From NCBI RefSeq assembly GCF_017068395.1, contig NZ_CP070619.1, positions 8,308,001 to 8,372,000 of the forward strand: 64,000 nucleotides of DNA. The letters run 5' to 3'. Both the position numbers and the translations under genes were made by a program. Shown here piece after piece: positions 1-64,000 of this stretch; within the stretch, counting starts at the first letter, position 1; every line of letters begins with the position of its first letter. Under the pieces are notes generated by a model that was given only the letters and a program-made list of their open reading frames with translations, did not search any database and was not told where the DNA came from. Source of the DNA: Rhodococcus pseudokoreensis (GTDB taxonomy: Bacteria; Actinomycetota; Actinomycetes; Mycobacteriales; Mycobacteriaceae).

Positions 1-1
1 G

Positions 2-934
2 CAGCAACCCCTCAATGCGGTGCTACTGGTCGGGGCGGTCGCGTTGGCGGTGGCGATCGGGGTCAAGGCGATCGACCCGACCGGACCCACCTCCCAGTGG
101 TGGATCGTGGGGGTGCTGGTGTTGGCGGCGGTGCTCGGGTTGATGGTGGTGCTGCCGATCGGCGGCGCCGACATGCCCGTCGTCATCTCGCTGCTGAACG
201 CGCTGACCGGTCTGTCCGCGGCGGCGGCGGGTCTGGCGCTGAATAATCAGGCGATGATCGTGGCCGGCATGATCGTCGGGGCGTCGGGTTCGATCCTGAC
301 GAACCTGATGGCGAAGGCGATGAACCGGTCCATCCCGGCGATCGTGGCCGGCGGGTTCGGTGGCGGCGGCGCGGCGGCGGCGGTCGGGGACGGTACCGCG
401 AAGACGGCGAAGGCCACCTCGGCGGCGGACGCGGCGATTCAGATGGCGTACGCGAACCAGGTCATCGTGGTCCCGGGTTACGGGTTGGCGGTGGCGCAGG
501 CCCAGCACGCGGTCAAGGACATGGCCAAGCTGCTCGAGGCGAAGGGTGTGGAGGTCAAGTACGCGATCCACCCGGTCGCGGGCCGGATGCCCGGGCACAT
601 GAATGTGCTGTTGGCGGAGGCGGACGTCGAGTACGACGCGATGAAGGAAATGGACGACATCAACGATGAGTTCTCGCGGACCGATGTCACCCTGGTGATC
701 GGGGCGAACGATGTCACCAACCCGGCCGCGCGGAATGATCCGTCGTCGCCGATCCACGGGATGCCGATTTTGAATGTGGATCAGTCGAAGTCGGTGATCG
801 TGCTGAAGCGGTCGATGAATTCCGGGTTCGCGGGCATCGACAACCCGCTGTTCTTCGCGGACACCACCTCGATGCTGTTCGGGGACGCGAAGAAGTCGGT
901 TTCCGAGGTCACCGAGGAACTCAAGGCCCTGTAG
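2..934 (+). CDS. pntB: NAD(P) transhydrogenase subunit beta (partial, 5' end outside window)
   Basis: This is the membrane and NADP(H)-binding subunit of the proton-translocating transhydrogenase, which reduces NADP+ with NADH at the expense of proton-motive force. The reading frame is open to the left edge, so the gene starts outside the window; about 310 residues are visible of roughly 470 usual for PntB. Several hydrophobic segments come first (the domain II helices). The soluble NADP-binding domain III follows, with the VVPGYGLAVAQAQ nucleotide fingerprint, AGRMPGHMNVLLAEA, IGANDVTNPAA and KRSMNSGFAGIDNPLF. The pntA partner is presumably upstream. An internal GTG at 20 is a codon of the longer frame, not a start. 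Confidence 0.95.
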   Translation, partial: QQPLNAVLLVGAVALAVAIGVKAIDPTGPTSQWWIVGVLVLAAVLGLMVVLPIGGADMPVVISLLNALTGLSAAAAGLALNNQAMIVAGMIVGASGSILTNLMAKAMNRSIPAIVAGGFGGGGAAAAVGDGTAKTAKATSAADAAIQMAYANQVIVVPGYGLAVAQAQHAVKDMAKLLEAKGVEVKYAIHPVAGRMPGHMNVLLAEADVEYDAMKEMDDINDEFSRTDVTLVIGANDVTNPAARNDPSSPIHGMPILNVDQSKSVIVLKRSMNSGFAGIDNPLFFADTTSMLFGDAKKSVSEVTEELKAL

Positions 935-944
935 GCCCTCCGGG

Positions 945-990
945 CCCGTGCGTGGTCGGCGAGTGCAGAGACTCGTTAACCACGCACGGG
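945..990 (+). terminator. hairpin terminator after pntB
   Basis: A 12-bp perfect inverted repeat (CCCGTGCGTGGT / ACCACGCACGGG) lies 10 bases after the pntB stop. The loop holds a nested GAGT/ACTC pairing. There is no U-tract, as is common in actinobacteria. A small GGCGG/CCGCC hairpin follows at 992-1003. Confidence 0.7.
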
Positions 991-1032
991 CGGCGGAGCC
1001 GCCTACTCTCGTCAACACCCTCAGGAGCTACC

Positions 1033-2061
1033 GTGTTTCCACTCGAACCCTCAGCACCGGTGAAGGCTGCTGATTGGATGTTCACCCTCGGTGTGGCCGT
1101 GACCGGACCGCTTCGCTTCGATCGGATCGGCCTCGGGCAATCGAACCTCACCTATCTGGTTCGCGATCAAGCCGAACGGAAATGGGTGCTGCGCCGACCG
1201 CCGCTCGGACAGCTGCTTGCGTCCGCGCACGATGTGGTGCGAGAAGCAAGGATCTTGTCCGCGCTCGAGGCAACCGAGGTCCCGGTTCCGCGAATCCTGG
1301 GCGTCACGGCGGATGCAGCTGTCACCGACGTGCCGCTGGTGTTGATGGAGTTCGTCGACGGCCTGGTGGTTGACCGCATGCCCATCGCAGACGAACTGGC
1401 ACCGCGCCTGCGCCGCGACATCGGACGATCGCTACCGCGAACCTTGGCGAAGATCCATGCGGTGGACCTGAAGTCCGTCGGTTTGCTCGATTTGGCAAGC
1501 CAGCACTCGTACGCGCAACGCCAACTCAGGCGGTGGAGTATGCAGTGGGAGAAGTCGAAGACTCGGGAACTGCCTGCGCTCGACAGCCTCACCAGACGCC
1601 TGTCCGCAGCAGTTCCCTCGCAACGCGAGTTGACATTGGTGCACGGCGATTTCCATTTGCGCAATGTCATCACCTCATACGAGAACGGCGAGGTGATCGC
1701 CGCGCTCGACTGGGAGCTCGCGACACTGGGCGACCCGCTCGCAGACATGGGCACCGTGCTCGCCTATTGGCCGGAGCGGGGAGAGGCGATGGGTAGCGAC
1801 TTCGCAGCCTCCACACTCGACGGATTCCCGTGCCGCGACGAGCTCGCCCAGATTTACCTGACCGAGACGGGCAGAGATCCGGCGGCACTGAAATTCTGGC
1901 ATGCCCTGGGATTGTGGAAGATCGCCGTCATCGCAGAGGGAGTGCGCAAACGCGCGATCGACGAGCCCCAGAACAGGGCTACCGCGGGAACTCCCACGGC
2001 GGCACGGGTCAGCGCTCTCGTCGACAAGGCCCACGAGATCGCCGATGACGCCGGCATGTGA
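1033..2061 (+). CDS. APH-family phosphotransferase (ACAD10/11 N-domain type)
   Basis: An aminoglycoside-phosphotransferase-fold protein of 342 aa, of the group found next to acyl-CoA metabolism genes. The Brenner-type catalytic loop HGDFHLRN is near residue 204, followed by the metal-binding DWELATLGDPLADMG segment. The GTG at 1033 is chosen because AGGAG ends 5 nt before it; the frame stays open further upstream only into the terminator. In related human ACAD10/11 proteins this fold phosphorylates 4-hydroxyacyl-CoA so that the hydroxyl can be eliminated. A similar role here is inferred from the thiolase, SDR and FadB-like genes directly downstream on the same strand. It is the first gene of the operon; 55 bases separate it from the thiolase. 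Confidence 0.8.
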   Translation: MFPLEPSAPVKAADWMFTLGVAVTGPLRFDRIGLGQSNLTYLVRDQAERKWVLRRPPLGQLLASAHDVVREARILSALEATEVPVPRILGVTADAAVTDVPLVLMEFVDGLVVDRMPIADELAPRLRRDIGRSLPRTLAKIHAVDLKSVGLLDLASQHSYAQRQLRRWSMQWEKSKTRELPALDSLTRRLSAAVPSQRELTLVHGDFHLRNVITSYENGEVIAALDWELATLGDPLADMGTVLAYWPERGEAMGSDFAASTLDGFPCRDELAQIYLTETGRDPAALKFWHALGLWKIAVIAEGVRKRAIDEPQNRATAGTPTAARVSALVDKAHEIADDAGM

Positions 2062-2116
2062 GACGTAGGCGAAGCGGGCAAAGAATCGACCATGATGAAG
2101 AAAGTGAACTAGCACC

Positions 2117-3316
2117 ATGAGGGAAGCAGTCATCGTCTCCACGGCACGCACGCCGATCGGCAAGGCGTACCGCGGGGCATTCAACGACACCCAAGCGCAG
2201 GAACTCGCCGCTCACGCCTTGTCGCACGCTGTCCAGCGCGCGGGAATCGACGGCGGCGAAGTCGAGGACGTGATCCTCGGTTGCGCGCTCCAGGAAGGCA
2301 CTGCGGGTGGCAACATCGCCCGCCAGGCCGTGATTCGCGCCGGGCTACCGGACTCGGTACCGGGGATGACGATAGACCGGAGGTGCTCATCGGGACTGAT
2401 GGCGATCGCTACCGCCGCAAAACAAATCATCACCGATGGCATGCAGGTGACGGTCGGCGGTGGGGTGGAATCGATCTCGCTGGTTCAGAACGACCACATG
2501 AACCGGCACCGCGCGGCGGATCCGTGGCTCACCGAGCACAAGCCCGACTTCTACATGCCGATGTTGCAGACGGCGGAGATCGTCGCGGAGCGGTACGGCG
2601 TCAGCAGAGACCGTCAGGATGAGTACGCATTGACGTCCCAACGGCGCACTGCCGCAGCACAGGACGGCGGGCGATTCGACGAGGAGATCGTCGCGATGCC
2701 GAGCGTCAAGACCCTCACCGACAAAGCCACCGGCGCCGTGCGCTCCGAGGAGGTGAACCTCACGCACGACGAAGGAAACAGAGTGTCAACCACTCTCGAC
2801 GGGTTGTCCGGCCTGCGCACGGTATTGCCCGACGGGCAGGTGACGAAGCAATCGACCGTCACCGCGGGTAACTCGTCGCAGCTCTCCGATGGCGCGTCGG
2901 CGTCGGTGCTCATGGAAGCGGGAGAGGCGGAGCGGCGTGGCCTGACACCGCTCGGGCTTTACCGGGGTATCGCGGTGGCCGGCTGCGGGCCCGACGAGAT
3001 GGGTATCGGCCCGGTGTTCGCGATCCCGAAACTCCTCGGGAACCACAATCTCACCGTCGACGACATCGGCCTGTGGGAGCTGAACGAGGCGTTCGCATCC
3101 CAGGCCGTGCATTGCCGCGACGAACTCGGAATCGACCCCGACCGCTTCAACGTCGACGGCGGCGGAATCTCGGTCGGACACCCGTACGGCATGACAGGGG
3201 CGCGCCTTGTCGGCCATGCTCTCATCGAGGGCAAACGTCGCGGAGTGCGGTATGTCGTGGTCACGATGTGCGTCGCCGCAGGGATGGGCGTAGCCGGACT
3301 GTTCGAGGTTCTGTGA
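2117..3316 (+). CDS. acetyl-CoA acyltransferase (thiolase)
   Basis: A 399-aa thiolase, the usual family length. The nucleophilic cysteine is C90 in DRRCSSG, the catalytic histidine is H355 in [15 protein letters not shown], and the second cysteine is C385 in TMCVAAGMG. It would cleave 3-ketoacyl-CoA with CoA in the last step of a beta-oxidation spiral. The C-terminal cysteine loop is CVAAGMG rather than the more usual C-x-G-x-G, a minor divergence. The stop codon overlaps the next ATG by one base (TGATG), so translation is probably coupled to the SDR. Confidence 0.9.
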
Positions 3317-4092
3317 TGCGGGGCCTGTTCGACGTCGCCGGCAAGAACGTGCTGGTCACGGGTGGTTCCCGTGGCATCGGTCTGATGATCGCCCGGGGAT
3401 TCGTCGAGGCCGGGGCAACCGTGATCATCTCCTCTCGCAAGGCCGATGTCTGTAAGGAGGCGGAGACGGAGCTGTCCCGGTTCGGGACGTGCATCGCCCA
3501 CGCCGCCGACCTCGCCACCGACGAAGGAATCGACAGTCTTGCCGACGGGACGGCACAGATCGCACCATCACTCGACGTGCTCGTCAACAATGCGGGAGCC
3601 ACATGGGGGGCACCGATCGGCGAGTTCCCCGGTGGCGGATTCGACAAGGTCATGGGCGTCAACGTGAAGGCGGTCTTCCTGCTCACCCAGAAACTGCTGC
3701 CCCAGCTCCGAGTCGCCGCGAGCGCCGAAGACCCCGCGCGGGTGATCAATATCGGTTCGATCGACGGACTCCGCGTATCGAGTGCCGACAATTTCTCCTA
3801 TGCCGCGAGCAAGGCCGCGGTCCACATGCTGACCAGGCAGACGGCCGCAGCCCTCGCGGCCGAGCACATCACCGTCAATGCCATTGCCCCGGGACTCTTT
3901 CCGACGAAGATGATGGCGCACGCGTTGGACGACGACGCGGCACGCCGGCGGATGACGGACAAAGTGCCGCTACACCGGACGGGCACACCGGAAGATATCG
4001 CGGGCACGGCGCTCTTCCTGTCGTCGCGGGCGGGTGCATACCTGACCGGCGCGGTGATCCCTGTCGACGGTGGCGTCAGCGTAGCGAAATGA
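3316..4092 (+). CDS. SDR family oxidoreductase
   Basis: A 258-aa classical short-chain dehydrogenase/reductase. It has the cofactor motif TGGSRGIG near residue 15, the structural NNAG motif, catalytic Ser in INIGSIDG, and Y-x-x-x-K in SYAASKAA, ending with the usual PVDGGVS tail. The ATG overlaps the thiolase stop, and its own stop overlaps an alternative ATG of the next gene. In this operon it may oxidise or reduce a hydroxy/keto-acyl intermediate. No residue shows the substrate. Confidence 0.9.
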   Translation: MRGLFDVAGKNVLVTGGSRGIGLMIARGFVEAGATVIISSRKADVCKEAETELSRFGTCIAHAADLATDEGIDSLADGTAQIAPSLDVLVNNAGATWGAPIGEFPGGGFDKVMGVNVKAVFLLTQKLLPQLRVAASAEDPARVINIGSIDGLRVSSADNFSYAASKAAVHMLTRQTAAALAAEHITVNAIAPGLFPTKMMAHALDDDAARRRMTDKVPLHRTGTPEDIAGTALFLSSRAGAYLTGAVIPVDGGVSVAK

Positions 4093-4127
4093 ACGCTTCC
4101 ATCACACCAGCTCAGAAAGAAGCCACC

Positions 4128-6200
4128 ATGCCAACCCAGTACAGCGTCGCGGGCAACGTCGCGACGATTCGCCTCGACAATTCTCCCGTCAACGGACTGG
4201 GGCACTCCACCCGCGTCGGGATCCTGGCAGACCTGCGCCGCGCTCTCGAGTCACCCGAGGTGGACGCCGTCGTCCTCACTGGAAGGGGAGAATTCTTCTC
4301 CGCCGGCGCCGACATCACCGAATTCGGAACACCGAATGCCGCCGCGGAACCGTCCTTGCAGACCGTGATCGACGCATTCGACGCCGCCGACAAGCCGGTG
4401 ATCGCCGCGATCGACGGCATCTGTTTCGGAGGCGGCCTCGAACTGGCACTCGGTGCGCACTTCCGTGTGGCCACCGCCGACAGCCGGATAGCGCTACCTG
4501 AGGTGACGCTCGGACTGGTGCCCGGTGCGGGCGGCACGCAGCGTCTACCGCGGGTCGTCGATCTCGAGACCGCGATCGACATGATCGTCCACGGAAATCC
4601 GCAGACGGTCCGTCGTCTTGCCGACCTGCCCGGGCAACGCCTGCTCGACCTCGTCGTCGACGATGATGCGGTCGGCGCGGCATCGCAGTTTGCTCGGCAG
4701 GTCACGGGGGTGCAGCACTTGCCGCGTATCCGCGATCTCGCTGCCCCGGACAATGGCGCCGTGACGGAGGCGGCGCGTAAACAGCTTCATCAGCGGAGCC
4801 GCGGTTCGCTCGCTCCGCTCGCCGCCCTGGACCTCCTCGAGAAGGCCACCACCCTGCCCTTCGCGGAGGGGCTGGACACCGAACGCCGCACCTTCGCCGC
4901 TCTGGTCGCCGGGGAGCAATCGGCGGCGCTCCGACACGCCTTCTTCGCCGAACGAGCAGCACGCACGATCCCCGGTCTGCCCCGGGGGATCCGCTCCCGC
5001 GTAGTCGAGACGGTGGGGGTGATCGGAGCGGGGACGATGGGCGGCGGCATCGCCATGAACTTCCTCGACGCCGGGATCCCCGTCACGCTCGTCGAATCGA
5101 AGTCCGAATCACTCGACCGGGGAATCCAGGTCATCCGGCGGAACTACCAACTGCAGGTCGACAAGGGAAAACTTGACGCCGCCGCGCTGCAACAACGGAT
5201 GGACCTGTTGACGCCCACGCTCGACTACGTGGATATAGCCGACTGCGATCTCGTCATCGAGGCAGTGTTCGAGGACATGGACGTAAAGAGAGACGTCTTC
5301 GCCGCCGTCGACGCGACCGCGAAGCCAGGTGCGATCCTCGCCTCGAACACGTCGACCCTCGATATCGACGCGATCGCGGCGATCACGTCACGGCCGGGCG
5401 ACGTCGTCGGCATGCATTTCTTCAGCCCCGCAAACGTGATGACGTTGCTGGAAGTCGTCCGTGGCAAAGAGACCACCGACGACGTGTTGGTCGCCGCGAT
5501 GGAGACCGGACGCCGGGTGGGCAAGATCGGTGTGGTCTCCGGGGTGTGCGACGGGTTCATCGGGAACCGGATGCTCGCCAGATACCAGGCCGCCGCCAAA
5601 GTGGTGCTCAACGCCGGTGCGACGCCCGCGCAGATCGATGACGCGATCGAGAACTTCGGCCTCGCGATGGGGCCGTTCCGGATGGCCGATCTTGCAGGCA
5701 ACGACATCGGTTGGGCGATCCGCAAGCGTCGCTACGCCGAGCAACCGGAATCTCCCCGTGACGCGATCAGCGACGCTCTCTGCGAGCTGGGTCGATTCGG
5801 GCAGAAGACCGGAGGTGGATGGTACGACTACGAGGCCGGAAGCCGGGTCGCGCTGCCCAGCCCGACGGTCGATTCGCTGCTGGCATCCTTCCGCGCATCG
5901 CGGGATACTGCGCTCCAGACCTTCGAGCCGGACGAGATCGTGCAACGACTGATCTTCGCCCTGGTGGACGAGGGCGCGAGGATTCTCGAGGAGGGGATCG
6001 CCTCGCGCGCGTCCGACATCGACGTGGTGTACATGTCCGGATACGGGTTCCCGCGCCACCGCGGTGGGCCGATGTTCTACGCAGACACCGTCGGACTGGA
6101 CACCGTACTGACAGCGCTTCGCCGCGTCGCCCCTCCGGGCTGGGAACCGGCATCGCTGTTGGTGCGATTGGCACGTGAGGGCGGGACCTTCAGCCGCTGA
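4128..6200 (+). CDS. fadB: bifunctional enoyl-CoA hydratase / 3-hydroxyacyl-CoA dehydrogenase
   Basis: A 690-aa two-enzyme protein of the second and third beta-oxidation steps. The N-terminal crotonase domain (about residues 1-200) has an oxyanion-hole segment FSAGADITEF and GGGLELALGAHFRVA, and the GLVPGAGGTQRLPR motif. The NAD-binding dehydrogenase domain starts near residue 295 with VGVIGAGTMGGGIA and contains the catalytic region GMHFFSPANVM. Two C-terminal 3HCDH repeats follow. The ATG at 4128 is chosen because the protein then begins like its relatives; an in-frame ATG at 4089 overlaps the SDR stop and would add 13 residues. The length fits the stand-alone FadB/PaaZ-like alpha subunits. 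Confidence 0.9.
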   Translation: MPTQYSVAGNVATIRLDNSPVNGLGHSTRVGILADLRRALESPEVDAVVLTGRGEFFSAGADITEFGTPNAAAEPSLQTVIDAFDAADKPVIAAIDGICFGGGLELALGAHFRVATADSRIALPEVTLGLVPGAGGTQRLPRVVDLETAIDMIVHGNPQTVRRLADLPGQRLLDLVVDDDAVGAASQFARQVTGVQHLPRIRDLAAPDNGAVTEAARKQLHQRSRGSLAPLAALDLLEKATTLPFAEGLDTERRTFAALVAGEQSAALRHAFFAERAARTIPGLPRGIRSRVVETVGVIGAGTMGGGIAMNFLDAGIPVTLVESKSESLDRGIQVIRRNYQLQVDKGKLDAAALQQRMDLLTPTLDYVDIADCDLVIEAVFEDMDVKRDVFAAVDATAKPGAILASNTSTLDIDAIAAITSRPGDVVGMHFFSPANVMTLLEVVRGKETTDDVLVAAMETGRRVGKIGVVSGVCDGFIGNRMLARYQAAAKVVLNAGATPAQIDDAIENFGLAMGPFRMADLAGNDIGWAIRKRRYAEQPESPRDAISDALCELGRFGQKTGGGWYDYEAGSRVALPSPTVDSLLASFRASRDTALQTFEPDEIVQRLIFALVDEGARILEEGIASRASDIDVVYMSGYGFPRHRGGPMFYADTVGLDTVLTALRRVAPPGWEPASLLVRLAREGGTFSR

Positions 6201-6245
6201 GTTGTTCGAGGCCGGGGCAGGGCGGGAGAATCCTACCGCCGACGC

Positions 6246-7373
6246 TCACCGCAGTTCCCGCGCGATCGCTCGGGCCGCGCGGCGAGCCTGCTTCGCCGCG
6301 AACCCGATCTGCGACGGCCTGGGCACGAACCCGATGAAACGCAACCTCTCGGCGGCCGGCTTTTCACCGGTCGTGTGCGGCCAACCTCGCTCGTCCAGTA
6401 CGCCGAGGTGCCCGACCAGCTTTTCGAGTTCTTGGCGGAACCCCGTCGCGCAGACCATCGCCTCCGGGTCGATTCGCATCCCGTCCACCAGCCACACGCT
6501 GTCCGCGTCGAGTGACTCGACTCCGCGAACGACCTCGATGGACCTGTCTCGGATCGCGGCGATGAGCTCCTTGTCGACGATCGCCGGTGCCACGCCGAGG
6601 CGGGCGCTGCGGGCGAAGATCCCCTCGTCGGGGATCGGTAATCCGAACTCGCGCAGGTCGCCGATGCTCCTCTCCCGGCCGAACCGAGCGATTGCGTCCG
6701 CGATAGGGACCGGGGCATGGTAGAGCGGCGTTGCGATGAAGTCTCCCGGTATGCCACCAGGTCCCTGGCGGAGCATGATGTTCGGCGGCGTGCGAGCCGA
6801 AAGCCAGACCTTTGCCGTGCCTCCGGTGGCGAGGTCGTAGGCAATTTCCATGCCCGAGCAGCCCGCTCCCACCACGAGGACCCGTTTCCCGTTGTACGGC
6901 GAGGGATTCCGGTACTGCGAGGAATGAACCAGTGCACCCCGCCAATCCCCGCGTCCGGGCCAGTCCGGGACGAAGGGCGCATGATCGAAGCCGGTCGCGA
7001 CCACCACCTCGGCAGCGTCGACCGAACCGGCAGCGGTGGTCAACCGCCAGTGCCCGTTCGTTCGGTCGAGCCGTTCCACCGGGCAGCCCAGGCGCAGCTC
7101 TATCCCGTCCGCGCGTGCGTGCCGCTCGAGATGTTCGATCACCTGTTCCCGCGTGGGAAAGGTCGGTGTGCCCTGCTTGTAGGGGCGGTTCGGCAGGTGG
7201 GAGAATTGCCTGCCGGTGTTCAGTCGCAGCCGGTCATAACGAGAGTGCCACGACGAACCGACGTGGTCGGCTCGGTCGATCAGCAACGGGTTGATGCCAC
7301 GGTCGGCGAGGGCCACCGCCGCCGCGACCCCGGAGGTGCCGGCACCGACGATTGCGACTTGATGCTCGCTCAT
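6246..7373 (-). CDS. flavin-containing monooxygenase (FMO-type)
   Basis: A 375-aa single-component FAD/NADPH monooxygenase. FAD is bound at VAIVGAGTSGVAAA at the N-terminus and NADPH at VLVVGAGCSGMEIA near residue 170. Between them lies an FMO-type fingerprint (G-ALV-H-SSQ-Y) in which the His is present. The C-terminal ATGFRQEL motif is also typical. Such enzymes oxygenate soft nucleophiles or ketones; the substrate is not visible. It follows the O-methyltransferase by 27 bases and is probably co-transcribed with it. It converges on the beta-oxidation operon with a 45-base gap. Confidence 0.87.
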   Translation of the reverse strand: MSEHQVAIVGAGTSGVAAAVALADRGINPLLIDRADHVGSSWHSRYDRLRLNTGRQFSHLPNRPYKQGTPTFPTREQVIEHLERHARADGIELRLGCPVERLDRTNGHWRLTTAAGSVDAAEVVVATGFDHAPFVPDWPGRGDWRGALVHSSQYRNPSPYNGKRVLVVGAGCSGMEIAYDLATGGTAKVWLSARTPPNIMLRQGPGGIPGDFIATPLYHAPVPIADAIARFGRERSIGDLREFGLPIPDEGIFARSARLGVAPAIVDKELIAAIRDRSIEVVRGVESLDADSVWLVDGMRIDPEAMVCATGFRQELEKLVGHLGVLDERGWPHTTGEKPAAERLRFIGFVPRPSQIGFAAKQARRAARAIARELR

Positions 7374-7400
7374 CGTGTGCTCCTTGGGTGTTGTCTTGTT

Positions 7401-8414
7401 TCATGCGGTTTCGGCGACAATGACGCTCATCGTGCCGGTGAGCGAGCGATGGTCGCGGTAACGCCAGCCAGTGTCCTGCAGCCAGGCGATGCCTTCGTCG
7501 ACGCTGTAGACGTCGCCGTGTTCGAGGTGGACCGCGAATTCGCCCGCCATCAGGGCGGCCGCGACCGGCTGGGTGTGGGTGGGGTCGGTCCAGAAGTCGG
7601 CAATCAGCAGCGTGGCGCCGGGTGCGGCGACGTCGCGAATGCGGTGTAGCAGAGCACGATTCTGCTCCGGTGACCAGTAATGCGCCAGGTTCGCGACCAG
7701 GAAGGCGTCGTATCCGGCGGGCAGCGGGTCGGCCCCTGCGTCGCCGGCGCATACGTCGATTCGCCCCTCCAGCCCGACCGACGCGATGCGGTCCTGCGCG
7801 GTCTGGGCAACCGCCGGCAGCTCGAACACGGTCGCGCTCAGTTGCGGGCAGTGGCGCGCCACCGCGATGCACCAGGAGCCGGTGCCGCCGCCGATGTCGA
7901 GGAGTCGACGATTGCCGGACAGATCGACCGTGTCCGGCAGGGCGAGCGAGGGGCCGGCCGAAAACGCCTCGATACCGATCGAGGCGATGGGTTGCAGGGC
8001 GGCGTCGAGGTCGAAGATCTGGTGTTTCGGCCCGCGGGCTAGTGCGTCGGCCAGGCCTTCCCACGCCGGGAAGCTGATCTTGTCCCAGAACCGCAGCAGC
8101 GGACGCAGGTCGGCGGGCGATCCGCCGGCGAGGAACGCGGCCGCCGTCTCGGTATTGACATACTGTTCGCCTCGGCGTTCGAGCATACCCAGCGCGACCA
8201 TGGCGTCGGCGCTGATCCGGGCGGCTCGGGCAGTAAGCCCGGTGCGGGCGGCCAGGCCATGCAGGTCGGTGGGGCCCTCGCCCAACGCCTCGAACAAACC
8301 GAGTTCGCTGGCGGCGAAGAGGTGTTTGGCGGCCATGAACCCGGACGCCAGCTGCATGATCGGCTCCGGGTTAGGCAGGTCGGTTTCGGCGGAGGTATGG
8401 GCTGTCATCGTCAT
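7401..8414 (-). CDS. class I SAM-dependent O-methyltransferase
   Basis: A 337-aa protein with the architecture of small-molecule O-methyltransferases: an N-terminal winged-helix dimerisation domain (about residues 20-110) followed by a Rossmann methyltransferase domain with the SAM motif LLDIGGGTGSWC near residue 170. Families like this methylate phenolic or polyketide hydroxyls. Its neighbour is a flavin monooxygenase, so the pair could tailor one small molecule. It is divergent from the LuxR gene at 8522, and the 107-base gap between them carries a candidate operator. Confidence 0.85.
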   Translation of the reverse strand: MTMTAHTSAETDLPNPEPIMQLASGFMAAKHLFAASELGLFEALGEGPTDLHGLAARTGLTARAARISADAMVALGMLERRGEQYVNTETAAAFLAGGSPADLRPLLRFWDKISFPAWEGLADALARGPKHQIFDLDAALQPIASIGIEAFSAGPSLALPDTVDLSGNRRLLDIGGGTGSWCIAVARHCPQLSATVFELPAVAQTAQDRIASVGLEGRIDVCAGDAGADPLPAGYDAFLVANLAHYWSPEQNRALLHRIRDVAAPGATLLIADFWTDPTHTQPVAAALMAGEFAVHLEHGDVYSVDEGIAWLQDTGWRYRDHRSLTGTMSVIVAETA

Positions 8415-8459
8415 GAAACCAGCGTCGTTGTTGTCGGTTCTGCGTCATATCCCTGAATC

Positions 8460-8515
8460 CTGGGGAATTCACCCAGATTTCTGGGGTAGGCAGCCCTAAC
8501 CTGCTGCGATACACT
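8460..8515 (+). promoter_or_regulatory. divergent promoter region with candidate operator and leaderless -10 box
   Basis: CTGGG-N7-CCCAG (8460-8476) is an inverted repeat, and CTGGGG recurs at 8481. TACACT at 8510-8515 fits an actinobacterial -10 and lies 6 nt before the ATG at 8522, so the LuxR-type gene is probably transcribed without a leader. The inverted repeat would suit autoregulation or control of the methyltransferase pair. This is inference. Confidence 0.5.
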
Positions 8516-8521
8516 TCGGAC

Positions 8522-9646
8522 ATGGCGCAGAGCTTGCTGCCACGCGTCCGCGATCAAATCTCGCGTGCCGTCGCCGACCAGCTGGACTGGGTGGGGTACA
8601 GCGCGCGAATGAGCGAGGCCCTGCGCACGGTGATCCCACATGACCGCTGCTGCTGGCACACCGTCGACCCGGGCACCATCCTGTTCACCGGCAGCGTGAA
8701 CCGGAACGTTGGGTGTTCCGGATCCTGGTTGGCGCACTACGAATACGAGGTCGAGGACGTCGACAAGTGGGCGTTTCTTGCGCACAGTGGCCGCCTGGCG
8801 GGTGCACTGAGTCTGGATACCCACGGAGATTTGTCCCGCAGTGCACGGCACCGTTCGCACGAGGCGTACGGAATCGGCGACGAGCTGCGGGTCTCCCTGG
8901 TGTCGGACGGGGTCTATTGGGGTGCAGCGGCATTCCTGCGCGATGCGGGCGCGCCGTGGTACACCGCCGAGCACGTCCGCGCAATCGCCGCGCTGGCGCC
9001 CGCGCTCGCTACCGGTCTGCGGCGTTCGATGCTCCACGAGGTCGAGGTCGCCGTGACGACCGTGGACTACGGCCCCGGCGTGGTGGTCTTCGACGCCGCG
9101 GGCGACCCGGAATCGGTCTCACCCGCCGCGGAACGCTGGATCGACGAAATTGTCGAGGTCCCGGCGCCGTCGACGCCGTTCGAATCGAAGGTCGTGCAGG
9201 CCATCGCGGCCCGGGCGCGGGCGATCGAACCGGGCACCGATCCGCTGGAACTTGCCGCGCGCTCGCGGGTACGCACGCGATCCGGCGCCTGGCTGTTGCT
9301 GTACGGGACCAGGCTTTCCGGCGTCGAAGACGGACGCACCGCCGTCATCATCCAACCCGCGACGCCGCATGAGATCGCGCCCGTCATTGCCATGGCCTAC
9401 GGACTGTCCCAACGCGAATGCCATCTCACTGCGCTGTGCGTCCAAGGGCGATCGACAAGGGAGATGGCGCACGCAATGTCGTTATCCGTCTATACAATTC
9501 AAGACCACATGAAGTCGATCTTCGACAAAACCGGGGTGCGCAGCCGCGGGGAACTGGTGGGGCAGATATTCCTCGAGCACTACGCGCCACGCTGGGAGCT
9601 TGCGGCATCCCCGCCATCCGGATGGTGGGCGAAGGGCATCAACTGA
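8522..9646 (+). CDS. LuxR-family transcriptional regulator with GAF-like sensor region
   Basis: A 374-aa regulator. About residues 25-190 look like a GAF-type ligand-binding region (PHDRCCWHTVDPGT near the start). The C-terminal 65 or so residues form a LuxR HTH with GLSQRECHLTALCVQGRSTREMA-like spacing and recognition helix SLSVYTIQDHMKSIFDKTG. There is no receiver domain. It is transcribed away from the methyltransferase-monooxygenase pair, which it probably controls. The start is the ATG directly after the -10 box; no Shine-Dalgarno is visible. Confidence 0.85.
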   Translation: MAQSLLPRVRDQISRAVADQLDWVGYSARMSEALRTVIPHDRCCWHTVDPGTILFTGSVNRNVGCSGSWLAHYEYEVEDVDKWAFLAHSGRLAGALSLDTHGDLSRSARHRSHEAYGIGDELRVSLVSDGVYWGAAAFLRDAGAPWYTAEHVRAIAALAPALATGLRRSMLHEVEVAVTTVDYGPGVVVFDAAGDPESVSPAAERWIDEIVEVPAPSTPFESKVVQAIAARARAIEPGTDPLELAARSRVRTRSGAWLLLYGTRLSGVEDGRTAVIIQPATPHEIAPVIAMAYGLSQRECHLTALCVQGRSTREMAHAMSLSVYTIQDHMKSIFDKTGVRSRGELVGQIFLEHYAPRWELAASPPSGWWAKGIN

Positions 9647-9659
9647 ATTCGCCGAACTC

Positions 9660-9857
9660 TCAGCTGTCCGTATCCGCTTCACGGCCAATGGCGCGCCAAC
9701 CAAGAAGGTTCACCGCCCGAACCATCTCTCCTTCCACGATGCTGGCGTTCACCGCCAGTTTGCCGTCGACCAGGAAGGTGCCCCTTGCACATTCTGTCGC
9801 CGCCGCAGCGAACGGAGGTGGCCCCGATTCCCTCCGTTCGTCCTCACCGTGGGGCAT
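9660..9857 (-). CDS. small hypothetical protein
   Basis: A possible 65-aa protein I do not recognise. The ATG has a good ribosome binding site (GAGGGG 8 nt upstream), and the frame starts 27 bases after the TetR gene on the same strand. The translated product has no membrane segment or clear motif. It could also be a gene remnant. Confidence 0.35.
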   Translation of the reverse strand: MPHGEDERRESGPPPFAAAATECARGTFLVDGKLAVNASIVEGEMVRAVNLLGWRAIGREADTDS

Positions 9858-9883
9858 GGTGAGTTCCCCTCGGAGCGATAGCG

Positions 9884-10567
9884 TCAGGGTGTAATCCTCA
9901 ACGCATTGGCCCAGATCCGCGTTATAGTTTCGACGAGCTTGTCGAAGTTCACGCGCTTGCGCCCGGTGGCAGCGGCGAAATATCGGTACGCGGTGCGGCT
10001 GACCATTGCGGACAACGCCCGCGCCGTCAATTCGGGATCGAGATCCGGGTCGGCAACCCCGCGCTTCTGCAGTTCGGCGATATTGCGGGCATTCCGGCTG
10101 ATGAATGCGTCTGCGCGGCGCTGCCGCAGGTCGCCGAAAACTGGGTCGACGAGCGCCACTTCCTCGAGGAGGCCCATCAACTTACCGTTACGTTTGTACG
10201 ACGCCAGGTAGGCACGGTTGCTGGCCTCGAGCACCTCGTAGGCGGAGGCCGCGTCGACGACCTCGCTGCCGGCGCCCGGATGCAGCATTTCTTCCTGGAC
10301 CGTCTCCAGGAGTGCAGCGAAGATCTCTTCTTTGGTCTTGAAATAGGTGTAGAAGGTCCCGGCCGAACACTCGGCTTCTTCCGTGATGTCCGACAACCGG
10401 GTGTTGACGTAGCCCGATCGTTCGAACACCTTGCGCGCGGCGGCGATCAGGGCGGCGCGGCGACGAGCGCCGCGGTCGGTGGGAGGCAGCTCCCGGAGGA
10501 GGCCCTGCGGGGTTATCGACGGTCCCGGCGACTTCTTCGGCTTCGGAGCGGCTGTCACGCCCTTCAA
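9884..10567 (-). CDS. TetR-family transcriptional regulator
   Basis: A 227-aa repressor. After a disordered basic N-terminus, the HTH spans about residues 35-85 (RRAALIAAARKVFERSG, then SDITEEAECSAGTFYTYFKTKEEIF). The C-terminal ligand domain is all-helical. The probable start is TTG at 10567, preceded by AGGGTAGG; GTG at 10558 is an alternative. A 26-bp element just upstream (10574-10599) recurs at 14311-14336, which makes it a candidate operator and links this regulator to the monooxygenase cluster. Confidence 0.88.
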   Translation of the reverse strand: MKGVTAAPKPKKSPGPSITPQGLLRELPPTDRGARRRAALIAAARKVFERSGYVNTRLSDITEEAECSAGTFYTYFKTKEEIFAALLETVQEEMLHPGAGSEVVDAASAYEVLEASNRAYLASYKRNGKLMGLLEEVALVDPVFGDLRQRRADAFISRNARNIAELQKRGVADPDLDPELTARALSAMVSRTAYRYFAAATGRKRVNFDKLVETITRIWANALRITP

Positions 10568-10573
10568 CCTACC

Positions 10574-10599
10574 CTGAACTTATGGTCAACTTCAATTAT
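10574..10599. promoter_or_regulatory. shared 26-bp element, copy 1 (candidate TetR operator)
   Basis: The element reads CTGAAC, then GTCAACTTC, then ATTAT at fixed spacing. It matches 22 of 26 positions of the copy at 14311-14336. It contains an imperfect dyad (TGAACTT / AACTTCA) and starts 7 bases upstream of the TetR start codon. Confidence 0.6.
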
Positions 10600-10766
10600 C
10601 GACGATGAGTGGCTCGGCGGCCATTGACTTCTCGAAGGGCCGACAATTACCGTGGGCGAAAAGTCGAACTTGATGTCGACTGTAACTCTTGATCCGCCGG
10701 CCACTCCGTCATGGTCGGCGAGTGTCGATCCGACAAGTCCCCGTCGCCGGGGCCCAGGGAGTCCCA

Positions 10767-11069
10767 GTGAGTGTTGTCGAAGTGGTACGGGTCCAGGTCG
10801 CGGAAGGTCATCTGAGCACCTTCCTCGCGGACGTCGAGGCAGGCCTACTCGGTCTGCTGTCGGACGGTGTCCCCACGAGCGCCGAGGTGCTGCAGGGGGT
10901 CGAGAGTCCGGATGCCTGCCTGATAGTCATCACCTGGGACAGCGTTGAATCGCACGAAAGCTACCGAAGGACTCCAGAATTCAAGGCATTCTATGTCGCG
11001 ATGGGCGCGCACCTGGCGGGTAGCGGCGGAGCGGAGCACTACGAGCGCCGTGTGTCGCTGACGACCTGA
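10767..11069 (+). CDS. antibiotic biosynthesis monooxygenase (ABM) domain protein
   Basis: A 100-aa single-domain ferredoxin-like (dimeric alpha-beta barrel) protein with the typical W-D-S-x-E-S-H-E-S-Y-R-x-x-P-E-F segment. GTG at 10767 is chosen because AGGGA lies 7 nt upstream; the longer frame to 10689 lacks a site. ABM proteins are cofactor-free monooxygenases of quinols or structural dimers. It is divergent from the TetR gene and may be controlled by it through the element at 10574. Confidence 0.75.
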   Translation: MSVVEVVRVQVAEGHLSTFLADVEAGLLGLLSDGVPTSAEVLQGVESPDACLIVITWDSVESHESYRRTPEFKAFYVAMGAHLAGSGGAEHYERRVSLTT

Positions 11070-11112
11070 TCGTGTTACCTGTTCCGGGGTTCTTACCGTC
11101 GCCGATTGGTGC

Positions 11113-11141
11113 TAACGTGATTCTCGAGGTTCACCTCGAGA
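11113..11141 (+). promoter_or_regulatory. candidate promoter with 8-bp-arm palindrome
   Basis: TAACGT (11113-11118) fits a -10 box. TCTCGAGG-N4-CCTCGAGA (11122-11141) would then lie over the transcription start, upstream of the large regulator gene. This placement suits a repressor site. No direct evidence shows which protein binds. Confidence 0.4.
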
Positions 11142-11205
11142 TCGCCGAGGCGGGTGGCAGTCGACACCGACGCCGGCATCGCACGAGATAGGGGTGGTTG
11201 GCGCG

Positions 11206-13515
11206 ATGGGATCGGAGTCAGCGCCCCGGACGAATTTCGACCCGGAGTTGACGACCTTCGTCGGTCGCCGGGAGGAACTGTCGCACACACGTCAGTTGCT
11301 CGCCGAGAACCGTTTGGTGACCCTGACCGGTCTCGGGGGAGTGGGAAAGACGCGGCTGGCTCTGCGGACGGCCACGCAAGTGCAGCGGTCCTTCCGTGAC
11401 GGCGTTCGTATAGTCGAGCTCGCGGCGCTGCGGGAACCACGGCTCCTGGCGCAGACCGTCGTCGACTCGCTCAGATTGACCGAAGTGTCGGCGCGGGACT
11501 CGGTCGAAGCCATCGAGGACTATCTTCGATCGCGGCATGTGTTGCTCGTCCTCGACAATTGCGAGCAACTGCTGGCCGAGACCGCTCGTCTCGGCGTGAG
11601 GCTGCTGCAGAGTGCTCCTCACCTGCGCATCATCGCCACCAGCCGTCAAGCGCTGGGGGTCCCCGGCGAGAGGGTGCTGTCGGTGTCGCCGTTACCGGTT
11701 CCCGCCCCGGACGAACCTGTGGCCGCCGGGTCCGATCAGCGCTACGCCGCGCTGGTCCTGTTCGCCGATCGGGCAGCGACCGCGGTTCCTGGTTTCGAGG
11801 TGTCGCCGACCAACCTTCCCGAGGTGGCCCGTATCTGTCAGCAGCTCGAGGGTATCCCGCTGGCGATCGAATTGGCAGCAGTGCGGCTCAAGGTGCTGTC
11901 GGTATCCGATCTGGCCGATCGGCTCGATCGCCGGTTGCAGCTTCTGACCGAAGGCTCACGCATCACACCGGCTCGGCATCAGACGCTGCGGGCGACGATC
12001 GATTGGAGTTTCGATCTGTGCAGCCCGTCGGAGCAACTCCTGTGGACTCGGGTCGCGGTGTTCGCCGGGAGTTTCGATCTGGCTGCGGCGACGGCCGTAT
12101 GCAGCGGCGACGGGCTCGATCAGAATTCGATTCTGAACGGACTTTCCGGATTGATCGACCAGTCGATCATCGCGCGGGAGGATCGTGACGGTCACGTTCG
12201 GTTCCGGTTGCTGGAGACTCTCCGCGAGTACGGCCAGGACAAGCTGCGCGACAGCCACGCGGTGCCGACGTTACGCGATCGGCACCTGAGCTGGTTTGCG
12301 GCGCTGATGGATTCCGCCGTGGAGGATTGGTTCGGCCCGACCGAGGAGGATGTGTTCGCGCGCCTACGCCAGGAGCAGCCGAACTTGCGCGCAGCATTCG
12401 AGTACTGCCTCACGGAATCGGGGAAGCTGTCCTCGGGTCTGCGCATCGCCGGGCCGGCATGGTTTCTCTGGGCGTTCTCCCTCGCCGAAGGCAGGCACTG
12501 GCTCGATCGGCTGCTCGCTGTCGAATCCGGACCCAGCCAGGAGCACGCATGGGCGCTCGCAACGAGAGGATTCGTCACTGCCCTGCAGGGGGACCATGCG
12601 GTTGCGGCGGTCTCGCTCGAGGACTGCCTCGTCGAGGCCACCGACCTCGGCGACGAGTTGACCGTGGCGTACGGCCGTCATATCCGTGGCATGCCGGCAT
12701 ACCTCGCGGGTGATGGGGAATTCGGCGTACAGGCGATGACCGAGGCCCTGGCTCGGTACACGGGGCTGGGCGCTCCTGCCGGCCTGGTCTCCAACCTGCG
12801 GATCGGGCTGGGACTGGCATACATCTTCCTGGAGCAACCCGAGGTCGCCCTCGAGCATTTCGAGAGCAGTCGAACGCTGTCCGAGAGCCATGGCGAGCGC
12901 TGGATGCTGTCCTACGCGATTTACGGCCGGGCCTTCGTCGATTTCGCGCAAGGGCACCTCGAACCGGCCGAACGCGGTGTGCGCGACGCATTGCGCTTGT
13001 ACCAAGTCTTTCCGGACTCGCTCGGCCGAGCCATGGCGCTCGACCTCTACGCCTGGGTGTGTGCGGATAACCATGAGCCCGAGCGAGCCGCCTTCTTCCT
13101 CGGATGCGCTCAACGTCTGTGGTCGAGCCTCGGACAGCAGTTGTTCGGCTCCAGGTCATGGCAGGTGCATCGGGAGCGTTGTGAAGAGTCTGCGCGGCGG
13201 GATGCAGGTAACCGGTTGTTCGACAGTTCTTTCGAGCGCGGTGCGGGACTGCCTCCGGAGGAGGTGCTGGCATACGCGCTCGAAGGGCGGTCGGTCCCGG
13301 CGCCGGTGGCACCGTCGTCGCAGCGCGACATACTGACACCGCGCGAAACGGAGGTGGCCGGCTTGGTGAGCGAGGGCCTGTCCAATCGCGAGATCGCCGA
13401 GCGGCTCGTGATCTCGCCGCGCACGGTCGCAACGCACGTCGAAAATGTCCTCGTCAAACTGGGCTTCACCTCGCGGACCAGTATCGCTGCGTGGATCACG
13501 GCGCGAAAAGCGTGA
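11206..13515 (+). CDS. large ATP-binding LuxR-family regulator (AfsR/LAL-like)
   Basis: A regulator of about 769 aa. Its NB-ARC/AAA-type ATPase starts with FVGRREEL, has the Walker A loop LTGLGGVGKTRLAL near residue 45, Walker B LLVLDNCEQLL near 125, and the GIPLAIELAAVRL motif. A helical repeat region (TPR-like, about 370-680) follows, then a C-terminal LuxR HTH (TPRETEVAGLVSEGLSNREIA). Such STAND-type proteins act as signal-gated activators. ATG at 11206 is preferred; GTG at 11194 is an in-frame alternative lying too close to AGGGG. The target is unknown. Confidence 0.88.
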   Translation: MGSESAPRTNFDPELTTFVGRREELSHTRQLLAENRLVTLTGLGGVGKTRLALRTATQVQRSFRDGVRIVELAALREPRLLAQTVVDSLRLTEVSARDSVEAIEDYLRSRHVLLVLDNCEQLLAETARLGVRLLQSAPHLRIIATSRQALGVPGERVLSVSPLPVPAPDEPVAAGSDQRYAALVLFADRAATAVPGFEVSPTNLPEVARICQQLEGIPLAIELAAVRLKVLSVSDLADRLDRRLQLLTEGSRITPARHQTLRATIDWSFDLCSPSEQLLWTRVAVFAGSFDLAAATAVCSGDGLDQNSILNGLSGLIDQSIIAREDRDGHVRFRLLETLREYGQDKLRDSHAVPTLRDRHLSWFAALMDSAVEDWFGPTEEDVFARLRQEQPNLRAAFEYCLTESGKLSSGLRIAGPAWFLWAFSLAEGRHWLDRLLAVESGPSQEHAWALATRGFVTALQGDHAVAAVSLEDCLVEATDLGDELTVAYGRHIRGMPAYLAGDGEFGVQAMTEALARYTGLGAPAGLVSNLRIGLGLAYIFLEQPEVALEHFESSRTLSESHGERWMLSYAIYGRAFVDFAQGHLEPAERGVRDALRLYQVFPDSLGRAMALDLYAWVCADNHEPERAAFFLGCAQRLWSSLGQQLFGSRSWQVHRERCEESARRDAGNRLFDSSFERGAGLPPEEVLAYALEGRSVPAPVAPSSQRDILTPRETEVAGLVSEGLSNREIAERLVISPRTVATHVENVLVKLGFTSRTSIAAWITARKA

Positions 13516-13695
13516 TCCGCCTTGGGTTCACTCGAGCCTGAATCGTGCGATCGGGTCGAGATCGTCATGCGAGCCGAGCATGCTGCCGCGCTCTTCACCG
13601 GCCTTCCCGGTGGGCGTGACGATCGCGTCGAGTCGGTTTCGATGGCTGCTCCGTGCACGGTCGGATTCAGCTTTCACCGCTAGCGTCACCCGTGG

Positions 13696-14220
13696 TCACG
13701 GCTGTGCAGTCTCGACCTGGTTGCAACGTGTTGGGCGCCACGTCGTCCCGAGTAGTACGACCGCGCCGAGTGCACCTCCACCGGCGGCGATAGCTGCACC
13801 GACGCCTCCGTCCAGTCCAGCGTCGAGTCCCGCCGCATGATCGATCGATGGGCTGCCCGGCCCGAGTATCGCGAGGGCAATGGACACGATGCCGATCATC
13901 AGCACGTACTCGTAGCCGTCCTTGAAGACGAAGAAGCCGTTATGGCGGTGGGCCGTGACGGCGGCGACCGTCATTGTGCCGACCACGAACGCTGCGGCCA
14001 ACGGAGTGAGAAGTCCCACCGCGAGCGCGACGCCCGCGGCCAGTTCCCCGGCACCCGAGAGCACGGCGTGCAACTTCGCTGGGCGCATTCCGAGGGCATC
14101 GAACCAGCGTGCGGTCCCCGCGAGCCCCCCGCCGCCCCATAGGTGGTTGTAGCCGTGCGCGATCATCGTGCCGCCGACGACAACGCGAATCATCATTACT
14201 GCGACGTCGTAATTGCTCAT
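13696..14220 (-). CDS. DoxX family membrane protein
   Basis: A 174-aa protein with about four membrane helices. It begins with the family-typical R-V-V-V-G-x-x-M-I-A-H-G-Y segment and has a W-F-D-A-L-G-M-R-P loop. The C-terminus is glycine/alanine rich. DoxX proteins are small membrane redox-associated proteins of uncertain mechanism. A clear paralogue (G-M-R-P loop, same helix order) lies at 42651-43163 in the nitroaromatic cluster. This copy is transcribed away from the monooxygenase cluster, and the shared 26-bp element at 14311 lies 91 bases upstream of its start. Confidence 0.85.
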   Translation of the reverse strand: MSNYDVAVMMIRVVVGGTMIAHGYNHLWGGGGLAGTARWFDALGMRPAKLHAVLSGAGELAAGVALAVGLLTPLAAAFVVGTMTVAAVTAHRHNGFFVFKDGYEYVLMIGIVSIALAILGPGSPSIDHAAGLDAGLDGGVGAAIAAGGGALGAVVLLGTTWRPTRCNQVETAQP

Positions 14221-14608
14221 TCGAGTTCACCTCTTCAAGTCGAAATTCTTCGCGCCTCGCGACACCGAGTGGATTGCCGAGGCTGGACGCAGTCTGAGCG
14301 ATCAAGCCAACTGAACCTGTCGTCAACTTCGATTATTCAGGCAAAACGGGGGATGGCGAGGCCGAAGAAGTGCGTATCTCGCGCCTCTAGTCATTCCTCT
14401 ACGTACTTTGCGGGATGCGGCGACGGGGCCCGGAGGCCGATAGTGGCATAGGTCACGTCAGCCGGAGAGCTTCGAACGTCCCGGCGATAACCGGCCACAG
14501 CGTCAGGGCGAGAGTTGTTCCGCCCGAACCGCACACCGAGACCTGTACGCGCCCTGCCGCGGAATGCAATCGGCGCACGGCTCGACCGAAAACTACCGAG
14601 GAGGAACG
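14221..14608. other. 388-base intergenic region between divergent DoxX and monooxygenase genes
   Basis: No gene is supported here. The region must hold the promoters of the DoxX gene (minus) and of the monooxygenase cluster (plus). The only clear signals are the shared element at 14311-14336 and a strong GAGGAGGAA ribosome binding site at the right end. Confidence 0.6.
14311..14336. promoter_or_regulatory. shared 26-bp element, copy 2
   Basis: This copy is identical at 22 of 26 positions to the element upstream of the TetR gene (10574-10599), with the block GTCAACTTC fully conserved. It sits 91 bases from the DoxX start and 273 bases from the monooxygenase start, so it could act on either promoter. 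Confidence 0.6.
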
Positions 14609-16267
14609 GTGCCCAGTTCGACTCACGGCCAGAACGGCGGCGCAACGCCACAGAAGGACTTCGACGTCATCGTCGTCGGCGCCGGCTTCGCCGGGCTCTA
14701 CGCCGTGCACAAGTACCGCAACATCGAGGGACTGGCGGTGCTCGGTCTGGACGCAGCGACCGACGTCGGCGGAACGTGGTACTGGAACCGCTACCCCGGT
14801 GCACGCTGCGACGTCGAAAGCTACAACTACTCGTACTCCTTCGACCCGGAACTGGTACAGGACTGGAACTGGAGCGAGCGGTTTGCCGGCCAACCGGAGA
14901 TTCTGCGTTATCTCAACCATGTCGCCGACCGGTACGACCTGCGTCGAAGCTACATGTTCGAAAAGCAAGTCAGCTCGGGCACGTTCGATGAAGAGCGTAA
15001 CCGCTGGGTCATCGAGACGAAGGACGGCGACACCTATACCGCGCAGTTCCTCCACTCCGGTGTGGGCTTCCTGTCGGCGGCGAAGGAACCGGCATTCGAG
15101 GGTCTGCAGGACTTCACGGGCAACGTGTACCGGACGTCGCACTGGCCCCACGAGGGCGTCGATTTCGCCGGCAGGCGAGTGGCGGTCATCGGCACCGGAT
15201 CGAGCGGCATTCAGCTCATCCCCCTGGTCGCACAGGAGGCGGGCGCGTTGACGGTGTTCCAACGGACTCCGAACTACGCCACTCCGCTCGGAAACGGTGT
15301 CATGGACCCCGAGTTCCAGGCGCAGATCAAGGCAAATCACGCCACGCTGATCGAGCGTTCACGCCGAACCTATGCCGGCATCCCCTACGACACCGCCCAG
15401 CCTTCCGCGGTGGCGGTCAGCGACGAGGAGCGTGTTGCCACCTTCGAGGAGAAATGGCGCCAAGGCGGGTTTCGGCTGTGCTTCGATTCCTTTGCCGACT
15501 TGGCATTCAATCCGGAGTCGAACGAACTGGCGGCCGAGTTCATTCGGGCCAAGATTCGCCAGCGGGTGACGGATCCGGCGGTCGCGGATCTGCTGACTCC
15601 GCGGGATCACCCGTATGCCACGAAACGGCCGCCGCTGGAAACGAACTACTACGAGACGTACAACCGGGAGAACGTCGAACTCATCGATCTTCGAGCCACC
15701 CCGATCGTGCGGATCACCGAAAACGGCATCCAGGCGGGTGACGTCGAGTACGAATTCGACGACATCATCCTCGCGACCGGCTTCGACGCACTGACAGGTC
15801 CGCTGTTGAGGATGAACCTACGCGGTCGTGGCGGACTTCCGCTGGCGGAGCACTGGGAGCAGGGAGCGCGGACCTACTTCGGCCGGATGATCAACCAGTT
15901 CCCGAACCTCGTGATGGCGCTCGGACCGCAGAGCCCGTCGGCGCTCTACAGCATCCCCTTCGCCGTGCAGGACACCGCGGACTGGACCGCCGATCTGATA
16001 CGGCACATGCGTGAGAACGGTCTCGAGACGGTGGAGCCGACGGCCGAAGCGGAGGACGGATGGGATCGGCAGACGCGTGAGATCGCGTCATACACCCTGC
16101 TGCCTCAGGCGAACTCCTGGTACATGGGCGCCAACATCCCCGGGAAGCCGCGGGCCTGCCTGGTGTATCTGGGTGGCGGTCCCGCGTACAACGAGCTGAT
16201 CGACAAGGCGACAGCGAACGGGTACGAGGGCTTCGAACTGCGTGCCGCGGCACCGGCCATCCCGTGA
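14609..16267 (+). CDS. Baeyer-Villiger-type flavin monooxygenase 1 (atypical fingerprint)
   Basis: A 552-aa FAD/NADPH monooxygenase of the type I BVMO family, which inserts oxygen next to a ketone carbonyl. FAD binding: VIVVGAGFAGLYA. Next comes the family block GGTWYWNRYPGARCD, then the NADPH site VAVIGTGSSG. The family fingerprint F-x-G-x-x-x-H-x-x-x-W is FTGNVYRTSHWP here, so the conserved His is Arg. DIILATGFDALTG and the C-terminal GPQSPSALYS block are present. GTG at 14609 is chosen for its excellent GAGGAGGAA site. It is the first gene of the cluster, 26 bases before the second monooxygenase. Confidence 0.85.
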   Translation: MPSSTHGQNGGATPQKDFDVIVVGAGFAGLYAVHKYRNIEGLAVLGLDAATDVGGTWYWNRYPGARCDVESYNYSYSFDPELVQDWNWSERFAGQPEILRYLNHVADRYDLRRSYMFEKQVSSGTFDEERNRWVIETKDGDTYTAQFLHSGVGFLSAAKEPAFEGLQDFTGNVYRTSHWPHEGVDFAGRRVAVIGTGSSGIQLIPLVAQEAGALTVFQRTPNYATPLGNGVMDPEFQAQIKANHATLIERSRRTYAGIPYDTAQPSAVAVSDEERVATFEEKWRQGGFRLCFDSFADLAFNPESNELAAEFIRAKIRQRVTDPAVADLLTPRDHPYATKRPPLETNYYETYNRENVELIDLRATPIVRITENGIQAGDVEYEFDDIILATGFDALTGPLLRMNLRGRGGLPLAEHWEQGARTYFGRMINQFPNLVMALGPQSPSALYSIPFAVQDTADWTADLIRHMRENGLETVEPTAEAEDGWDRQTREIASYTLLPQANSWYMGANIPGKPRACLVYLGGGPAYNELIDKATANGYEGFELRAAAPAIP

Positions 16268-16293
16268 CCCCGCACGAATCAGAGAGGCACGTG

Positions 16294-17985
16294 ATGTCAG
16301 ACCAATCGAACAACAACGCGGTGGCCGGCGCGAATGTCGTCGAGATCGATGCGGTCGTGATCGGCGCCGGCTTCGGCGGACTGCGGATGCTGCACGAGCT
16401 TCGCGGGCGAGGACTCCGTGCGCAGATTCTCGAGGCCGCCCCGGACCTAGGCGGCACGTGGTACTGGAACCGCTATCCAGGAGCGCGGACCGACAGCGAG
16501 AGCTGGACCTACGCGTACTCGTTCTCCACGGAGTTGCAGGACGAGTGGGACTGGTCCGAGCGTTTTCCGACCCAGGACGAGGTTCATCGGTATCTGCGTC
16601 ACGTGGCGGACAAATTCGATCTTCGCAAGGACATCGTCTTCGACACCCGGGTCGTATCCGCGGTCTACGAGGAGGAGACCGGGCGCTGGCTGGTCACCAC
16701 CGAGGACGGGAAGCGTTATCACTGCCAGTACCTCGTCACGGCGCTCGGCCTGCTGTCACTGCCCTACAAGCCCGACTTCGACGGCATCGACAAGTTCGAA
16801 GGGGAGTGGTATGTGACCGGTCGGTGGCCCCGGGAGAACGTCGAGTTCGCCGGCAAGCGCGTCGCGGTCATCGGGACCGGCGCCACAGCTGTTCAGGCCA
16901 TCCCGCTGATCGCGCAGACGGCCGCACAGCTCACCGTGTTCCAGCGGACGCCGAACTACGTACTTCCGGCCCGCAACTACACCCTGACCGACTTCGAGCG
17001 TGAGAGTATCCGCGCTTCGTACGACGAGATCTGGCGAAAGGCGAGGAAGCATCCCTTCGGGTACGCGTTCGACCGGGCCGGTGTCACAAAGAAGGACGTG
17101 ACCCCGGACGAGCACCGGAACATTCTGGAGCGCGGCTGGGAGACAGGCGGGTTCCGGTTCATCTTCGAGACGTTCGACGACATCACGCTCGACCAGGAGG
17201 CGAACGAGATCGCCTCGGAGTTCGTGCGTGAGAAGATCCGGACGATAGTGAAGGACCCGGACACGGCGGATCTGCTCTGCCCCAAGGACTATCCGATCGT
17301 GTCGAAACGGCCCCCGCTCGGGCATTTCTACTACGAGGCCTTCAACAGGGACAACGTCAGCTTGATCGACGTCAGCAGTACCCCGATCACCGAGATCACG
17401 GCGGGTGGCGTTCGCGTCGGCGATGACGAGTATTCCGCCGACGTCATCGTGTTCGCCACCGGCTTCGACGCGGGCACCGGGGCCTACAACCACATCGACA
17501 TCCGAGGAAGGGGCGGACAGACCCTCAGAGAGAAGTGGGCGGAAGGGCCGCGGACCCATCTGGGTATCTCCGTGGACGGATTCCCGAACATGTTCATGGT
17601 CAGCGGCCCTCAGAGTCCGTTCGGCAACATCCCGGTCGTGGTCGAAGGGACAGTCGAGTGGATCGGTGACGCAATCGGGCACCTGCGGATGAACGAACTC
17701 GACACCATCGAGCCGACAGCCGAGTCCGTCGAATCCTGGTGGCAACTCTTACAGGACTACATCAACGCGACGTTGTTGCCGCGGGGCCGCCATTCCTGGT
17801 TTCTCGGCGCGAACATTCCCGGCAAGCCCCGCGGAGTGTTGTTCTTCTTCGGTGGGGTCGGCACCTATCGCAAGACGTGTCAGGCTGCCGCGGACGGTGG
17901 CTATGACGGATTCACCATCGAAAGTATTCATTCACATCGCCGTCGCGCAATGTGCACATCTCAACTCATCGGAGGCACACAGTGA
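16294..17985 (+). CDS. Baeyer-Villiger-type flavin monooxygenase 2 (atypical fingerprint)
   Basis: A 563-aa paralogue of the preceding protein. It has AVVIGAGFGGLRM (FAD), GGTWYWNRYPGART, VAVIGTGATAVQ (NADPH) and VIVFATGFDAGTG. The fingerprint reads FEGEWYVTGRWP, with Val at the conserved His position. ATG at 16294 has AGAGAGG upstream; a GTG at 16264 overlaps the previous stop and would add 10 residues. The stop overlaps the next gene's GTG (GTGA), indicating translational coupling. Two tandem divergent copies could act as a heteromer or in successive steps; this is inference. Confidence 0.85.
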   Translation: MSDQSNNNAVAGANVVEIDAVVIGAGFGGLRMLHELRGRGLRAQILEAAPDLGGTWYWNRYPGARTDSESWTYAYSFSTELQDEWDWSERFPTQDEVHRYLRHVADKFDLRKDIVFDTRVVSAVYEEETGRWLVTTEDGKRYHCQYLVTALGLLSLPYKPDFDGIDKFEGEWYVTGRWPRENVEFAGKRVAVIGTGATAVQAIPLIAQTAAQLTVFQRTPNYVLPARNYTLTDFERESIRASYDEIWRKARKHPFGYAFDRAGVTKKDVTPDEHRNILERGWETGGFRFIFETFDDITLDQEANEIASEFVREKIRTIVKDPDTADLLCPKDYPIVSKRPPLGHFYYEAFNRDNVSLIDVSSTPITEITAGGVRVGDDEYSADVIVFATGFDAGTGAYNHIDIRGRGGQTLREKWAEGPRTHLGISVDGFPNMFMVSGPQSPFGNIPVVVEGTVEWIGDAIGHLRMNELDTIEPTAESVESWWQLLQDYINATLLPRGRHSWFLGANIPGKPRGVLFFFGGVGTYRKTCQAAADGGYDGFTIESIHSHRRRAMCTSQLIGGTQ

Positions 17986-19184
17986 CTCAGTACACCGACG
18001 TACCCATCTTCGACTTCGACACTCACATGTACGAAACTCCGGATGCGCTGACCCGGTACCTGCCGGACCGGTTCAGGAACGCGATCGAGTTCGTTCAGTC
18101 CGGCCGCCGGACGAAGATCTCCATCCTCGGCAAGATCAGGGAGTTCATCCCGAATCCGACGTTCGAGCGGGTCGCTGCCCCGGGTGCACACGAGGCCTTC
18201 TATTCCGGCCAGAATCCGGAAGGCAAGTCGCTCAAAGAGATGTCCCACGAACATGCGATGGAATCCATTCCGGCGTTCCGTGAGCCCGGGCCCCGCATGA
18301 AGGTGCTCGAGGAGCAGGGGGTTCAGCAGGCGATGGTGTTTCCGACGTTGGCGAACCTGGTCGAGCATTCCACGGCCGAGGACCCCGATCTGACCGTCGC
18401 GGTCATCCACGCCCTGAACCGCTGGATGCTCGACGTCTGGGGATACACCTACCAGGACCGTCTCTTCATGACGCCGGTGATCAACTGTGCGCTCGTCGAC
18501 GAGGCCCGCCGTGAACTCGAGTACGTCGTCGAAAACGGTGCCAAGATCGTGCTGATCAAGCCGGCACCGGTGTACGGCTACCGCGGGTGGCGCTCCCCGG
18601 CCCTGCCGGAGTTCGACCCGTTCTGGAAGGACGTCGAGGACTCGGGCATCGCGGTCGGCCTGCACGCGAGTCAACCGCCCCTCGAGGACTACGTGCTCAA
18701 GTGGGAGCCCGACAACTCCGTCAACGTCTTCGAAGGATCCGCCTTCAAGTACGTGGCGCTGGGCCACCGCGAGATCTCCGACATGCTCGCCAGTCTCGTC
18801 TGCCACGGCACCTTGACGCGCTTCCCGAAACTGCGAATCGCCAGCGTCGAGAACGGCAGTGCGTGGATCAAGCCGCTGATGGACGACCTCGAGGCGACCT
18901 ACGCCAAGATGCCGCAGAACTTCGAGGAGAACCCGATCGAGGTGCTGCGCCGCAACTGCTGGGTCAGCCCGTTCTGGGAGGGCAACGTCGCCGACGTCGT
19001 CGAGTGGCTGGGCTGGGACAAGGTGCTGTTCGGCTCCGACTGGCCGCACCCCGAGGGCCTGACCGAACCGAAGGGTTTCTTCGCCTACGCCGAAGGCATG
19101 GACGAGAAGCGAACCCGGGACTTCATGGGCGACAACGCCAGACGCCTCATGAATCTCCCGGTGGCTGCGCCGGCAGGCGTCTAG
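17982..19184 (+). CDS. amidohydrolase-2 family metal-dependent hydrolase/decarboxylase
   Basis: A 400-aa TIM-barrel amidohydrolase. The metal motif near the N-terminus is F-D-F-D-T-H rather than the commoner D-x-H-x-H. GLHAS lies mid-barrel, and the catalytic Asp is in FGSDWPHPEG near residue 345. Relatives include ACMS/gamma-resorcylate decarboxylases and metal-dependent hydrolases, so it may decarboxylate or hydrolyse a ring-derived acid. The GTG start has GGAGG 6 nt upstream and overlaps the preceding stop by 4 bases. A hairpin follows directly. Confidence 0.82.
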   Translation: MTQYTDVPIFDFDTHMYETPDALTRYLPDRFRNAIEFVQSGRRTKISILGKIREFIPNPTFERVAAPGAHEAFYSGQNPEGKSLKEMSHEHAMESIPAFREPGPRMKVLEEQGVQQAMVFPTLANLVEHSTAEDPDLTVAVIHALNRWMLDVWGYTYQDRLFMTPVINCALVDEARRELEYVVENGAKIVLIKPAPVYGYRGWRSPALPEFDPFWKDVEDSGIAVGLHASQPPLEDYVLKWEPDNSVNVFEGSAFKYVALGHREISDMLASLVCHGTLTRFPKLRIASVENGSAWIKPLMDDLEATYAKMPQNFEENPIEVLRRNCWVSPFWEGNVADVVEWLGWDKVLFGSDWPHPEGLTEPKGFFAYAEGMDEKRTRDFMGDNARRLMNLPVAAPAGV

Positions 19185-19198
19185 TTTCGTGCACCTCG

Positions 19199-19228
19199 CG
19201 GGCACGGGTGGATGCATGCCCGTGCCCG
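19199..19228 (+). terminator. intercistronic hairpin
   Basis: A perfect 10-bp stem (CGGGCACGGG / CCCGTGCCCG) with a 10-base loop lies between the amidohydrolase and the VOC gene. It lacks a U-tract. It may attenuate or stabilise the upstream part of the transcript rather than end it fully. Confidence 0.5.
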
Positions 19229-19259
19229 ACCACCAACGACATCGATCCGGAGACATTCC

Positions 19260-20207
19260 TTGTCCGAACACACCGACGCGCTACGCGCGCACGCCGTCCT
19301 CCACTGCAATCTCAACACGACCGACATCACCGCCGGCGAGACGTTCTACAACACGGCGTTCGACCACACCACCAAGATGACGTCGCTCGGAAACGGCACC
19401 GACGTCACCGCCATGGGCCTCACCGAACCCGCCACGAGCGACACCCGTTTCCTGTGGGATGCCCGCGGCCCGCGATCCGCGCCTTCGTTCGAACTCGTCG
19501 AGTGGCAGCGTCCCGCCGTCATTCCCTCCTCGGGCGACAAGGTGCTGGGCTACCTCGCGGCAGGCTTCCGCACGCCGGCACTGGACGCGGTCGCGGCGCG
19601 ACTCGACAGCGCCGGCCGCGCAACCGAGAAGGTCGACGTCACCGTCCGGGGACACTCGCGCAGGGCAGTGAAAGGCATCGACGGCGAGGGCATCGGGTTC
19701 GAAGTAGTCGAGGTCGCTCCCAGTGCCGACGAGCCGCACACCACGTTGTTCTCACACCTGCGCGCCCGCTGCGCCGACCTGTCCGCAACGGTTGCCTGGT
19801 ACCGCGACATCGGCTTCGAGGTGGTGGCCGGGGAGACCCACGGCGACGCGGTCTCGCTGGTTCTGCCCGAGGATCCGACCTTCTCCCTCGAGTTCGAACA
19901 GGCCGATGTCGACGCCTCTCAGATCGCCGCGCACCGGAACCTTGCGGCGAACACGCACGGTCTGTACCGCATCGCACTCGCCGTCGACGACGTGTGGGCG
20001 TCCCGAAACGCGCTCGCCGACAAGTACGACGGGATCCCCGAACCCGCGCACATCTCGATGGAGGACATTCCGACCGGTGGATTCACCATCCTGTTCCTTC
20101 GCGATCCGGACGGCACCATGGTCGAGCTGGTCGAGCGACCCCGATCGGCGGTCCGCCGGCCCGCGGCACCTGACCAGACCTACGTGCCGCGCGTCTCGAC
20201 GATCTAG
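19260..20207 (+). CDS. two-domain VOC (glyoxalase/dioxygenase superfamily) protein
   Basis: A 315-aa protein made of two VOC modules. The second starts near residue 160 (LFSHLRARCADLSATVAWYRDIGFEV) and ends in DPDGTMVELVER. In that module the first ligand position is His and the last Glu, but the middle position appears to be Arg (YRIALAVDDV). Classical extradiol dioxygenase chemistry is therefore uncertain. TTG at 19260 is preferred because CCGGAGA lies 6 nt upstream. It might be a dioxygenase, isomerase or epimerase of a pathway intermediate. Confidence 0.75.
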   Translation: MSEHTDALRAHAVLHCNLNTTDITAGETFYNTAFDHTTKMTSLGNGTDVTAMGLTEPATSDTRFLWDARGPRSAPSFELVEWQRPAVIPSSGDKVLGYLAAGFRTPALDAVAARLDSAGRATEKVDVTVRGHSRRAVKGIDGEGIGFEVVEVAPSADEPHTTLFSHLRARCADLSATVAWYRDIGFEVVAGETHGDAVSLVLPEDPTFSLEFEQADVDASQIAAHRNLAANTHGLYRIALAVDDVWASRNALADKYDGIPEPAHISMEDIPTGGFTILFLRDPDGTMVELVERPRSAVRRPAAPDQTYVPRVSTI

Positions 20208-20239
20208 GACCACGATCCGCTCACCCCGCAGGAGCCCTG

Positions 20240-21841
20240 ATGACATCAGACGAAGACTTCGACCTCGCCGAGGCATTCCAGGCCTGGCCCTGGGTACTGA
20301 CTGCGTCGACGATCTGGGAATTGGTGGAACGGCGAGCCGCCACCACTCCGGATCGACGACTCCTGATCGCCGAGGACGGGACCGTACTCACCTGCCGAGA
20401 GTTCCGCGACAAGGCCGAACGAGTCGCGGCCGCACTCGCCGCGCTCGGAGTCGGACCCGGGAGTCGTGTGGCCTGGCAGCTGCCGACCCGGATCAGCACG
20501 GTCCTGGTCATGGTGGCACTGCGCCGACTCGGCGCACTGCAGGCCCCGATCATCCCGATCTACCGGGAACGTGAGGTCACCACCGCGGTGCAACTGGCAC
20601 AGGCCGACCTCCTGTTGGTGCCGGGCACGTGGAACGGCTTCGACCATTCCGCGATGGCAGCCGAGTTGAACGCGAGCGGGGCGATCGCGACACGCGTCGA
20701 GGTCATCGGCCAGGACGCACCCGAGAGCGACGACCTCACGACCCTGCCTCCGAATCCGGTCCAACCCGAGGCCGCACTCTGGATGTACTTCACCTCCGGT
20801 TCGACGGGGATGCCCAAAGGCGTCCGGCACTGCGACCGCAGTCTGCTCAGCGGCGCATTCGGTTTCGCGGCGCACGGCCGCCTGGGCGAACGCGAGGACG
20901 AAGTCGCGGCACTCGGGTTCCCGTTCGCGCACAGCGGAGGAATCTCGTTCACTGCCACCCTGCTGTCCGGCGGGTTCCCGGCTCTGCTGATCGAGGCGTT
21001 CGACGCCGCGGGCGCCGTGGAACTCTTCACCCGCCATCGGGTGACGGTCACCGGCGGCGCGACGCCGTTCTACCAGATGCTGCTCGCACACCAGCGCGCT
21101 CATCCGGGCACTCCGCTGTATCCGGACCTGCGCAAACTTGTCGGTGGCGGGGCACCGTGCTCGGCGAGTCTGTTCGAGGCGGCGCGAGACGAACTGGGCG
21201 TGGTCGTTGCGCACGACTACGGAATGACCGAGGTCCCCTTGATCGCGGTGGGCGATCCCCAGGACCCGGAGGATCTCCTCGCCGACACCGACGGTCACAT
21301 TCTCCCGGGAAATCGGGTGCGGGTGCGCGGCCTCGACGGGCAGTTGCTGACCGACGGATCGACCGGTGAACTCGAGGTGTCCGGACGCGCGCTGTGCCTC
21401 GGCTACACGGACGAGGCGGCGACTTCGGTGAACTTCACCGGAGACGGCTGGCTCCGCACCGGCGACACCGGGCGGGTCCGCGACGGGGACATCGTCGAGG
21501 TCGTCGGTCGCACCAAGGACATGATCATCCGCAAGGGCGAGAACGTGGCTCCCGCGGAAATCGAAGGGCTACTTGCCGGCCACCCCTCGGTGGCCGAGGT
21601 CGCGGTCATCGGGCTTCCGGACGAGGAGCGTGGCGAGCGGATCTGCGCGGTGGTCGCGCTGCGCGAAGGCGCGCCGGTAATCGACCTGCGGTCCCTGACG
21701 GAGTGGCTCAGCGAAGCCGGTCTGATTCGCCAGAAGCTGCCCGAGCAACTCGAGTTGGTCGACACCTTGCCGCGCACAGGCTTGGCGAAGGTCGCCAAAT
21801 TGACTCTGCGCGAGCGGTTCACCCAGCGGCAGCCCGCGTAG
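20240..21841 (+). CDS. acyl-CoA synthetase / AMP-dependent ligase
   Basis: A 533-aa ANL-superfamily enzyme that activates a carboxylic acid to its CoA thioester through an acyl-AMP. Visible motifs are the P-loop YFTSGSTGMPKGV near residue 180, DYGMTE, the hinge region GWLRTGDTGRVRDGD, and RTKDMIIRKGENV with the C-terminal lysine region RTGLAKVAK. AGGAG precedes the ATG. In this cluster it probably activates the acid released after Baeyer-Villiger oxidation and hydrolysis, feeding beta-oxidation. The substrate is not shown by sequence. Confidence 0.9.
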   Translation: MTSDEDFDLAEAFQAWPWVLTASTIWELVERRAATTPDRRLLIAEDGTVLTCREFRDKAERVAAALAALGVGPGSRVAWQLPTRISTVLVMVALRRLGALQAPIIPIYREREVTTAVQLAQADLLLVPGTWNGFDHSAMAAELNASGAIATRVEVIGQDAPESDDLTTLPPNPVQPEAALWMYFTSGSTGMPKGVRHCDRSLLSGAFGFAAHGRLGEREDEVAALGFPFAHSGGISFTATLLSGGFPALLIEAFDAAGAVELFTRHRVTVTGGATPFYQMLLAHQRAHPGTPLYPDLRKLVGGGAPCSASLFEAARDELGVVVAHDYGMTEVPLIAVGDPQDPEDLLADTDGHILPGNRVRVRGLDGQLLTDGSTGELEVSGRALCLGYTDEAATSVNFTGDGWLRTGDTGRVRDGDIVEVVGRTKDMIIRKGENVAPAEIEGLLAGHPSVAEVAVIGLPDEERGERICAVVALREGAPVIDLRSLTEWLSEAGLIRQKLPEQLELVDTLPRTGLAKVAKLTLRERFTQRQPA

Positions 21842-21845
21842 CTCC

Positions 21846-21863
21846 CGGCCGTCGACACGGCCG
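21846..21863 (+). other. small intercistronic hairpin
   Basis: A 7-bp stem (CGGCCGT / ACGGCCG) with a CGAC loop lies 5 bases after the ligase stop. It is too weak to call a terminator alone. Confidence 0.35.
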
Positions 21864-21906
21864 TGCACGACATTTCAGCTGAACAATTCGACCGCAGGAG
21901 AAGACC

Positions 21907-22737
21907 ATGACGACCACAACAAGCGCTGAACCCGTCATCGAACAGGATTACAGCGAGGTCCCCGACTACGCGGCGATGTCGAGACTCGACGGACAGCGTT
22001 TCGTCGTACTCGGCGGCGGCGTGGGCATCGGCCGGCAGACCTGCCATGCCCTCGCCGGTGTCGGCGCCAAGGTGCTGCTCGTCGACGTCGACCAGGCGCG
22101 GGCGGACCAGGTCGCCGCGGAGATCGACGGGATACCTCTCGTCGGCGACGTCACCCGGCGGGACGAGGTCGAGCGAATCTTCGACGTCGCCGTCGACGAG
22201 ATGGGAGGGGTGGACGGTGTAGTCGACATCGTCGGGATGGGTCGCTGGACCTCGTTGCTCGACGCAGATGACGAGCATTGGGACTTCCACCACGACATCG
22301 TGCTCCGGCACGCGTACTACGTGATCCAGAGCGCGGCGCCCTTGATGGCCCGGAACGGCGGCGGACCGCTCGTGTTCGTGTCGTCGGTGTCCGGCATCTC
22401 GAGCGCGCCCGGACACGTCGGATACGGTGTCGCGAAGGCCGGCCTGATGTCGCTGATCCGCACCGCGGCTGTCGAGCTGGGGCCCGAGGGAATTCGGGTC
22501 AATTCGATCGCCCCGGGTCTCGTCTGGACACCGCGAATCGCCGCAATGCTCGGTGAGGAGCTGGGGGAGCGGAACGGCAACAACACCCCCCTGCGCCGCA
22601 GGGCGTACCCCGAGGACATCGCGTCGGCGCTGCTGTTCCTGGCCACCCCGCTGTCCGGCTACATCACAGGCCAGAACATCACAGTGGACGGCGGGTTGAA
22701 CGTCACCTTCCCGTACGAGACGCCCAGCCCGAGCTGA
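21907..22737 (+). CDS. SDR family oxidoreductase
   Basis: A 276-aa short-chain dehydrogenase/reductase. The cofactor loop is the variant GGGVGIGRQ, with a D-V-D following beta-2 that suggests NAD(H). Catalytic Ser is in FVSSVSG, Tyr/Lys in YGVAKAG, and the C-terminus has the TVDGGLNV tail. It is preceded by GCAGGAG 6-7 nt before the ATG. In a ketone pathway it would oxidise a secondary alcohol to the ketone substrate of the monooxygenases. That assignment is inference. Confidence 0.88.
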   Translation: MTTTTSAEPVIEQDYSEVPDYAAMSRLDGQRFVVLGGGVGIGRQTCHALAGVGAKVLLVDVDQARADQVAAEIDGIPLVGDVTRRDEVERIFDVAVDEMGGVDGVVDIVGMGRWTSLLDADDEHWDFHHDIVLRHAYYVIQSAAPLMARNGGGPLVFVSSVSGISSAPGHVGYGVAKAGLMSLIRTAAVELGPEGIRVNSIAPGLVWTPRIAAMLGEELGERNGNNTPLRRRAYPEDIASALLFLATPLSGYITGQNITVDGGLNVTFPYETPSPS

Positions 22738-22807
22738 CCATCGGCGCACCTGCCGGAGATTCACCCTTCGCAGCCGACAATCACGCGAGAACACGAACGG
22801 AGACGAG

Positions 22808-23773
22808 ATGGCGAGCACGGAATCGGGCTACCTGGCAGAGCTGTACTCCAGCTGGACGGAACGCGCCGCCGCACAGCCGGACATGAGCCTCGCCGCCAAC
22901 CGGGAAATGCTCGAAGAGTGGCACCGTGCGACGGTCGAGCCGACCGGCGTGCGATACGAGGAGATCGATGCCGACGGCGTGCCCTCGATGTGGTGCGTAC
23001 CGAGCGGCGGTGCGATGGACCGGGCGGTGCTCTACCTGCACGGCGGTGGGTTCCTGTTCTGGTCCCGGCATTCGCACCGCAAGCTGGCCGGGCACCTGGC
23101 AAAGGCGGTCGGCGCCCCGGTGCTCGTGCCCGACTATCGACGGGCGCCCAAGCATCCGGTTCCCGCGCAGTTGGAGGACGCCGTCACCGTATACCGCTGG
23201 CTGCGGCAGCAGGGTATCGACGCGCAGCACATCGCCACCGCCGGGGATTCGGCAGGTGGAAACCTCTGCATTGCAGTAGCTCTCGAGCAGATAGCGGACG
23301 GTGACGCCCCGCCTGCCGCCATCATGCCGATATCTCCGTGGCTGGACATGGAACTCGGGAGCGCGAGCCTCGACACCAACGCCGAACACGACCTGACGGT
23401 GAACCGGGCGATGCTGGAGACGATCCGCCGTCTGGCTGTGCCCGACGACGCGATATCGAATCCGTCGATCAACCTGCTGTACGCGGATCCGACGGGACTG
23501 CCACCGATTCTCATCCACGTCAGCTCCCACGAAGCTCTGCTCGACGACTCGATTCGCTTCGCCGCGAAAGCACGTTCCGCCGGGGTCGACGTGACCGTCG
23601 AGACCGAACCGGGTATGCAGCACATCTATCCATGCCTCGCGGGCCGGGCGCCCGAAGCAGATCGGGCGATCGAGCGAATGGGCTCGTGGGTCCGACCATT
23701 GCTCGGCCTGACGATGCCGCCGCATGCCGGCGAACAGAACGAACCGCTCACTCACTCGACGTGGGCGTCTTGA
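22808..23773 (+). CDS. alpha/beta hydrolase, hormone-sensitive lipase (HSL) family esterase
   Basis: A 321-aa esterase. The HSL oxyanion motif HGGGF (YLHGGGFLFWSR) is near residue 75, the nucleophile elbow GDSAGGN near 150, the Asp region SSHEALLDD and the catalytic His in MQHIYP. It could hydrolyse the ester or lactone formed by the Baeyer-Villiger enzymes upstream. A GGAGACGAG sequence precedes the ATG. Confidence 0.88.
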   Translation: MASTESGYLAELYSSWTERAAAQPDMSLAANREMLEEWHRATVEPTGVRYEEIDADGVPSMWCVPSGGAMDRAVLYLHGGGFLFWSRHSHRKLAGHLAKAVGAPVLVPDYRRAPKHPVPAQLEDAVTVYRWLRQQGIDAQHIATAGDSAGGNLCIAVALEQIADGDAPPAAIMPISPWLDMELGSASLDTNAEHDLTVNRAMLETIRRLAVPDDAISNPSINLLYADPTGLPPILIHVSSHEALLDDSIRFAAKARSAGVDVTVETEPGMQHIYPCLAGRAPEADRAIERMGSWVRPLLGLTMPPHAGEQNEPLTHSTWAS

Positions 23774-23789
23774 TGAAAGGGAAGACACC

Positions 23790-24188
23790 ATGACCGACAC
23801 GATTTCGCAGACCGAGCAGACCCGCACAGTGGTGGCAGGGCTCTACGCCGCCGGCTCCGCAGGGGACGTCGAAGGTCTGCTCGAAAGCCTCGCCGAGGAC
23901 GTCGTCGTCCACGAGCCCGCCTACCTCCCCTGGGGTGGGACGTATACGGGGCACGAGCAGTTCCTCGGACTCTTCGGCACCCTCGTGCAGAAGATCGACC
24001 TCACCAAGATCGTGATCGAGGGCATGGTGGCCGAGGGCGAGAAGTGCTTCGTCACGTTCCATGCGCCGGAGGTGGCGTCGGGTCAGGACGTCTACATCGC
24101 CGAACAGTCGACTGTGCGCGACGGCAAGGTTGTGGAATTGACCATCTTCTATGGCGAGCAGACCTTCACCAGCGCCCAGGACAGCTGA
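23790..24188 (+). CDS. SnoaL/NTF2-like protein
   Basis: A 132-aa cone-fold protein (VAGLYAAGSAGDVEGLLESLAEDV start, V-V-E-L-T-I-F-Y-G-E end). Members are small isomerases, hydratases or ligand binders. ATG at 23790 follows GGGAAGAC. It lies 16 bases after the esterase and is probably in the same operon. Its function cannot be told from sequence. Confidence 0.78.
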   Translation: MTDTISQTEQTRTVVAGLYAAGSAGDVEGLLESLAEDVVVHEPAYLPWGGTYTGHEQFLGLFGTLVQKIDLTKIVIEGMVAEGEKCFVTFHAPEVASGQDVYIAEQSTVRDGKVVELTIFYGEQTFTSAQDS

Positions 24189-24230
24189 GCCGGGCATGCT
24201 GCCCTCGACCACGTTCGGAGGAGATCCACA

Positions 24231-25205
24231 ATGGCGTTGACCCTGTCGTGCGGCCTGGCAACATCACTCGACAGCCACGAACACGCGCGAATCGCCGAAG
24301 AACTCGGTTACGACACGGCGTGGATGTTCGATACGGCGCCGGTGTGCGCGGATGTGTGGATGCAACTCGGCCGAGCGGCCGATCGCACCGATCGCATCAG
24401 ACTCGCGACCGGCGTATTGGCTCCGGCATTGCGTCACCCGATCACCACCGCCAATGCGATATCGACACTCGTCTCGATCGCAGGCCGCGACCGTGTGGCG
24501 GTCGGCGTGGGAAGCGGGTTCAGCGGCGCAATCGTCACTGGTCAGCGGCCGTCGAAATGGAGCTATGTCGCGGCGTACATCGAGACCGTCCGTGCGTTGT
24601 TGCGCGGCGAGACCGTCCCGTGGGAAGGCAGCAGCGTCAAACTGCTGCACGGACCGCTCACCGGCCCGGACCGGCCGATCGACGTCCCCTTTCTCGTAGC
24701 GGCCGACGGACCGAAGGGGATGGCGGTTGCCCGGGAACTCGCAGACGGCGCGATCGGAGCCTTCGCACCACACCGTGGTTGGGACTGGAGCATGGTCATG
24801 GCGCAAGGCACCGTTCTCGACGAGGGGGAGGACCCGGGCTCGCAACGGGTTCTCGACGCCGGGGGACCGGGCGCCGCGATCATGCTGCACTACGCCGTCG
24901 AATTCAACGGCGTAAACCAGCTTCCCTTCGATGCGACGGACTGGGCGAACGCGTACTCCGACGTTCCCGCCGATACCCGTCACCTGGTGCTGCACGAGGG
25001 ACACGGTGTATTCGTATCGGCCGTCGACCGCCCGTTCATCGACGGCGACATCCTCGTCAAGAGCGGAATGGCGCTCTCCGCCGGTGCATGGCGGGACAAG
25101 GTCGACGCGCTCGAGGCGGGCGGAGCGACCGAGGTCACCTACACACCCTCCGGGCCGGACGTCCCGCACGAGCTGGAGGCGTTCATGAAGGCGGTCACAA
25201 CGTGA
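24231..25205 (+). CDS. LLM-class (luciferase-like) flavin-dependent oxidoreductase
   Basis: A 324-aa TIM-barrel oxidoreductase using FMN or F420. It has the bacterial-luciferase opening (G-L-A-T-S-L-D-S-H-E-H-A-R-I-A-E-E-L-G-Y), RIRLATGVLAPALRHP and VAVGVGSGFSG. F420-dependent reductases and FMNH2 monooxygenases share this pattern. GGAGGAG lies upstream of the ATG. It precedes the disrupted SMP-30 gene by 42 bases. Confidence 0.82.
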   Translation: MALTLSCGLATSLDSHEHARIAEELGYDTAWMFDTAPVCADVWMQLGRAADRTDRIRLATGVLAPALRHPITTANAISTLVSIAGRDRVAVGVGSGFSGAIVTGQRPSKWSYVAAYIETVRALLRGETVPWEGSSVKLLHGPLTGPDRPIDVPFLVAADGPKGMAVARELADGAIGAFAPHRGWDWSMVMAQGTVLDEGEDPGSQRVLDAGGPGAAIMLHYAVEFNGVNQLPFDATDWANAYSDVPADTRHLVLHEGHGVFVSAVDRPFIDGDILVKSGMALSAGAWRDKVDALEAGGATEVTYTPSGPDVPHELEAFMKAVTT

Positions 25206-25247
25206 GCGACCGACCCGACACTCATCATCGACAACCAGGAGAGAACG

Positions 25248-25358
25248 ATGAAACAACATGGTCTGAACGTGTTTTCGTCCGGGCATCAGTTCCTCGAGAC
25301 ACCTCGATGGCATGACGGCCAACTCTGGGCCAGCGACTTCTTCGCCAAGAAGGTTCTA
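25248..25358 (+). pseudogene. SMP-30/gluconolactonase-family gene, 5' fragment (split by IS630 element)
   Basis: The first 37 codons of a calcium/zinc-dependent lactonase of the six-bladed propeller type. AGGAGAG precedes the ATG, and the fragment carries the metal-ligand glutamate region FLETPRWHDGQLWASDF. It ends at the TA target of the insertion, and the element adds a stop (TAA) a few codons later. Joining codon 37 to position 26539 restores the frame KKVLRFHPDG, giving about 295 aa, the normal family length. The original role was probably hydrolysis of a lactone in this cluster. Confidence 0.9.
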
Positions 25359-25380
25359 AAGATGTTTCGGTAATAGGGTG
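25359..25380. repeat. IS630 left terminal inverted repeat
   Basis: 22 bases, matching the right end with a single mismatch at the seventh base (T here, G in the other). The preceding TA at 25357-25358 is one copy of the target duplication. Confidence 0.92.
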
Positions 25381-25388
25381 AGCACTGA

Positions 25389-26470
25389 TCATAAGGAAAG
25401 GCCGGTGTGGTCGAGGAAGCCGTGGCACAGGTCGTAGTTCGAGCCGATCCGGGTCAGGCCGGCCTCGGTCGCGATGCGGACCTCGTCGAGGATGTCGGGG
25501 CAAAGGTTGGCGAGTTCGGTGGATTTCATGTTGCCCCAGACTTGTTCGATGGGGTTGAGCTCAGGCGCATACGCAGGGAGGCGTTCGACGTGGAGCCAGT
25601 CGCGTTGGGTGGCCAGCCACGCGGTCATCGCCTTGGATCGGTGGGCCATGAGCCCGTCCCAGATCAGGATGACCTTCTCGCCGGCGAAGTGGGTGCGTAG
25701 CTCGGTGAGGAATTCGATGAGCTTGTCGGTGTTGTAGGCGCCGTCGGTCATGGAGAACACGAACGCGCTGCGGCTGCGGTCAGGGCGATAGGCCAGGACC
25801 CCGGCCATGGACATCCGTTTCCAGGAGAATCGGTGATGCAGAACCGGTGTCATACCTTTGGGCGCCCAGGTTGCACGGACCACCGGGAGTAGCGACACAC
25901 CACTTTCGTCCTGGAAGCAGATCCATGCACCTCGGCGCCGCGCTATTTTTTTATCCGCGGCCACTCGTTCTCGCGCCAGGCGACGATGGCGTCCTCGTCG
26001 CGTTCGACTGCCCGACGTGCGGGCCGCTGTCGGCTCCACCCGAGCCGGGTCCGCAGGATCGTCCACGTCTGGGTGGGTCCGTAGGTCACGCCGGTGAGCC
26101 GCTCGATGACGATCGCGACCCGGCCCAGGGTCCACACCCCGGTCGCGAAGCCATGCGCTTGCGGTCCTTTGAGCAGTTCCTCTCGGATCGCCTCGATCTG
26201 GGCGTCATCGAGCCGGGGCCGGCGCCCCGCGCGACCGGCACCTTCCAACGACTCACTGCCTCCTTCGGTCCACTGTCGATGCCAGCGTGAGGCGGTCTGC
26301 TGGGAGACTTCCAACTCGACCGCGACATCGATCTGCCGCCGACCTGCGGCGAACATCTCCGCCGCCCGCATCCGCCTGTCACGCAACGCACCGAGATCAC
26401 GGCGAGTACCGCGCTGCTTGACTTTCCGGGCGTCGGGCTCCTCGCCGGAACCGGTTTCCTTACCTGCCAT
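25389..26470 (-). CDS. IS630 transposase, OrfA-OrfB by -1 frameshift
   Basis: OrfA (25943-26470, 175 aa) has a helix-turn-helix (DVAVELEVSQQTASRWHRQW) and a second winged HTH. OrfB, in the -1 frame down to 25389, carries the DDE catalytic domain: first Asp in CFQDESGVS, second in ILIWDGLMAH, and Glu in LPAYAPELNPIEQVW. A 0-frame A AAA AAA heptamer just before the OrfA stop would let about 361 aa be made as one protein. An independent OrfB start lies inside the overlap but gives a nonsense N-terminus. All three catalytic residues are present. Confidence 0.9.
25946..25952 (-). other. programmed -1 ribosomal frameshift site (A AAA AAA)
   Basis: Seven A residues on the coding strand form the X XXY YYZ heptamer in the OrfA frame, immediately before its TAG stop. 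Slipping one base back enters the OrfB frame. Confidence 0.75.
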
Positions 26471-26514
26471 TCATCAATGATCCAGCAGCACAGTGGGAAT
26501 CCCGTGCAATGACA

Positions 26515-26536
26515 CACCCTATTACCGAACCATCTT
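26515..26536. repeat. IS630 right terminal inverted repeat
   Basis: The inverted partner of 25359-25380 with one mismatch, followed by the second TA copy at 26537-26538. Confidence 0.92.
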
Positions 26537-27315
26537 TAAGATTTCACCCCGACGGTTCCGCAGACACCGTTGCCGAGCTCTCCGGCGCCCCCTCGGGCCT
26601 CGGATTCCTCGGCGACGGATCCGTCCTGGTCGTCTCCCAAGCGGACGCCAAGGTCCTCCGCATCGATACTTCCGGCTCCACAGCGGAGTACGCCGATTTC
26701 AGCGACATCGCCGGCGGACTGGGTAACGACATGTTGGTGACCGAAACCGGGCATGCCTACGTGGGAAACTTCGGATTCGCAGTCCTGCAGGAGGCCCCGA
26801 AGCCGACCAACCTCGCGCACATCGACGCCGCGGGCAAGGTCACCCGTGTCGAGGGAGACGTCACGTTCCCCAACGGTGCGGCACTGACCCCTGACGGATC
26901 GCTCCTTCTGGCCGAAACCTTCGCTCACCGCATCAGTGCGTTCGACATCAACGGTGACGGATCGCTGACCAACCATCGAGTCTGGGCACAACTCCCGGAC
27001 ACCTACCATCCCGACGGCATCGCCTTCGACGCCGCGGGCGGTGTGTGGTTCGGCAACGCCATGACCTCCGACGACGACAGTGGCTTTTACCGAGTTGTCG
27101 AAGGCGGTGAAATCACCGACAAGATCCCGGTGGACGGCGCCTGGGCCGTTGCCTGCGCATTCGGCGGGCCGGATCTGGAGACCCTCTACCTCACCTGCAA
27201 TGCCACGAGCCTGCAGGACTTCCAGGAGGGCCGCTCCGCCGGCTACATCGCCACCGCGACCGTCGGCCGGTCCGGGGCACGAGTCGACGGAGCGGCCCGG
27301 GAGTCCGTGGCGTAG
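26537..27315 (+). pseudogene. SMP-30/gluconolactonase-family gene, 3' fragment
   Basis: The remaining 258 codons of the lactonase, including PNGAALTPDG, HPDGIAFDAAGGVWFGNA and the C-terminal propeller blades. An ATG at 26509 inside the right end of the insertion sequence is in frame, so a chimeric 268-aa protein could in principle be made. It would lack the first blade and its metal-ligand glutamate, and no good ribosome binding site precedes it. It is most likely inactive. Confidence 0.85.
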
Positions 27316-27351
27316 CCGCCGAACAGTCGAACGGAGAAGGGAGACACACCA

Positions 27352-28257
27352 GTGCACGTAATCGTGTTCGGTGCAAGCGGCTACCTCGGCGGCGCGCTCG
27401 TCGAGAGATTCCTGGCAGCAGGACATTCCGTGACCGGGACGGTGCGAAGCGATGCAGCGGCCGCGAACGTACGCGACCTCGGTGCGGTCCCTGCGCTGGT
27501 AGACCTTACCGACCCATACGGATCACTCGGGTTGCTTCGGGACGCGGACGCGGTGGTATTCGCCGCACAACTCATGCTCGAGCCCGAATATCGCGTCGTC
27601 TCGGCCATGCTGGATTCACTCGACGGCACCGGGAAGACCTTCATCTTCACCTCGGGCACCGCAGTGCTGTCCCAGCGGACAGACGGGGAGTGGAGTGCCG
27701 ATGTATTCGCGGAGGAGGACGACTTCGTACCGTCGAAATACATCGGTGCCCGCCGAAACACGGAGGATCTCGTCCTCGCCGCGAACCGCCGAGGAGTCCG
27801 AGGCATCGTGGTGCGGCCCTCGATGATCTGGGGTCGCGGCGGCTGTCCGATGATCAGGAACCTCTACGCGTCGGCTGCGCAGACCGGATCCGTCTGCTAC
27901 GTGGGCCGGGGACTCAACCTCTACTCCAACGTCCATGTCGACGACGTGGCGGAACTGTTCCACCTCGCGCTGGAGAAGGGGAAGCCCGGTGCGCTGTATC
28001 ACGCGGTGTCGGGAGAGACGAACTTCCGGACCATCGCCGAAGCGGTGGCCCGGGACCTCGATGTACCCACGCGCAGTATCGATCTCGCCGAAGCCGTCGG
28101 GATCTGGGACAAGTTCACCGCGATCATCGCGTTCAGCGTGTGCAGTCGCTCGCGGGCGCCGCGCAGTCGCATCGAACTCGGCTGGATGCCTGATCCCGAT
28201 CGTCTCGACATCCTCGAGGAGGTGGGGCACGCGGCGTTGCGCCGACCGGCGAGTTGA
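27352..28257 (+). CDS. NAD-dependent epimerase/dehydratase family protein
   Basis: A 301-aa extended SDR. It has the N-terminal G-A-S-G-Y-L-G cofactor loop, FTSGTAVL at the catalytic Ser/Thr, and VRPSMIWGRGG and VHVDDVAELF regions. The usual Y-x-x-x-K appears replaced: the nearby sequence is YIGARRN, with Arg at the Lys position. It starts with GTG after GAAGGGAGA and is the last gene of the cluster. The Arg replacement questions standard redox activity, so it may be a binding or isomerising member. Confidence 0.78.
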   Translation: MHVIVFGASGYLGGALVERFLAAGHSVTGTVRSDAAAANVRDLGAVPALVDLTDPYGSLGLLRDADAVVFAAQLMLEPEYRVVSAMLDSLDGTGKTFIFTSGTAVLSQRTDGEWSADVFAEEDDFVPSKYIGARRNTEDLVLAANRRGVRGIVVRPSMIWGRGGCPMIRNLYASAAQTGSVCYVGRGLNLYSNVHVDDVAELFHLALEKGKPGALYHAVSGETNFRTIAEAVARDLDVPTRSIDLAEAVGIWDKFTAIIAFSVCSRSRAPRSRIELGWMPDPDRLDILEEVGHAALRRPAS

Positions 28258-28270
28258 CGAAAACCCCACT

Positions 28271-29194
28271 CTAGGCGCCTTCGGGGGCCAGGACGATGGC
28301 GAAATCGGCTCTGGCCCAGCTGCGCCCAGTCAGGTCGCGTCCGTCCGGGGTGGGGGTTCCGGCGGGTTGTTGATCGAAGCGGGTGATCAGCGAGTCTTTG
28401 ACACCGAAGACGGAGTCTCCGATGTCGATCTGCGGATCACCCGCGACGAAGATGTGGGTGACCAGCGTCCGCTGGTGCGGTGCGGAGACCATGAAATGCA
28501 GGTGCGCCGCCCGCACGGGGGAGCGGCCCGTGGCCTCGAGCATCCGGCCGACCGGTCCGTCGTGCGGGATCGGGTACGGGACCGGTGTCAGCCCCCAGAA
28601 TCGGTACCAACCGTTGTCGTCGGAAAACAGGTGGGCCCGGCCGGCGATCCGGTGATCGTCGTACTGGACGTCGTAGTAGCCGTCCTCGTCGCATTCCCAC
28701 ACCTCGATGCGGGCGCCGGCGACGGGACGGCCGTCGGTGTCGGTGACGGTGCCCTCGATCCAGCATGGTTGTCCGGTCGCACCGCCGGCGATATCGCCAC
28801 CGCACGGGATTTCCGGGGCGTCGTCGACGAAGAACGGGCCGAACACGGTCGCCTCGGTGGCGCCCTGGTAGGCCTGATTGTTCACCGCGATCGTCTGCAT
28901 GGATGCACCCAGCACGTCGGAGAGCAGGACGAACTCCTGCCGCGTGTCGTCGGTGATGTGCCCGCACTCGGTGAGAAACGTGATGGCGGTGTTCCATTCG
29001 GCCTCGGTCAACCGGACCTCCCGGATGAAACCGTGCAGATACTTCACCAGGGACTGCATGAGCTGCCGCAGTCGCGGATCCGCAGTGCCGGCAAACGAGG
29101 CGGCCACTCGTGCAACGAGTTCCTCCTCCACCGTTTGCTGCTCGTCGCTCTGTGTGCTGGCTGAGTCGGGTGCAGTCGTGGGCTGCTCGGTCAT
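28271..29194 (-). CDS. hydroxyquinol 1,2-dioxygenase (intradiol ring cleavage)
   Basis: A 307-aa non-haem Fe(III) dioxygenase that opens hydroxyquinol (1,2,4-trihydroxybenzene) to maleylacetate. The iron ligands are visible: Tyr in DGYYDVQ, Tyr in GWYRFWG, and the two His in RAAHLHFMV. The N-terminal linker-dimerisation domain is present. Hydroxyquinol rather than catechol is favoured because a maleylacetate reductase gene is directly upstream, sharing an ATGA overlap (29191-29194). It is the last gene of the operon. Confidence 0.88.
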
Positions 29195-30282
29195 GATCGG
29201 CTCCGTGCGTTCGGATTCGTGGTCATCGTTCTCGGATCGGATCCGCGCTGTGCCGCGTCGAGAAGGCGCCGAAGTTCCTCGGCCGTGACGGGGCGGGGGT
29301 TGCTTGTCGGCACCACCGGCAGGATCGCCTCGACCGCTTGGTCGATATCGGCAGAGCGGAATCCATAGTCGTGCAGCGCTGTCGGAGCACCGAGTTGCTG
29401 CCGCAGCCGCTCGAGCCCGTCGACGGCTGTCGACGCCCCGAAAGCGGAGGCAATGCGACGTTCGGCTTCCGGGGCCGCAGCGGAGTTGAAGGCGAGAACG
29501 TAGGGCAGCACGGTGGCGTGGGTCTGGGCATGCGGGAGGTCGAAGGCGCCGCCGAGAACGTGGCAGATCTTGTGATGCAACCCGGAGCCGGCGGACGCGA
29601 AGGCAACCGCGGAGAGGTAGGCCCCGTACAGGGCCTGTTCACGGCCGGGAACGTTGTGCGGGTCCGTCGCGATCGCGGGCAGGCCGGCGGCCAGTGCCCG
29701 AATGCCCTCCACTGCCAGGGCGCCGTTGATCGGGTCGGCGCGGGGCGCCCACATCGAGTCGATGCAGTGCGCGAGCCCGTTCACACCCGAGGCGACGGAC
29801 AGCTCCACCGGGAGCGAGAGCGTCAGCTCGGCGTCGTAGATCACCGACACCGGCAGCACCCGGTCGTCGACGCCGGTGGTCTTGCGCGATGCCTCGGTCA
29901 GACCCCACACGTTCGTCGCTTCCGAGCCTGCGTAGGTGGTCGGGACCGCCACGATCGGCAGCCCCGTGGTCAACGCCACCGCTTTCGCGAGCCCGGTGGC
30001 CGACCCGCCACCGACGCAGACCACGACGTCGACGTCGTGTGCGATGGCCGCTGCCCGGGCCCGTTCGGCCACCGACACCGGCACGTGCATCACCACCTCG
30101 TCGTGGCGATACAGGCCCGGCAGGTCGGCGACGACCTGTTCTGCGCGCCCGGCCTCGGCCGCCGAGGCGATCACCATCACCCTGGACGCGTCCAGCCGGG
30201 CCACCTCGCCGGCGAGCATCGCTTTCGCCTCGCCCGTGGCGAAACAGACACGCTGCGGCAGGGTTTCGTGTTCAAAACGCAT
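29191..30282 (-). CDS. maleylacetate reductase
   Basis: A 363-aa iron-alcohol-dehydrogenase-type enzyme reducing maleylacetate to 3-oxoadipate with NAD(P)H. The cofactor loop is [15 protein letters not shown] near residue 95, with [11 protein letters not shown], and the metal region is [22 protein letters not shown], where the histidines replace some of the usual ADH metal ligands, as in this family. Its start overlaps the hydrolase stop by 11 bases and its stop overlaps the dioxygenase ATG. Confidence 0.9.
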
Positions 30283-31384
30283 GGTGCGTGTTCCCTTCGC
30301 TCAGTGAGAGTCGGTCGGCGAACCAGTCGGCAACGACGTCATTACGTTCGTCGGCGTGGTTGTAGAGGGTGTGCTCACCATCGTCCCAGACCCGCAGGGC
30401 CACGTCGCCGCCTGTCGCTCCGTCGAGGAACGGTTGCTGGTCCTCCATGGTCACGAGTGGATCGGCGCCTCCGTGCAGTACCAGTAGTGGGCACCGTATC
30501 GATTCGGTGCCCGGGTCGAAGCGCAGACGGGCGAAGTTCGCCGTGATCGCGGCCTCGTCGGTGGTGCCCAACATGGCGGCGGCCTGCTCGGTGAACGTGC
30601 GGAACGGGAGTAACCGGGGCGCGGCGAACGAACCGTTGACACAACATGCGCGGACGGCGGGATTGCGGGCGGCAGTCAGTGCCGCGAACAGTCCGCCGAC
30701 ACTGTTGCCCCACACCCCGACCGGGCCACCGGCCTGTTCGGTCGCGTATCGCACGAAGTGGCCGTACGCGTCAGCGACGTCGACGTCCAGGTAGATCCCG
30801 TGCCGCAACCGCGTCTCTCCCTGCCCGGGGCCCTCGGCCAGAATGGTCGCCATCCCGCGTTCTGCGAGCGCATCGGCGTATCGCAGATACGTCGCACCCC
30901 AACCGCTCTGGCCGCCGAACACCACCACCGTGCCCACCGGAGTGCCCGTCGGCTGCACATGCCAGCCGACCAACGAACTACCCGCGAAAGGCAATTCGAC
31001 CTTCCGTATCGACGACGGAACCACCGTGGCTGCCGCGGCGACCGCGGCGACCGCGGCCCCGAATCTGTCGTACAGCTCCCGTTTGCGGTCCGTGTCCGAA
31101 TTGATCGCCATCTGCGCGAACACGAAGGCGGCGGCCGCGGCCCGGAACTGCTGCCGGGCGGTCACCCCGTGCCCGGACCCCAGCGCGCACTCGGCCAGCT
31201 CCAAGCGGTGCTCACCCAGGCGTTCGGCGGCCACATCCCAGTGGTCGCCGGCGAGGATCGCCTGTTCGAGGAGGACGACGTCGGCGTAGAGCATGCCGCC
31301 GTCGAGCAACCGGGTGGCCGGCATCGCCCGACGGTGCGCCGCATTCTCCGCCGACAGCGCAGCGTCGATGACGGTGTCGGTCAC
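30272..31384 (-). CDS. alpha/beta hydrolase, dihydroxypseudooxynicotine-hydrolase-like (probable C-C hydrolase)
   Basis: A 370-aa alpha/beta hydrolase with a helical N-terminal domain (about residues 1-130). The core follows: VVFGGQSGWGATYLRYADAL, the elbow GVWGNSVGGL (Ser nucleophile), the Asp in LHGGADPLV and the His in DDGEHTLYNH. This layout is that of the nicotine-pathway enzyme which cleaves an acyl group from a dihydroxypyridine ring. Sitting between a ring hydroxylase and hydroxyquinol genes, it may cleave an acylated trihydroxybenzene. GTG at 31384 overlaps the hydroxylase stop (GTGA). A longer open frame upstream is antisense-like shadow of the hydroxylase gene. Confidence 0.78.
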   Translation of the reverse strand: MTDTVIDAALSAENAAHRRAMPATRLLDGGMLYADVVLLEQAILAGDHWDVAAERLGEHRLELAECALGSGHGVTARQQFRAAAAAFVFAQMAINSDTDRKRELYDRFGAAVAAVAAAATVVPSSIRKVELPFAGSSLVGWHVQPTGTPVGTVVVFGGQSGWGATYLRYADALAERGMATILAEGPGQGETRLRHGIYLDVDVADAYGHFVRYATEQAGGPVGVWGNSVGGLFAALTAARNPAVRACCVNGSFAAPRLLPFRTFTEQAAAMLGTTDEAAITANFARLRFDPGTESIRCPLLVLHGGADPLVTMEDQQPFLDGATGGDVALRVWDDGEHTLYNHADERNDVVADWFADRLSLSEGNTHHAF

Positions 31385-32991
31385 AGTGCGGCTCCCTCGG
31401 GCCGGCGGGGCGGCACCTCTGCAGTGCCCAACGCGGCACGCAGCCCATCGACGAGGCCGGGCAGCTCCAGCATCGTTCCCGCGCCGTAGAGATGGAAATC
31501 GGGTCGCGCGAGGAACGCCTCGATTCCGTGCGCGGCCAGGTAGTCGGTGTAGGTCCCGTCGACGTCGGTGAACGAATGCGCGCTGCCCGGCTCGATTGTT
31601 GCGAGGACGGCGCCGAGCGAATTCAGGAAGTCCAGGTGGTCGGCATCGAGCACCGCGCGGGGATCGGTTGTCGTGACGACGACGAAGCCCCACCCGAGTA
31701 CGTCGTCGAAGCGGCCCACCCGGTCTCGGACCGCGATGACGCCTTGCGGTGACAACGTCCCCGCCAACGGTTGCGGTGTCCCGTCCGCCGTGGTGGCGAC
31801 GATCCCGGTCGTGAGTATGGGAAATGCTGGCATCGGCGGAACGTCGCCGCGCCGGAACGCGGCATCGCGGGCGGCCGCAGCCTCGGCATCCTTCAGATTC
31901 GCGACCCGGCCGAGTTCGACCGCGCACCGCTGGATGACCTCGACGTGGGGCCGGCGTTCGGTCTCGTAGGTATCGAGCAGCTCGGGGCCCGCCCGACCGG
32001 ACAACACCAGATCCAACTTCCATGCCAGCGCGATCCCGTCCCGCATCCCGGAGCACGCGCCCTGGCCCATGTACGGCGGCATCGTGTGCGCGGCGTCCCC
32101 GGCGAGCAGCACCCGACCGCTGCGCCAATTGTCGGCGGTGCGGGCAGAGAAGGTGTAGATGATCTGCCGCAAGATCCGGATGTCGTCCGGTCCCAGGCCG
32201 TGCCGCTCGCGGAACCACGACCACGCGAATTCCGTGGACTCCATCTCCGCGGGATCGTCGCCGGGCAACACCGCGACCTCGAATCGCTGCCGGCTGCGTC
32301 CGATCGGCATGAACATGTTCGGGTGCGCCGGATCGCAATACTGCCGAGTGACCTCGAACTCGGGGCCGAGCGGACGGAGACACTCGGTGTCGATGTTCAA
32401 CCAGCGGTCCTCGACGTCTAAGTCCGAGCGTTCTATGCCCAACGCGTTGCGCACGAAGCTGTTGGCGCCGTCCGCGCCCACCACATACCGCGCGGTCACG
32501 GTCCGGTCCTCGGCTCCGCTGGACCACTGCTCGTCCCGGTCCCGTTTCCACGGCCGCACCACGAGCGACACCCGGCCGGGCTCCTGCTCGACGGCGACGA
32601 CACCGACTCCCTGGTTGACCTCCACATTCGGGTACAACCGGACGCGCTGATCGATCGCCGACTCGATATCAGGCTGGTACATCGAGTAATGGGCCTCGAA
32701 ACCACTGGACTGCCCGGACCAGTCCACCTCGAGCAACAATTCGCCGTCGCATCCGCGCCACTCGTATACCTGTTTCGGGGAAGCATCACGCAGCGCGAAC
32801 TCGATATCGCCGGCCGCCTGAACGATCCGCGCGGTCTCGCCGTCGATGTGAGTCAGGCGCGGAAGACCGTACAGATCCGGCCACCGCTCGAACACCACCA
32901 CTCGGTGGCCCGCGCGACCGAGAAGCGACGAGAGCACAAGACCGGTCGGCCCGTATCCGACCACCGCGACATCGAAATCTGGGGACACCAC
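31381..32991 (-). CDS. FAD-dependent aromatic hydroxylase (MhpA/PheA-like, group A)
   Basis: A 536-aa flavoprotein phenol hydroxylase. FAD binding: VAVVGYGPTGLVL at the N-terminus. The dual FAD/NADPH motif is VVGADGANSFVR, and the ribityl motif is GRVLLAGDAAHTMPPYMGQGACSGMRD. A C-terminal thioredoxin-like domain follows. It would hydroxylate a resorcinol-type ring before cleavage. The GTG start has AAGGAG 5 nt upstream. It is the first gene of the four-gene operon, divergent from the AraC regulator. Confidence 0.88.
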   Translation of the reverse strand: MVSPDFDVAVVGYGPTGLVLSSLLGRAGHRVVVFERWPDLYGLPRLTHIDGETARIVQAAGDIEFALRDASPKQVYEWRGCDGELLLEVDWSGQSSGFEAHYSMYQPDIESAIDQRVRLYPNVEVNQGVGVVAVEQEPGRVSLVVRPWKRDRDEQWSSGAEDRTVTARYVVGADGANSFVRNALGIERSDLDVEDRWLNIDTECLRPLGPEFEVTRQYCDPAHPNMFMPIGRSRQRFEVAVLPGDDPAEMESTEFAWSWFRERHGLGPDDIRILRQIIYTFSARTADNWRSGRVLLAGDAAHTMPPYMGQGACSGMRDGIALAWKLDLVLSGRAGPELLDTYETERRPHVEVIQRCAVELGRVANLKDAEAAAARDAAFRRGDVPPMPAFPILTTGIVATTADGTPQPLAGTLSPQGVIAVRDRVGRFDDVLGWGFVVVTTTDPRAVLDADHLDFLNSLGAVLATIEPGSAHSFTDVDGTYTDYLAAHGIEAFLARPDFHLYGAGTMLELPGLVDGLRAALGTAEVPPRRPEGAAL

Positions 32992-33173
32992 AACTCCTTG
33001 CTACCTGGGGCTTTCTGCCCGATGCCACGAAGCTACGAGGGTGTGATCCGGGTCGCTATCCGCAACGCGCCAGCGGTAGCCGCATCACGCCACGAACTTT
33101 TCGGCCGCGCCGGTCCGGACGCTCAGCCGGGATACCATCGGGATGACCGGGCGCTCGATCGGACGAGGTTGAC

Positions 33174-34217
33174 GTGGGCACTCACCAATTCGATATGCAC
33201 AGTCCTGGACACGCCGCCACGCTGCCGGGCCCATTGGCGCGCCACGACACACTCGACACCACCAGCGTCGACGAGTTCCGCCACCAGGCCTCCAGCCTGC
33301 TCAGCGAGCACCGCATCCGCCGTATAGATGCGGTCGACACGGCGCCGTTCCGGGGCCGGGTGCGTGCGGCGTCGCTCGGCGACCTCCAACTGGTCTATCT
33401 GGAACAGGGCATCGGCATCGACGTCGACATCCTCGAACACCTCGACTACTACGACCTGATGCTCGCAGTGGACGGCACCAACCAGATCACCTGCGACGAC
33501 GCTCGCACGCACGTCGGGCCTGCCCACGCCGCAGTGCTGTCGCCCAGGATGCGAGCCCGGATGCAGATGGACGCGTCGTATCGGCAGATGCATCTGCGCA
33601 TCGAACAACACGCCCTCGACCGTCGACTGGAGTGCCTGATCGGACGGTCGGTTCCCGCGCCGGTGATCTTCGATCTGTCCGTGGATCTGACGACGCCCCA
33701 ACTGTCGACCTGGATGTCGTCACTGCAGGTACTGATCCGCGACCTGGACGCGGACGGTGGCCTGACCGCCCACCCCTTGGCCGCCGCGAGCGTGCAGGAC
33801 ATGCTGCTCACCGGTCTGCTCCTCGCACAGCCACACACCTACTCGGCTGTCCTCCACCAACACGATCAGCCGCGGCTGGGGCGCCGCGCACTCGCCCGCG
33901 CGGTGGAGTACTACGAGCAACACCTCACCGAGCCGGTGACGATCGGCGACGTCGCCCAGCACGTCGGTGTCAGCGTTCGGTCGTTGCAACGCGCGTTCCA
34001 GGAGGATCTCGGCACGTCCCCGAGCCGCTATCTCCAATCGCTTCGACTGGCCCGGGTCCGAGAGGACCTTCTCGCACCGAGCAGTCGGGACACGGAGTCG
34101 GTGACCGACATCGCCTACCGGTGGGGATTCGTTCACCTCTCCCGCTTCGCGGCAGCGTACCGGCGGCGTTACGGCGAAACCCCTTCTGACACAAGGTTCC
34201 GCGCGATCAACAGTTGA
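33174..34217 (+). CDS. AraC-family transcriptional regulator
   Basis: A 347-aa regulator with an N-terminal AraC-binding (cupin-like) region, about residues 50-190, and a C-terminal double HTH (TIGDVAQHVGVSVRSLQRAFQEDLG, then SVTDIAYRWGFVHLSRFAAAYRRRYGETPS). GTG at 33174 follows GAGG; ATG at 33195 is an alternative. It is transcribed divergently from the hydroxyquinol operon across 182 bases and is its probable activator. Confidence 0.88.
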   Translation: MGTHQFDMHSPGHAATLPGPLARHDTLDTTSVDEFRHQASSLLSEHRIRRIDAVDTAPFRGRVRAASLGDLQLVYLEQGIGIDVDILEHLDYYDLMLAVDGTNQITCDDARTHVGPAHAAVLSPRMRARMQMDASYRQMHLRIEQHALDRRLECLIGRSVPAPVIFDLSVDLTTPQLSTWMSSLQVLIRDLDADGGLTAHPLAAASVQDMLLTGLLLAQPHTYSAVLHQHDQPRLGRRALARAVEYYEQHLTEPVTIGDVAQHVGVSVRSLQRAFQEDLGTSPSRYLQSLRLARVREDLLAPSSRDTESVTDIAYRWGFVHLSRFAAAYRRRYGETPSDTRFRAINS

Positions 34218-34757
34218 CACACGGATCGGGTGTCTGCCCACATCTCATGATGTCTCGGCGAATTGCGCTGCAATACAAGGCGGTACGACCGGATCGGGGC
34301 ATCGGGGTTGCGCGTACGATCTTGCGGCGCAACCAAGCGCAGCCCCCGCCAACGATGGATATCAGCTGGCAGGGGCGCTACACGGACAGCCCGCCCGTAG
34401 TAATGAGCGGCGTATCAACGATTTTCGTGAGGCGCAGCGCGGAAGTCCATAGAGTGTGACCTATGCCATTGCATAATTTTCCAACTCCCTGAATTACCGA
34501 CCGGTAGGTGTGATTTCGAATCCCGGCGTGTGGCAACCAGGGCGAAACGCAAACATGTGACATGAAACACACGTAATTCTGCGGAGAAGTTCGGCGCGCG
34601 GGTACGGGTTGTGGTTGGGGTGCTTCTCGGGGCCCGACAGGGGTATGGGCGTAGGTATATCGGCCGTTGTGCCGGTGGCGAACTCGGGCGAGTGTATGTG
34701 GTGCACCGTCATCGACGTGGCAGTCAGGAACCCCTGCACGTGAAAGAAAGAGTTGTC
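34218..34757. other. 540-base gene-free region
   Basis: No frame with a good start or recognisable product is present. It contains an 8-bp inverted repeat (GGTTGCGC / GCGCAACC, 34306-34334), which may terminate the AraC gene. It also holds a TetR-operator-like 14-mer, ACCGACCGGTAGGT (34496-34509), palindromic at 6 of 7 pairs. Confidence 0.5.
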
Positions 34758-34898
34758 ATGGCACGGATCAGCAAGAAATCGGGGGCCGATCTACTGGATG
34801 CGTTACGTGTCAGCGTCATTGGCACCGTCGTGTGCGCAGGACTGGTCATGGGCGTGATCGTCGTGGCGATGTGGAACTTCCCGGTCCCGGGCGTGTAG
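34758..34898 (+). CDS. small single-pass membrane protein
   Basis: A 46-aa protein with a charged N-terminus (MARISKKSGADLL) and one hydrophobic helix (VIGTVVCAGLVMGVIVVAMW). AAAGAAAGAG precedes the ATG. I do not recognise it. Its short length and clear membrane helix suggest a real small protein, not random translation. Confidence 0.5.
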   Translation: MARISKKSGADLLDALRVSVIGTVVCAGLVMGVIVVAMWNFPVPGV

Positions 34899-35069
34899 TC
34901 CGGCGGTGAATCTTGTCCTTCGCGAGGGCCCGCGGTCCGGGGGTGCAACACCAGGCGGCCGTCTGGCGATATAGCTGACGGGGGATTGGTTGTGCCCGTG
35001 GGTGCGGGTGGGCGGTGGCAGAGGCGCGGCACCTGTGACGGGCGTCGTCTGGTGTGGAAGGAATTGGGA

Positions 35070-35348
35070 ATGTTCGGGACGGGTTTGGGCGCGATGGTGG
35101 GCCTGCTGGTGGTTGCGCTGCTGGTGGTCCCAGTGTCGTTCGGTGTGGCGGCACGCGCGGACGCGAAGGCTCGCCGTCTATCGGAGTCACCTGCGCCCGG
35201 TGCGAATGAGGGGCGATCGGTCGCGGTTGCGGAAATGACCGGCCGGTGCGATCAGTGGCGACAACTCGCGACCCGGGCGTGGCTGATCTGCGGCGGCGCC
35301 TCGCTGGTCGCGGTGGTGGTCGTGGGTGTGCTGATCTGTGTCGGGTGA
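35070..35348 (+). CDS. small two-helix membrane protein
   Basis: A 92-aa protein with two hydrophobic segments (about residues 5-27 and 68-90) and a polar, charged middle. GAAGGAA lies 9 nt before the ATG. No family recognised. A strong hairpin terminator follows 56 bases after the stop, which supports a real transcription unit. Confidence 0.55.
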   Translation: MFGTGLGAMVGLLVVALLVVPVSFGVAARADAKARRLSESPAPGANEGRSVAVAEMTGRCDQWRQLATRAWLICGGASLVAVVVVGVLICVG

Positions 35349-35404
35349 GGGTAGCGGGCGCCGGTCCGTCTGTGGATGCGGTGATCCGTCGGGTGAACCG
35401 AAGC

Positions 35405-35440
35405 GGCCCGGTCGGAGTGGATTTCCGCTCTGACCGGGCC
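35405..35440 (+). terminator. strong hairpin terminator
   Basis: A 9-bp GGCCCGGTC / GACCGGGCC stem extends through a wobble pair into GAG/CTC. It lies downstream of the two-helix membrane protein gene. Confidence 0.75.
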
Positions 35441-35644
35441 TCGCCGTGACGTATGGAAAGACACTGCTTCGGTCCCCGCCGCGCTCGTGCGGACGGTGGA
35501 TCTCGGCGCAACGAACTGCGCCAATCGCCTTCGACCGGTTCGGATTTGGCCAGGAAGCGAGTGCGTCGGCGCGGTGCACTGGGTGTGTACCGTCGCGAGG
35601 AAATGGTAGATCCACCAGCGGGCCGCATCACTGTGGTGTGATCT

Positions 35645-35965
35645 ATGCCACACAGGTATTTCCGTGTCGTTTTGACTGTGACCATCACTGCCGAGTTCGC
35701 CGCACCCCGAGCGCGGATCTGGCAGATCGACGAGCCGACCGGCTTCACCTTCACCGACGGATTTGCCGATGCGGACTTCACCCCGGTCGAATCGATGCCG
35801 GTGTCCACAAACGAGTTCTCCTTCGAGGACAGGGACGGCAGCACTGTCGCCACCTACGTCAGTACCTACGCGACCGCCGAAGGTCTCCAACACGTGCTCG
35901 ACATGGGCGTGGTCGAGGGATCCTCGCAGGCGATCGGCCAGATCGACGACCTGATCAAGGGTTGA
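35645..35965 (+). pseudogene. SRPBCC (AHSA1-like) domain protein with internal deletion
   Basis: A 106-aa frame. The start (TITAEFAAPRARIWQ) and end (DEPTGFTFTDGFAD onward to VLDMGVVEGSSQAIGQIDDL) both match the SRPBCC/AHSA1 pattern. The whole middle of the domain is missing: the G-P-P-T/H-D-L-x-P-G-G and H-G-W-W region that normally separates them, roughly 45 residues. The joint is in frame at WQI-DEP. The N-terminus is also shortened. A lipid-binding START fold could not form, so I treat it as a remnant. Confidence 0.65.
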
Positions 35966-36087
35966 GCCTGCCGGTTCACCGTCGCCGCCTCGCCGTCCCG
36001 GTGCGAGGCGGCGACTCCAATTCAATGCGCGAAGCTGTCACACAGTGATGAGATCGACATGGGACAGCGCCGACGGGAGGGTGTCCG

Positions 36088-37389
36088 ATGGCCGAGATCA
36101 GTGTGAGCGCGAGCGAGGTACGTCTGGCTTTGTCCAGGTTCGAAAGATTCGCGGGACTGCACGGGGACGTCGCCGTCCCCATGCCACTGATTCGGGGCGC
36201 CGAGGTGATCGCCGACCCGTTCGCGAACATCCGGGGTGTGCGGGCGCCGGGTCTGGGAATTCCTCGGCGTCGGTGCATCGGGACCTGGCGGGGCAGGGGG
36301 GTGCGCTCCTTCGTCGTGGCGCGGGCGGGTCTGCCTGCGATTCGCGTGCGCACCCTCGGACGGGGCTCGGGAGCGGAGTTCGACGAACTGATCGTGACCG
36401 TGCCCGACGCCGCTCGCGGCGCGGCGCAGATCCGCGATGTGCTCGATGCGGGGTGGGTCGGAGTGTCCGAACGCGAGGTGACGTTCCGCTCCGGGGACGG
36501 CACCGAACTGACCGGCACTGTGACGGTTCCGGCGGGTGCCGAGGGCGGTCCGGCGGCGGTGATCCTCACCGGGTCCGGCCGGCTCGATCGCGACGGCGAC
36601 CACGCAAAGCTCCCGATCGGCGTGAGCCGTGCCCTCGCGGACGAGTTGGCCCAGGCCGGTGTCGCGTCGCTGCGATACGACAAGCGCGGCGTCGCGCACT
36701 CGGGGGGCGATTACCTGTCGGCGGGCCTGTCGGACAACATCGCCGACGCCGCTGCCGCCGTCGACTGGTTACGCACGACCGGGGGATTCGGACGAAATGC
36801 GATCGCGGTCATCGGGCACAGCGAGGGTGCCTGCCTGGCAGTGGCGCTGGGGGCAGATCGGGGGGTCGACCCGGCCGCAGTGGTGCTGCTCGCGTGTCCG
36901 GCGGTGACGGGACGGCAGGTGCTGCGTTGGCAGTCAGGCAAGGCCGTCGACGGCCTGCCCGCTCCGGTGCGCGCGGTCCTGCGGGCACTGCGCATCGACG
37001 TGAAGGAAAGGCAACGCGCGGCGCTCGAGAAGCTGTCCCGGACCACCACGGACACCGCGCGGATGGGTGGTCGCAAGGTGAATGCGCGATGGTTCCGCGA
37101 GTTTCTCGACTTCGACCCGACAACGCTGTTGCGGGAGAACACCGCGCCGGTCCTCGCGATCACGGGAGCCAAGGACGTGCAGGTGGACCCGGACGACCTC
37201 GCGGTGATCGCAGAACTCGTCCCCGGCGAGGTCGACACCGTCCGGGTGCCGGACCTGACGCATCTGATCCGGCGCGATGCGGATCCGCCGTCGCTGCGCG
37301 CCTATCGGCGACTCGTGCGCGACGCCGTGGATCCGGAGGTGCTGTCGCAGGTGGCCGACTGGACGGCCGGCCACCTGCGCCGTGCCTGA
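36088..37389 (+). CDS. alpha/beta hydrolase with extra N-terminal domain
   Basis: A 433-aa protein. Residues about 120-430 are an alpha/beta hydrolase with VILTGSG near the oxyanion loop, the nucleophile elbow GHSEGAC, Asp in TGAKDVQVDPDD and His in DLTHLIRRD. Residues 1-115 form a separate beta-rich region (AEVIADPFANIRGVRAPG and WRGRGVRSFVVARAGLPAIRV) that resembles the small PH-like proteins of actinobacteria. The fusion is unusual. It converges on the TetR gene with a 22-base gap. The substrate is unknown. Confidence 0.75.
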   Translation: MAEISVSASEVRLALSRFERFAGLHGDVAVPMPLIRGAEVIADPFANIRGVRAPGLGIPRRRCIGTWRGRGVRSFVVARAGLPAIRVRTLGRGSGAEFDELIVTVPDAARGAAQIRDVLDAGWVGVSEREVTFRSGDGTELTGTVTVPAGAEGGPAAVILTGSGRLDRDGDHAKLPIGVSRALADELAQAGVASLRYDKRGVAHSGGDYLSAGLSDNIADAAAAVDWLRTTGGFGRNAIAVIGHSEGACLAVALGADRGVDPAAVVLLACPAVTGRQVLRWQSGKAVDGLPAPVRAVLRALRIDVKERQRAALEKLSRTTTDTARMGGRKVNARWFREFLDFDPTTLLRENTAPVLAITGAKDVQVDPDDLAVIAELVPGEVDTVRVPDLTHLIRRDADPPSLRAYRRLVRDAVDPEVLSQVADWTAGHLRRA

Positions 37390-37411
37390 AGCAGCAGGGA
37401 TCCGCTGTGCC

Positions 37412-38056
37412 CTATCGGGCCGACATGTTGTCGATGATCTGTGCGACGTGCTGGGCGCTCATCGGGCTCGCGTCGAGTGTGTCCGCGCCGGGCCGCAGTC
37501 CCGCGATCATGATCGCCATGGTCCGCCGCCACCCAATGTCGGTGACGCCGCGGGTTGTCGCGACGACGCCGCGCACGGACCAGAAGATGAGGTCCAGGTC
37601 GGCGTCGACGGCATCCTCGCGGATGCGGCCGTGTTGCTTGGCCCGCGCCAGGAGTTCGAACAGGATCCGTCGGTACTCGTCCCGCAGGATCCTGGTCTCG
37701 TCGTCGTTCCACATACGAGACAAACATCCGCGGTTGGACGCCAGGATGGCGCCGGTGCCGTACAGAACCTGCTCGAGGCCTTCACCGTCCGGCGCGGACA
37801 AGGCTTCGTTGGCCACGGCCAGGAAGTCGTCGTATACCTGTCTGACGAGTTCACTGACCAATGCATCCTTCGTGGGGAACCGGCGGTAGAGGGTGCCGAT
37901 CCCGACGCCGGCGACCCGGGCGATCTCGTCGACCCCCACATCCAGGCCGCGCTCGCTGAACACGGTCGCGGCCGCGTCGAGGAGCCGCTGCCGATTCTCC
38001 GCGGCGTCGCGGCGCAGCGCCCTTTCGCTTCCCCGAACCCTCACGTCGGACTTCAT
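37412..38056 (-). CDS. TetR-family transcriptional regulator
   Basis: A 214-aa repressor with HTH residues in DEIARVAGVGIGTLYRRFPTKDALV near position 45. The ATG overlaps the MFS stop (ATGA), so it is the second gene of an MFS-TetR operon, and autoregulation through the palindrome at 39545-39562 is likely. Confidence 0.88.
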   Translation of the reverse strand: MKSDVRVRGSERALRRDAAENRQRLLDAAATVFSERGLDVGVDEIARVAGVGIGTLYRRFPTKDALVSELVRQVYDDFLAVANEALSAPDGEGLEQVLYGTGAILASNRGCLSRMWNDDETRILRDEYRRILFELLARAKQHGRIREDAVDADLDLIFWSVRGVVATTRGVTDIGWRRTMAIMIAGLRPGADTLDASPMSAQHVAQIIDNMSAR

Positions 38057-39528
38057 TCGGATTCGTCGCCCACGAGAGTGCCTCCCGCGACCATCGCGAG
38101 TTCCGGGTGCCGCAGTGCGGCCGATTCCTCGAGACGCGTGGTCTCGTCCCGCTTCATCGCCGGGATGAACATGGCCGCAACTGCGCCGAGACCCACTGCC
38201 GCGCCCAGCATGACGAATCCATGGGTGTAACCGGATTCGGGCGGAACTCCTGTGGAGGACGCCCCTGCGGTGACGATGCTGGCCATGAGTGCAGCGCCCA
38301 CAGAGCCGCCGATCGTGCGGATGTTGGCGTTCATCCCGCTGGCGACACCGGTCTGTTCGGGCGGTACCGCCGCGACCACGACATTCGACATCGCCGAGAA
38401 GGCCAGCCCGAAACCGATCCCGATCAATGACGTGGCGAGGTAGATGTCGATCTCGGTGTCATGCGCGAACGCCACCACGAAGTAACCGATCGCACCCACG
38501 ATCGACCCTGCGATGAGCAGGAATTTCGAACCCAGTCGAGCGGCCAGGCGGCCGGAGGCGAGCCCGAGCAGGAACATTCCCACGCTCAGGGGCAGCAGCA
38601 TCAGACCCGACTCGGTGACCGAAGCGCCGAAGCCGTATCCGGCGGACGTGGGTGTCTGCAGGAACTGCGGAAGGAAGCCGAATGCGGCATACATGCCGAC
38701 GCCCATCAGTAGCGCCAGCAGGTTGGCCGCCCAGACGCTGCGGACCCGCATCATCCGCATGTCGATCAGCGGGTTGGCAGATCGCGTTTCGGCGACCACC
38801 CACGTCACGACGAGGACCGCGGCAGTTACCAGTAGTCCGATGACGATCGGTGAGCCCCAACCCCACGTGGGCGCCTGACTCACGCCGAGCAGTAGCGTGA
38901 CCAGCCACCCGGAGAGCAGCAGTGCGGTGAGCCAGTTGATCTTGCCGGCGGTGTGCACGGGGGAGTCGGGGATCAGGATGTGCGCGGCCACCCCCGCGAG
39001 GACGACCATGATCAGCGGAATCCAGAACAGCCAGTGGTAACTCAGCACGGTCACGATGGGACCGGCGAGGACGATGCCGAGACCTGCGCCGACAGCGGTG
39101 AGTGCGGCGATGGTGCCGACTGCTCCCGCCACCTTCTCCTCGGGGAACTCGTCGCGGATGATGCCGAACGCCAATGGCAGCACACCGCCACCGATGCCCT
39201 GGATCACCCGAGCCGCGATCATCACCGGCAGAGACGTGGCGAGGGCGGCGAGCAGGGACCCCACCGCCAGCGCGGTGAGTGCAATGACGAACACGCGCTT
39301 CTTCCCGTGCATGTCGCCGAGGCGTCCCATGACCGGGGTGGAGATCGACGCCGACAACAGGTAGGCGGTCAACACCCAGGTGACGTCGGCCTGATTCGTG
39401 CCCAGTGCAGACTCGAGGGTCGGCAGCACCGGAATCACCAGCGACTGCAGAAGGGCGAAGGCGCCGACACCGATAGTGAGAACGGAAAATGTCAATTGAT
39501 AGTGCGTCCGCGGCGAAGCGGTTTTCAT
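38053..39528 (-). CDS. MFS transporter (DHA2-type, drug efflux-like)
   Basis: A 491-aa permease with about 14 hydrophobic helices. The motif A loop is GRLGDMHGKKRVF, and ARVIQGIGGGVLPLAFGI follows. Length and motifs fit the 14-helix drug:H+ antiporters. ATG at 39528 has GGGAG 6-7 nt upstream; the longer frame to 39564 reads through the operator. It is co-transcribed with its TetR. Confidence 0.87.
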   Translation of the reverse strand: MKTASPRTHYQLTFSVLTIGVGAFALLQSLVIPVLPTLESALGTNQADVTWVLTAYLLSASISTPVMGRLGDMHGKKRVFVIALTALAVGSLLAALATSLPVMIAARVIQGIGGGVLPLAFGIIRDEFPEEKVAGAVGTIAALTAVGAGLGIVLAGPIVTVLSYHWLFWIPLIMVVLAGVAAHILIPDSPVHTAGKINWLTALLLSGWLVTLLLGVSQAPTWGWGSPIVIGLLVTAAVLVVTWVVAETRSANPLIDMRMMRVRSVWAANLLALLMGVGMYAAFGFLPQFLQTPTSAGYGFGASVTESGLMLLPLSVGMFLLGLASGRLAARLGSKFLLIAGSIVGAIGYFVVAFAHDTEIDIYLATSLIGIGFGLAFSAMSNVVVAAVPPEQTGVASGMNANIRTIGGSVGAALMASIVTAGASSTGVPPESGYTHGFVMLGAAVGLGAVAAMFIPAMKRDETTRLEESAALRHPELAMVAGGTLVGDESE

Positions 39529-39544
39529 GAATACTCCCAACGAA

Positions 39545-39562
39545 GCGGAGCGTTCACTCCGC
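39545..39562. promoter_or_regulatory. palindromic operator of the MFS-TetR operon
   Basis: GCGGAG-N6-CTCCGC lies 17-34 bases upstream of the MFS start codon, where a repressor would block initiation. It is the natural site for the TetR encoded in the operon. Confidence 0.6.
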
Positions 39563-39609
39563 ATATTGGGGAATCTATCATTCGACGCGGTGCAGGTGCG
39601 TGATCCCGG

Positions 39610-40407
39610 TCAGTTCGGGCCTTTGCGTCCGACGAGGTGAAAGATTCGGCTGAGCTGGCGGTAAGGGTCTCGTCGGCCGGCTTCGAGTTCGACGGCGGTG
39701 GCCGCGGCGACCTGCTCGGAATCGCCCGGATCCAGCCGGGCGCCGCTGAGGTCGAGCCAGTCCACGAACAGCCAGACCCCATACCAGCGCACCGGCTCGA
39801 TACCGCGGTCTCGGATGATGTCGCTGAGTTCCTCGACGGTGTGGGCGTGGGTCGGAACGCCCAGCACCCCGATCTCGCTGCTGGCATCGAAAGAGGCCAG
39901 GGCGTCGTCCCACCGCCGTTCCAGGGCCGGGCGGACCGCCATCGCGTGGGCGTTGCCCGCCATGATCGAGACGACTCCGCCGGCATCAGCACACCGGCAC
40001 AGTTGGTCGATCAACGGTTCCGGGTCTTCGAGGTATCCGACCACGCCATGACAGAGCACAGCGGCGAAGCGTCGGCCGTCGACCGCCTCGTCGGCGTTCT
40101 CGCCGTCGGCCTGTAGAAGCGTCACCCGGTGCCGGGCGTCATCGGGCAACTGCAGGAGTCGCTGGCGGGCTTTGCCCAACATCGCTGCGGACGGGTCGAG
40201 CAGGGTCACGTCGTAGCCGGCTCGGGCGAGCGGAAACGATTGATGGCCGGCGCCGCCTCCGACATCGAGCACCGCCGCCGGTGGCGCCGGGAGATGCTCG
40301 AGCAGTTGCTGGTGCAACACAGTGGTGCGCACGAGCCCCTTCACCGAGGCGTAGGCCTCGTCGGCAAAATGGTCGGCCAAATCTTCCCAGCTGTCGTCGC
40401 CCACCAC
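39610..40407 (-). CDS. class I SAM-dependent methyltransferase (CmoM/SmtA-like)
   Basis: A 265-aa methyltransferase with the SAM motif AVLDVGGGAGHQSFPLA near residue 45, a D-P-S loop after beta-2, and LCHGVVGYLEDP. The sequence pattern is close to tRNA 5-carboxymethoxyuridine methyltransferase-like proteins, but actinobacterial members may have other substrates. It is followed by the secreted protein gene on the minus strand and lies just upstream of the MFS operon promoter. Confidence 0.8.
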   Translation of the reverse strand: MVGDDSWEDLADHFADEAYASVKGLVRTTVLHQQLLEHLPAPPAAVLDVGGGAGHQSFPLARAGYDVTLLDPSAAMLGKARQRLLQLPDDARHRVTLLQADGENADEAVDGRRFAAVLCHGVVGYLEDPEPLIDQLCRCADAGGVVSIMAGNAHAMAVRPALERRWDDALASFDASSEIGVLGVPTHAHTVEELSDIIRDRGIEPVRWYGVWLFVDWLDLSGARLDPGDSEQVAAATAVELEAGRRDPYRQLSRIFHLVGRKGPN

Positions 40408-40422
40408 TCCACGATATTGGGT

Positions 40423-40803
40423 TCACATCCAGGGCATGTCAGGATCGAGCGGGTGGGAGATCACGCCGTCGTCGGGCTCGAGGGGGTAGTTCGCCGGGTG
40501 GAACTGGGCGCTCGAGGATCCGAAGAGATCGGTGCCGCCGGGCTGGGTCAGCGAGGTGCCGGGGTCGACCAAGGTGACCTGCGGGGGCCGGTCCTCGTCC
40601 GGGGCGTCGCAGGAGACCATGGGCCAGGCGTCGGCGCATCCGATGCGGTCTCGCACCTGGACGGTGTACGAGGAAACCCCGTGTGGAGCGACCCCGTCGG
40701 CGGGTGCGGCACCAGCGGTGGCACCCTGCGCCATCAACACCCCCAGTCCTACGGCGATGCCTGCGGCGGCTGCGACGGCGGTGCGGGTGTTGATCGAGGT
40801 CAT
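40423..40803 (-). CDS. secreted hypothetical protein
   Basis: A 126-aa protein with a signal peptide (basic start, hydrophobic core, A-x-A site near TAGAAPA). The mature part has two cysteines (GCADAW, VSCDA) that could form a disulfide, and it is proline and aspartate rich. GGAG lies upstream of the ATG. I recognise no family. Confidence 0.65.
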   Translation of the reverse strand: MTSINTRTAVAAAAGIAVGLGVLMAQGATAGAAPADGVAPHGVSSYTVQVRDRIGCADAWPMVSCDAPDEDRPPQVTLVDPGTSLTQPGGTDLFGSSSAQFHPANYPLEPDDGVISHPLDPDMPWM

Positions 40804-40970
40804 TGTGTTACTCCTGCCTGGTGGGTGAAGTCCGCGTCTTGCGAACGACACCAACTCTGCTCCGGGAGCGGGCCCGCGGTAACACCCACAGGGTGGGCAT
40901 CCCCCCACCCCTGTACGGGTTCGAAATTCACCCCTCGGGGGTGGTTCCGCGAAGGACGGCGGTCCTGGTG

Positions 40971-42350
40971 TTACGGCTGCGGAACGGCCCGCACACGCCG
41001 TTCGAGGGCCAGCACGCAGAAGCCCGCAACAACGAGGATCATCGCCATCGCGAAGAAGACCTCGCGGGGCGCAACGCCGGCGCTCAGCGCGGCACCGACG
41101 ATCAGTGGGGCGGCGATTCCGCCCAGTCGGCCGATTCCGAGTGCCCATCCCACTCCGGTCGAGCGCATGTCGGTCGGATAGAGGACTGTCGCCAAGGCGA
41201 TCACGCTCATCTGACCGCCGGTGACGCATGTCCCCGTGAGAAACGCCGCGACCAGAAGGGTCACGGTGCTGCCGCCGCCGAGCACCCATCCGAGCAGGGC
41301 CACGAAACCGGCACCGACGAGATAGACCGTTCCGAGTGTGCGAAATGGGCTGATGCGGTCCATGGCAGGGCCGATGAACATGGCCGCGGCAATGCCACCC
41401 ACAGTGGTGAGAACAGTGCAAGCGATGACGACGCGTGACGATTGACCCAGGGAGCCGACGATCGTCGGAAGCCAGCTCTGGATGGCATAGAACGCCGCCA
41501 GGTTCGCACCGAAGGCAAGCCAGAGCAGGAGGGTGTTCAGGAACCACCGACCCCGTACGAGGTCGAGAACTGCTGAGGTTTTCCCTTTCGAGGTTCCCGC
41601 GGGGCGGCTGTCTTCTGATGCGTCCGCCAGGACGATGGCGTTGCAGGGCAGGGCGGGATCGAGGCGGCGCAGAGTGGCATTTGCGCGATCGCCGGCGCCG
41701 CGTAGGAGCAGGTATCTGGGGGATTCCGGAAAGTAACGCAGCAAGAACATCAACAGCACCAACGGTACGGTGCCTCCGACGATGAACATCGCGCGCCAAC
41801 CCCACAGCGGAATGACGAATCCGGAGACGACCCCGGCCGCCACGAATCCGAAGGCGTACCAGCAATAGATGAACATCACGAAGGACGAGCGTCGCCGGGC
41901 CGGTGCGAACTCACTGACAAGTCCGACGAGACTGGGAATGGCAGCGCCGAGCCCGGCCCCCGTGAGGAATCGCAGTGCGATCAATTGGAGCGGCGATTCT
42001 GTGAATGCACACAGCAGGGTCAAGATGCCGAACATCGCGGTGCAGAAGACAACTGCGCGTCGCTGCCCGGATCGATGAGCGAGCGGTGCAAGGCACAGGT
42101 AGCCAACCATCAGGCCGACGATGGCCGCGGAAAAGATCGGACCGAGGGAGGCAACGGGTAGTCCCCACTCGTGAGCGATGGACGGGGCCGCGAAACTGAT
42201 TGCCTGAGTGTCGAAGCCATCGAGAAACATGACTGCGCCGGCAAGAGCGAGGAGAAGGTAGTGGAAGCGGCCCACGGGCTGCCGGTCGATGAGTTCACCG
42301 ACGCGGACCCCGGTGACGGATGCGTGCGAACTGGAGAGTTCAGAGGCCAT
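40971..42350 (-). CDS. AAHS-family aromatic acid:H+ symporter (MFS)
   Basis: A 459-aa, 12-helix transporter. It has the D-G-F-D-T-Q motif in the first helix, typical of aromatic acid uptake permeases such as PcaK/BenK, and a motif A-like loop APLAHRSGQRRAV. It is transcribed away from the DoxX gene, and two copies of the regulon palindrome lie in between. It most likely imports the nitroaromatic or related acid that the downstream nitroreductase and lyase transform. The substrate is inferred from context. Confidence 0.85.
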   Translation of the reverse strand: MASELSSSHASVTGVRVGELIDRQPVGRFHYLLLALAGAVMFLDGFDTQAISFAAPSIAHEWGLPVASLGPIFSAAIVGLMVGYLCLAPLAHRSGQRRAVVFCTAMFGILTLLCAFTESPLQLIALRFLTGAGLGAAIPSLVGLVSEFAPARRRSSFVMFIYCWYAFGFVAAGVVSGFVIPLWGWRAMFIVGGTVPLVLLMFLLRYFPESPRYLLLRGAGDRANATLRRLDPALPCNAIVLADASEDSRPAGTSKGKTSAVLDLVRGRWFLNTLLLWLAFGANLAAFYAIQSWLPTIVGSLGQSSRVVIACTVLTTVGGIAAAMFIGPAMDRISPFRTLGTVYLVGAGFVALLGWVLGGGSTVTLLVAAFLTGTCVTGGQMSVIALATVLYPTDMRSTGVGWALGIGRLGGIAAPLIVGAALSAGVAPREVFFAMAMILVVAGFCVLALERRVRAVPQP

Positions 42351-42485
42351 TGCGACTTCGCTTTCGCTCAGGTGCGAGTTGAGTTGAGTTGAATGTTGGT
42401 TCTTCGGCTTTCGTCACGCGCCGCGAGCCCTTCTGGGAGCGGACGGTGGATCGGGGCCGGTGCTGAAACCATAGAAGTGCGTTCC

Positions 42486-42506
42486 GTTACAGTCAATACC
42501 TGTAAC
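42486..42506. promoter_or_regulatory. regulon operator, site 1
   Basis: A 21-bp palindrome, GTTACAG-N7-CTGTAAC, with perfect arms. It is upstream of both the AAHS gene (136 bases) and the DoxX gene (145 bases). Confidence 0.8.
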
Positions 42507-42523
42507 CTAACTTGTTGTATTGC

Positions 42524-42544
42524 ATTACGAACATTGACTGTAAC
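42524..42544. promoter_or_regulatory. regulon operator, site 2
   Basis: A 21-bp copy on the opposite strand. GTTACAGTCAAT is identical to site 1; the other arm is degenerate (CGTAAT). The two sites face each other 17 bases apart. Confidence 0.75.
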
Positions 42545-42650
42545 GAAACGTGGATCTAGGCTTCGCCCGCCGGAGGTCGGTGCGAAACCATTGCGGGGCA
42601 CTCGATGCCGCCGCGGCCGATCTACCCAACATCCCGAAGGAAAACCAGCG

Positions 42651-43163
42651 ATGAACTCATTCGATCTCGCCATGCTGCTGCTGCGCGTCACGCTCGGCCT
42701 GACTATGGCTGCTCACGGATACCACAAGATCTTTCTCGGTGGCCGAATTTCGGGTAACGCCAAGTGGTTCGAAAGCTTGGGCATGCGTCCGGGCTTCCTG
42801 CACGCTCGGGTGGCGGCCGGGACGGAGATCGTCGCCGGAATCGGTCTCGCGGCCGGATTCTTCACCACCGTCGCCGCGGCAGTGTTTGTGGCGCTCATGC
42901 TTGTTGCAGCGTGGACCGTGCACCGCACCATGGGCTTCTACGTGATGACCTCGGGTTGGGAGTACACCCTCGTCATCGCGGTATCCGCGGTGTGCGTTGC
43001 GGTGCTCGGTGCGGGGCGGATCAGTATCGAGCAGTTGGTGTTCGGCGGCAACCCGGTCGACGGGTGGGCCGGCCTCGTCATTGCGGCCGGGGTGGGAATT
43101 CTCGGCGGAGTAGTACAACTGGCGCTGTTCTATCGACCCGCGAAGGTTGCGGTGGGCACGTAG
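42651..43163 (+). CDS. DoxX family membrane protein
   Basis: A 170-aa protein with about four membrane helices, opening with R-V-T-L-G-L-T-M-A-A-H-G-Y and carrying the W-F-E-S-L-G-M-R-P loop. It is paralogous to the protein at 13696-14220. ATG at 42651 follows GAAGGAAAA. It shares the two-operator region with the AAHS gene, so the nitroaromatic TetR probably controls it. Confidence 0.87.
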   Translation: MNSFDLAMLLLRVTLGLTMAAHGYHKIFLGGRISGNAKWFESLGMRPGFLHARVAAGTEIVAGIGLAAGFFTTVAAAVFVALMLVAAWTVHRTMGFYVMTSGWEYTLVIAVSAVCVAVLGAGRISIEQLVFGGNPVDGWAGLVIAAGVGILGGVVQLALFYRPAKVAVGT

Positions 43164-43179
43164 GAATCCGAAAACGGCG

Positions 43180-43210
43180 GTGGCCCCCCACACTTCGTGT
43201 GGGGGGCCAC
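43180..43210. terminator. bidirectional terminator
   Basis: A 14-bp perfect stem (GTGGCCCCCCACAC / GTGTGGGGGGCCAC) with a 3-base loop lies between the converging DoxX and nitroreductase genes. Confidence 0.85.
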
Positions 43211-43214
43211 TGGC

Positions 43215-43964
43215 CTACGGGGAGTCGCCGTGGAAGGTGGCGAATGAGGCGACGGGTTCCCGGGGAGTTCGGTGCCGGCTGAGCCGGTGCTCGTGGTCCG
43301 CATATCCCAGCGCAAGTCCGCAGACGATCACCTGATCGTCGGGGATGTCGAGGTGCCTGCGCAGAACCGGGTAGAAGTCGATGAACGATGCCTGGGGGCA
43401 TGTGGCGAGTCCGGCGCCGCGGGCGGCGAGCATCAATGCCTGCAGGAAGAGACCTGCGTCTACGAGCGCACCGTCGAGGGGGTGCCGACTGACCGACAGG
43501 ATGATGCCGACGGGAGCGCCGAAGAATTCGTAGTTGCGGCGATGGTGGGCCAGCCTGGCCGCTGAGTCGTTTGCCGCGATGCCCAGGGTGTTGCCGTACA
43601 GGCCCTCACCGAATTGGCGCCGACGCGTACGAAACGGCTCCGCCCATTCGTCCGGTTTGGGCTGGTAGTTGTACTCCCGCGTACTGACATGCTCCTCGCA
43701 TTCGTGGGCAGCGAGAAGTGCTGATGTCAGGCGCGTCTTCGCTGAGCCGGTTACGACATGGACCTGCCACGGCTGGCAGTTCGAATTGCTGGCCGACCGT
43801 GCGGCCAACTCGAGTAGGTGTTCGACATCGTCGCGGGGGACCGGTGTCGGCAGGAAGGCCCGAACACTTCGCCTGCTCAGTAACGCCTGCTCGACGGTCA
43901 TGTCGTCATTCGCTCGGTGTACGGCGCGGGACGCCGGCGGGGCGGTGGTGGTCACGTCATTCAC
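43215..43964 (-). CDS. pnbA: nitroreductase (PnbA-like, probable nitrobenzoate reductase)
   Basis: A 249-aa FMN-dependent nitroreductase. The FMN-binding RRSVRAFLPTPV is near residue 30, SASNSNCQPWQVHVV follows, and ARGAGLATCPQASF is near residue 190. It would reduce a nitroaromatic acid to the hydroxylamine. The specific call rests on the lyase gene immediately upstream (24 bases) on the same strand: together they form the two-step nitro-to-catechol route known for 4-nitrobenzoate. The start is GTG at 43964. Confidence 0.75.
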   Translation of the reverse strand: MNDVTTTAPPASRAVHRANDDMTVEQALLSRRSVRAFLPTPVPRDDVEHLLELAARSASNSNCQPWQVHVVTGSAKTRLTSALLAAHECEEHVSTREYNYQPKPDEWAEPFRTRRRQFGEGLYGNTLGIAANDSAARLAHHRRNYEFFGAPVGIILSVSRHPLDGALVDAGLFLQALMLAARGAGLATCPQASFIDFYPVLRRHLDIPDDQVIVCGLALGYADHEHRLSRHRTPREPVASFATFHGDSP

Positions 43965-43988
43965 AGTGCATGCACCCCCTTTTCTTGA

Positions 43989-44501
43989 TCAGACGGTGGC
44001 GGCGGGTGTGATGTCGTAGGAGATCCGTCCAGCGGGCAGATAGAACAGAGCGATCAGGGCGCCGCCTCGCACCTCCGGGTAATGGTGGCTTCCCGGTCCG
44101 GGTGCGGTCCAGCCTGCGCCGCACCATCCGCGCGGACCGGCCAACTCGGCGCCGGGGTCGAGGGGTACTACCAAGTTGAGTTCACCGTACGGATGCTGGT
44201 GGTACTGGCCCCGGTACCGGGAAATGCTGTTCATGTAGACCGCAGTGACACTGAAGAAGTGGAGTTCCTCACTCGGCGAGGCAATTCGGCTGCGGCGATA
44301 CTTGGCTCCGTCGAGCTCCACATTCGCTGCCCACCCGTCGTTGACGCCTTCGGTGATCATTCGAGCCAGGTCGTCGTACAACTCGGTCCCGGGGCCGTAG
44401 TTGGTGTTGAGCCACGCCTCCAACTCGCCGCCGGCGGTCCGGTTCTTGACCTCGTCGAGAAACGGGATACTGCGATCGATCAGGGCCTGACTGGGATTCA
44501 T
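43989..44501 (-). CDS. pnbB: 4-hydroxylaminobenzoate lyase (PnbB, DUF4863 family)
   Basis: A 170-aa small cupin-like protein. It has the family pattern LEAWLN near the start, DGWAANVE, then QYHQHPYGELNLVVPL with two His, APGPGSHHYPEVRGGALIALFYLPAGRI. It would convert 4-hydroxylaminobenzoate to protocatechuate with release of ammonia. ATG at 44501 has GGAG 6 nt upstream; the longer frame would run through the operator. It heads the lyase-nitroreductase operon, with a regulon operator 65 bases upstream. Confidence 0.75.
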   Translation of the reverse strand: MNPSQALIDRSIPFLDEVKNRTAGGELEAWLNTNYGPGTELYDDLARMITEGVNDGWAANVELDGAKYRRSRIASPSEELHFFSVTAVYMNSISRYRGQYHQHPYGELNLVVPLDPGAELAGPRGWCGAGWTAPGPGSHHYPEVRGGALIALFYLPAGRISYDITPAATV

Positions 44502-44565
44502 GGCGCACTCCTGGATGAGACTTCCCGCCACGTCTGTGGCTACTGCCACACTAAGACGTAGTTCA

Positions 44566-44586
44566 GTTACAGTCAATATGTGTAAC
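44566..44586. promoter_or_regulatory. regulon operator, site 3
   Basis: A 21-bp palindrome with GTTACA / TGTAAC arms and the same GTCAAT core half as sites 1 and 2. It is upstream of the lyase-nitroreductase operon. Confidence 0.8.
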
Positions 44587-44694
44587 GTATCTGTGAGGCT
44601 GCAGCGCGGCCGAGTCGCCAACTCCACGGCGTAGCAGTGCTACCCGGAACGTGGGCGGAGCTTCAATGCGGCCCCGAAGCGGGGAGGCTACTCG

Positions 44695-44715
44695 GTTACA
44701 ATGATCACCCGTAAC
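44695..44715. promoter_or_regulatory. regulon operator, site 4
   Basis: A 21-bp copy, GTTAC-N11-GTAAC, with a more divergent centre, 22 bases upstream of the TetR start. It is suited to autorepression. Confidence 0.72.
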
Positions 44716-44737
44716 GGAACGAGCGTTAGGGTGGGTC

Positions 44738-45382
44738 ATGACCGAGAAGGCAACCAACACGGATTCGCAGGAGAGTGCCGACGCAGAGGCCGCCACCCGT
44801 GGGGGCCGTCCCCGTGATCCATCTCTCGACGACGCCATCATCCAGGCGACCCGGCGGCGATTGGTAGTCGACGGGTACTCGAGAATGACGTTGGGCGACA
44901 TCGCATCCGATGCAGGCGTCACCCGCCCCACGCTCTATCGACGGTGGCCGGGAAAATTCGAACTCGTCGTCGACGCCCTCGACTTCGGCTTCCGCGCGCA
45001 ACGTGCGACCTACCCGAATCAAGAACTCGCGAAATTGCGACCGTTCGAAGCCTTCACCGAGGCCATCAGGCGCGTCGACCCGTGCTACTTCAATCCGGAC
45101 GCGATGATTCTCATGGGCAACTTCATGGGCGAGGCCTTCCGAACACCCGAACTACTCGAGATCGTGCGTGAACACGCAGTGGAACCACGCGTCGATCTGG
45201 TCGAACGCGTGCTCGATGATCTGCGAAGTCGCGGCGAAGTACGCGAGGACATCGACACCCACACCCTGGCCACCGTCTGCTTCGGCAGCTACTACGCCGC
45301 CTTTCTTCGCGGCGACAGCGATCGCGAGGATCTGGCCGAGAAGGTCGCGGCGACTCTGTGGCCGGGAATTGCGGTCGTGTAA
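44738..45382 (+). CDS. TetR-family regulator of the nitroaromatic regulon
   Basis: A 214-aa repressor with the HTH at about residues 45-70 ([27 protein letters not shown]) and a helical ligand domain. It is divergent from the lyase-nitroreductase operon. A copy of the 21-bp palindrome lies just before its start and three more lie at the other promoters, so it is the obvious binder. TTAGGGTGGG precedes the ATG. Confidence 0.88.
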
Positions 45383-45436
45383 CCGGAGCCACGACAGTCC
45401 CGTGCCCAGCGGCAACCACCCAAGGCCTGCTTCGAG

Positions 45437-46417
45437 TCACTCCGCGTCGGCGCGGTGGGCGGTGCCGAAGCGGCGTTGGAAGGCGGTCGGAGACATCGAC
45501 AGCTCTCGCACGAACACGCGTCGGAGACTTTCGTAGCTGGGAAATCCGGCGAGTGATGCTGCCTGTGTTGCGGTGTGTCCCTGGTCGAGGAGGGCCTTTG
45601 CCAGGTCGAAGCGGATCAGTTCGACGTAGCGGGCCGGGGTGGTGGACAGTTCGGTTCGGAACAGGCGTGTGAGGTGCCGGGCGCTGACGTTGAGGTGTTC
45701 GGCGAGTTCGGTGAGGGAGTGTTTCCCGGCGGGGTCCGCTGTCACCAGGTCCACGATGCGGCGCAGGGCGGGTGTTCGCGGTGGTGGGCCCTGGAGTGGG
45801 GCGGAGAATTGTGATTGTCCGCCGGCGCGCTGCAAGTAGACCACCAGGTGCCGGGCGACGTCGCGGGTCAGGTCGGGGCCGTGGTCTTCCTCGACGAGTG
45901 CCAGTGCCAGGTCGATGCCGGCGCTGACGCCGGCGGAGGTGTAGGTGGTGCCGTCGCGAACGTAGATCGAATCGGGTTCGACGTGCGTCGAGGGGTGCCG
46001 GGCAGCGAGTTGGTGTGCGACTTTCCAGTGCGTGGTGGTGCGCTTGCCGTCCAGGAGTCCGGCGGCGGCGAGGATGAACGCCCCGGTGCAGATGGACCCG
46101 ACCCGCGCGGCTCGCGTGGCGAGCGTGTGGGTGGCGTCGACGAGGTCTCGGGCGACGGCGGTTCGGGGATAGATGTCGCCGCCGGCGACGAGGAAGGTGT
46201 CGGGGGCAGGCTCCGATTCGGGGTCGCCGTCGACGGAGAGGTGGATGCCGATCGACGAGGCCACGTCGGCGCCGGTGGGGGAGAGCAGCCCGATCCGGTA
46301 GTCGGCGCCGCAGCGATTGGCTTCTGCGAACACCTCGGCGGGGCCGGCGACGTCGAGCAGTTTCACGCCGTCGTAGACGAGAATCGCGACCCGATGCGGG
46401 TGGGCGCTGCTGTCCAC
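45437..46417 (-). CDS. GlxA-type regulator (DJ-1/PfpI domain plus AraC HTH)
   Basis: A 326-aa regulator. The DJ-1/GATase1-like domain occupies about residues 8-190 (VAILVYDGVKLLDVAGPAEVF; elbow SICTGAFILAAAGLLDG with Cys in the nucleophile position). The AraC HTH is at the C-terminus (LTELAEHLNVSARHLTRLFR, then SLAGFPSYESLRRVFVRELS). GTG at 46417 is chosen because the protein then begins at the fold; the frame stays open to 46507. It is divergent from the HD-domain gene, which it may control. Confidence 0.83.
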   Translation of the reverse strand: MDSSAHPHRVAILVYDGVKLLDVAGPAEVFAEANRCGADYRIGLLSPTGADVASSIGIHLSVDGDPESEPAPDTFLVAGGDIYPRTAVARDLVDATHTLATRAARVGSICTGAFILAAAGLLDGKRTTTHWKVAHQLAARHPSTHVEPDSIYVRDGTTYTSAGVSAGIDLALALVEEDHGPDLTRDVARHLVVYLQRAGGQSQFSAPLQGPPPRTPALRRIVDLVTADPAGKHSLTELAEHLNVSARHLTRLFRTELSTTPARYVELIRFDLAKALLDQGHTATQAASLAGFPSYESLRRVFVRELSMSPTAFQRRFGTAHRADAE

Positions 46418-46548
46418 TCTTACCGCCTGTCCTGATTCGGGTGCTTCATGGCCGGAACGGGGCGGCGCTGGTCCGGGATGTTCGGCATCGTAAGGGGACG
46501 GACACACCGTCCGTTCTACAACATCGACATCTGGAAGGGCAGGGCCCC

Positions 46549-47187
46549 ATGTCCGAGATCATCGCAGGAGTGGAAATTCCCGAGACACAGGCGGCGGAGG
46601 AGGCGACGCGGCTGATTCGGGAGACGACGAACCCACTGATCTTCCATCACTCGCGGCGGGTGTTCCTCTTCAGCACGCTCCGGGCTGGTGAGCTCGGCCT
46701 GCGGCCGGACCCCGAGCTGCTGTACTTGTCGGCCCTGTTTCACGACACGGGTCTGCTGCGCCCGTTCTCGGAAGTCGAGCAGCGGTTCGAACTCGACGGC
46801 GCCGACCACGCTCGCCAATTCCTGCTCGATCGGGGTTTCTCCGGTGCCGCTGCCGAGGTGGTCTGGACGGCGATCGCGTTGCACACCACGCCGGGGATTC
46901 CGGGCCGGATGGGGGACGAGGTCGCTGCCACCAACTTCGGTGTCCTCACCGATGTGGTCGGGTTGGGTTTGGACCGCCTGGATCCGGGGCAGGTGGAGGA
47001 GATCACCGCTGTTCATCCGCGCGGCGATTTCAAGAACGAGTTTCTGCGTGCCTTCGTCGACGGGCTCAGTTACCGGCCGGACACGACCTACGGCACCGTC
47101 AATGCCGACGTGCTCGAACATTTCGTTCCGGGTTTCCGCCGCGTGAGCATGGTGGAGCGGATCATGGAATCGGCCTGGTCTGCGTGA
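46549..47187 (+). CDS. HD-domain protein (cyanamide hydratase-like)
   Basis: A 212-aa HD-superfamily metal-dependent protein with HHSRRVF and the signature ALFHDTGLL, and further His/Asp residues at IALHTTPG and TDVVGLGLD. Its size and pattern fit the cyanamide hydratase-like branch, but the reaction is not settled by sequence. GGAAGGGCAGGG precedes the ATG. It is followed 31 bases later by the AhpD-like gene. Confidence 0.78.
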   Translation: MSEIIAGVEIPETQAAEEATRLIRETTNPLIFHHSRRVFLFSTLRAGELGLRPDPELLYLSALFHDTGLLRPFSEVEQRFELDGADHARQFLLDRGFSGAAAEVVWTAIALHTTPGIPGRMGDEVAATNFGVLTDVVGLGLDRLDPGQVEEITAVHPRGDFKNEFLRAFVDGLSYRPDTTYGTVNADVLEHFVPGFRRVSMVERIMESAWSA

Positions 47188-47218
47188 CCGGCACGCACCG
47201 CCTACTGAAGGGAACATC

Positions 47219-47656
47219 ATGACCGGCGTGAATCTCAGCAAGCAGCACCCGTCCGTGTACAAGAGCCTGATGAAGCTGGACGCGGACGTGAAGGCTGCCC
47301 TGGAGACTGCGGGAGTGGACCCGCTCCTGGTGGAGTTGGTGAAGATTCGCGTCTCGCAACTCAACGGCTGTGCCTTCTGCCTTCGCATGCACACCCGCGA
47401 CGCCCTGGCCAAGGGAGAGACGACGGATCGGCTCGCGGTCGTCGCGGCGTGGTGGGAAGCGCAGTACTTCAGCGATCAGGAGCGCGCTGCGCTCGACCTC
47501 GCGGAACAGGTCACCGCTCTTGCCGTTCCGGAACGGCGAACCTGGGACGACGGCTCCCTCACCGACGAGCAGGTGTCCGCGATCAGTTGGCTCGCGACGG
47601 TGATGAATGCCTGGAACCGGGTTGCGGTCACCAGCCACTATCCGGTTGCGCCGTAG
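47219..47656 (+). CDS. carboxymuconolactone decarboxylase (AhpD-like) family protein
   Basis: A 145-aa all-helical protein with the redox motif C-A-F-C followed by L-R-M-H, as in AhpD-type alkylhydroperoxidases. It is probably a small peroxidase or thiol-redox protein co-transcribed with the HD-domain gene. The ATG follows GAAGGGAA. Confidence 0.87.
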   Translation: MTGVNLSKQHPSVYKSLMKLDADVKAALETAGVDPLLVELVKIRVSQLNGCAFCLRMHTRDALAKGETTDRLAVVAAWWEAQYFSDQERAALDLAEQVTALAVPERRTWDDGSLTDEQVSAISWLATVMNAWNRVAVTSHYPVAP

Positions 47657-47746
47657 AAGTGCAACATTGCCAGCTGGATCTCAGGCGCTCCTCAGCTTCG
47701 GCTCCTACCGTGAGCAGAGAATCCATTGATCCTCAGGAGCGCTGCC

Positions 47747-48118
47747 ATGTCGTCCTCCGCCACCGATCCGATTCCTTCGGACCCGACCCCGCCCACTACT
47801 GCTGCCCGCACCTTGAGTGAGTCGGCCAGGCCGCGCCCGTCGGCGAATGCCGGGTGGGCCGTGGCGTCCGCGTTGTTCTTCTGGCCGCTGGCCTTTTCTG
47901 CTTTCACACATGCGTTCAACGTGTATCCGCTGTGGGCGAGCGGCGACGTCGACGGCGCACAGGACGCGTCGGACCGAGTGCGCCGACTCGGGCAACTGTC
48001 GCTGTGGATCTTCGGGGGGCTGCTGCTCCTGTTCGTGATCCTCTACACCCTGGTCGCCGTCGTGGTCATCACTCACGGGGGTGGCCATCACGGCATGATG
48101 CACTACCGATACGGGTAA
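47747..48118 (+). CDS. CD225/dispanin family membrane protein
   Basis: A 123-aa protein. After a disordered Pro/Ser-rich N-terminus it has two membrane helices joined by a loop with YPLWASGDVDGAQDASDRVRRLG, the dispanin pattern. The C-terminus is His/Gly rich. GGAGCG precedes the ATG at 47747. A hairpin terminator follows. Confidence 0.75.
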   Translation: MSSSATDPIPSDPTPPTTAARTLSESARPRPSANAGWAVASALFFWPLAFSAFTHAFNVYPLWASGDVDGAQDASDRVRRLGQLSLWIFGGLLLLFVILYTLVAVVVITHGGGHHGMMHYRYG

Positions 48119-48136
48119 CTGACGTACGTGCGACGC

Positions 48137-48173
48137 GCCCCCGCCACCGCTTTCGAGGGCAGTGAGCGGGGGC
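48137..48173 (+). terminator. hairpin terminator
   Basis: GCCCCCGC / GCGGGGGC arms lie 18 bases after the CD225 gene stop. Confidence 0.65.
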
Positions 48174-48314
48174 CGACATGCCGCTGGATCGGTTGCATCG
48201 AACTTGCAGCAGCACACCCTGAATGCTACTCGCATGCATGGGCCGAACCGCCATGAATTCTGTTCTTTCCGAACATGTCTCAGTTCGCTTGCGGTTCGGG
48301 CCACCGCGCGACGA

Positions 48315-48345
48315 CAGGCCGGCGCGACTTGGTCGCGCCGGCCTG
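48315..48345 (-). terminator. hairpin terminator of the porin gene
   Basis: A 14-bp perfect stem (CAGGCCGGCGCGAC / GTCGCGCCGGCCTG) with a 3-base loop lies 26 bases beyond the porin stop on the minus strand. Confidence 0.8.
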
Positions 48346-48371
48346 CACATCGTCGTTCGTGTCGGAGTGAA

Positions 48372-49073
48372 CTAGTTGAGCTTCTGCGGCACACCGTAAG
48401 TCATGACCGTGTCGCCGTCCGCGGTGACTGCCATGGCGTAGGGGCGGATCGTGACCGCACCGAGGGCGCCGGAGATGGAACCGTGGACGCCCTGCATCCT
48501 CACCGAGGCCGCCGGTCCGTCGAACTCCTGGCCCTCCAGGATCGGGACAGTGGTGATGCCGCCCGGCTCGAGGTCGATGTCGAGTTCCTGCGACGGAATG
48601 ATGTCGCCTGCGAGTGTGGCGCTGGTGCCCGCGTTCAGCCCCAGAGTGAGGTCCGGGACGAGACCCAGGTCGATGCCGTTGCTCGAGCCGATCGCAAACC
48701 CGAGACCGGGTGTGTTCAGGACGATCGTTGCGCCCGCCAACGCGATCGGGTAACCGATCTGGTAGCCGACGGTGAGTTGTGTGCCCTTGAACTCCGCCGC
48801 ATTCGGCCCGGTGATGTTGACCCCGGCATAGCCGTTGTGGAAGAACTCCACGCTGGTGGGTACGCCGTCGAGCGGCGGTACCACCTGGTACGAGGTGTCG
48901 CCCTGGAGAACTTCGATCCGGTTACCGGCGGCGTCGACGACCGAGCTGGAATTGTCCACGCCGGCCGACGCCGTGCCGTTGCCCATGACCATGGCGAGCG
49001 CTGCGATGCCCGCGACCGCGACACTGCGAGTGAACCTCTTGTACCCAACGCGAGATGTGCTGATGTCCGTCAT
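48372..49073 (-). CDS. MspA-family outer-membrane porin
   Basis: A 233-aa secreted protein with a signal peptide (VAVAGIAALAMVMGNGTASA, cleavage near residue 37). The mature part starts GVDNSSSVVDAAGN and has the MspA pattern FHNGYAGVNITG, VGYQIGYPIALAGATI and DLEPGGITTVPI. These proteins form water-filled channels in the mycolic-acid outer membrane. This is the strongest marker in the window for a mycolata host. Confidence 0.88.
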   Translation of the reverse strand: MTDISTSRVGYKRFTRSVAVAGIAALAMVMGNGTASAGVDNSSSVVDAAGNRIEVLQGDTSYQVVPPLDGVPTSVEFFHNGYAGVNITGPNAAEFKGTQLTVGYQIGYPIALAGATIVLNTPGLGFAIGSSNGIDLGLVPDLTLGLNAGTSATLAGDIIPSQELDIDLEPGGITTVPILEGQEFDGPAASVRMQGVHGSISGALGAVTIRPYAMAVTADGDTVMTYGVPQKLN

Positions 49074-49216
49074 GCCGACCCCATTCAGAGTGCTTCAAAA
49101 CAGAGAGGAAGAGTATGCGAAGCGTAACCACGGGGCCGCACAGAATCTCGGTATTGATCAGAAGTTCACGACGAACTTCCTGCGTCCGCGGGGCGTCGTC
49201 TCGGTAGGTTGATCCC

Positions 49217-50044
49217 ATGCGTTATGGCGTCACGCTGCCACCGTTCATGGAGTGGTCCGACCCGTTGACTGTTGTCCAGATGGCAGCCGAGGCGGATGCG
49301 GCGGGCTGGGATGGTTTCTTCCTGTGGGATCACGTGACGTGGAACCCCGAGTGGGGTGGCACGCCGCCCATCGCTGACGCGTGGACGTGCCTGGCCGCCG
49401 CGGCGACGGCAACCTCGCACGTGCTGCTGGGGACGGTGGTGACGCCGCTGGCGCGTCGTCGGCCGCAGATTTTGGCTCGTCAGGTCCTGACTGTCGATCA
49501 CCTGTCGGGTGGACGCGCGCTCCTGGGCGTGGGTATGGGCGCCGACTACGACTTCGAGGTCTTCGGTGAGCGACTGACCGCGCGCGGGGATGTGCTCGAC
49601 GAATCGTTGGCCGTCCTGACGGCGATGTTCACCGGTGGTCCGGTCGACTTCGACGGCAGGTACCACCACGTGCATTGTCCACCGATGCTGCCGGCGCCCG
49701 TGAACGGCACGATCCCGATCTGGGTCGGCGGTCACTGGCCGAACCGGGCGCCGTTCGAGCGGGCCGCTCGCTTCGACGGTGTGGTTCCCCGCAAGGCCGA
49801 CGACGAAACGGGGCTGGTTACCACCGATGACCTCCGTGCGATCCGGCTCGCGATCGGGCGGGAGGACGATTTCGCGTACGTGGCGAGCGGCTCGACGTCT
49901 GGGTCCGATGATGTTGCCGCGGTGTCGGAGTGGGTCGGGGCCGGTGCGACATGGTGGCTGGAGAGTCTGTACCCGTTCGGTGGGCGCGCCGGGCAGATGC
50001 GGGTCCGCCTGCGGGTCGGCCCACCTCGCATCCCGAGTCGGTAG
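49217..50044 (+). CDS. LLM-class F420-dependent oxidoreductase
   Basis: A 275-aa TIM-barrel protein with the signature MAAEADAAGWDGFFLWDH, VVTPLARRRPQILARQ, DHLSGGRALLGVG and IPIWVGGHWPNRAPFERAAR. F420 or FMN cofactor is expected. The ATG follows GGTAGG. It is divergent from the porin gene; 143 bases separate them. The substrate is unknown. Confidence 0.85.
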   Translation: MRYGVTLPPFMEWSDPLTVVQMAAEADAAGWDGFFLWDHVTWNPEWGGTPPIADAWTCLAAAATATSHVLLGTVVTPLARRRPQILARQVLTVDHLSGGRALLGVGMGADYDFEVFGERLTARGDVLDESLAVLTAMFTGGPVDFDGRYHHVHCPPMLPAPVNGTIPIWVGGHWPNRAPFERAARFDGVVPRKADDETGLVTTDDLRAIRLAIGREDDFAYVASGSTSGSDDVAAVSEWVGAGATWWLESLYPFGGRAGQMRVRLRVGPPRIPSR

Positions 50045-50112
50045 AGACCTTGGGCGGGGTCTGCGATGCTCGTGTCCTGATGTCGGTGACGGTCACCCGT
50101 GTGCGTTCGGGA

Positions 50113-51012
50113 TCACCGTGGACTATGGGAAGTGTCTTGTTCGGTGTCGAGTATTTCCTGGCTGGCGGCCCAGGACGCGAGGAGTTTGAGGGCGTCGGCG
50201 GTGGGTGTTCCGGCGGCGGCGGTGTAGATGTTGAGTTGGAGGCCCGGTTCGGAGGGCAGTTCGAGTGCTTCGAAGTCGAGGTCGAGTTGACCGACGGCGG
50301 GGTGGCGCAGTCGTTTTCGACCGCTGCGGTGGAAGCGCACGTCTTGTGATGCCCAGCGTTGGCGGAACAGTTCGCTTTGGGTGGACAGTTCCCCGACCAG
50401 TGCGATGAGTGCTTTGTCGTGGGGGTTGCGGCCGGCTTCGAGTCGGAGCATGGCGGCGGCGTCCTTGGCGATCGTGTCGTAGTCGACGAAGAACTCTTCA
50501 GCTTCGCGGGGGTGGAGGTAGACGAATCGGGTGGTGTTGGCTGGACGGCGCGGGTCGGCGAGCACGGGGGAGTAGAGGGCCCGGGCGAGGTCGTTCATCG
50601 CGAGGATGTCGTGGCGGCCGTTGCGGATCCACGCCGGTGCGTCGGTGGTGGCGTCGAGTATTTGCTGGATCGCCGGGCGAATCGTCATGGGCGGGGTGCG
50701 GGGGCGCCGGGTGCTGCTTGCTCGCGATTGGCGGGCGAGGGCGAGGAGGTGGTCGCGTTCGGCGTCGTCGAGTTGCAGGGCGCCGGCGAGGGAATCCAGG
50801 ACGCTGTCGGAAGCACCGGAAAGGTTGCCGCGTTCCATGCGGACGTAGTAGTCGACCGAGACGCCGGCGAGCATGGCGACCTCTTCGCGGCGCAGGCCCT
50901 TGACTCGGCGGTTACCTCCGTAGACGGGGAGTCCGCTCTGTTCGGGGGTGATGCGTGCGCGCCGCGTGCTGAGGAATTCGCGGATTTCGGTGCGCAGGTC
51001 GATCGAACTCAT
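50113..51012 (-). CDS. XRE-family regulator with MmyB-like ligand domain
   Basis: A 299-aa regulator. The N-terminal HTH (RRVKGLRREEVAMLAGVSVDYYVRMERG) is near residue 40, and the C-terminal MmyB-like PAS/ligand region is from about 105 to 285 (APAWIRNGRHDILAMNDLARALY). Such regulators usually control a neighbouring oxidoreductase and respond to a small ligand. It is divergent from the alcohol dehydrogenase-MFS pair. Confidence 0.87.
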   Translation of the reverse strand: MSSIDLRTEIREFLSTRRARITPEQSGLPVYGGNRRVKGLRREEVAMLAGVSVDYYVRMERGNLSGASDSVLDSLAGALQLDDAERDHLLALARQSRASSTRRPRTPPMTIRPAIQQILDATTDAPAWIRNGRHDILAMNDLARALYSPVLADPRRPANTTRFVYLHPREAEEFFVDYDTIAKDAAAMLRLEAGRNPHDKALIALVGELSTQSELFRQRWASQDVRFHRSGRKRLRHPAVGQLDLDFEALELPSEPGLQLNIYTAAAGTPTADALKLLASWAASQEILDTEQDTSHSPR

Positions 51013-51113
51013 GAGTCCACGGTAGGGAGTAACCGCTCGGTGTGGGAGGTACTGGCAGTACCCGGAACATCCGTGACTCCCCGGACGGCCGGATTGGAGG
51101 TCGACTGGAAGGC

Positions 51114-52163
51114 ATGAAAGCGACGTACATGTTCGGAGCGGGCGATGTCCGCGTCATCGATGTCCCTGATCACACCATCCAATCGTCCACCGACGCTCTC
51201 GTACGGATCGTGCGGGCCTGCGTGTGTGGCAGTGACCTGCATCCCTACCACTCCATGGGCGTCGACCCTGCGGGCACGTCGATGGGGCACGAGTTCATCG
51301 GCGTCGTCGAGGCGGTCGGATCGGACGTGAGGTCGTTGCGGGCCGGTGACTTCGTCATTGCGCCGTTCGCGGTGTCGTGTGGCACCTGTGTGTTCTGTGC
51401 ACAGGGTCTGCAGACTTCGTGCGTGCGCGGCGGATTCTGGAACGACGCGGCGCTGGGAACGGCAGGCGGTCAGGCCGAAGCAGTCCGCGTGCCGCTGGCT
51501 GACGGCACACTGGTGAAGGCACCGGTCGGCGAGGACGTCGACGAGATGCTGCTCAACTCCCTGTTGACGCTGTCGGACGTGTACGGCACCGGCTGGCATG
51601 CCGCGGTCCGCGGAGGCGTCCGCGAGGGCAGTGTCGTGACCGTGATCGGCGACGGGGCGGTGGGATTGCTGGCCGTGCTGTCGGCTCGCCAACTCGGCGC
51701 CGAGCAGATCGTGCTGATGGGTCGGCACCGCGTGCGGACCGACCTCGGTCGCGAGTTCGGTGCAACCGATGTGGTTGCCGAGCGCGGCGAGGAGGGGATC
51801 GCGAAGGTTCGTGAGCTGACCGGCGGACTCGGCAGCGCGATCGTCCTCGAGGCGGTTGGCCACCGGCCCGCCTACGACCAGGCTGTGGGCGTCGTCCGCG
51901 CGGGCGGAGTGATCAGCCGGGTGGGGGTGCCTCAGTACGAGGACGCGCCGGTCGGGTTCGGGAGCCTGTTCGGACCGAACGTGACGTTGACCGGTGGTCC
52001 GGCACCGGTGCGCGCGTATATCGAGCAGCTGCTTCCTGCGGTCCTGGACGGCACCGTGCAACCGGGAAAGGTGTTCGACCGGACCGTCGGCCTCGGTGAG
52101 ACACCGCTGGGCTATGCCGCGATGGATGCCCGGGAAGCGCTCAAGGTCGCGGTCCGGCCGTGA
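51114..52163 (+). CDS. zinc-dependent alcohol dehydrogenase (MDR family)
   Basis: A 349-aa medium-chain dehydrogenase with the catalytic zinc ligands in CVCGSDLHPYHS and MGHEFIGVVEA, and a structural-zinc loop with CGTCVFCAQGLQTSC. The NAD(P) site is VIGDGAVGLLAVLSA near residue 180. ATG at 51114 is preferred with GGAAGG upstream. The stop overlaps the MFS GTG by 4 bases (GTGA). Confidence 0.88.
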   Translation: MKATYMFGAGDVRVIDVPDHTIQSSTDALVRIVRACVCGSDLHPYHSMGVDPAGTSMGHEFIGVVEAVGSDVRSLRAGDFVIAPFAVSCGTCVFCAQGLQTSCVRGGFWNDAALGTAGGQAEAVRVPLADGTLVKAPVGEDVDEMLLNSLLTLSDVYGTGWHAAVRGGVREGSVVTVIGDGAVGLLAVLSARQLGAEQIVLMGRHRVRTDLGREFGATDVVAERGEEGIAKVRELTGGLGSAIVLEAVGHRPAYDQAVGVVRAGGVISRVGVPQYEDAPVGFGSLFGPNVTLTGGPAPVRAYIEQLLPAVLDGTVQPGKVFDRTVGLGETPLGYAAMDAREALKVAVRP

Positions 52164-53623
52164 CGACCGCGGTTTCGAGTCGGTCTCCCGCTGCGCCGTC
52201 TGCGATTCTGGGGATCATTCTGGTCAGCTATTTCATGGTGTTGCTGGACAATTCGGTGATCTTCACCGGGTTGCCGAGCATCCGGTCTGGACTCGACCTG
52301 TCGCCGACGGCGTTGTCGTGGGTGCAAGACGCCTATACGTTGGTCTTCGGTGGTCTGCTGTTGCTGGCCGCCCGCGCGGGGGACATTGTCGGGCGGCGCC
52401 GACTGTTCAGGATCGGGCTCGCGATCTTCGGTATCGCGTCGTTGCTCGTCGGGGTGGCGCCGGCGGGGTGGTGGATGATCGCCTCCCGCGCGGTGCAGGG
52501 AATCGGTGCGGCGATCGTCGCACCGACCTCGTTGGCGTTGATCACGACGTACTTCGGCGGGGAGGCCCGCAATCGAGCCATCGCCTGGTACGCCGCAACG
52601 GCGGGTATCGGCGCCAGTCTCGGTCTTCTCGTCGGGGGTGCGCTCACGGAGTGGGTCTCCTGGCGAGCGGCATTTCTGGTCAACGTCCCGATCGCGGTCG
52701 CGTTGATAGCGTGGTCCGGCGTGCTCGTGGAAACACCACGGCGAACCAGGCGGTTCGACGTGATCGGTGCGCTCGCTGCCACACTCGGCATGGGCGCCGT
52801 CATCTTCGGGATCATCGAATCCGGCGACGCTGGATGGGGATCGGTACGGGTGCAGGCCGCTCTGGTAATCGGGGCCGTCCTGCTGGTCGCGTTGGTCGTC
52901 CACGAGGGTCGGGTGCAGCAGCCGATCCTGCCGTTGCGGTTGTTCCGCAGTCGTGAGCGCAGCGGTGCCTACACCGCTCGGCTGCTCTACCTCGGGGCGA
53001 TGGTCGGGTTCTTCTACTTCACCACCCAACTGCTCCAGGACGGGTTCGGCTTCTCCCCACTGCAAGCCGGCCTCGCCTTCCTGCCGATGACCCTCGTCAA
53101 CTTCGCTGTCGCACTCGCGGTGCCCCGGCTGAGCGCCCGGCTGTCGAACGGGACTCTGCTCGCTACCGGGACGGCGCTGACCCTGGCCGGCATGGCATGG
53201 CTGAGCCGAATCGGCACACTCGATGCATACCTCGTAGACGTTGCGCTGCCGATGATCCTGGTGGGCGCCGGGCAAGGCCTGGCGTTCGGGCCGCTGACGA
53301 GGGCAGGAATCGCCGGTGTAGATCCGGCGGACGCCGGCGCGGCATCGGGCCTGGTCAACACGGCCCACCAACTCGGAATGGCGCTCGGACTCGGCGTCCT
53401 CGTCGCAATCTCGGCCAATGTAGGCGGCACCCTTGACGGGCCGGCCGCGGTGACCGACCACGTCGGCGCCGCCCTCACCGGCAGCACCATTCTGCTCTTG
53501 CTCGCGCTCGTCGTGGTGCTCACGGTGATCGTCCCCGCCGCCCGACACCGCACTGCGAGTCCGGGCACCTCGTCCGACAGGCACTCCCAGCACCCCATTA
53601 CCGACCCCAAGGTTGAAGCATGA
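52160..53623 (+). CDS. MFS transporter (DHA2/EmrB-type)
   Basis: A 487-aa permease with about 14 helices. Motif A is AARAGDIVGRRRLFRIG and SRAVQGIGAAIVAPTSLALI follows. It probably exports a toxic compound linked to the dehydrogenase with which it is translationally coupled. The XRE regulator is the likely controller of both. Confidence 0.87.
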   Translation: MTTAVSSRSPAAPSAILGIILVSYFMVLLDNSVIFTGLPSIRSGLDLSPTALSWVQDAYTLVFGGLLLLAARAGDIVGRRRLFRIGLAIFGIASLLVGVAPAGWWMIASRAVQGIGAAIVAPTSLALITTYFGGEARNRAIAWYAATAGIGASLGLLVGGALTEWVSWRAAFLVNVPIAVALIAWSGVLVETPRRTRRFDVIGALAATLGMGAVIFGIIESGDAGWGSVRVQAALVIGAVLLVALVVHEGRVQQPILPLRLFRSRERSGAYTARLLYLGAMVGFFYFTTQLLQDGFGFSPLQAGLAFLPMTLVNFAVALAVPRLSARLSNGTLLATGTALTLAGMAWLSRIGTLDAYLVDVALPMILVGAGQGLAFGPLTRAGIAGVDPADAGAASGLVNTAHQLGMALGLGVLVAISANVGGTLDGPAAVTDHVGAALTGSTILLLLALVVVLTVIVPAARHRTASPGTSSDRHSQHPITDPKVEA

Positions 53624-53688
53624 CCATCCCACTGGTGACAGTGAACAATGCAATAACCATGGCAGGCAATGGTTTTCGGTGTTACCCG

Positions 53689-53705
53689 CGAGACCTTCGG
53701 TCTCG
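53689..53705 (+). terminator. hairpin terminator after MFS gene
   Basis: CGAGACC-TTC-GGTCTCG followed by ATATTT. Another inverted repeat (AACCAT / ATGGTT) lies at 53655-53674. Confidence 0.6.
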
Positions 53706-53729
53706 ATATTTCCGACGCCTGAGGAACCC

Positions 53730-53765
53730 CACTGAATACATCAAACTCATTTGATGTATTCAGTG
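53730..53765. promoter_or_regulatory. perfect 36-bp ArsR-type operator
   Basis: 16-bp arms CACTGAATACATCAAA and TTTGATGTATTCAGTG surround CTCA. It ends 13 bases before the ArsR start. TAGCCT at 53767-53772, 6 nt before the GTG, fits a leaderless -10, so the repressor would cover the promoter. Confidence 0.8.
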
Positions 53766-53778
53766 GTAGCCTGGTGTT

Positions 53779-54537
53779 GTGGTGTTGGTACGTCAGCCCG
53801 TCCCGGCGTTCGTGCAACTGGCTGCTCATCCATTGCGGTGGCAGTTGTTGGCGGCGCTGTCCGGCGGCGACTACCGGGTCCGGGAGATGGTGACTCTGCT
53901 GGGAGAGCCGCAGAATCTGGTCTCCTACCACCTGCGCCTGCTGCGTGACGGCGGGCTGGTGAGAGCTACCCGCAGCAGCTTCGACGGCCGCGACAGCTAC
54001 TACCACCTGGATCTGGACTGCTGCGCCGAGATGCTGACCGGCGCGGGCGCCGCGCTGCACCCTGCGCTCGGGCCGAATCCTGTCTCGTCGCAGTTCGATT
54101 CGCAGGCACCTGCGTCAGTGCTGTTCGTGTGCACCGGTAACAGCGCCCGTTCCGTGATGGCGGAGGCTCTGCTGCGGCAGCGCACCAACGGTCGGGTCGA
54201 AGCGCACAGTGCCGGCACCCGTCCCAAACCGGTAATGCACCCGAATGCGGTGCGGGTGCTGCGAGAAGAGTTCGGGATCGACATCTCTGGCCAGAATCCC
54301 CGCCACCTCGACACCCTCGCCGACCACCGGTTCGACACGGTAGTCACATTGTGCGACAAGGCCCGTGAAGTCTGTCCGGACTGCGGCGACGACGTGCACT
54401 GGATCCACTGGAGCATCCCCGACCCGTCGGCTCCCGGCGGCACCGACGAGGACACGTACCCGGCCTTCCAGGCGACCGCCGCCGAGATCGACACCCGCAT
54501 CCGGTACCTCTTATCAATTCTCACCCCCGAAGCGTGA
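53779..54537 (+). CDS. ArsR-arsenate reductase (LMWP-type ArsC) fusion protein
   Basis: A 252-aa two-domain protein. Residues 1-95 are an ArsR winged helix (MVTLLGEPQNLVSYHLRLLRDGGLV) with a vicinal Cys pair at 81-82. Residues 110-252 are a low-molecular-weight phosphatase/arsenate reductase with the C-x5-R loop C118-TGNSARS-like and later cysteines in TLCDKAREVCPDC, as needed for the arsenate-reductase disulfide cascade. It would sense arsenite or reduce arsenate to arsenite. No arsenite pump gene is adjacent. GTG at 53779 has no ribosome binding site and is probably leaderless. Confidence 0.88.
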   Translation: MVLVRQPVPAFVQLAAHPLRWQLLAALSGGDYRVREMVTLLGEPQNLVSYHLRLLRDGGLVRATRSSFDGRDSYYHLDLDCCAEMLTGAGAALHPALGPNPVSSQFDSQAPASVLFVCTGNSARSVMAEALLRQRTNGRVEAHSAGTRPKPVMHPNAVRVLREEFGIDISGQNPRHLDTLADHRFDTVVTLCDKAREVCPDCGDDVHWIHWSIPDPSAPGGTDEDTYPAFQATAAEIDTRIRYLLSILTPEA

Positions 54538-54550
54538 AGAGGAGTTTGCG

Positions 54551-54934
54551 ATGATGACGCCACCCGACGAATACGTCAGTGTTCGCTACCTTGTCGATGA
54601 TGTGGCCGCAGCCATCGACTTCTACACCAGCCACCTCGGTTTCGCCCTGCACACTAATCCGGCCCCCGCCTTCGCCGACGTGATCCGCGGCTCGCTGAGG
54701 CTCCTGCTGTCGGGCCCGGCCAGTTCGGGTGCTCGCGCAACCCCGGCCGACAACGCCGGTGCGGGCAGAAACCGAGTTCACCTCATCGTCGGCGACCTCG
54801 ACGCCGAACTCACCCGCCTGCGCGATGCCGGCGTCGCATTCCGCAGCGATGTGGTGGCCGGTCCGGGCGGGCGCCAGATCCTGATCGCCGACCCGGCCGG
54901 CAACCTGATCGAACTCTTCCAGCCCGGCGTCTGA
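54551..54934 (+). CDS. VOC family protein
   Basis: A 127-aa glyoxalase/bleomycin-resistance-fold protein with D-Y-T-S-H-L-G-F near the start and GRQILIADPAGNLIELF at the end. It has no cysteine, so it is not an ArsI C-As lyase although it lies 13 bases after the ArsR-ArsC gene. GAGGAG precedes the ATG. Its role is unknown. Confidence 0.78.
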   Translation: MMTPPDEYVSVRYLVDDVAAAIDFYTSHLGFALHTNPAPAFADVIRGSLRLLLSGPASSGARATPADNAGAGRNRVHLIVGDLDAELTRLRDAGVAFRSDVVAGPGGRQILIADPAGNLIELFQPGV

Positions 54935-55035
54935 GGGCCGGCGGGATCGGCTGGCCGACTACGTGTCGCTGATCGACCACGACACGCGCTACCGTGAACA
55001 CCGTCCACCGTCATGTCGACAGCGGGGAGTGGTGA

Positions 55036-55773
55036 GTGAAGATGTGGATCAGGTGTTTCCAGGCCTCCCCGAACGCATCCGGGGTTTTGCTGTGCTTTCC
55101 ACATGGTGGTGGGACAGCAAGTGCCTACCGAAAGTTGGCCGAGGCACTTTTCCCGCGGGTCGAGTTGCTCGCGGTGCAGTATCCGGGTCGGCAGGATCGC
55201 CTCGGCGACCACATGATTTCCGACATCGGCGCTATCGCGGAGCAGGTGGTGCGCGAGTCGACTCCGCCTGCGGGTAGGCGTCTTGCAGTGTTCGGTCACA
55301 GTATGGGTGCCACAGTTGCGTTCGAGGCGGCGCGACGGTTCGAGCAGCGAGGTCACGCGCTCGTGGCACTGTTCGTCTCTGGTCGAACGGCACCGAGTGT
55401 CGTCCAGCCGACAATGTTGCACTTGGCCGGCGATCAGGCCTTGCTCGGCGACATGCGCCGGCTCGGCGGTGCGGACTCGAATGTGGTGCAGATGCTGATC
55501 GAGAACCCCGACCTTGCAGAGATGGTGTTACCGAGCGTGCGTAACGACTACAAGGCAGTGGAGACCTACAGGTACAAGTCCGGGCCGGACGTATCATGTC
55601 CGATTGTTGCCCTTCGCGGCGACGCCGACCCGTCGGTGACCGACACCGACATCCGGCTCTGGAGCTACTTCACGACCGGGTCCTTCGACACCCGCGAATT
55701 CTCGGGCAGTCATTTCTATATAGATGACCACGTGGACGAGATCGCTTCACTGGTCGGCTCCAGGTTCGACTGA
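55036..55773 (+). CDS. type II thioesterase
   Basis: A 245-aa alpha/beta hydrolase of the GrsT/RifR thioesterase family. It has FPHGGGTASAYR, the nucleophile elbow GHSMGATVAFE near residue 93, the Asp in LRGDADPSVTD and the catalytic His in SGSHFYI. Such enzymes clear stalled polyketide or peptide synthases, yet no synthase gene is in the window. GTG start with GGGGAG upstream. Confidence 0.85.
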   Translation: MKMWIRCFQASPNASGVLLCFPHGGGTASAYRKLAEALFPRVELLAVQYPGRQDRLGDHMISDIGAIAEQVVRESTPPAGRRLAVFGHSMGATVAFEAARRFEQRGHALVALFVSGRTAPSVVQPTMLHLAGDQALLGDMRRLGGADSNVVQMLIENPDLAEMVLPSVRNDYKAVETYRYKSGPDVSCPIVALRGDADPSVTDTDIRLWSYFTTGSFDTREFSGSHFYIDDHVDEIASLVGSRFD

Positions 55774-55889
55774 GCCCGACGAAACAGGTAGCAGACCGAT
55801 CAGGAATAAAGAAGCGCCGGTCTCGGACTGCCCTTAGCGTGGACATAGAGCGGTCGCCGACGCGACCGCCGGACTCTGAGGAGACAAGT

Positions 55890-56219
55890 ATGAGTGCCAC
55901 GATCCGCAGCCTGGTGATTCCGGTGTCCGACCTGGACGCCGCGAAGGCCGTCTACACCGCGCTGCTCGGCGAACCGCACACCGACCAGCCCTACTACGTC
56001 GGATACAACGTCGACGGCTTCGAGGTCGCCTTGAACCCAGGCGAAGAGGGCGGGGGACCGGTGGCCTTCGCCGATGTCGAGGATCTCGATGCGGCCCGCG
56101 CGACCCTGCTCGCGGCAGGTGCGACCGAGCGCAGTGCCCCGCGCCAGGTAACGCCGGAGGCGCGGGTATGCGTGCTCGCCGATGCCGATGGCAACCCGAT
56201 CGGTCTTCGCGGCAAGTAG
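55890..56219 (+). CDS. VOC family protein
   Basis: A 109-aa glyoxalase-fold protein (SLVIPVSDLDAAKAVYTALLGEP start, VCVLADADGNPIGLRG end). GAGGAG lies upstream of the ATG. No ligand residues can be assigned with confidence. It could be a lyase or an antibiotic-binding protein. Confidence 0.78.
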   Translation: MSATIRSLVIPVSDLDAAKAVYTALLGEPHTDQPYYVGYNVDGFEVALNPGEEGGGPVAFADVEDLDAARATLLAAGATERSAPRQVTPEARVCVLADADGNPIGLRGK

Positions 56220-56323
56220 ACCTCGGTGCGGCCGGGACCCGCTGCCATGTTCGGCGGGTCTCGGCCCTTGTCCGCTTTCTATCACGCGCGACGCCCGAAG
56301 TGGTCGGTGGACGCGAGAGGCAA

Positions 56324-57514
56324 TTACCGCACGGTACCCAGTAATTCGTCGGAGATGATGCGCATCTGGATCTCGCTGGTGCCCTCGAAGATCTTCGTCA
56401 ACCGGGCATCGCGCCAGTGCCGCTCCACCTGGAAGTCGGTGGTGTACCCGGCGCCGCCGTGGATCTGCACCGCCTCACTGGTCACCCGCTCCGCCATCTC
56501 CGTCGCCACCAACTTGCACATCGACGCCTCCAACGAACACCGCCGACCGGTATCGATATCGGTGGCCACCGCATACATCAACTGCCGCGCCGCCTCGATA
56601 TCGGCGGCCATCTTCGCGACCTTGAACCGCAGATGCTGAAAATCCGCCAACTCCCGCCCGAACTGCCGCCGGGTGTGCAGATACGCGATCGAATCCTCCA
56701 ACGCCGCCCGCGCCAACCCGATCGCCCGCGCCGCCGTGTGCGCCCGCCCCACCTCCAACCCGGACACCGCCAGGTAGAAGCCCTTGCCCTCCTCCCCGAG
56801 CATCGCGGTCGCCGGCACCCGGACATTGTCGAACGACAACTCCCAGGTGCTCCACCCGAAATACCCGATCTTGCGGATCTTCGTCCCACTGATCCCGGCC
56901 GGGAACCCACCCCGCTCCTTGTCGATCAGGAACGCGCTGATCCCCCGGTGCGGTTTCGCCGGATCCTTGTGCGGGTCGGTGCGCGCGAACAACACCAGAT
57001 AATCGGCCTCGTCGGCGTACGTGCACCACATCTTCGTGCCACTGACCACCCACTCGTCGCCGTCACGGGTCGCCCGGCAGGACATGTTCGCCACATCCGA
57101 CCCGGCCTCGGCCTCCGACAACGCGTACGCCCCCAGATACTCACCGCGGGCGACCTTCGGCAGCAGCGCCGCCTCCTGCTCCGGGGTGAACCCGCCGCCC
57201 ATCCCGTTGCCGCGGGCCAGCAGTCCGGACACACTCATCCAGGCCCGCGACAACTCCTCCGCGACCAGGCAGTACTCGAACACCCCCAACCCGAGACCGC
57301 CGTGTTCCTCCGGGATCATGATCCCGAAGAACCCGACCTCGGCCATCGCCTTCTTCAACGTGTCCGGGATGGTGCCCTGCACCGGATCCAACTCGTTCGC
57401 GACCGGCAGCACCTGCGTCATCGCGAACTCGCGAGCCAGGTCCCGGATCGCCAGGCGGTCCTCGGTCAGATACCGCGGTGAATCGGTACGCGGCTGCGAC
57501 GGCCGATGCGTCAT
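56324..57514 (-). CDS. acyl-CoA dehydrogenase
   Basis: A 396-aa flavin-dependent acyl-CoA dehydrogenase, the normal length. Visible motifs are AYALSEAEAGSD (FAD/substrate loop), WCTYADEADYLVL and the C-terminal QIHGGAGYTTDFQVERHWRDARLTKIFEGTSEIQ, which includes the flavin contacts. A catalytic Glu is expected in the FEGTSE segment. It forms the 2,3-enoyl-CoA in beta-oxidation. ATG at 57514 has AAGGAG 6 nt upstream. Confidence 0.92.
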   Translation of the reverse strand: MTHRPSQPRTDSPRYLTEDRLAIRDLAREFAMTQVLPVANELDPVQGTIPDTLKKAMAEVGFFGIMIPEEHGGLGLGVFEYCLVAEELSRAWMSVSGLLARGNGMGGGFTPEQEAALLPKVARGEYLGAYALSEAEAGSDVANMSCRATRDGDEWVVSGTKMWCTYADEADYLVLFARTDPHKDPAKPHRGISAFLIDKERGGFPAGISGTKIRKIGYFGWSTWELSFDNVRVPATAMLGEEGKGFYLAVSGLEVGRAHTAARAIGLARAALEDSIAYLHTRRQFGRELADFQHLRFKVAKMAADIEAARQLMYAVATDIDTGRRCSLEASMCKLVATEMAERVTSEAVQIHGGAGYTTDFQVERHWRDARLTKIFEGTSEIQMRIISDELLGTVR

Positions 57515-57789
57515 GAAGGCTCCTTCGGTTGTGCAAAAGGCTACAACAATTTGTGCGGCCAAATCTAGACCCAATCGGCAATGCTGTCATTCCCCATTCC
57601 CTCTGCTGCACGCAACATCGCGCAGTTGAGAGGACTGCGATTGACATGACCGCTGCTCGTGAGGGAATGTGGCCGTACAAATCCCTGAATGAAGTCGATC
57701 CGGCAGGAGGTACCACCGGGGGCTGGGGAAACCGGCCCTACCTCTCGACAGTCGTCCGCCGACCTGCCACCACGATCGAGTGCATTGGA

Positions 57790-58443
57790 CTAGGGGTGGG
57801 GGAGCGGATTCGCGTCCCTGGTGCCGAGTAGTGCTGTCATCACAGCGATCTCGTTGCTCTGGTCGCGGATCATCCCGCGCGCGACGCGGCGGATCGGTTC
57901 CGAGGCGACCGCGTGGATGGCGGCCTCGGCCATGTCGACGCCTCCCTGGTGGTGCCGGATCATGAGTTGCAGAAAGAGTGCCTCGGCGTCTGGTCCGTGC
58001 AGGCCGGCGAGCCGGATGATCTCGCTGGTGCTCGCCATTCCCGGCATGGGTGCGCCGCCCTGTTCGCTCATGACGTGATCGGAACCGTGCATCCACTGCA
58101 TCGGATGCGCTGTGGTGAAGGGTTCGTCGAAGAGGTTGAGCCAGCCCCGCATCGTCGCAATCTCGGAAGTCTGCGCCACGACGATCTGGTCGGCGATGAC
58201 CCGGATCTGCGGGTCGACGTCCTGCGGCAGTGTCTGGGCGATCTGCACCGCCTGCTCGTGGTGCGCCGACATGTCCTGTGCGAAACCGACGTCGGCCGGG
58301 GACAGCTCAATCCCGACGGTGACGGTGCCGCGCGCCGACTGCAGCCACATTCCGGCCACAATTCCGCCGGCACCGAGCAGCACGGCGCACAGCAACAGGA
58401 CGAGGGGGCGACGGAACCGCGACCACCGCGTGTCACTGCCCAT
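57790..58443 (-). CDS. DUF305 family exported/membrane-anchored protein
   Basis: A 217-aa protein with one N-terminal membrane helix (PLVLLLCAVLLGAGGIVAGMW) and an extracytoplasmic DUF305 domain marked by two His pairs, MSAHHEQAVQIAQ and MIRHHQGGVDMAEAA, plus Met-rich segments. The family is linked to copper and to four-helix-bundle ferritin-like folds; metal binding is inferred. Its start overlaps the stop of the LVIVD gene by 11 bases. Confidence 0.85.
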   Translation of the reverse strand: MGSDTRWSRFRRPLVLLLCAVLLGAGGIVAGMWLQSARGTVTVGIELSPADVGFAQDMSAHHEQAVQIAQTLPQDVDPQIRVIADQIVVAQTSEIATMRGWLNLFDEPFTTAHPMQWMHGSDHVMSEQGGAPMPGMASTSEIIRLAGLHGPDAEALFLQLMIRHHQGGVDMAEAAIHAVASEPIRRVARGMIRDQSNEIAVMTALLGTRDANPLPHP

Positions 58444-59992
58444 AGGTCGAAGCCTGATTCGCCGGTGCTCGATAGACCGAGTCGTCCAACTGGAGCGCCA
58501 TGAAACCGTTGTCGCTGCACGAGGTCCAGATCTGGTTGCCGTGGAATTCCGGCGGCGAGAAGCACCAATCCGCGGACAGGTCGCCGAACGCCACCATGCC
58601 CGCGCGTGGACCGAACGCGACCCGCGGATCCGTCTTGCCCTCGAAGACCGCGCGGGCGAGCGGAACGAAATCGAAGAGCGACACACCGATCAGCGAGGAC
58701 AGCGCGTGTGGTGAATTGGTCAACTGGAGATTCTTGCCGGTCTGCGCCGGCGGGTTGTAGTAGGCGATCTCCCAGATGCCGTCCAGGTCGCGGATGTCGA
58801 ACACACGGATCCCGGACGACTCCCAGGAACACGCGAGCGCGGTCGGATCCGTGGGGCGGTCGACGACGCAGTAGTGCGGATCGTAGGAGAAGACCGAGCC
58901 GCCTTGCGAGGACCGAAGGTTCGCGGCGGCGTTGGCGGGAAGCTGGATCTCGAGCTTGATCCTCTGCACGATGTCGGCGTGCGCCGGGTCGGCGACGTCG
59001 AAGACCTTGATCCCACCGCCACCGGTTTCGTCGACGGTGAAGATGTAGGGCTTCCCCCCGTACGTGACCGGAATGCTGTGCTGATTGAAAAACCCGTCGG
59101 TCCACAGATAGGTGGCGAGTTGCGGCACGGTGGGATACGGGTCGCCGCGTTGCACCGCGCTGATGTCGAGGACGGTGATCCCCCCGAGGTTGGACAGGTA
59201 CATCCGGTTCCCGTCGGGGGTGATGCCGAAACCGTGCCCGCCGAGTCCGTGCAGTCCCTGCCAGGTGATGTGTGGCTCGGCCGGGTTTCTGATGTCGATG
59301 GCGGTGAGGAATCCTGGGGCGGGACCGGACACCCAGTAGGTGTTGCCGTCGGGGGAGAAGCCGCCCTCGTGCGAGATGAACGGCAGCGGCATGGTGACGT
59401 CGGTTCCGGCACCTCGGTTGAGCAATCGAGGGTGGGCGCAGTCGGATATGTCGTAGACGGAGAAGTAGCCGGTGCCTAGAGCTGCCGGGACCGCGGTGGC
59501 CGCGAGCAGCTTGCGTGCCTTGTTGACCTTCAGACTCTCCCAGGTACCGCCCAGCATCGCGGGTTCGTTCAGGGTCGTGGACAGCACCGGCTGGGCGGGG
59601 TTCGACACGTCGAGCACCTGCACTCCAGGTGTGTTGGGGTCCAGCAGGTTCCCGGGGAAGAACGTGCTGGTGTAGGAGCAGTGGTCATAGGTCACCGACA
59701 GCAGGCCACCCCCGCGATCCTGCAGGCCCCCGATCAGCGACATGTTGCATTGATAACCCTGGGTGCTTCGTCCGCTGTTGCGGTCTTCGGCCGGAACGTC
59801 GCCCTGCATACCCGTCTCCGGCAGCGAACCGGGACCGCAGTCCGCCCGCGGGACGGCTGTCGAACCGACGTCGTTGAAGAAGAACGTCTCGGCCGATGCG
59901 ATGGCGGGCGCGGGGCTGGTCGCGACTCCGAGAACGACCGACACGGCAAGGGCGGAGGTAGCCACACCTCGCCGCATTTTGGCGATCCGCAT
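58433..59992 (-). CDS. exported LVIVD-repeat (beta-propeller-like) protein
   Basis: A 519-aa secreted protein with a signal peptide (ALAVSVVLGVATSPAPAIASA) and repeated blades of the LVIVD type (VQVLDVSNPAQPVLS, FSVYDISDCAHPRLL, ITVLDISAVQRGD, GIKVFDVADPAHADIV). Several Cys in the N-terminal part may form disulfides. ATG at 59992 has GGGGGGAG upstream. Its partner, the DUF305 protein, is translationally coupled. The function is unknown. Confidence 0.82.
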   Translation of the reverse strand: MRIAKMRRGVATSALAVSVVLGVATSPAPAIASAETFFFNDVGSTAVPRADCGPGSLPETGMQGDVPAEDRNSGRSTQGYQCNMSLIGGLQDRGGGLLSVTYDHCSYTSTFFPGNLLDPNTPGVQVLDVSNPAQPVLSTTLNEPAMLGGTWESLKVNKARKLLAATAVPAALGTGYFSVYDISDCAHPRLLNRGAGTDVTMPLPFISHEGGFSPDGNTYWVSGPAPGFLTAIDIRNPAEPHITWQGLHGLGGHGFGITPDGNRMYLSNLGGITVLDISAVQRGDPYPTVPQLATYLWTDGFFNQHSIPVTYGGKPYIFTVDETGGGGIKVFDVADPAHADIVQRIKLEIQLPANAAANLRSSQGGSVFSYDPHYCVVDRPTDPTALACSWESSGIRVFDIRDLDGIWEIAYYNPPAQTGKNLQLTNSPHALSSLIGVSLFDFVPLARAVFEGKTDPRVAFGPRAGMVAFGDLSADWCFSPPEFHGNQIWTSCSDNGFMALQLDDSVYRAPANQASTYGQ

Positions 59993-60136
59993 CACGAACT
60001 CCCCCCGCCGTGGACTCGACTACGCGAACGCTAGCAATCAGTACTCGAGTTCACACACAAATCGGCCAACTCAGCGAAACCCGCGTGCGGGCGGGCGACC
60101 ATCCCGCCGGAGTGCGGGCGGAGTGGGACGGATCCT

Positions 60137-60142
60137 TACACT
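60137..60142 (+). promoter_or_regulatory. leaderless -10 box of exonuclease III
   Basis: TACACT lies 7 nt before the GTG at 60150, and no ribosome binding site is present. Confidence 0.55.
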
Positions 60143-60149
60143 GTGTCCC

Positions 60150-61064
60150 GTGCGAATCGCGACCTTCAACATCAACGGGATCCGCGCGGCGCAGCGGCGC
60201 GGCTTCGAGGAGTGGCTGGGCGAGCGTGAACCCGACGTCGTCGCGCTGCAGGAGGTCCGCGCTCGTGCCGCCGCCATCCCACGGGGGGTGTTCGGCCGGT
60301 ATCACCTCGCATACGACGAGGGCGAGTTCGCCGGGCGCAACGGTGTCGCGATCCTCACCCGGTGCGCGCCCGTCGCGGTCCGGACGTGGAGCGGTACGGC
60401 GCTGGTACAGGCGCCGGGTGAAACGCACATCGAGAGAGTCGAACTGGATCCGGATCCGTTGGCTCGGGGGCTGGGGGAGTTCGCGAACCATGGCCGGTAC
60501 ATCGAGGTCGACCTCGCCGAGTCCCCGATCACCGTCGTCTCGATGTATCTGCCGAAGGGCGGACTGCCCGCCCATCTCCAGAAGCCCGGGCGGATGCGGG
60601 AGGCACCCGACGGGGGCGCCCGCTACGACCGCAAGATGCGTTTTCTGTCCGCGTTTGCGCGCCAGCTGACCCGCTCGCGCCGCACGGCTCGCGCACGGGG
60701 CAGGGAACTGCTGTTGATGGGTGACCTCAACATTGCGCACACCCGATACGACGTTCGGAACTGGCGGCGCAGCAATCAGGCCGAGGGCTATCTGCCGGAA
60801 GAGCGCGAGTGGTTCGACTCCATCGTGTCGCCGCGCACCCTCGTCGATGTCGTCCGGCGACACCATCCGGACGTCGACGGTCCGTACTCGTGGTGGTCGT
60901 GGCTGGGACAGTCGTTCGTGAACGACGTCGGCTGGCGCATCGACTACCACCTCGCGACGCCGCAACTGGCGCGGGCTGCGGTGACAGCCGGCACCGACCG
61001 GGACCCGGCGGCGGATCGCCGGATGAGCGATCACGCGCCGGTCGTCGTCGATTACGACTTCTGA
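60150..61064 (+). CDS. xth: exodeoxyribonuclease III
   Basis: A 304-aa exonuclease/AP endonuclease of the EEP superfamily, acting in base-excision repair. It has IATFNINGIRAA, the catalytic Glu in LQEVRA, YLPKGG, the GDLNIAHTRYD metal/catalytic Asp-Asn motif, and the C-terminal SDHAPVVVDY with catalytic His. GTG at 60150 gives the correct family N-terminus; the frame to 59763 is spurious. Confidence 0.92.
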   Translation: MRIATFNINGIRAAQRRGFEEWLGEREPDVVALQEVRARAAAIPRGVFGRYHLAYDEGEFAGRNGVAILTRCAPVAVRTWSGTALVQAPGETHIERVELDPDPLARGLGEFANHGRYIEVDLAESPITVVSMYLPKGGLPAHLQKPGRMREAPDGGARYDRKMRFLSAFARQLTRSRRTARARGRELLLMGDLNIAHTRYDVRNWRRSNQAEGYLPEEREWFDSIVSPRTLVDVVRRHHPDVDGPYSWWSWLGQSFVNDVGWRIDYHLATPQLARAAVTAGTDRDPAADRRMSDHAPVVVDYDF

Positions 61065-61098
61065 GCTGTTCGGGTTGCCGCGTAGGCGGGATCGAGGC

Positions 61099-61461
61099 TC
61101 AGGTGGTCAGCTTCATGGACAGGAAGGCCAAGGTGAACCCGAATTTCCGGATTTCGCTGGGCTGGTCCGGCCGACAAGCCCAGGTGATCAGGTCTCGATC
61201 GGCGACCAGGTCGGCCGCGCGACGACGCGACTCCTCGGGGTCGGGCGGTGTTGCCCGCAGCGCATCGCCCAGCCGACTCAGGGGTTCGACGAGCGGGATG
61301 AGCTCGGAAGGCGGGCGGTTCTCCGGTGTGAACACCCGCTGAGCGCTCTTGATTACCGTCATCGCCGCGAGCCACGAACCTTCCCAGGTACCGGCCTGGT
61401 CATTCGGTGGGTGCATGGCGTCAGCGTAGACATCGGGCGACGAGTCTCGCTGGGACTTCAT
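61099..61461 (-). CDS. hypothetical protein downstream of Fic gene
   Basis: A 120-aa mainly helical protein I do not recognise. The start is ATG at 61461, 20 bases after the Fic stop, so it is probably co-transcribed. The frame stays open to 62184 only as a shadow of the Fic gene. No signal peptide or metal motif is seen. Confidence 0.55.
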   Translation of the reverse strand: MKSQRDSSPDVYADAMHPPNDQAGTWEGSWLAAMTVIKSAQRVFTPENRPPSELIPLVEPLSRLGDALRATPPDPEESRRRAADLVADRDLITWACRPDQPSEIRKFGFTLAFLSMKLTT

Positions 61462-61481
61462 CGGGCCCGGATCTGACCGCA

Positions 61482-62678
61482 CTATCGGCGGCGTTTGGCG
61501 CGGGCGGCGAACTCGTCCAGCACACGAACGATGTCCTTCGCTTGCCAGATCCGGTTCCGTCGTCCGTCGGTGATCTGGGTGAGAATCTCCGCGTCGACCA
61601 AACGATCGATGGCGATCTGCGCGTTGGCGCCGGTCACCGCGAGCGCAGACATGACCAGTTTGTTGTCGACCACCGGCTGGCGGAGAAGGAGTTCCACCAG
61701 TCGGTGCACCGCCGCGTCCCGCCTCGCCGTGACGCGAGTGCGCCAGTCGGCACGAACCAACTCGAGGTCCTTCACCAGTGTGCGGCCGTTGGCGACCGCA
61801 CCGAATGATGCTTCCGCAATCGCGCGGACGATCGGCTCGATGTTCCCCGACCGGTAGTGGCCGAGCGCCTCGAAATACGCTCCCGTGTCGTGAAGTAGCC
61901 CTGCGGACACCGGGACGGCGACGCTGCGCGTGAGCTGCCCACCGCGAAACATCGCCTGAATCAGCGCACGCCCTACGCGCCCGTTGCCGTCCGGAAACGG
62001 GTGGATGGTTTCGAACTGCGCATGAGCGACCGCTATCTGAGCGATGACGGGCAGATCGACCCGATTGGCGAAGGCGATCAGGTCGTCGATCAGTTCGGGA
62101 ATCCGGTCGTGATGCGGGGGCACGAACTGTGCGGTGTGCGGTCCGAGATTTCCGCCGCCGATCCAGACCTGCTGCTCGCGCCATCGACCGGCAATGGTCG
62201 GGTCACCATTTTCGAGCAGCGCGTGGTGCATCTGGAGAATCGCTTCGGCGTCGATGGCGTCGGACAACTCCAACGCTGCCTGCATTGCGCGGACGTTTCC
62301 GACGATCAGGCGCGCGTTGCGGGAGGCGTGCTCACCGAGTTCGGCCAGCGCAATCTGGCGTGCCCCGCTGGTGAGGTTCTCGATCTCCGAACTCGACGCA
62401 CTCTCGGTGCGCAGCAGGATGGAGGCGAAGGGTGCGGTGATGTGGCCGACCTCGACATCGAACCGGGCGAGTTCGGTAGCAGCTTCTTCTGTCAATGCCT
62501 GCAGTTCGCCGCTCAATAAAAGGGCCCGGTCCGCGATGAATGCCGGTACCGAAGCGCGGTAGGGGCCGGAAGTCAGGCGCTTCTCCCGCCGAGACCCGTA
62601 GTCGGCCGAAGTGCTGGTCCATGGGCGCTGCTCATAGGCGATGCACGGCCATAACTGCCCTCCGGTAGCCGATGCCAT
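61482..62678 (-). CDS. Fic family protein (AMPylator-like)
   Basis: A 398-aa Fic-domain protein with the complete active motif HPFPDGNGRVGR near residue 220, which transfers AMP or another nucleotide to a target hydroxyl. The N-terminal S-x-x-x-E-N inhibitory motif (SSEIEN, near residue 96) marks a class II self-inhibited Fic. The C-terminus has a winged-HTH-like segment (LTQITDGRRNRIWQAKDI). ATG at 62678 is 6 nt from a TATGAT box and is probably leaderless. Confidence 0.87.
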   Translation of the reverse strand: MASATGGQLWPCIAYEQRPWTSTSADYGSRREKRLTSGPYRASVPAFIADRALLLSGELQALTEEAATELARFDVEVGHITAPFASILLRTESASSSEIENLTSGARQIALAELGEHASRNARLIVGNVRAMQAALELSDAIDAEAILQMHHALLENGDPTIAGRWREQQVWIGGGNLGPHTAQFVPPHHDRIPELIDDLIAFANRVDLPVIAQIAVAHAQFETIHPFPDGNGRVGRALIQAMFRGGQLTRSVAVPVSAGLLHDTGAYFEALGHYRSGNIEPIVRAIAEASFGAVANGRTLVKDLELVRADWRTRVTARRDAAVHRLVELLLRQPVVDNKLVMSALAVTGANAQIAIDRLVDAEILTQITDGRRNRIWQAKDIVRVLDEFAARAKRRR

Positions 62679-62684
62679 CGAACC

Positions 62685-62690
62685 ATCATA
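62685..62690 (-). promoter_or_regulatory. leaderless -10 box of the Fic gene
   Basis: TATGAT lies 6 nt before the ATG at 62678 on the minus strand. It fits the TANNNT consensus, and no ribosome binding site is present. Confidence 0.6.
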
Positions 62691-62774
62691 CTACTGGTTA
62701 CGCGAATATCCGATGGTATGGGCGATTGTCGTGCCGGCATGCCGGGACGTCGGTGATGGGCGTGCGCGTGCCTT

Positions 62775-63689
62775 CTACGGCTGCGCGACGACGGAGTTCC
62801 CGTTGCCGTCGGTGCAGTTGATCGTGTAGCCGATCTGAGCCGATTCCGGGTCTCCGGCGAGGCGGCATTCCCACCCGTCGAAGCTGTACTCCGGTTCGCT
62901 CTTGTCGCGTCCGGTGAAGTATTTCGTGAGCATCGTGTGCGCCTCGTCGCAGCGGAGTGTCCCCTTCACGATGACCACCGTCGCGGGCTTTCCGGTCTCC
63001 GGGTAGGTAACGGGGCCACACTGATTCGATCCGCGAGCCTGCTGGGGGAGGGGCGCGGCGGTGGGTGCGATCGGCGGTGGGCCCGCGCTGGGAATGCTCA
63101 TCGGCAGCGGTGTGAACTCGAATCTGTACCCGCTGGTGGCGACGGTGAAGCCCTTGTCCGTCGCATCGTCCCGGCACGAGACTCCCGAGAACTGCACATT
63201 GCAACTGAATCCGTCGATCGCGAGGGTGGTGTCATAGGGGAGGACATTGGCGTTGCCGGGAAAGAGCGCCTGGTTCCAGTTCTGGAAGTTCGGCTCCTTC
63301 CCCGCCTCGACCGCGATGAGGTTGGCCTCGGCCGGCGCGCCGCCGTCCGGCGACGCGATCTGCGGGGTGCCCGGGACTCCCAGAGGACCCGCGGTGGGAT
63401 GCGACGCGCATCCGGCGAGCTTCTTCGCAGGTATGATCGCGCACAGCCATTTTCCCGACGGCGTGACGAAGCCGTATGCGTCGCCCGTCGGATCGCTCGA
63501 CGCGTACTGATTTGCATCGACCCCATTGACCGCCGGTTCGGCTGTCGGTTGCTCGCTGGAAGCGCCAGGTGCAGCCGATTCCGTGCCGCCGGTCGACGAC
63601 GCATCCTGGGTGCAGGCAGCGAGAAGGGGAAACATGGCACCGGCGATCGAGGCCAGAGCCACCGCCGACCGCCGTCGAATCCTGGTCAT
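62775..63689 (-). CDS. lipoprotein, hypothetical
   Basis: A 304-aa exported protein with a lipobox (PLLAAC, Cys near residue 26), followed by a Ser/Pro/Glu-rich linker. The body has eight further cysteines and a proline-rich middle (PPPIAPTAAPLPQ). The N-terminal segment GDAYGFVTPSGKWLCAI is a common opening of secreted actinobacterial proteins. No enzymatic motif is seen. Confidence 0.78.
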   Translation of the reverse strand: MTRIRRRSAVALASIAGAMFPLLAACTQDASSTGGTESAAPGASSEQPTAEPAVNGVDANQYASSDPTGDAYGFVTPSGKWLCAIIPAKKLAGCASHPTAGPLGVPGTPQIASPDGGAPAEANLIAVEAGKEPNFQNWNQALFPGNANVLPYDTTLAIDGFSCNVQFSGVSCRDDATDKGFTVATSGYRFEFTPLPMSIPSAGPPPIAPTAAPLPQQARGSNQCGPVTYPETGKPATVVIVKGTLRCDEAHTMLTKYFTGRDKSEPEYSFDGWECRLAGDPESAQIGYTINCTDGNGNSVVAQP

Positions 63690-63935
63690 GCGTCAGACCC
63701 CTTTCTGTTCGGTCCGCGGGACCGAACGCCTGAGATGTTCCCACGAATACCAGGGTGTCGCGTCGCATCGACGGATCGGCCCCGAACACTGCTGGTGGTG
63801 GGCGAGCGGACGTGGTCTGCCGATCCTGCGGTTCGTAAACTCGGCGATGCTAGAATTTTGGGGCATTGTCGCAGGTCCAGCAGTTGATGTACCCGGATCT
63901 TCCTGTCGGAGTCGCCCGGCCGAGGAGGCCGTTCC

Positions 63936-64000
63936 ATGGCTGAGTCATCGGTATTACCCGCGGATCTCGGCGGCAGCCCGGATCTCGAACGCATCGTCCT
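63936..64000 (+). CDS. start of an unidentified gene, truncated by window edge
   Basis: An ATG with a strong GAGGAGG 7 nt upstream opens a frame that runs off the right edge (MAESSVLPADLGGSP...). Only 21 codons are visible, which is too few to identify the product. Confidence 0.6.
   Translation, partial: MAESSVLPADLGGSPDLERIV

Follow-up and report, generated by a model that had tools for sequence, protein, structure and literature searches.

Hughes and Williams are said to have reported the pnbAB pathway for 4-nitrobenzoate in 2001. As described in the accessible part of PMC9590159, this pathway employs the same two enzyme families as the locus analyzed here, a nitroreductase and a 4-hydroxylaminobenzoate lyase. 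In Nocardia testacea CS1, according to the available text of PMC13400229, a chloramphenicol cluster with pnbAB is regulated by ChdR, which is an IclR, whereas the candidate regulator at the present locus is a TetR. Four of 26 records of plasmids with PnbB were viewed, all four proteobacterial; a LysR gene is annotated no more than 4 kb from the lyase gene in three of them, and their incomplete gene table annotates no TetR near the lyase gene in any of the four. Among the matches listed from the partial open-access literature, no title or abstract opening named the operator described below or a TetR regulating pnb genes.

Among the systems found, the closest functional parallel is MbdR of Azoarcus sp. 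CIB, a TetR repressor of 3-methylbenzoate catabolism whose inducer, 3-methylbenzoyl-CoA, is proven (PMC4424350, accessible part). As at the present locus, one palindrome (ATAC-N10-GTAT) is found at several promoters of the aromatic cluster, including that of the regulator; the MbdR operators cover the −10 box and at some promoters the −35 box, and relief by a pathway intermediate is an MbdR feature (PMC4424350). The likeness drawn here is one of function; MbdR has another half-site, an operator of 18 bp compared to 31 bp here, and an anaerobic pathway. As to operator length, the portions available of PMC4150764 and PMC9210681 give 28 bp for QacR, 32 bp for CgmR, 31 bp for Ms6564, and 22 bp for CprB, all TetR operators bound by dimers of dimers, versus 15–17 bp for single-dimer operators (PMC4150764). 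The length conserved here (29 to 31 bp) is nearer to the two-dimer (28–32 bp) than to the single-dimer operators, and this length suggests that the TetR may bind as two dimers per operator. The Ms6564–DNA entry 4jl3 is also among the PDB sequence relatives of the TetR, by a weak match (E 1.7e-6) confined to the DNA-binding part.

The window analyzed here is a 64-kb stretch (G000:C6:8308001-8372000) of the 9.87-Mb genome of Rhodococcus pseudokoreensis. Its relevant features are as follows, each operator being given with its matrix score.

37412: second TetR gene in the window
40971..42350, minus strand: aromatic acid/H+ symporter-like MFS transporter (AAHS-like), 459 aa, PF07690
42468..42496, minus strand: predicted AAHS promoter, −35 TTGACT at 42491-42496, −10 TATGGT at 42468-42473, spacer 17, from the sequence and the promoters of other loci
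42481..42511, minus strand: candidate operator O1, 31 bp (core 42486-42506), AAHS-like transporter promoter, exact pattern match, score 44.1
42519..42549, plus strand: candidate operator O2, 31 bp (core 42524-42544, one core mismatch), DoxX promoter, 2 mismatches, score 41.7
42534..42562, plus strand: predicted DoxX promoter, −35 TTGACT at 42534-42539, −10 TAGGCT at 42557-42562, spacer 17
42651..43163, plus strand: DoxX family membrane protein, 170 aa, PF07681 (71.2 bits)
43215..43964, minus strand: nitroreductase, 249 aa, PF00881, PDB relatives by sequence 3gr3 and NfnB 2wzv
43989..44501, minus strand: PnbB-type 4-hydroxylaminobenzoate lyase, 170 aa, PF16155
44548..44576, minus strand: predicted pnbB promoter, −35 TTGACT at 44571-44576, −10 TAGTGT at 44548-44553, spacer 17
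44561..44591, minus strand: candidate operator O3, 31 bp (core 44566-44586), PnbB–nitroreductase promoter, 1 mismatch, score 42.7
44690..44720, plus strand: candidate operator O4, 31 bp (core 44695-44715), tetR's own promoter, 2 mismatches, score 28.6
44738..45382, plus strand: TetR-family regulator, 214 aa, PF00440 and PF16859, predicted repressor of all four promoters
45437-46507: AraC-type regulator, beyond tetR and followed by an HD-domain protein and a CMD-family protein

The preferred reading, to which a probability of roughly 85% is assigned, is that an autoregulated local TetR represses four promoters via four 31-bp operators, probably as two dimers on each, until an aromatic inducer releases it. 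The model is built on the operators, their overlap with promoters, their conservation, and their co-occurrence with the TetR, from which binding, repression, dimer number, inducer, and substrate are inferred. The TetR would bind four quasi-palindromic operators, that of its own promoter included, which would place the −35 box inside the operator at the AAHS-like, DoxX, and pnbB–nitroreductase promoters and cover the probable −10 box at tetR. Because the operator overlaps the −35 or the −10 box, the bound repressor would be expected to exclude RNA polymerase from all four promoters. An aromatic inducer would free the DNA; the genes present make 4-nitrobenzoate or its reduction intermediate 4-hydroxylaminobenzoate, which the lyase would consume, the most likely candidates. 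The transporter, nitroreductase, and lyase would then import the compound and convert it towards protocatechuate.

A pattern scan of the window found GTTAC-N11-GTAAC exactly at 42486-42506, 44566-44586, and 44695-44715, where a dinucleotide shuffle expects 0.00 exact copies. The initial annotation had counted four copies of this 21-bp palindrome, with coordinates and spacing that are correct; however, the copy at 42524-42544 reads ATTAC...GTAAC and has one mismatch to the core. A half-site had also been said to be common to three of the four copies, and indeed GTTACAGTCAAT is exact at 42486 (plus), at 42533-42544 (minus, so that it is inverted in the 42524 copy), and at 44566 (plus). Symmetric bases extend beyond the 21-mer, with GTT-N2 before it and N2-AAC after it, giving a 31-bp operator, GTTNNGTTAC-N11-GTAACNNAAC. 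The operator consensus is about RTTNCGTTACAGTCA-N-TGACTGTAACGNAAY, a quasi-palindrome of 31 bp. Neither the outer GTT/AAC arms nor the promoter boxes overlapping the sites figured in the initial annotation.

The genome-wide counts of these sites rest on mismatch scans, and a matrix was applied to the window and the fetched loci. It was built without the window, from 32 of 34 non-window sites (two weak L056 sites were omitted). Compared to the four operators, the next site in the window scored 4.2, and the highest score in 40 simulated 64-kb windows was 16.1. The exact 21-mer has four copies in the genome, three of them in this locus; the fourth (7683483, locus L001) was rejected as a fifth member of the regulon, its matrix score being only 1.1. 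With up to one mismatch the 21-mer occurs at 38 places versus 60 for a reversed-pattern control, and is therefore not specific by itself. With up to two mismatches, the 31-bp pattern occurs at four places in 9.87 Mb, all in this locus, versus two for its reversed control. Frequent occurrence of the 21-mer away from catabolic genes had been named as grounds for abandoning the reading; such frequency is seen for the 21-mer at one mismatch but not for the 31-bp operator. With up to three mismatches there are 11 places versus 14 for the control, and the seven at exactly three were rejected as lying within this control; six of them (L020-L025) have matrix scores of at most 12.3. The place L012, with one core mismatch, scored 14.6, below the simulated maximum. 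A chance repeat as the origin of the four sites was rejected on the basis of the shuffle, the genome mismatch scan, and the matrix scores. Because the reversed 31-bp control also finds matches (two in this genome and 14 places over 28 genomes of the genus), single matches mean little; the distinctive feature is the clustering of all four sites in 2.2 kb together with their conservation, not rarity alone.

Read along transcription, the AAHS, DoxX, and PnbB sites have TTGACT at the operator centre. Of 19 such sites, 17 contain TTGAC and 18 have TANNNT exactly 17 nt downstream; neither box belonged to the operator search pattern. Orientation was assigned from the gene downstream, which for L043 6510 is DoxX, matched by tblastn in three pieces. 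This centre and this spacing suggest that the half-site common to three copies, taken by the initial annotation as part of an operator, also holds the −35 box. Across the 19 structural-gene sites, positions −14 to +14 (29 bp) are conserved. Seven non-tetR sites were excluded from the 19 (L055 shared, L043 11329, L056 NAT and NTR2, L057 hydrolase, and L058 and L059 DsbA); they have TTGAC in two cases and TANNNT at 17 nt in one. Over all 26 non-tetR sites, TTGAC and TANNNT at 17 nt are each found in 19, so the promoter overlap is weaker outside the AAHS/DoxX/PnbB group. The 12 tetR sites keep GTTAC and GTAAC but show no conservation of the centre and little of the left outer arm. Five of these sites come from the present genus, and in them the left arm leads into TACAAT or TACGAT, probably the −10 box; in the window this is TACAAT at 44697-44702 inside O4, and no clear −35 box was seen at the tetR promoter. 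Thus, the tetR, AAHS, DoxX, and pnbB promoters all carry the operator in overlap with a predicted −10 or −35 box, the arrangement expected of an MbdR-like local repressor. A fixed helical phasing of the AAHS and DoxX operators was considered and rejected, as they lie 38, 35, 121, 96, and 34 bp apart, start to start, in five loci.

The TetR scored 40.9 bits for PF00440 (cut-off 24) and 44.3 bits for PF16859 (cut-off 32), and its residues R63, P64, T65, Y67, R68, R69, and W70, which we take to lie in the recognition helix, are invariant in an alignment of 50 sequences. Its nearest named relatives in the genome collection are those of Rhodococcus koreensis DSM 44498 (96%) and R. jostii NBRC 16295 (88%). 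Residues 10-162 of the lyase match PF16155 with 226.8 bits versus a cut-off of 26.9, and the enzyme is predicted to turn 4-hydroxylaminobenzoate into protocatechuate. Judging from gene order and gap, the nitroreductase is probably co-transcribed with pnbB. The best NCBIfam match of the transporter, TIGR00895, has 329.9 bits, below the cut-off of 418.55, and the protein is therefore called AAHS-like only. Intradiol dioxygenases (PF00775) have eight matching stretches in the genome, including two pairs of close neighbors, near 6.21 and 7.53 Mb, which could be protocatechuate 3,4-dioxygenase subunits, so that protocatechuate could be used. In the samples searched PnbB is rare: two of 201 genomes of the family have it, and this genome is the only carrier among 394 of the class.

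Four other genomes of the genus carry this cluster with operators at the corresponding promoters: G203, G201, and G213 with four sites each, and G023 with three and none at DoxX. O1, O3, and O4 are kept in all four of these loci (O4 with TACAAT or TACGAT) and O2 in three, a DoxX operator having been looked for and not found in L042; O1 is also kept at the AAHS promoter of plasmid pNicSoilB8 of Arthrobacter sp. NicSoilB8. This plasmid, with a lyase 81% and a TetR 71% identical, has five sites, one of which is a perfect 31-bp inverted repeat. Between the window, L039, and L041, the sequence separating the pnbB operator from that of tetR has changed so far that it can hardly be aligned, and the operators remain. 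In L040 and L042 an MFS gene sits between pnbB and tetR; a search for its remnant gave nothing significant in the window, L039, or L041, and no gene loss is therefore claimed.

Wider sampling ties the operator to the TetR. In an order-wide sample of 397 genomes, nine have a TetR match at E ≤1e-50, two of them being this genome and G023. The other seven hold eight TetR loci of 63-68% identity, and an exact 21-bp core lies within 1.3 kb in all eight (gene calls in L052-L059, as in L072 and L073, come from a simple open-frame script). PnbB is present in three of the eight (L053, L055, and L056, from two genomes) and was not found in the other five within the stretch read (18 kb; 3.5 kb for L052). 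At L029, whose TetR is 35% identical, no operator match within four mismatches was found. Operators and a TetR of at least 63% identity thus occur together in 14 of 14 loci: the window, four more from its genus, the Arthrobacter plasmid, and the eight from the order search. Of the 28 genomes of the genus, five have the TetR, and these contain 17 places with up to two mismatches, 14 of which lie in the locus; the remaining 23 contain three altogether, which is chance level. Two TetR-bearing genomes have a site in common (L072, L073). The co-occurrence across loci, and the lack of PnbB within the stretch read in five order-level loci, indicate that it is the TetR, rather than the nitroaromatic genes, that the motif accompanies. 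The initial annotation's proposal that one repressor, the adjacent TetR, serves all four sites is strongly supported by this co-occurrence and by the chance-level matches elsewhere in the genus.

The alternative that survives best accepts that the TetR binds these sites and holds that it is mainly a general electrophile or xenobiotic sensor, with the nitrobenzoate genes as one of several targets and an inducer that is no nitrobenzoate. Several clusters combine an orthologous TetR and the same operator with DsbA-like genes, assigned by Pfam in L056, L057, and L059 and by resemblance in L058; L056 also has a PF00797-type N-acetyltransferase and a second nitroreductase, L057 has an FMN reductase, and L059 has a cupin. 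In L028, the gene for a TetR relative of 50% identity and a carboxylic acid reductase-like gene are divergent, and the site there is weaker, its score of 13.0 being below the simulated maximum. With PnbB missing from the stretch read in five of the eight order-level loci, the inducer is not necessarily a nitrobenzoate. Compared to this range of genes, PnbB and a nitroreductase stand at the operator in the window, the four genus loci, the Arthrobacter plasmid, and two order-level genomes, and an AAHS-like transporter does so in six loci; the general-sensor role is therefore considered unlikely, while retaining real weight. The nitroaromatic label of the initial annotation suits the present locus, given the PnbB match and the NfnB-related nitroreductase, but the same regulator and operator are found at other genes elsewhere. 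To judge from these gene neighborhoods, the TetR lineage is broader than nitroaromatics and its regulator is not strictly tied to them.

It is very improbable that the sites belong to another regulator, such as the AraC-type protein or a distant global factor, with the TetR a mere neighbor. The AraC-type gene does lie near the sites in the window, L039, L040, and L041; however, a search around the operators of L042, L043, L053, L055, and L056 did not find it, whereas the TetR stays in all 14 loci, and genus genomes without the TetR give chance-level matches only. In a comparison covering the three regulator genes encoded in the window (the TetR, the AraC-type, and the second TetR), only the TetR at 44738 was present in all nine PnbB loci. 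Scarcely credible is the explanation that the common sequence reflects related promoters with a conserved −35 region and no operator, for although TTGACT and the 17-nt spacer to TANNNT are common to the three structural promoters, the tetR sites lack TTGAC yet retain both arms, GTTAC and GTAAC, the structural promoters have one of the arms upstream of the −35 box, where a promoter needs no such sequence, and clustered sites are found only where the TetR occurs.

The overall logic of the preferred reading, with a local TetR repressor, autoregulation, and occlusion of the −35 and −10 boxes, is textbook, and this general type of switch is well known; that the regulon at this locus would be a new one of known type is well supported by the comparisons above. 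More tentatively, the lineage may represent a portable aryl-nitro or aryl-hydroxylamine sensor in Actinomycetota, with a long operator of its own accommodated within the −35 region of promoters that are otherwise unrelated. It would control the genes for the lyase and the nitroreductase in some genera, in others those for acetyltransferase, DsbA-like, DoxX, and reductase proteins, and would be separate from the LysR seen beside the lyase in proteobacteria. The locus also offers an example of a promoter box and an operator half-site using the same bases. For a nitroaromatic pathway whose lyase gene has LysR genes nearby in three of four viewed proteobacterial plasmids, it would provide a regulator from an actinobacterium along with an operator that can be tested. 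Because the operator tracks one TetR lineage across several genera, it may be usable for regulon prediction and for building biosensors.

Variation in gene content around the predicted TetR regulon was found in two of the orthologous loci from other genomes of the same genus, L040 (approximately 8410-9600) and L042 (8135-9367), where an additional MFS transporter gene lies between pnbB, which encodes 4-hydroxylaminobenzoate lyase, and tetR. This gene is divergent from pnbB, and both are located at a single operator. The additional transporter is absent from that position in the pnbB-tetR interval of the window and of two further orthologous loci, L039 and L041. In the window itself, a PF00775 intradiol dioxygenase domain (28340-28792, minus strand, 114.5 bits) is found approximately 12 kb from the regulon.

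Relatives of the TetR are also encoded beside other genes. In the order-level locus L056, the TetR orthologue is flanked by an N-acetyltransferase (PF00797) gene and a second nitroreductase gene, each with an operator-like site, and this gene group (8287-10599) adjoins the PnbB gene. In L028, the gene for a TetR of 50% identity and a carboxylic acid reductase-like gene are divergently oriented, and the interval that separates them contains a related inverted repeat (7897-7927).

In the locus on the Arthrobacter sp. NicSoilB8 plasmid (L043), the operator at 11329-11359 is a perfect 31-bp inverted repeat with TTGACT-N17-TATTGT, upstream of a short open frame, beyond which a further frame resembles, by eye only, a transposase. 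Adjoining the AAHS gene of this locus is a DoxX match (5911-6365) that may represent a broken gene, because it is split into three tblastn pieces and has no entry in the gene table, which is incomplete.

Outside the main locus, two TetR-bearing genomes carry an identical operator-like 31-mer, which has two mismatches to the operator pattern (L072, 2141-2171; L073, 2162-2192) and is placed between open frames and 5′ of a large one. This site is possibly an additional member of the regulon or a product of shared ancestry.
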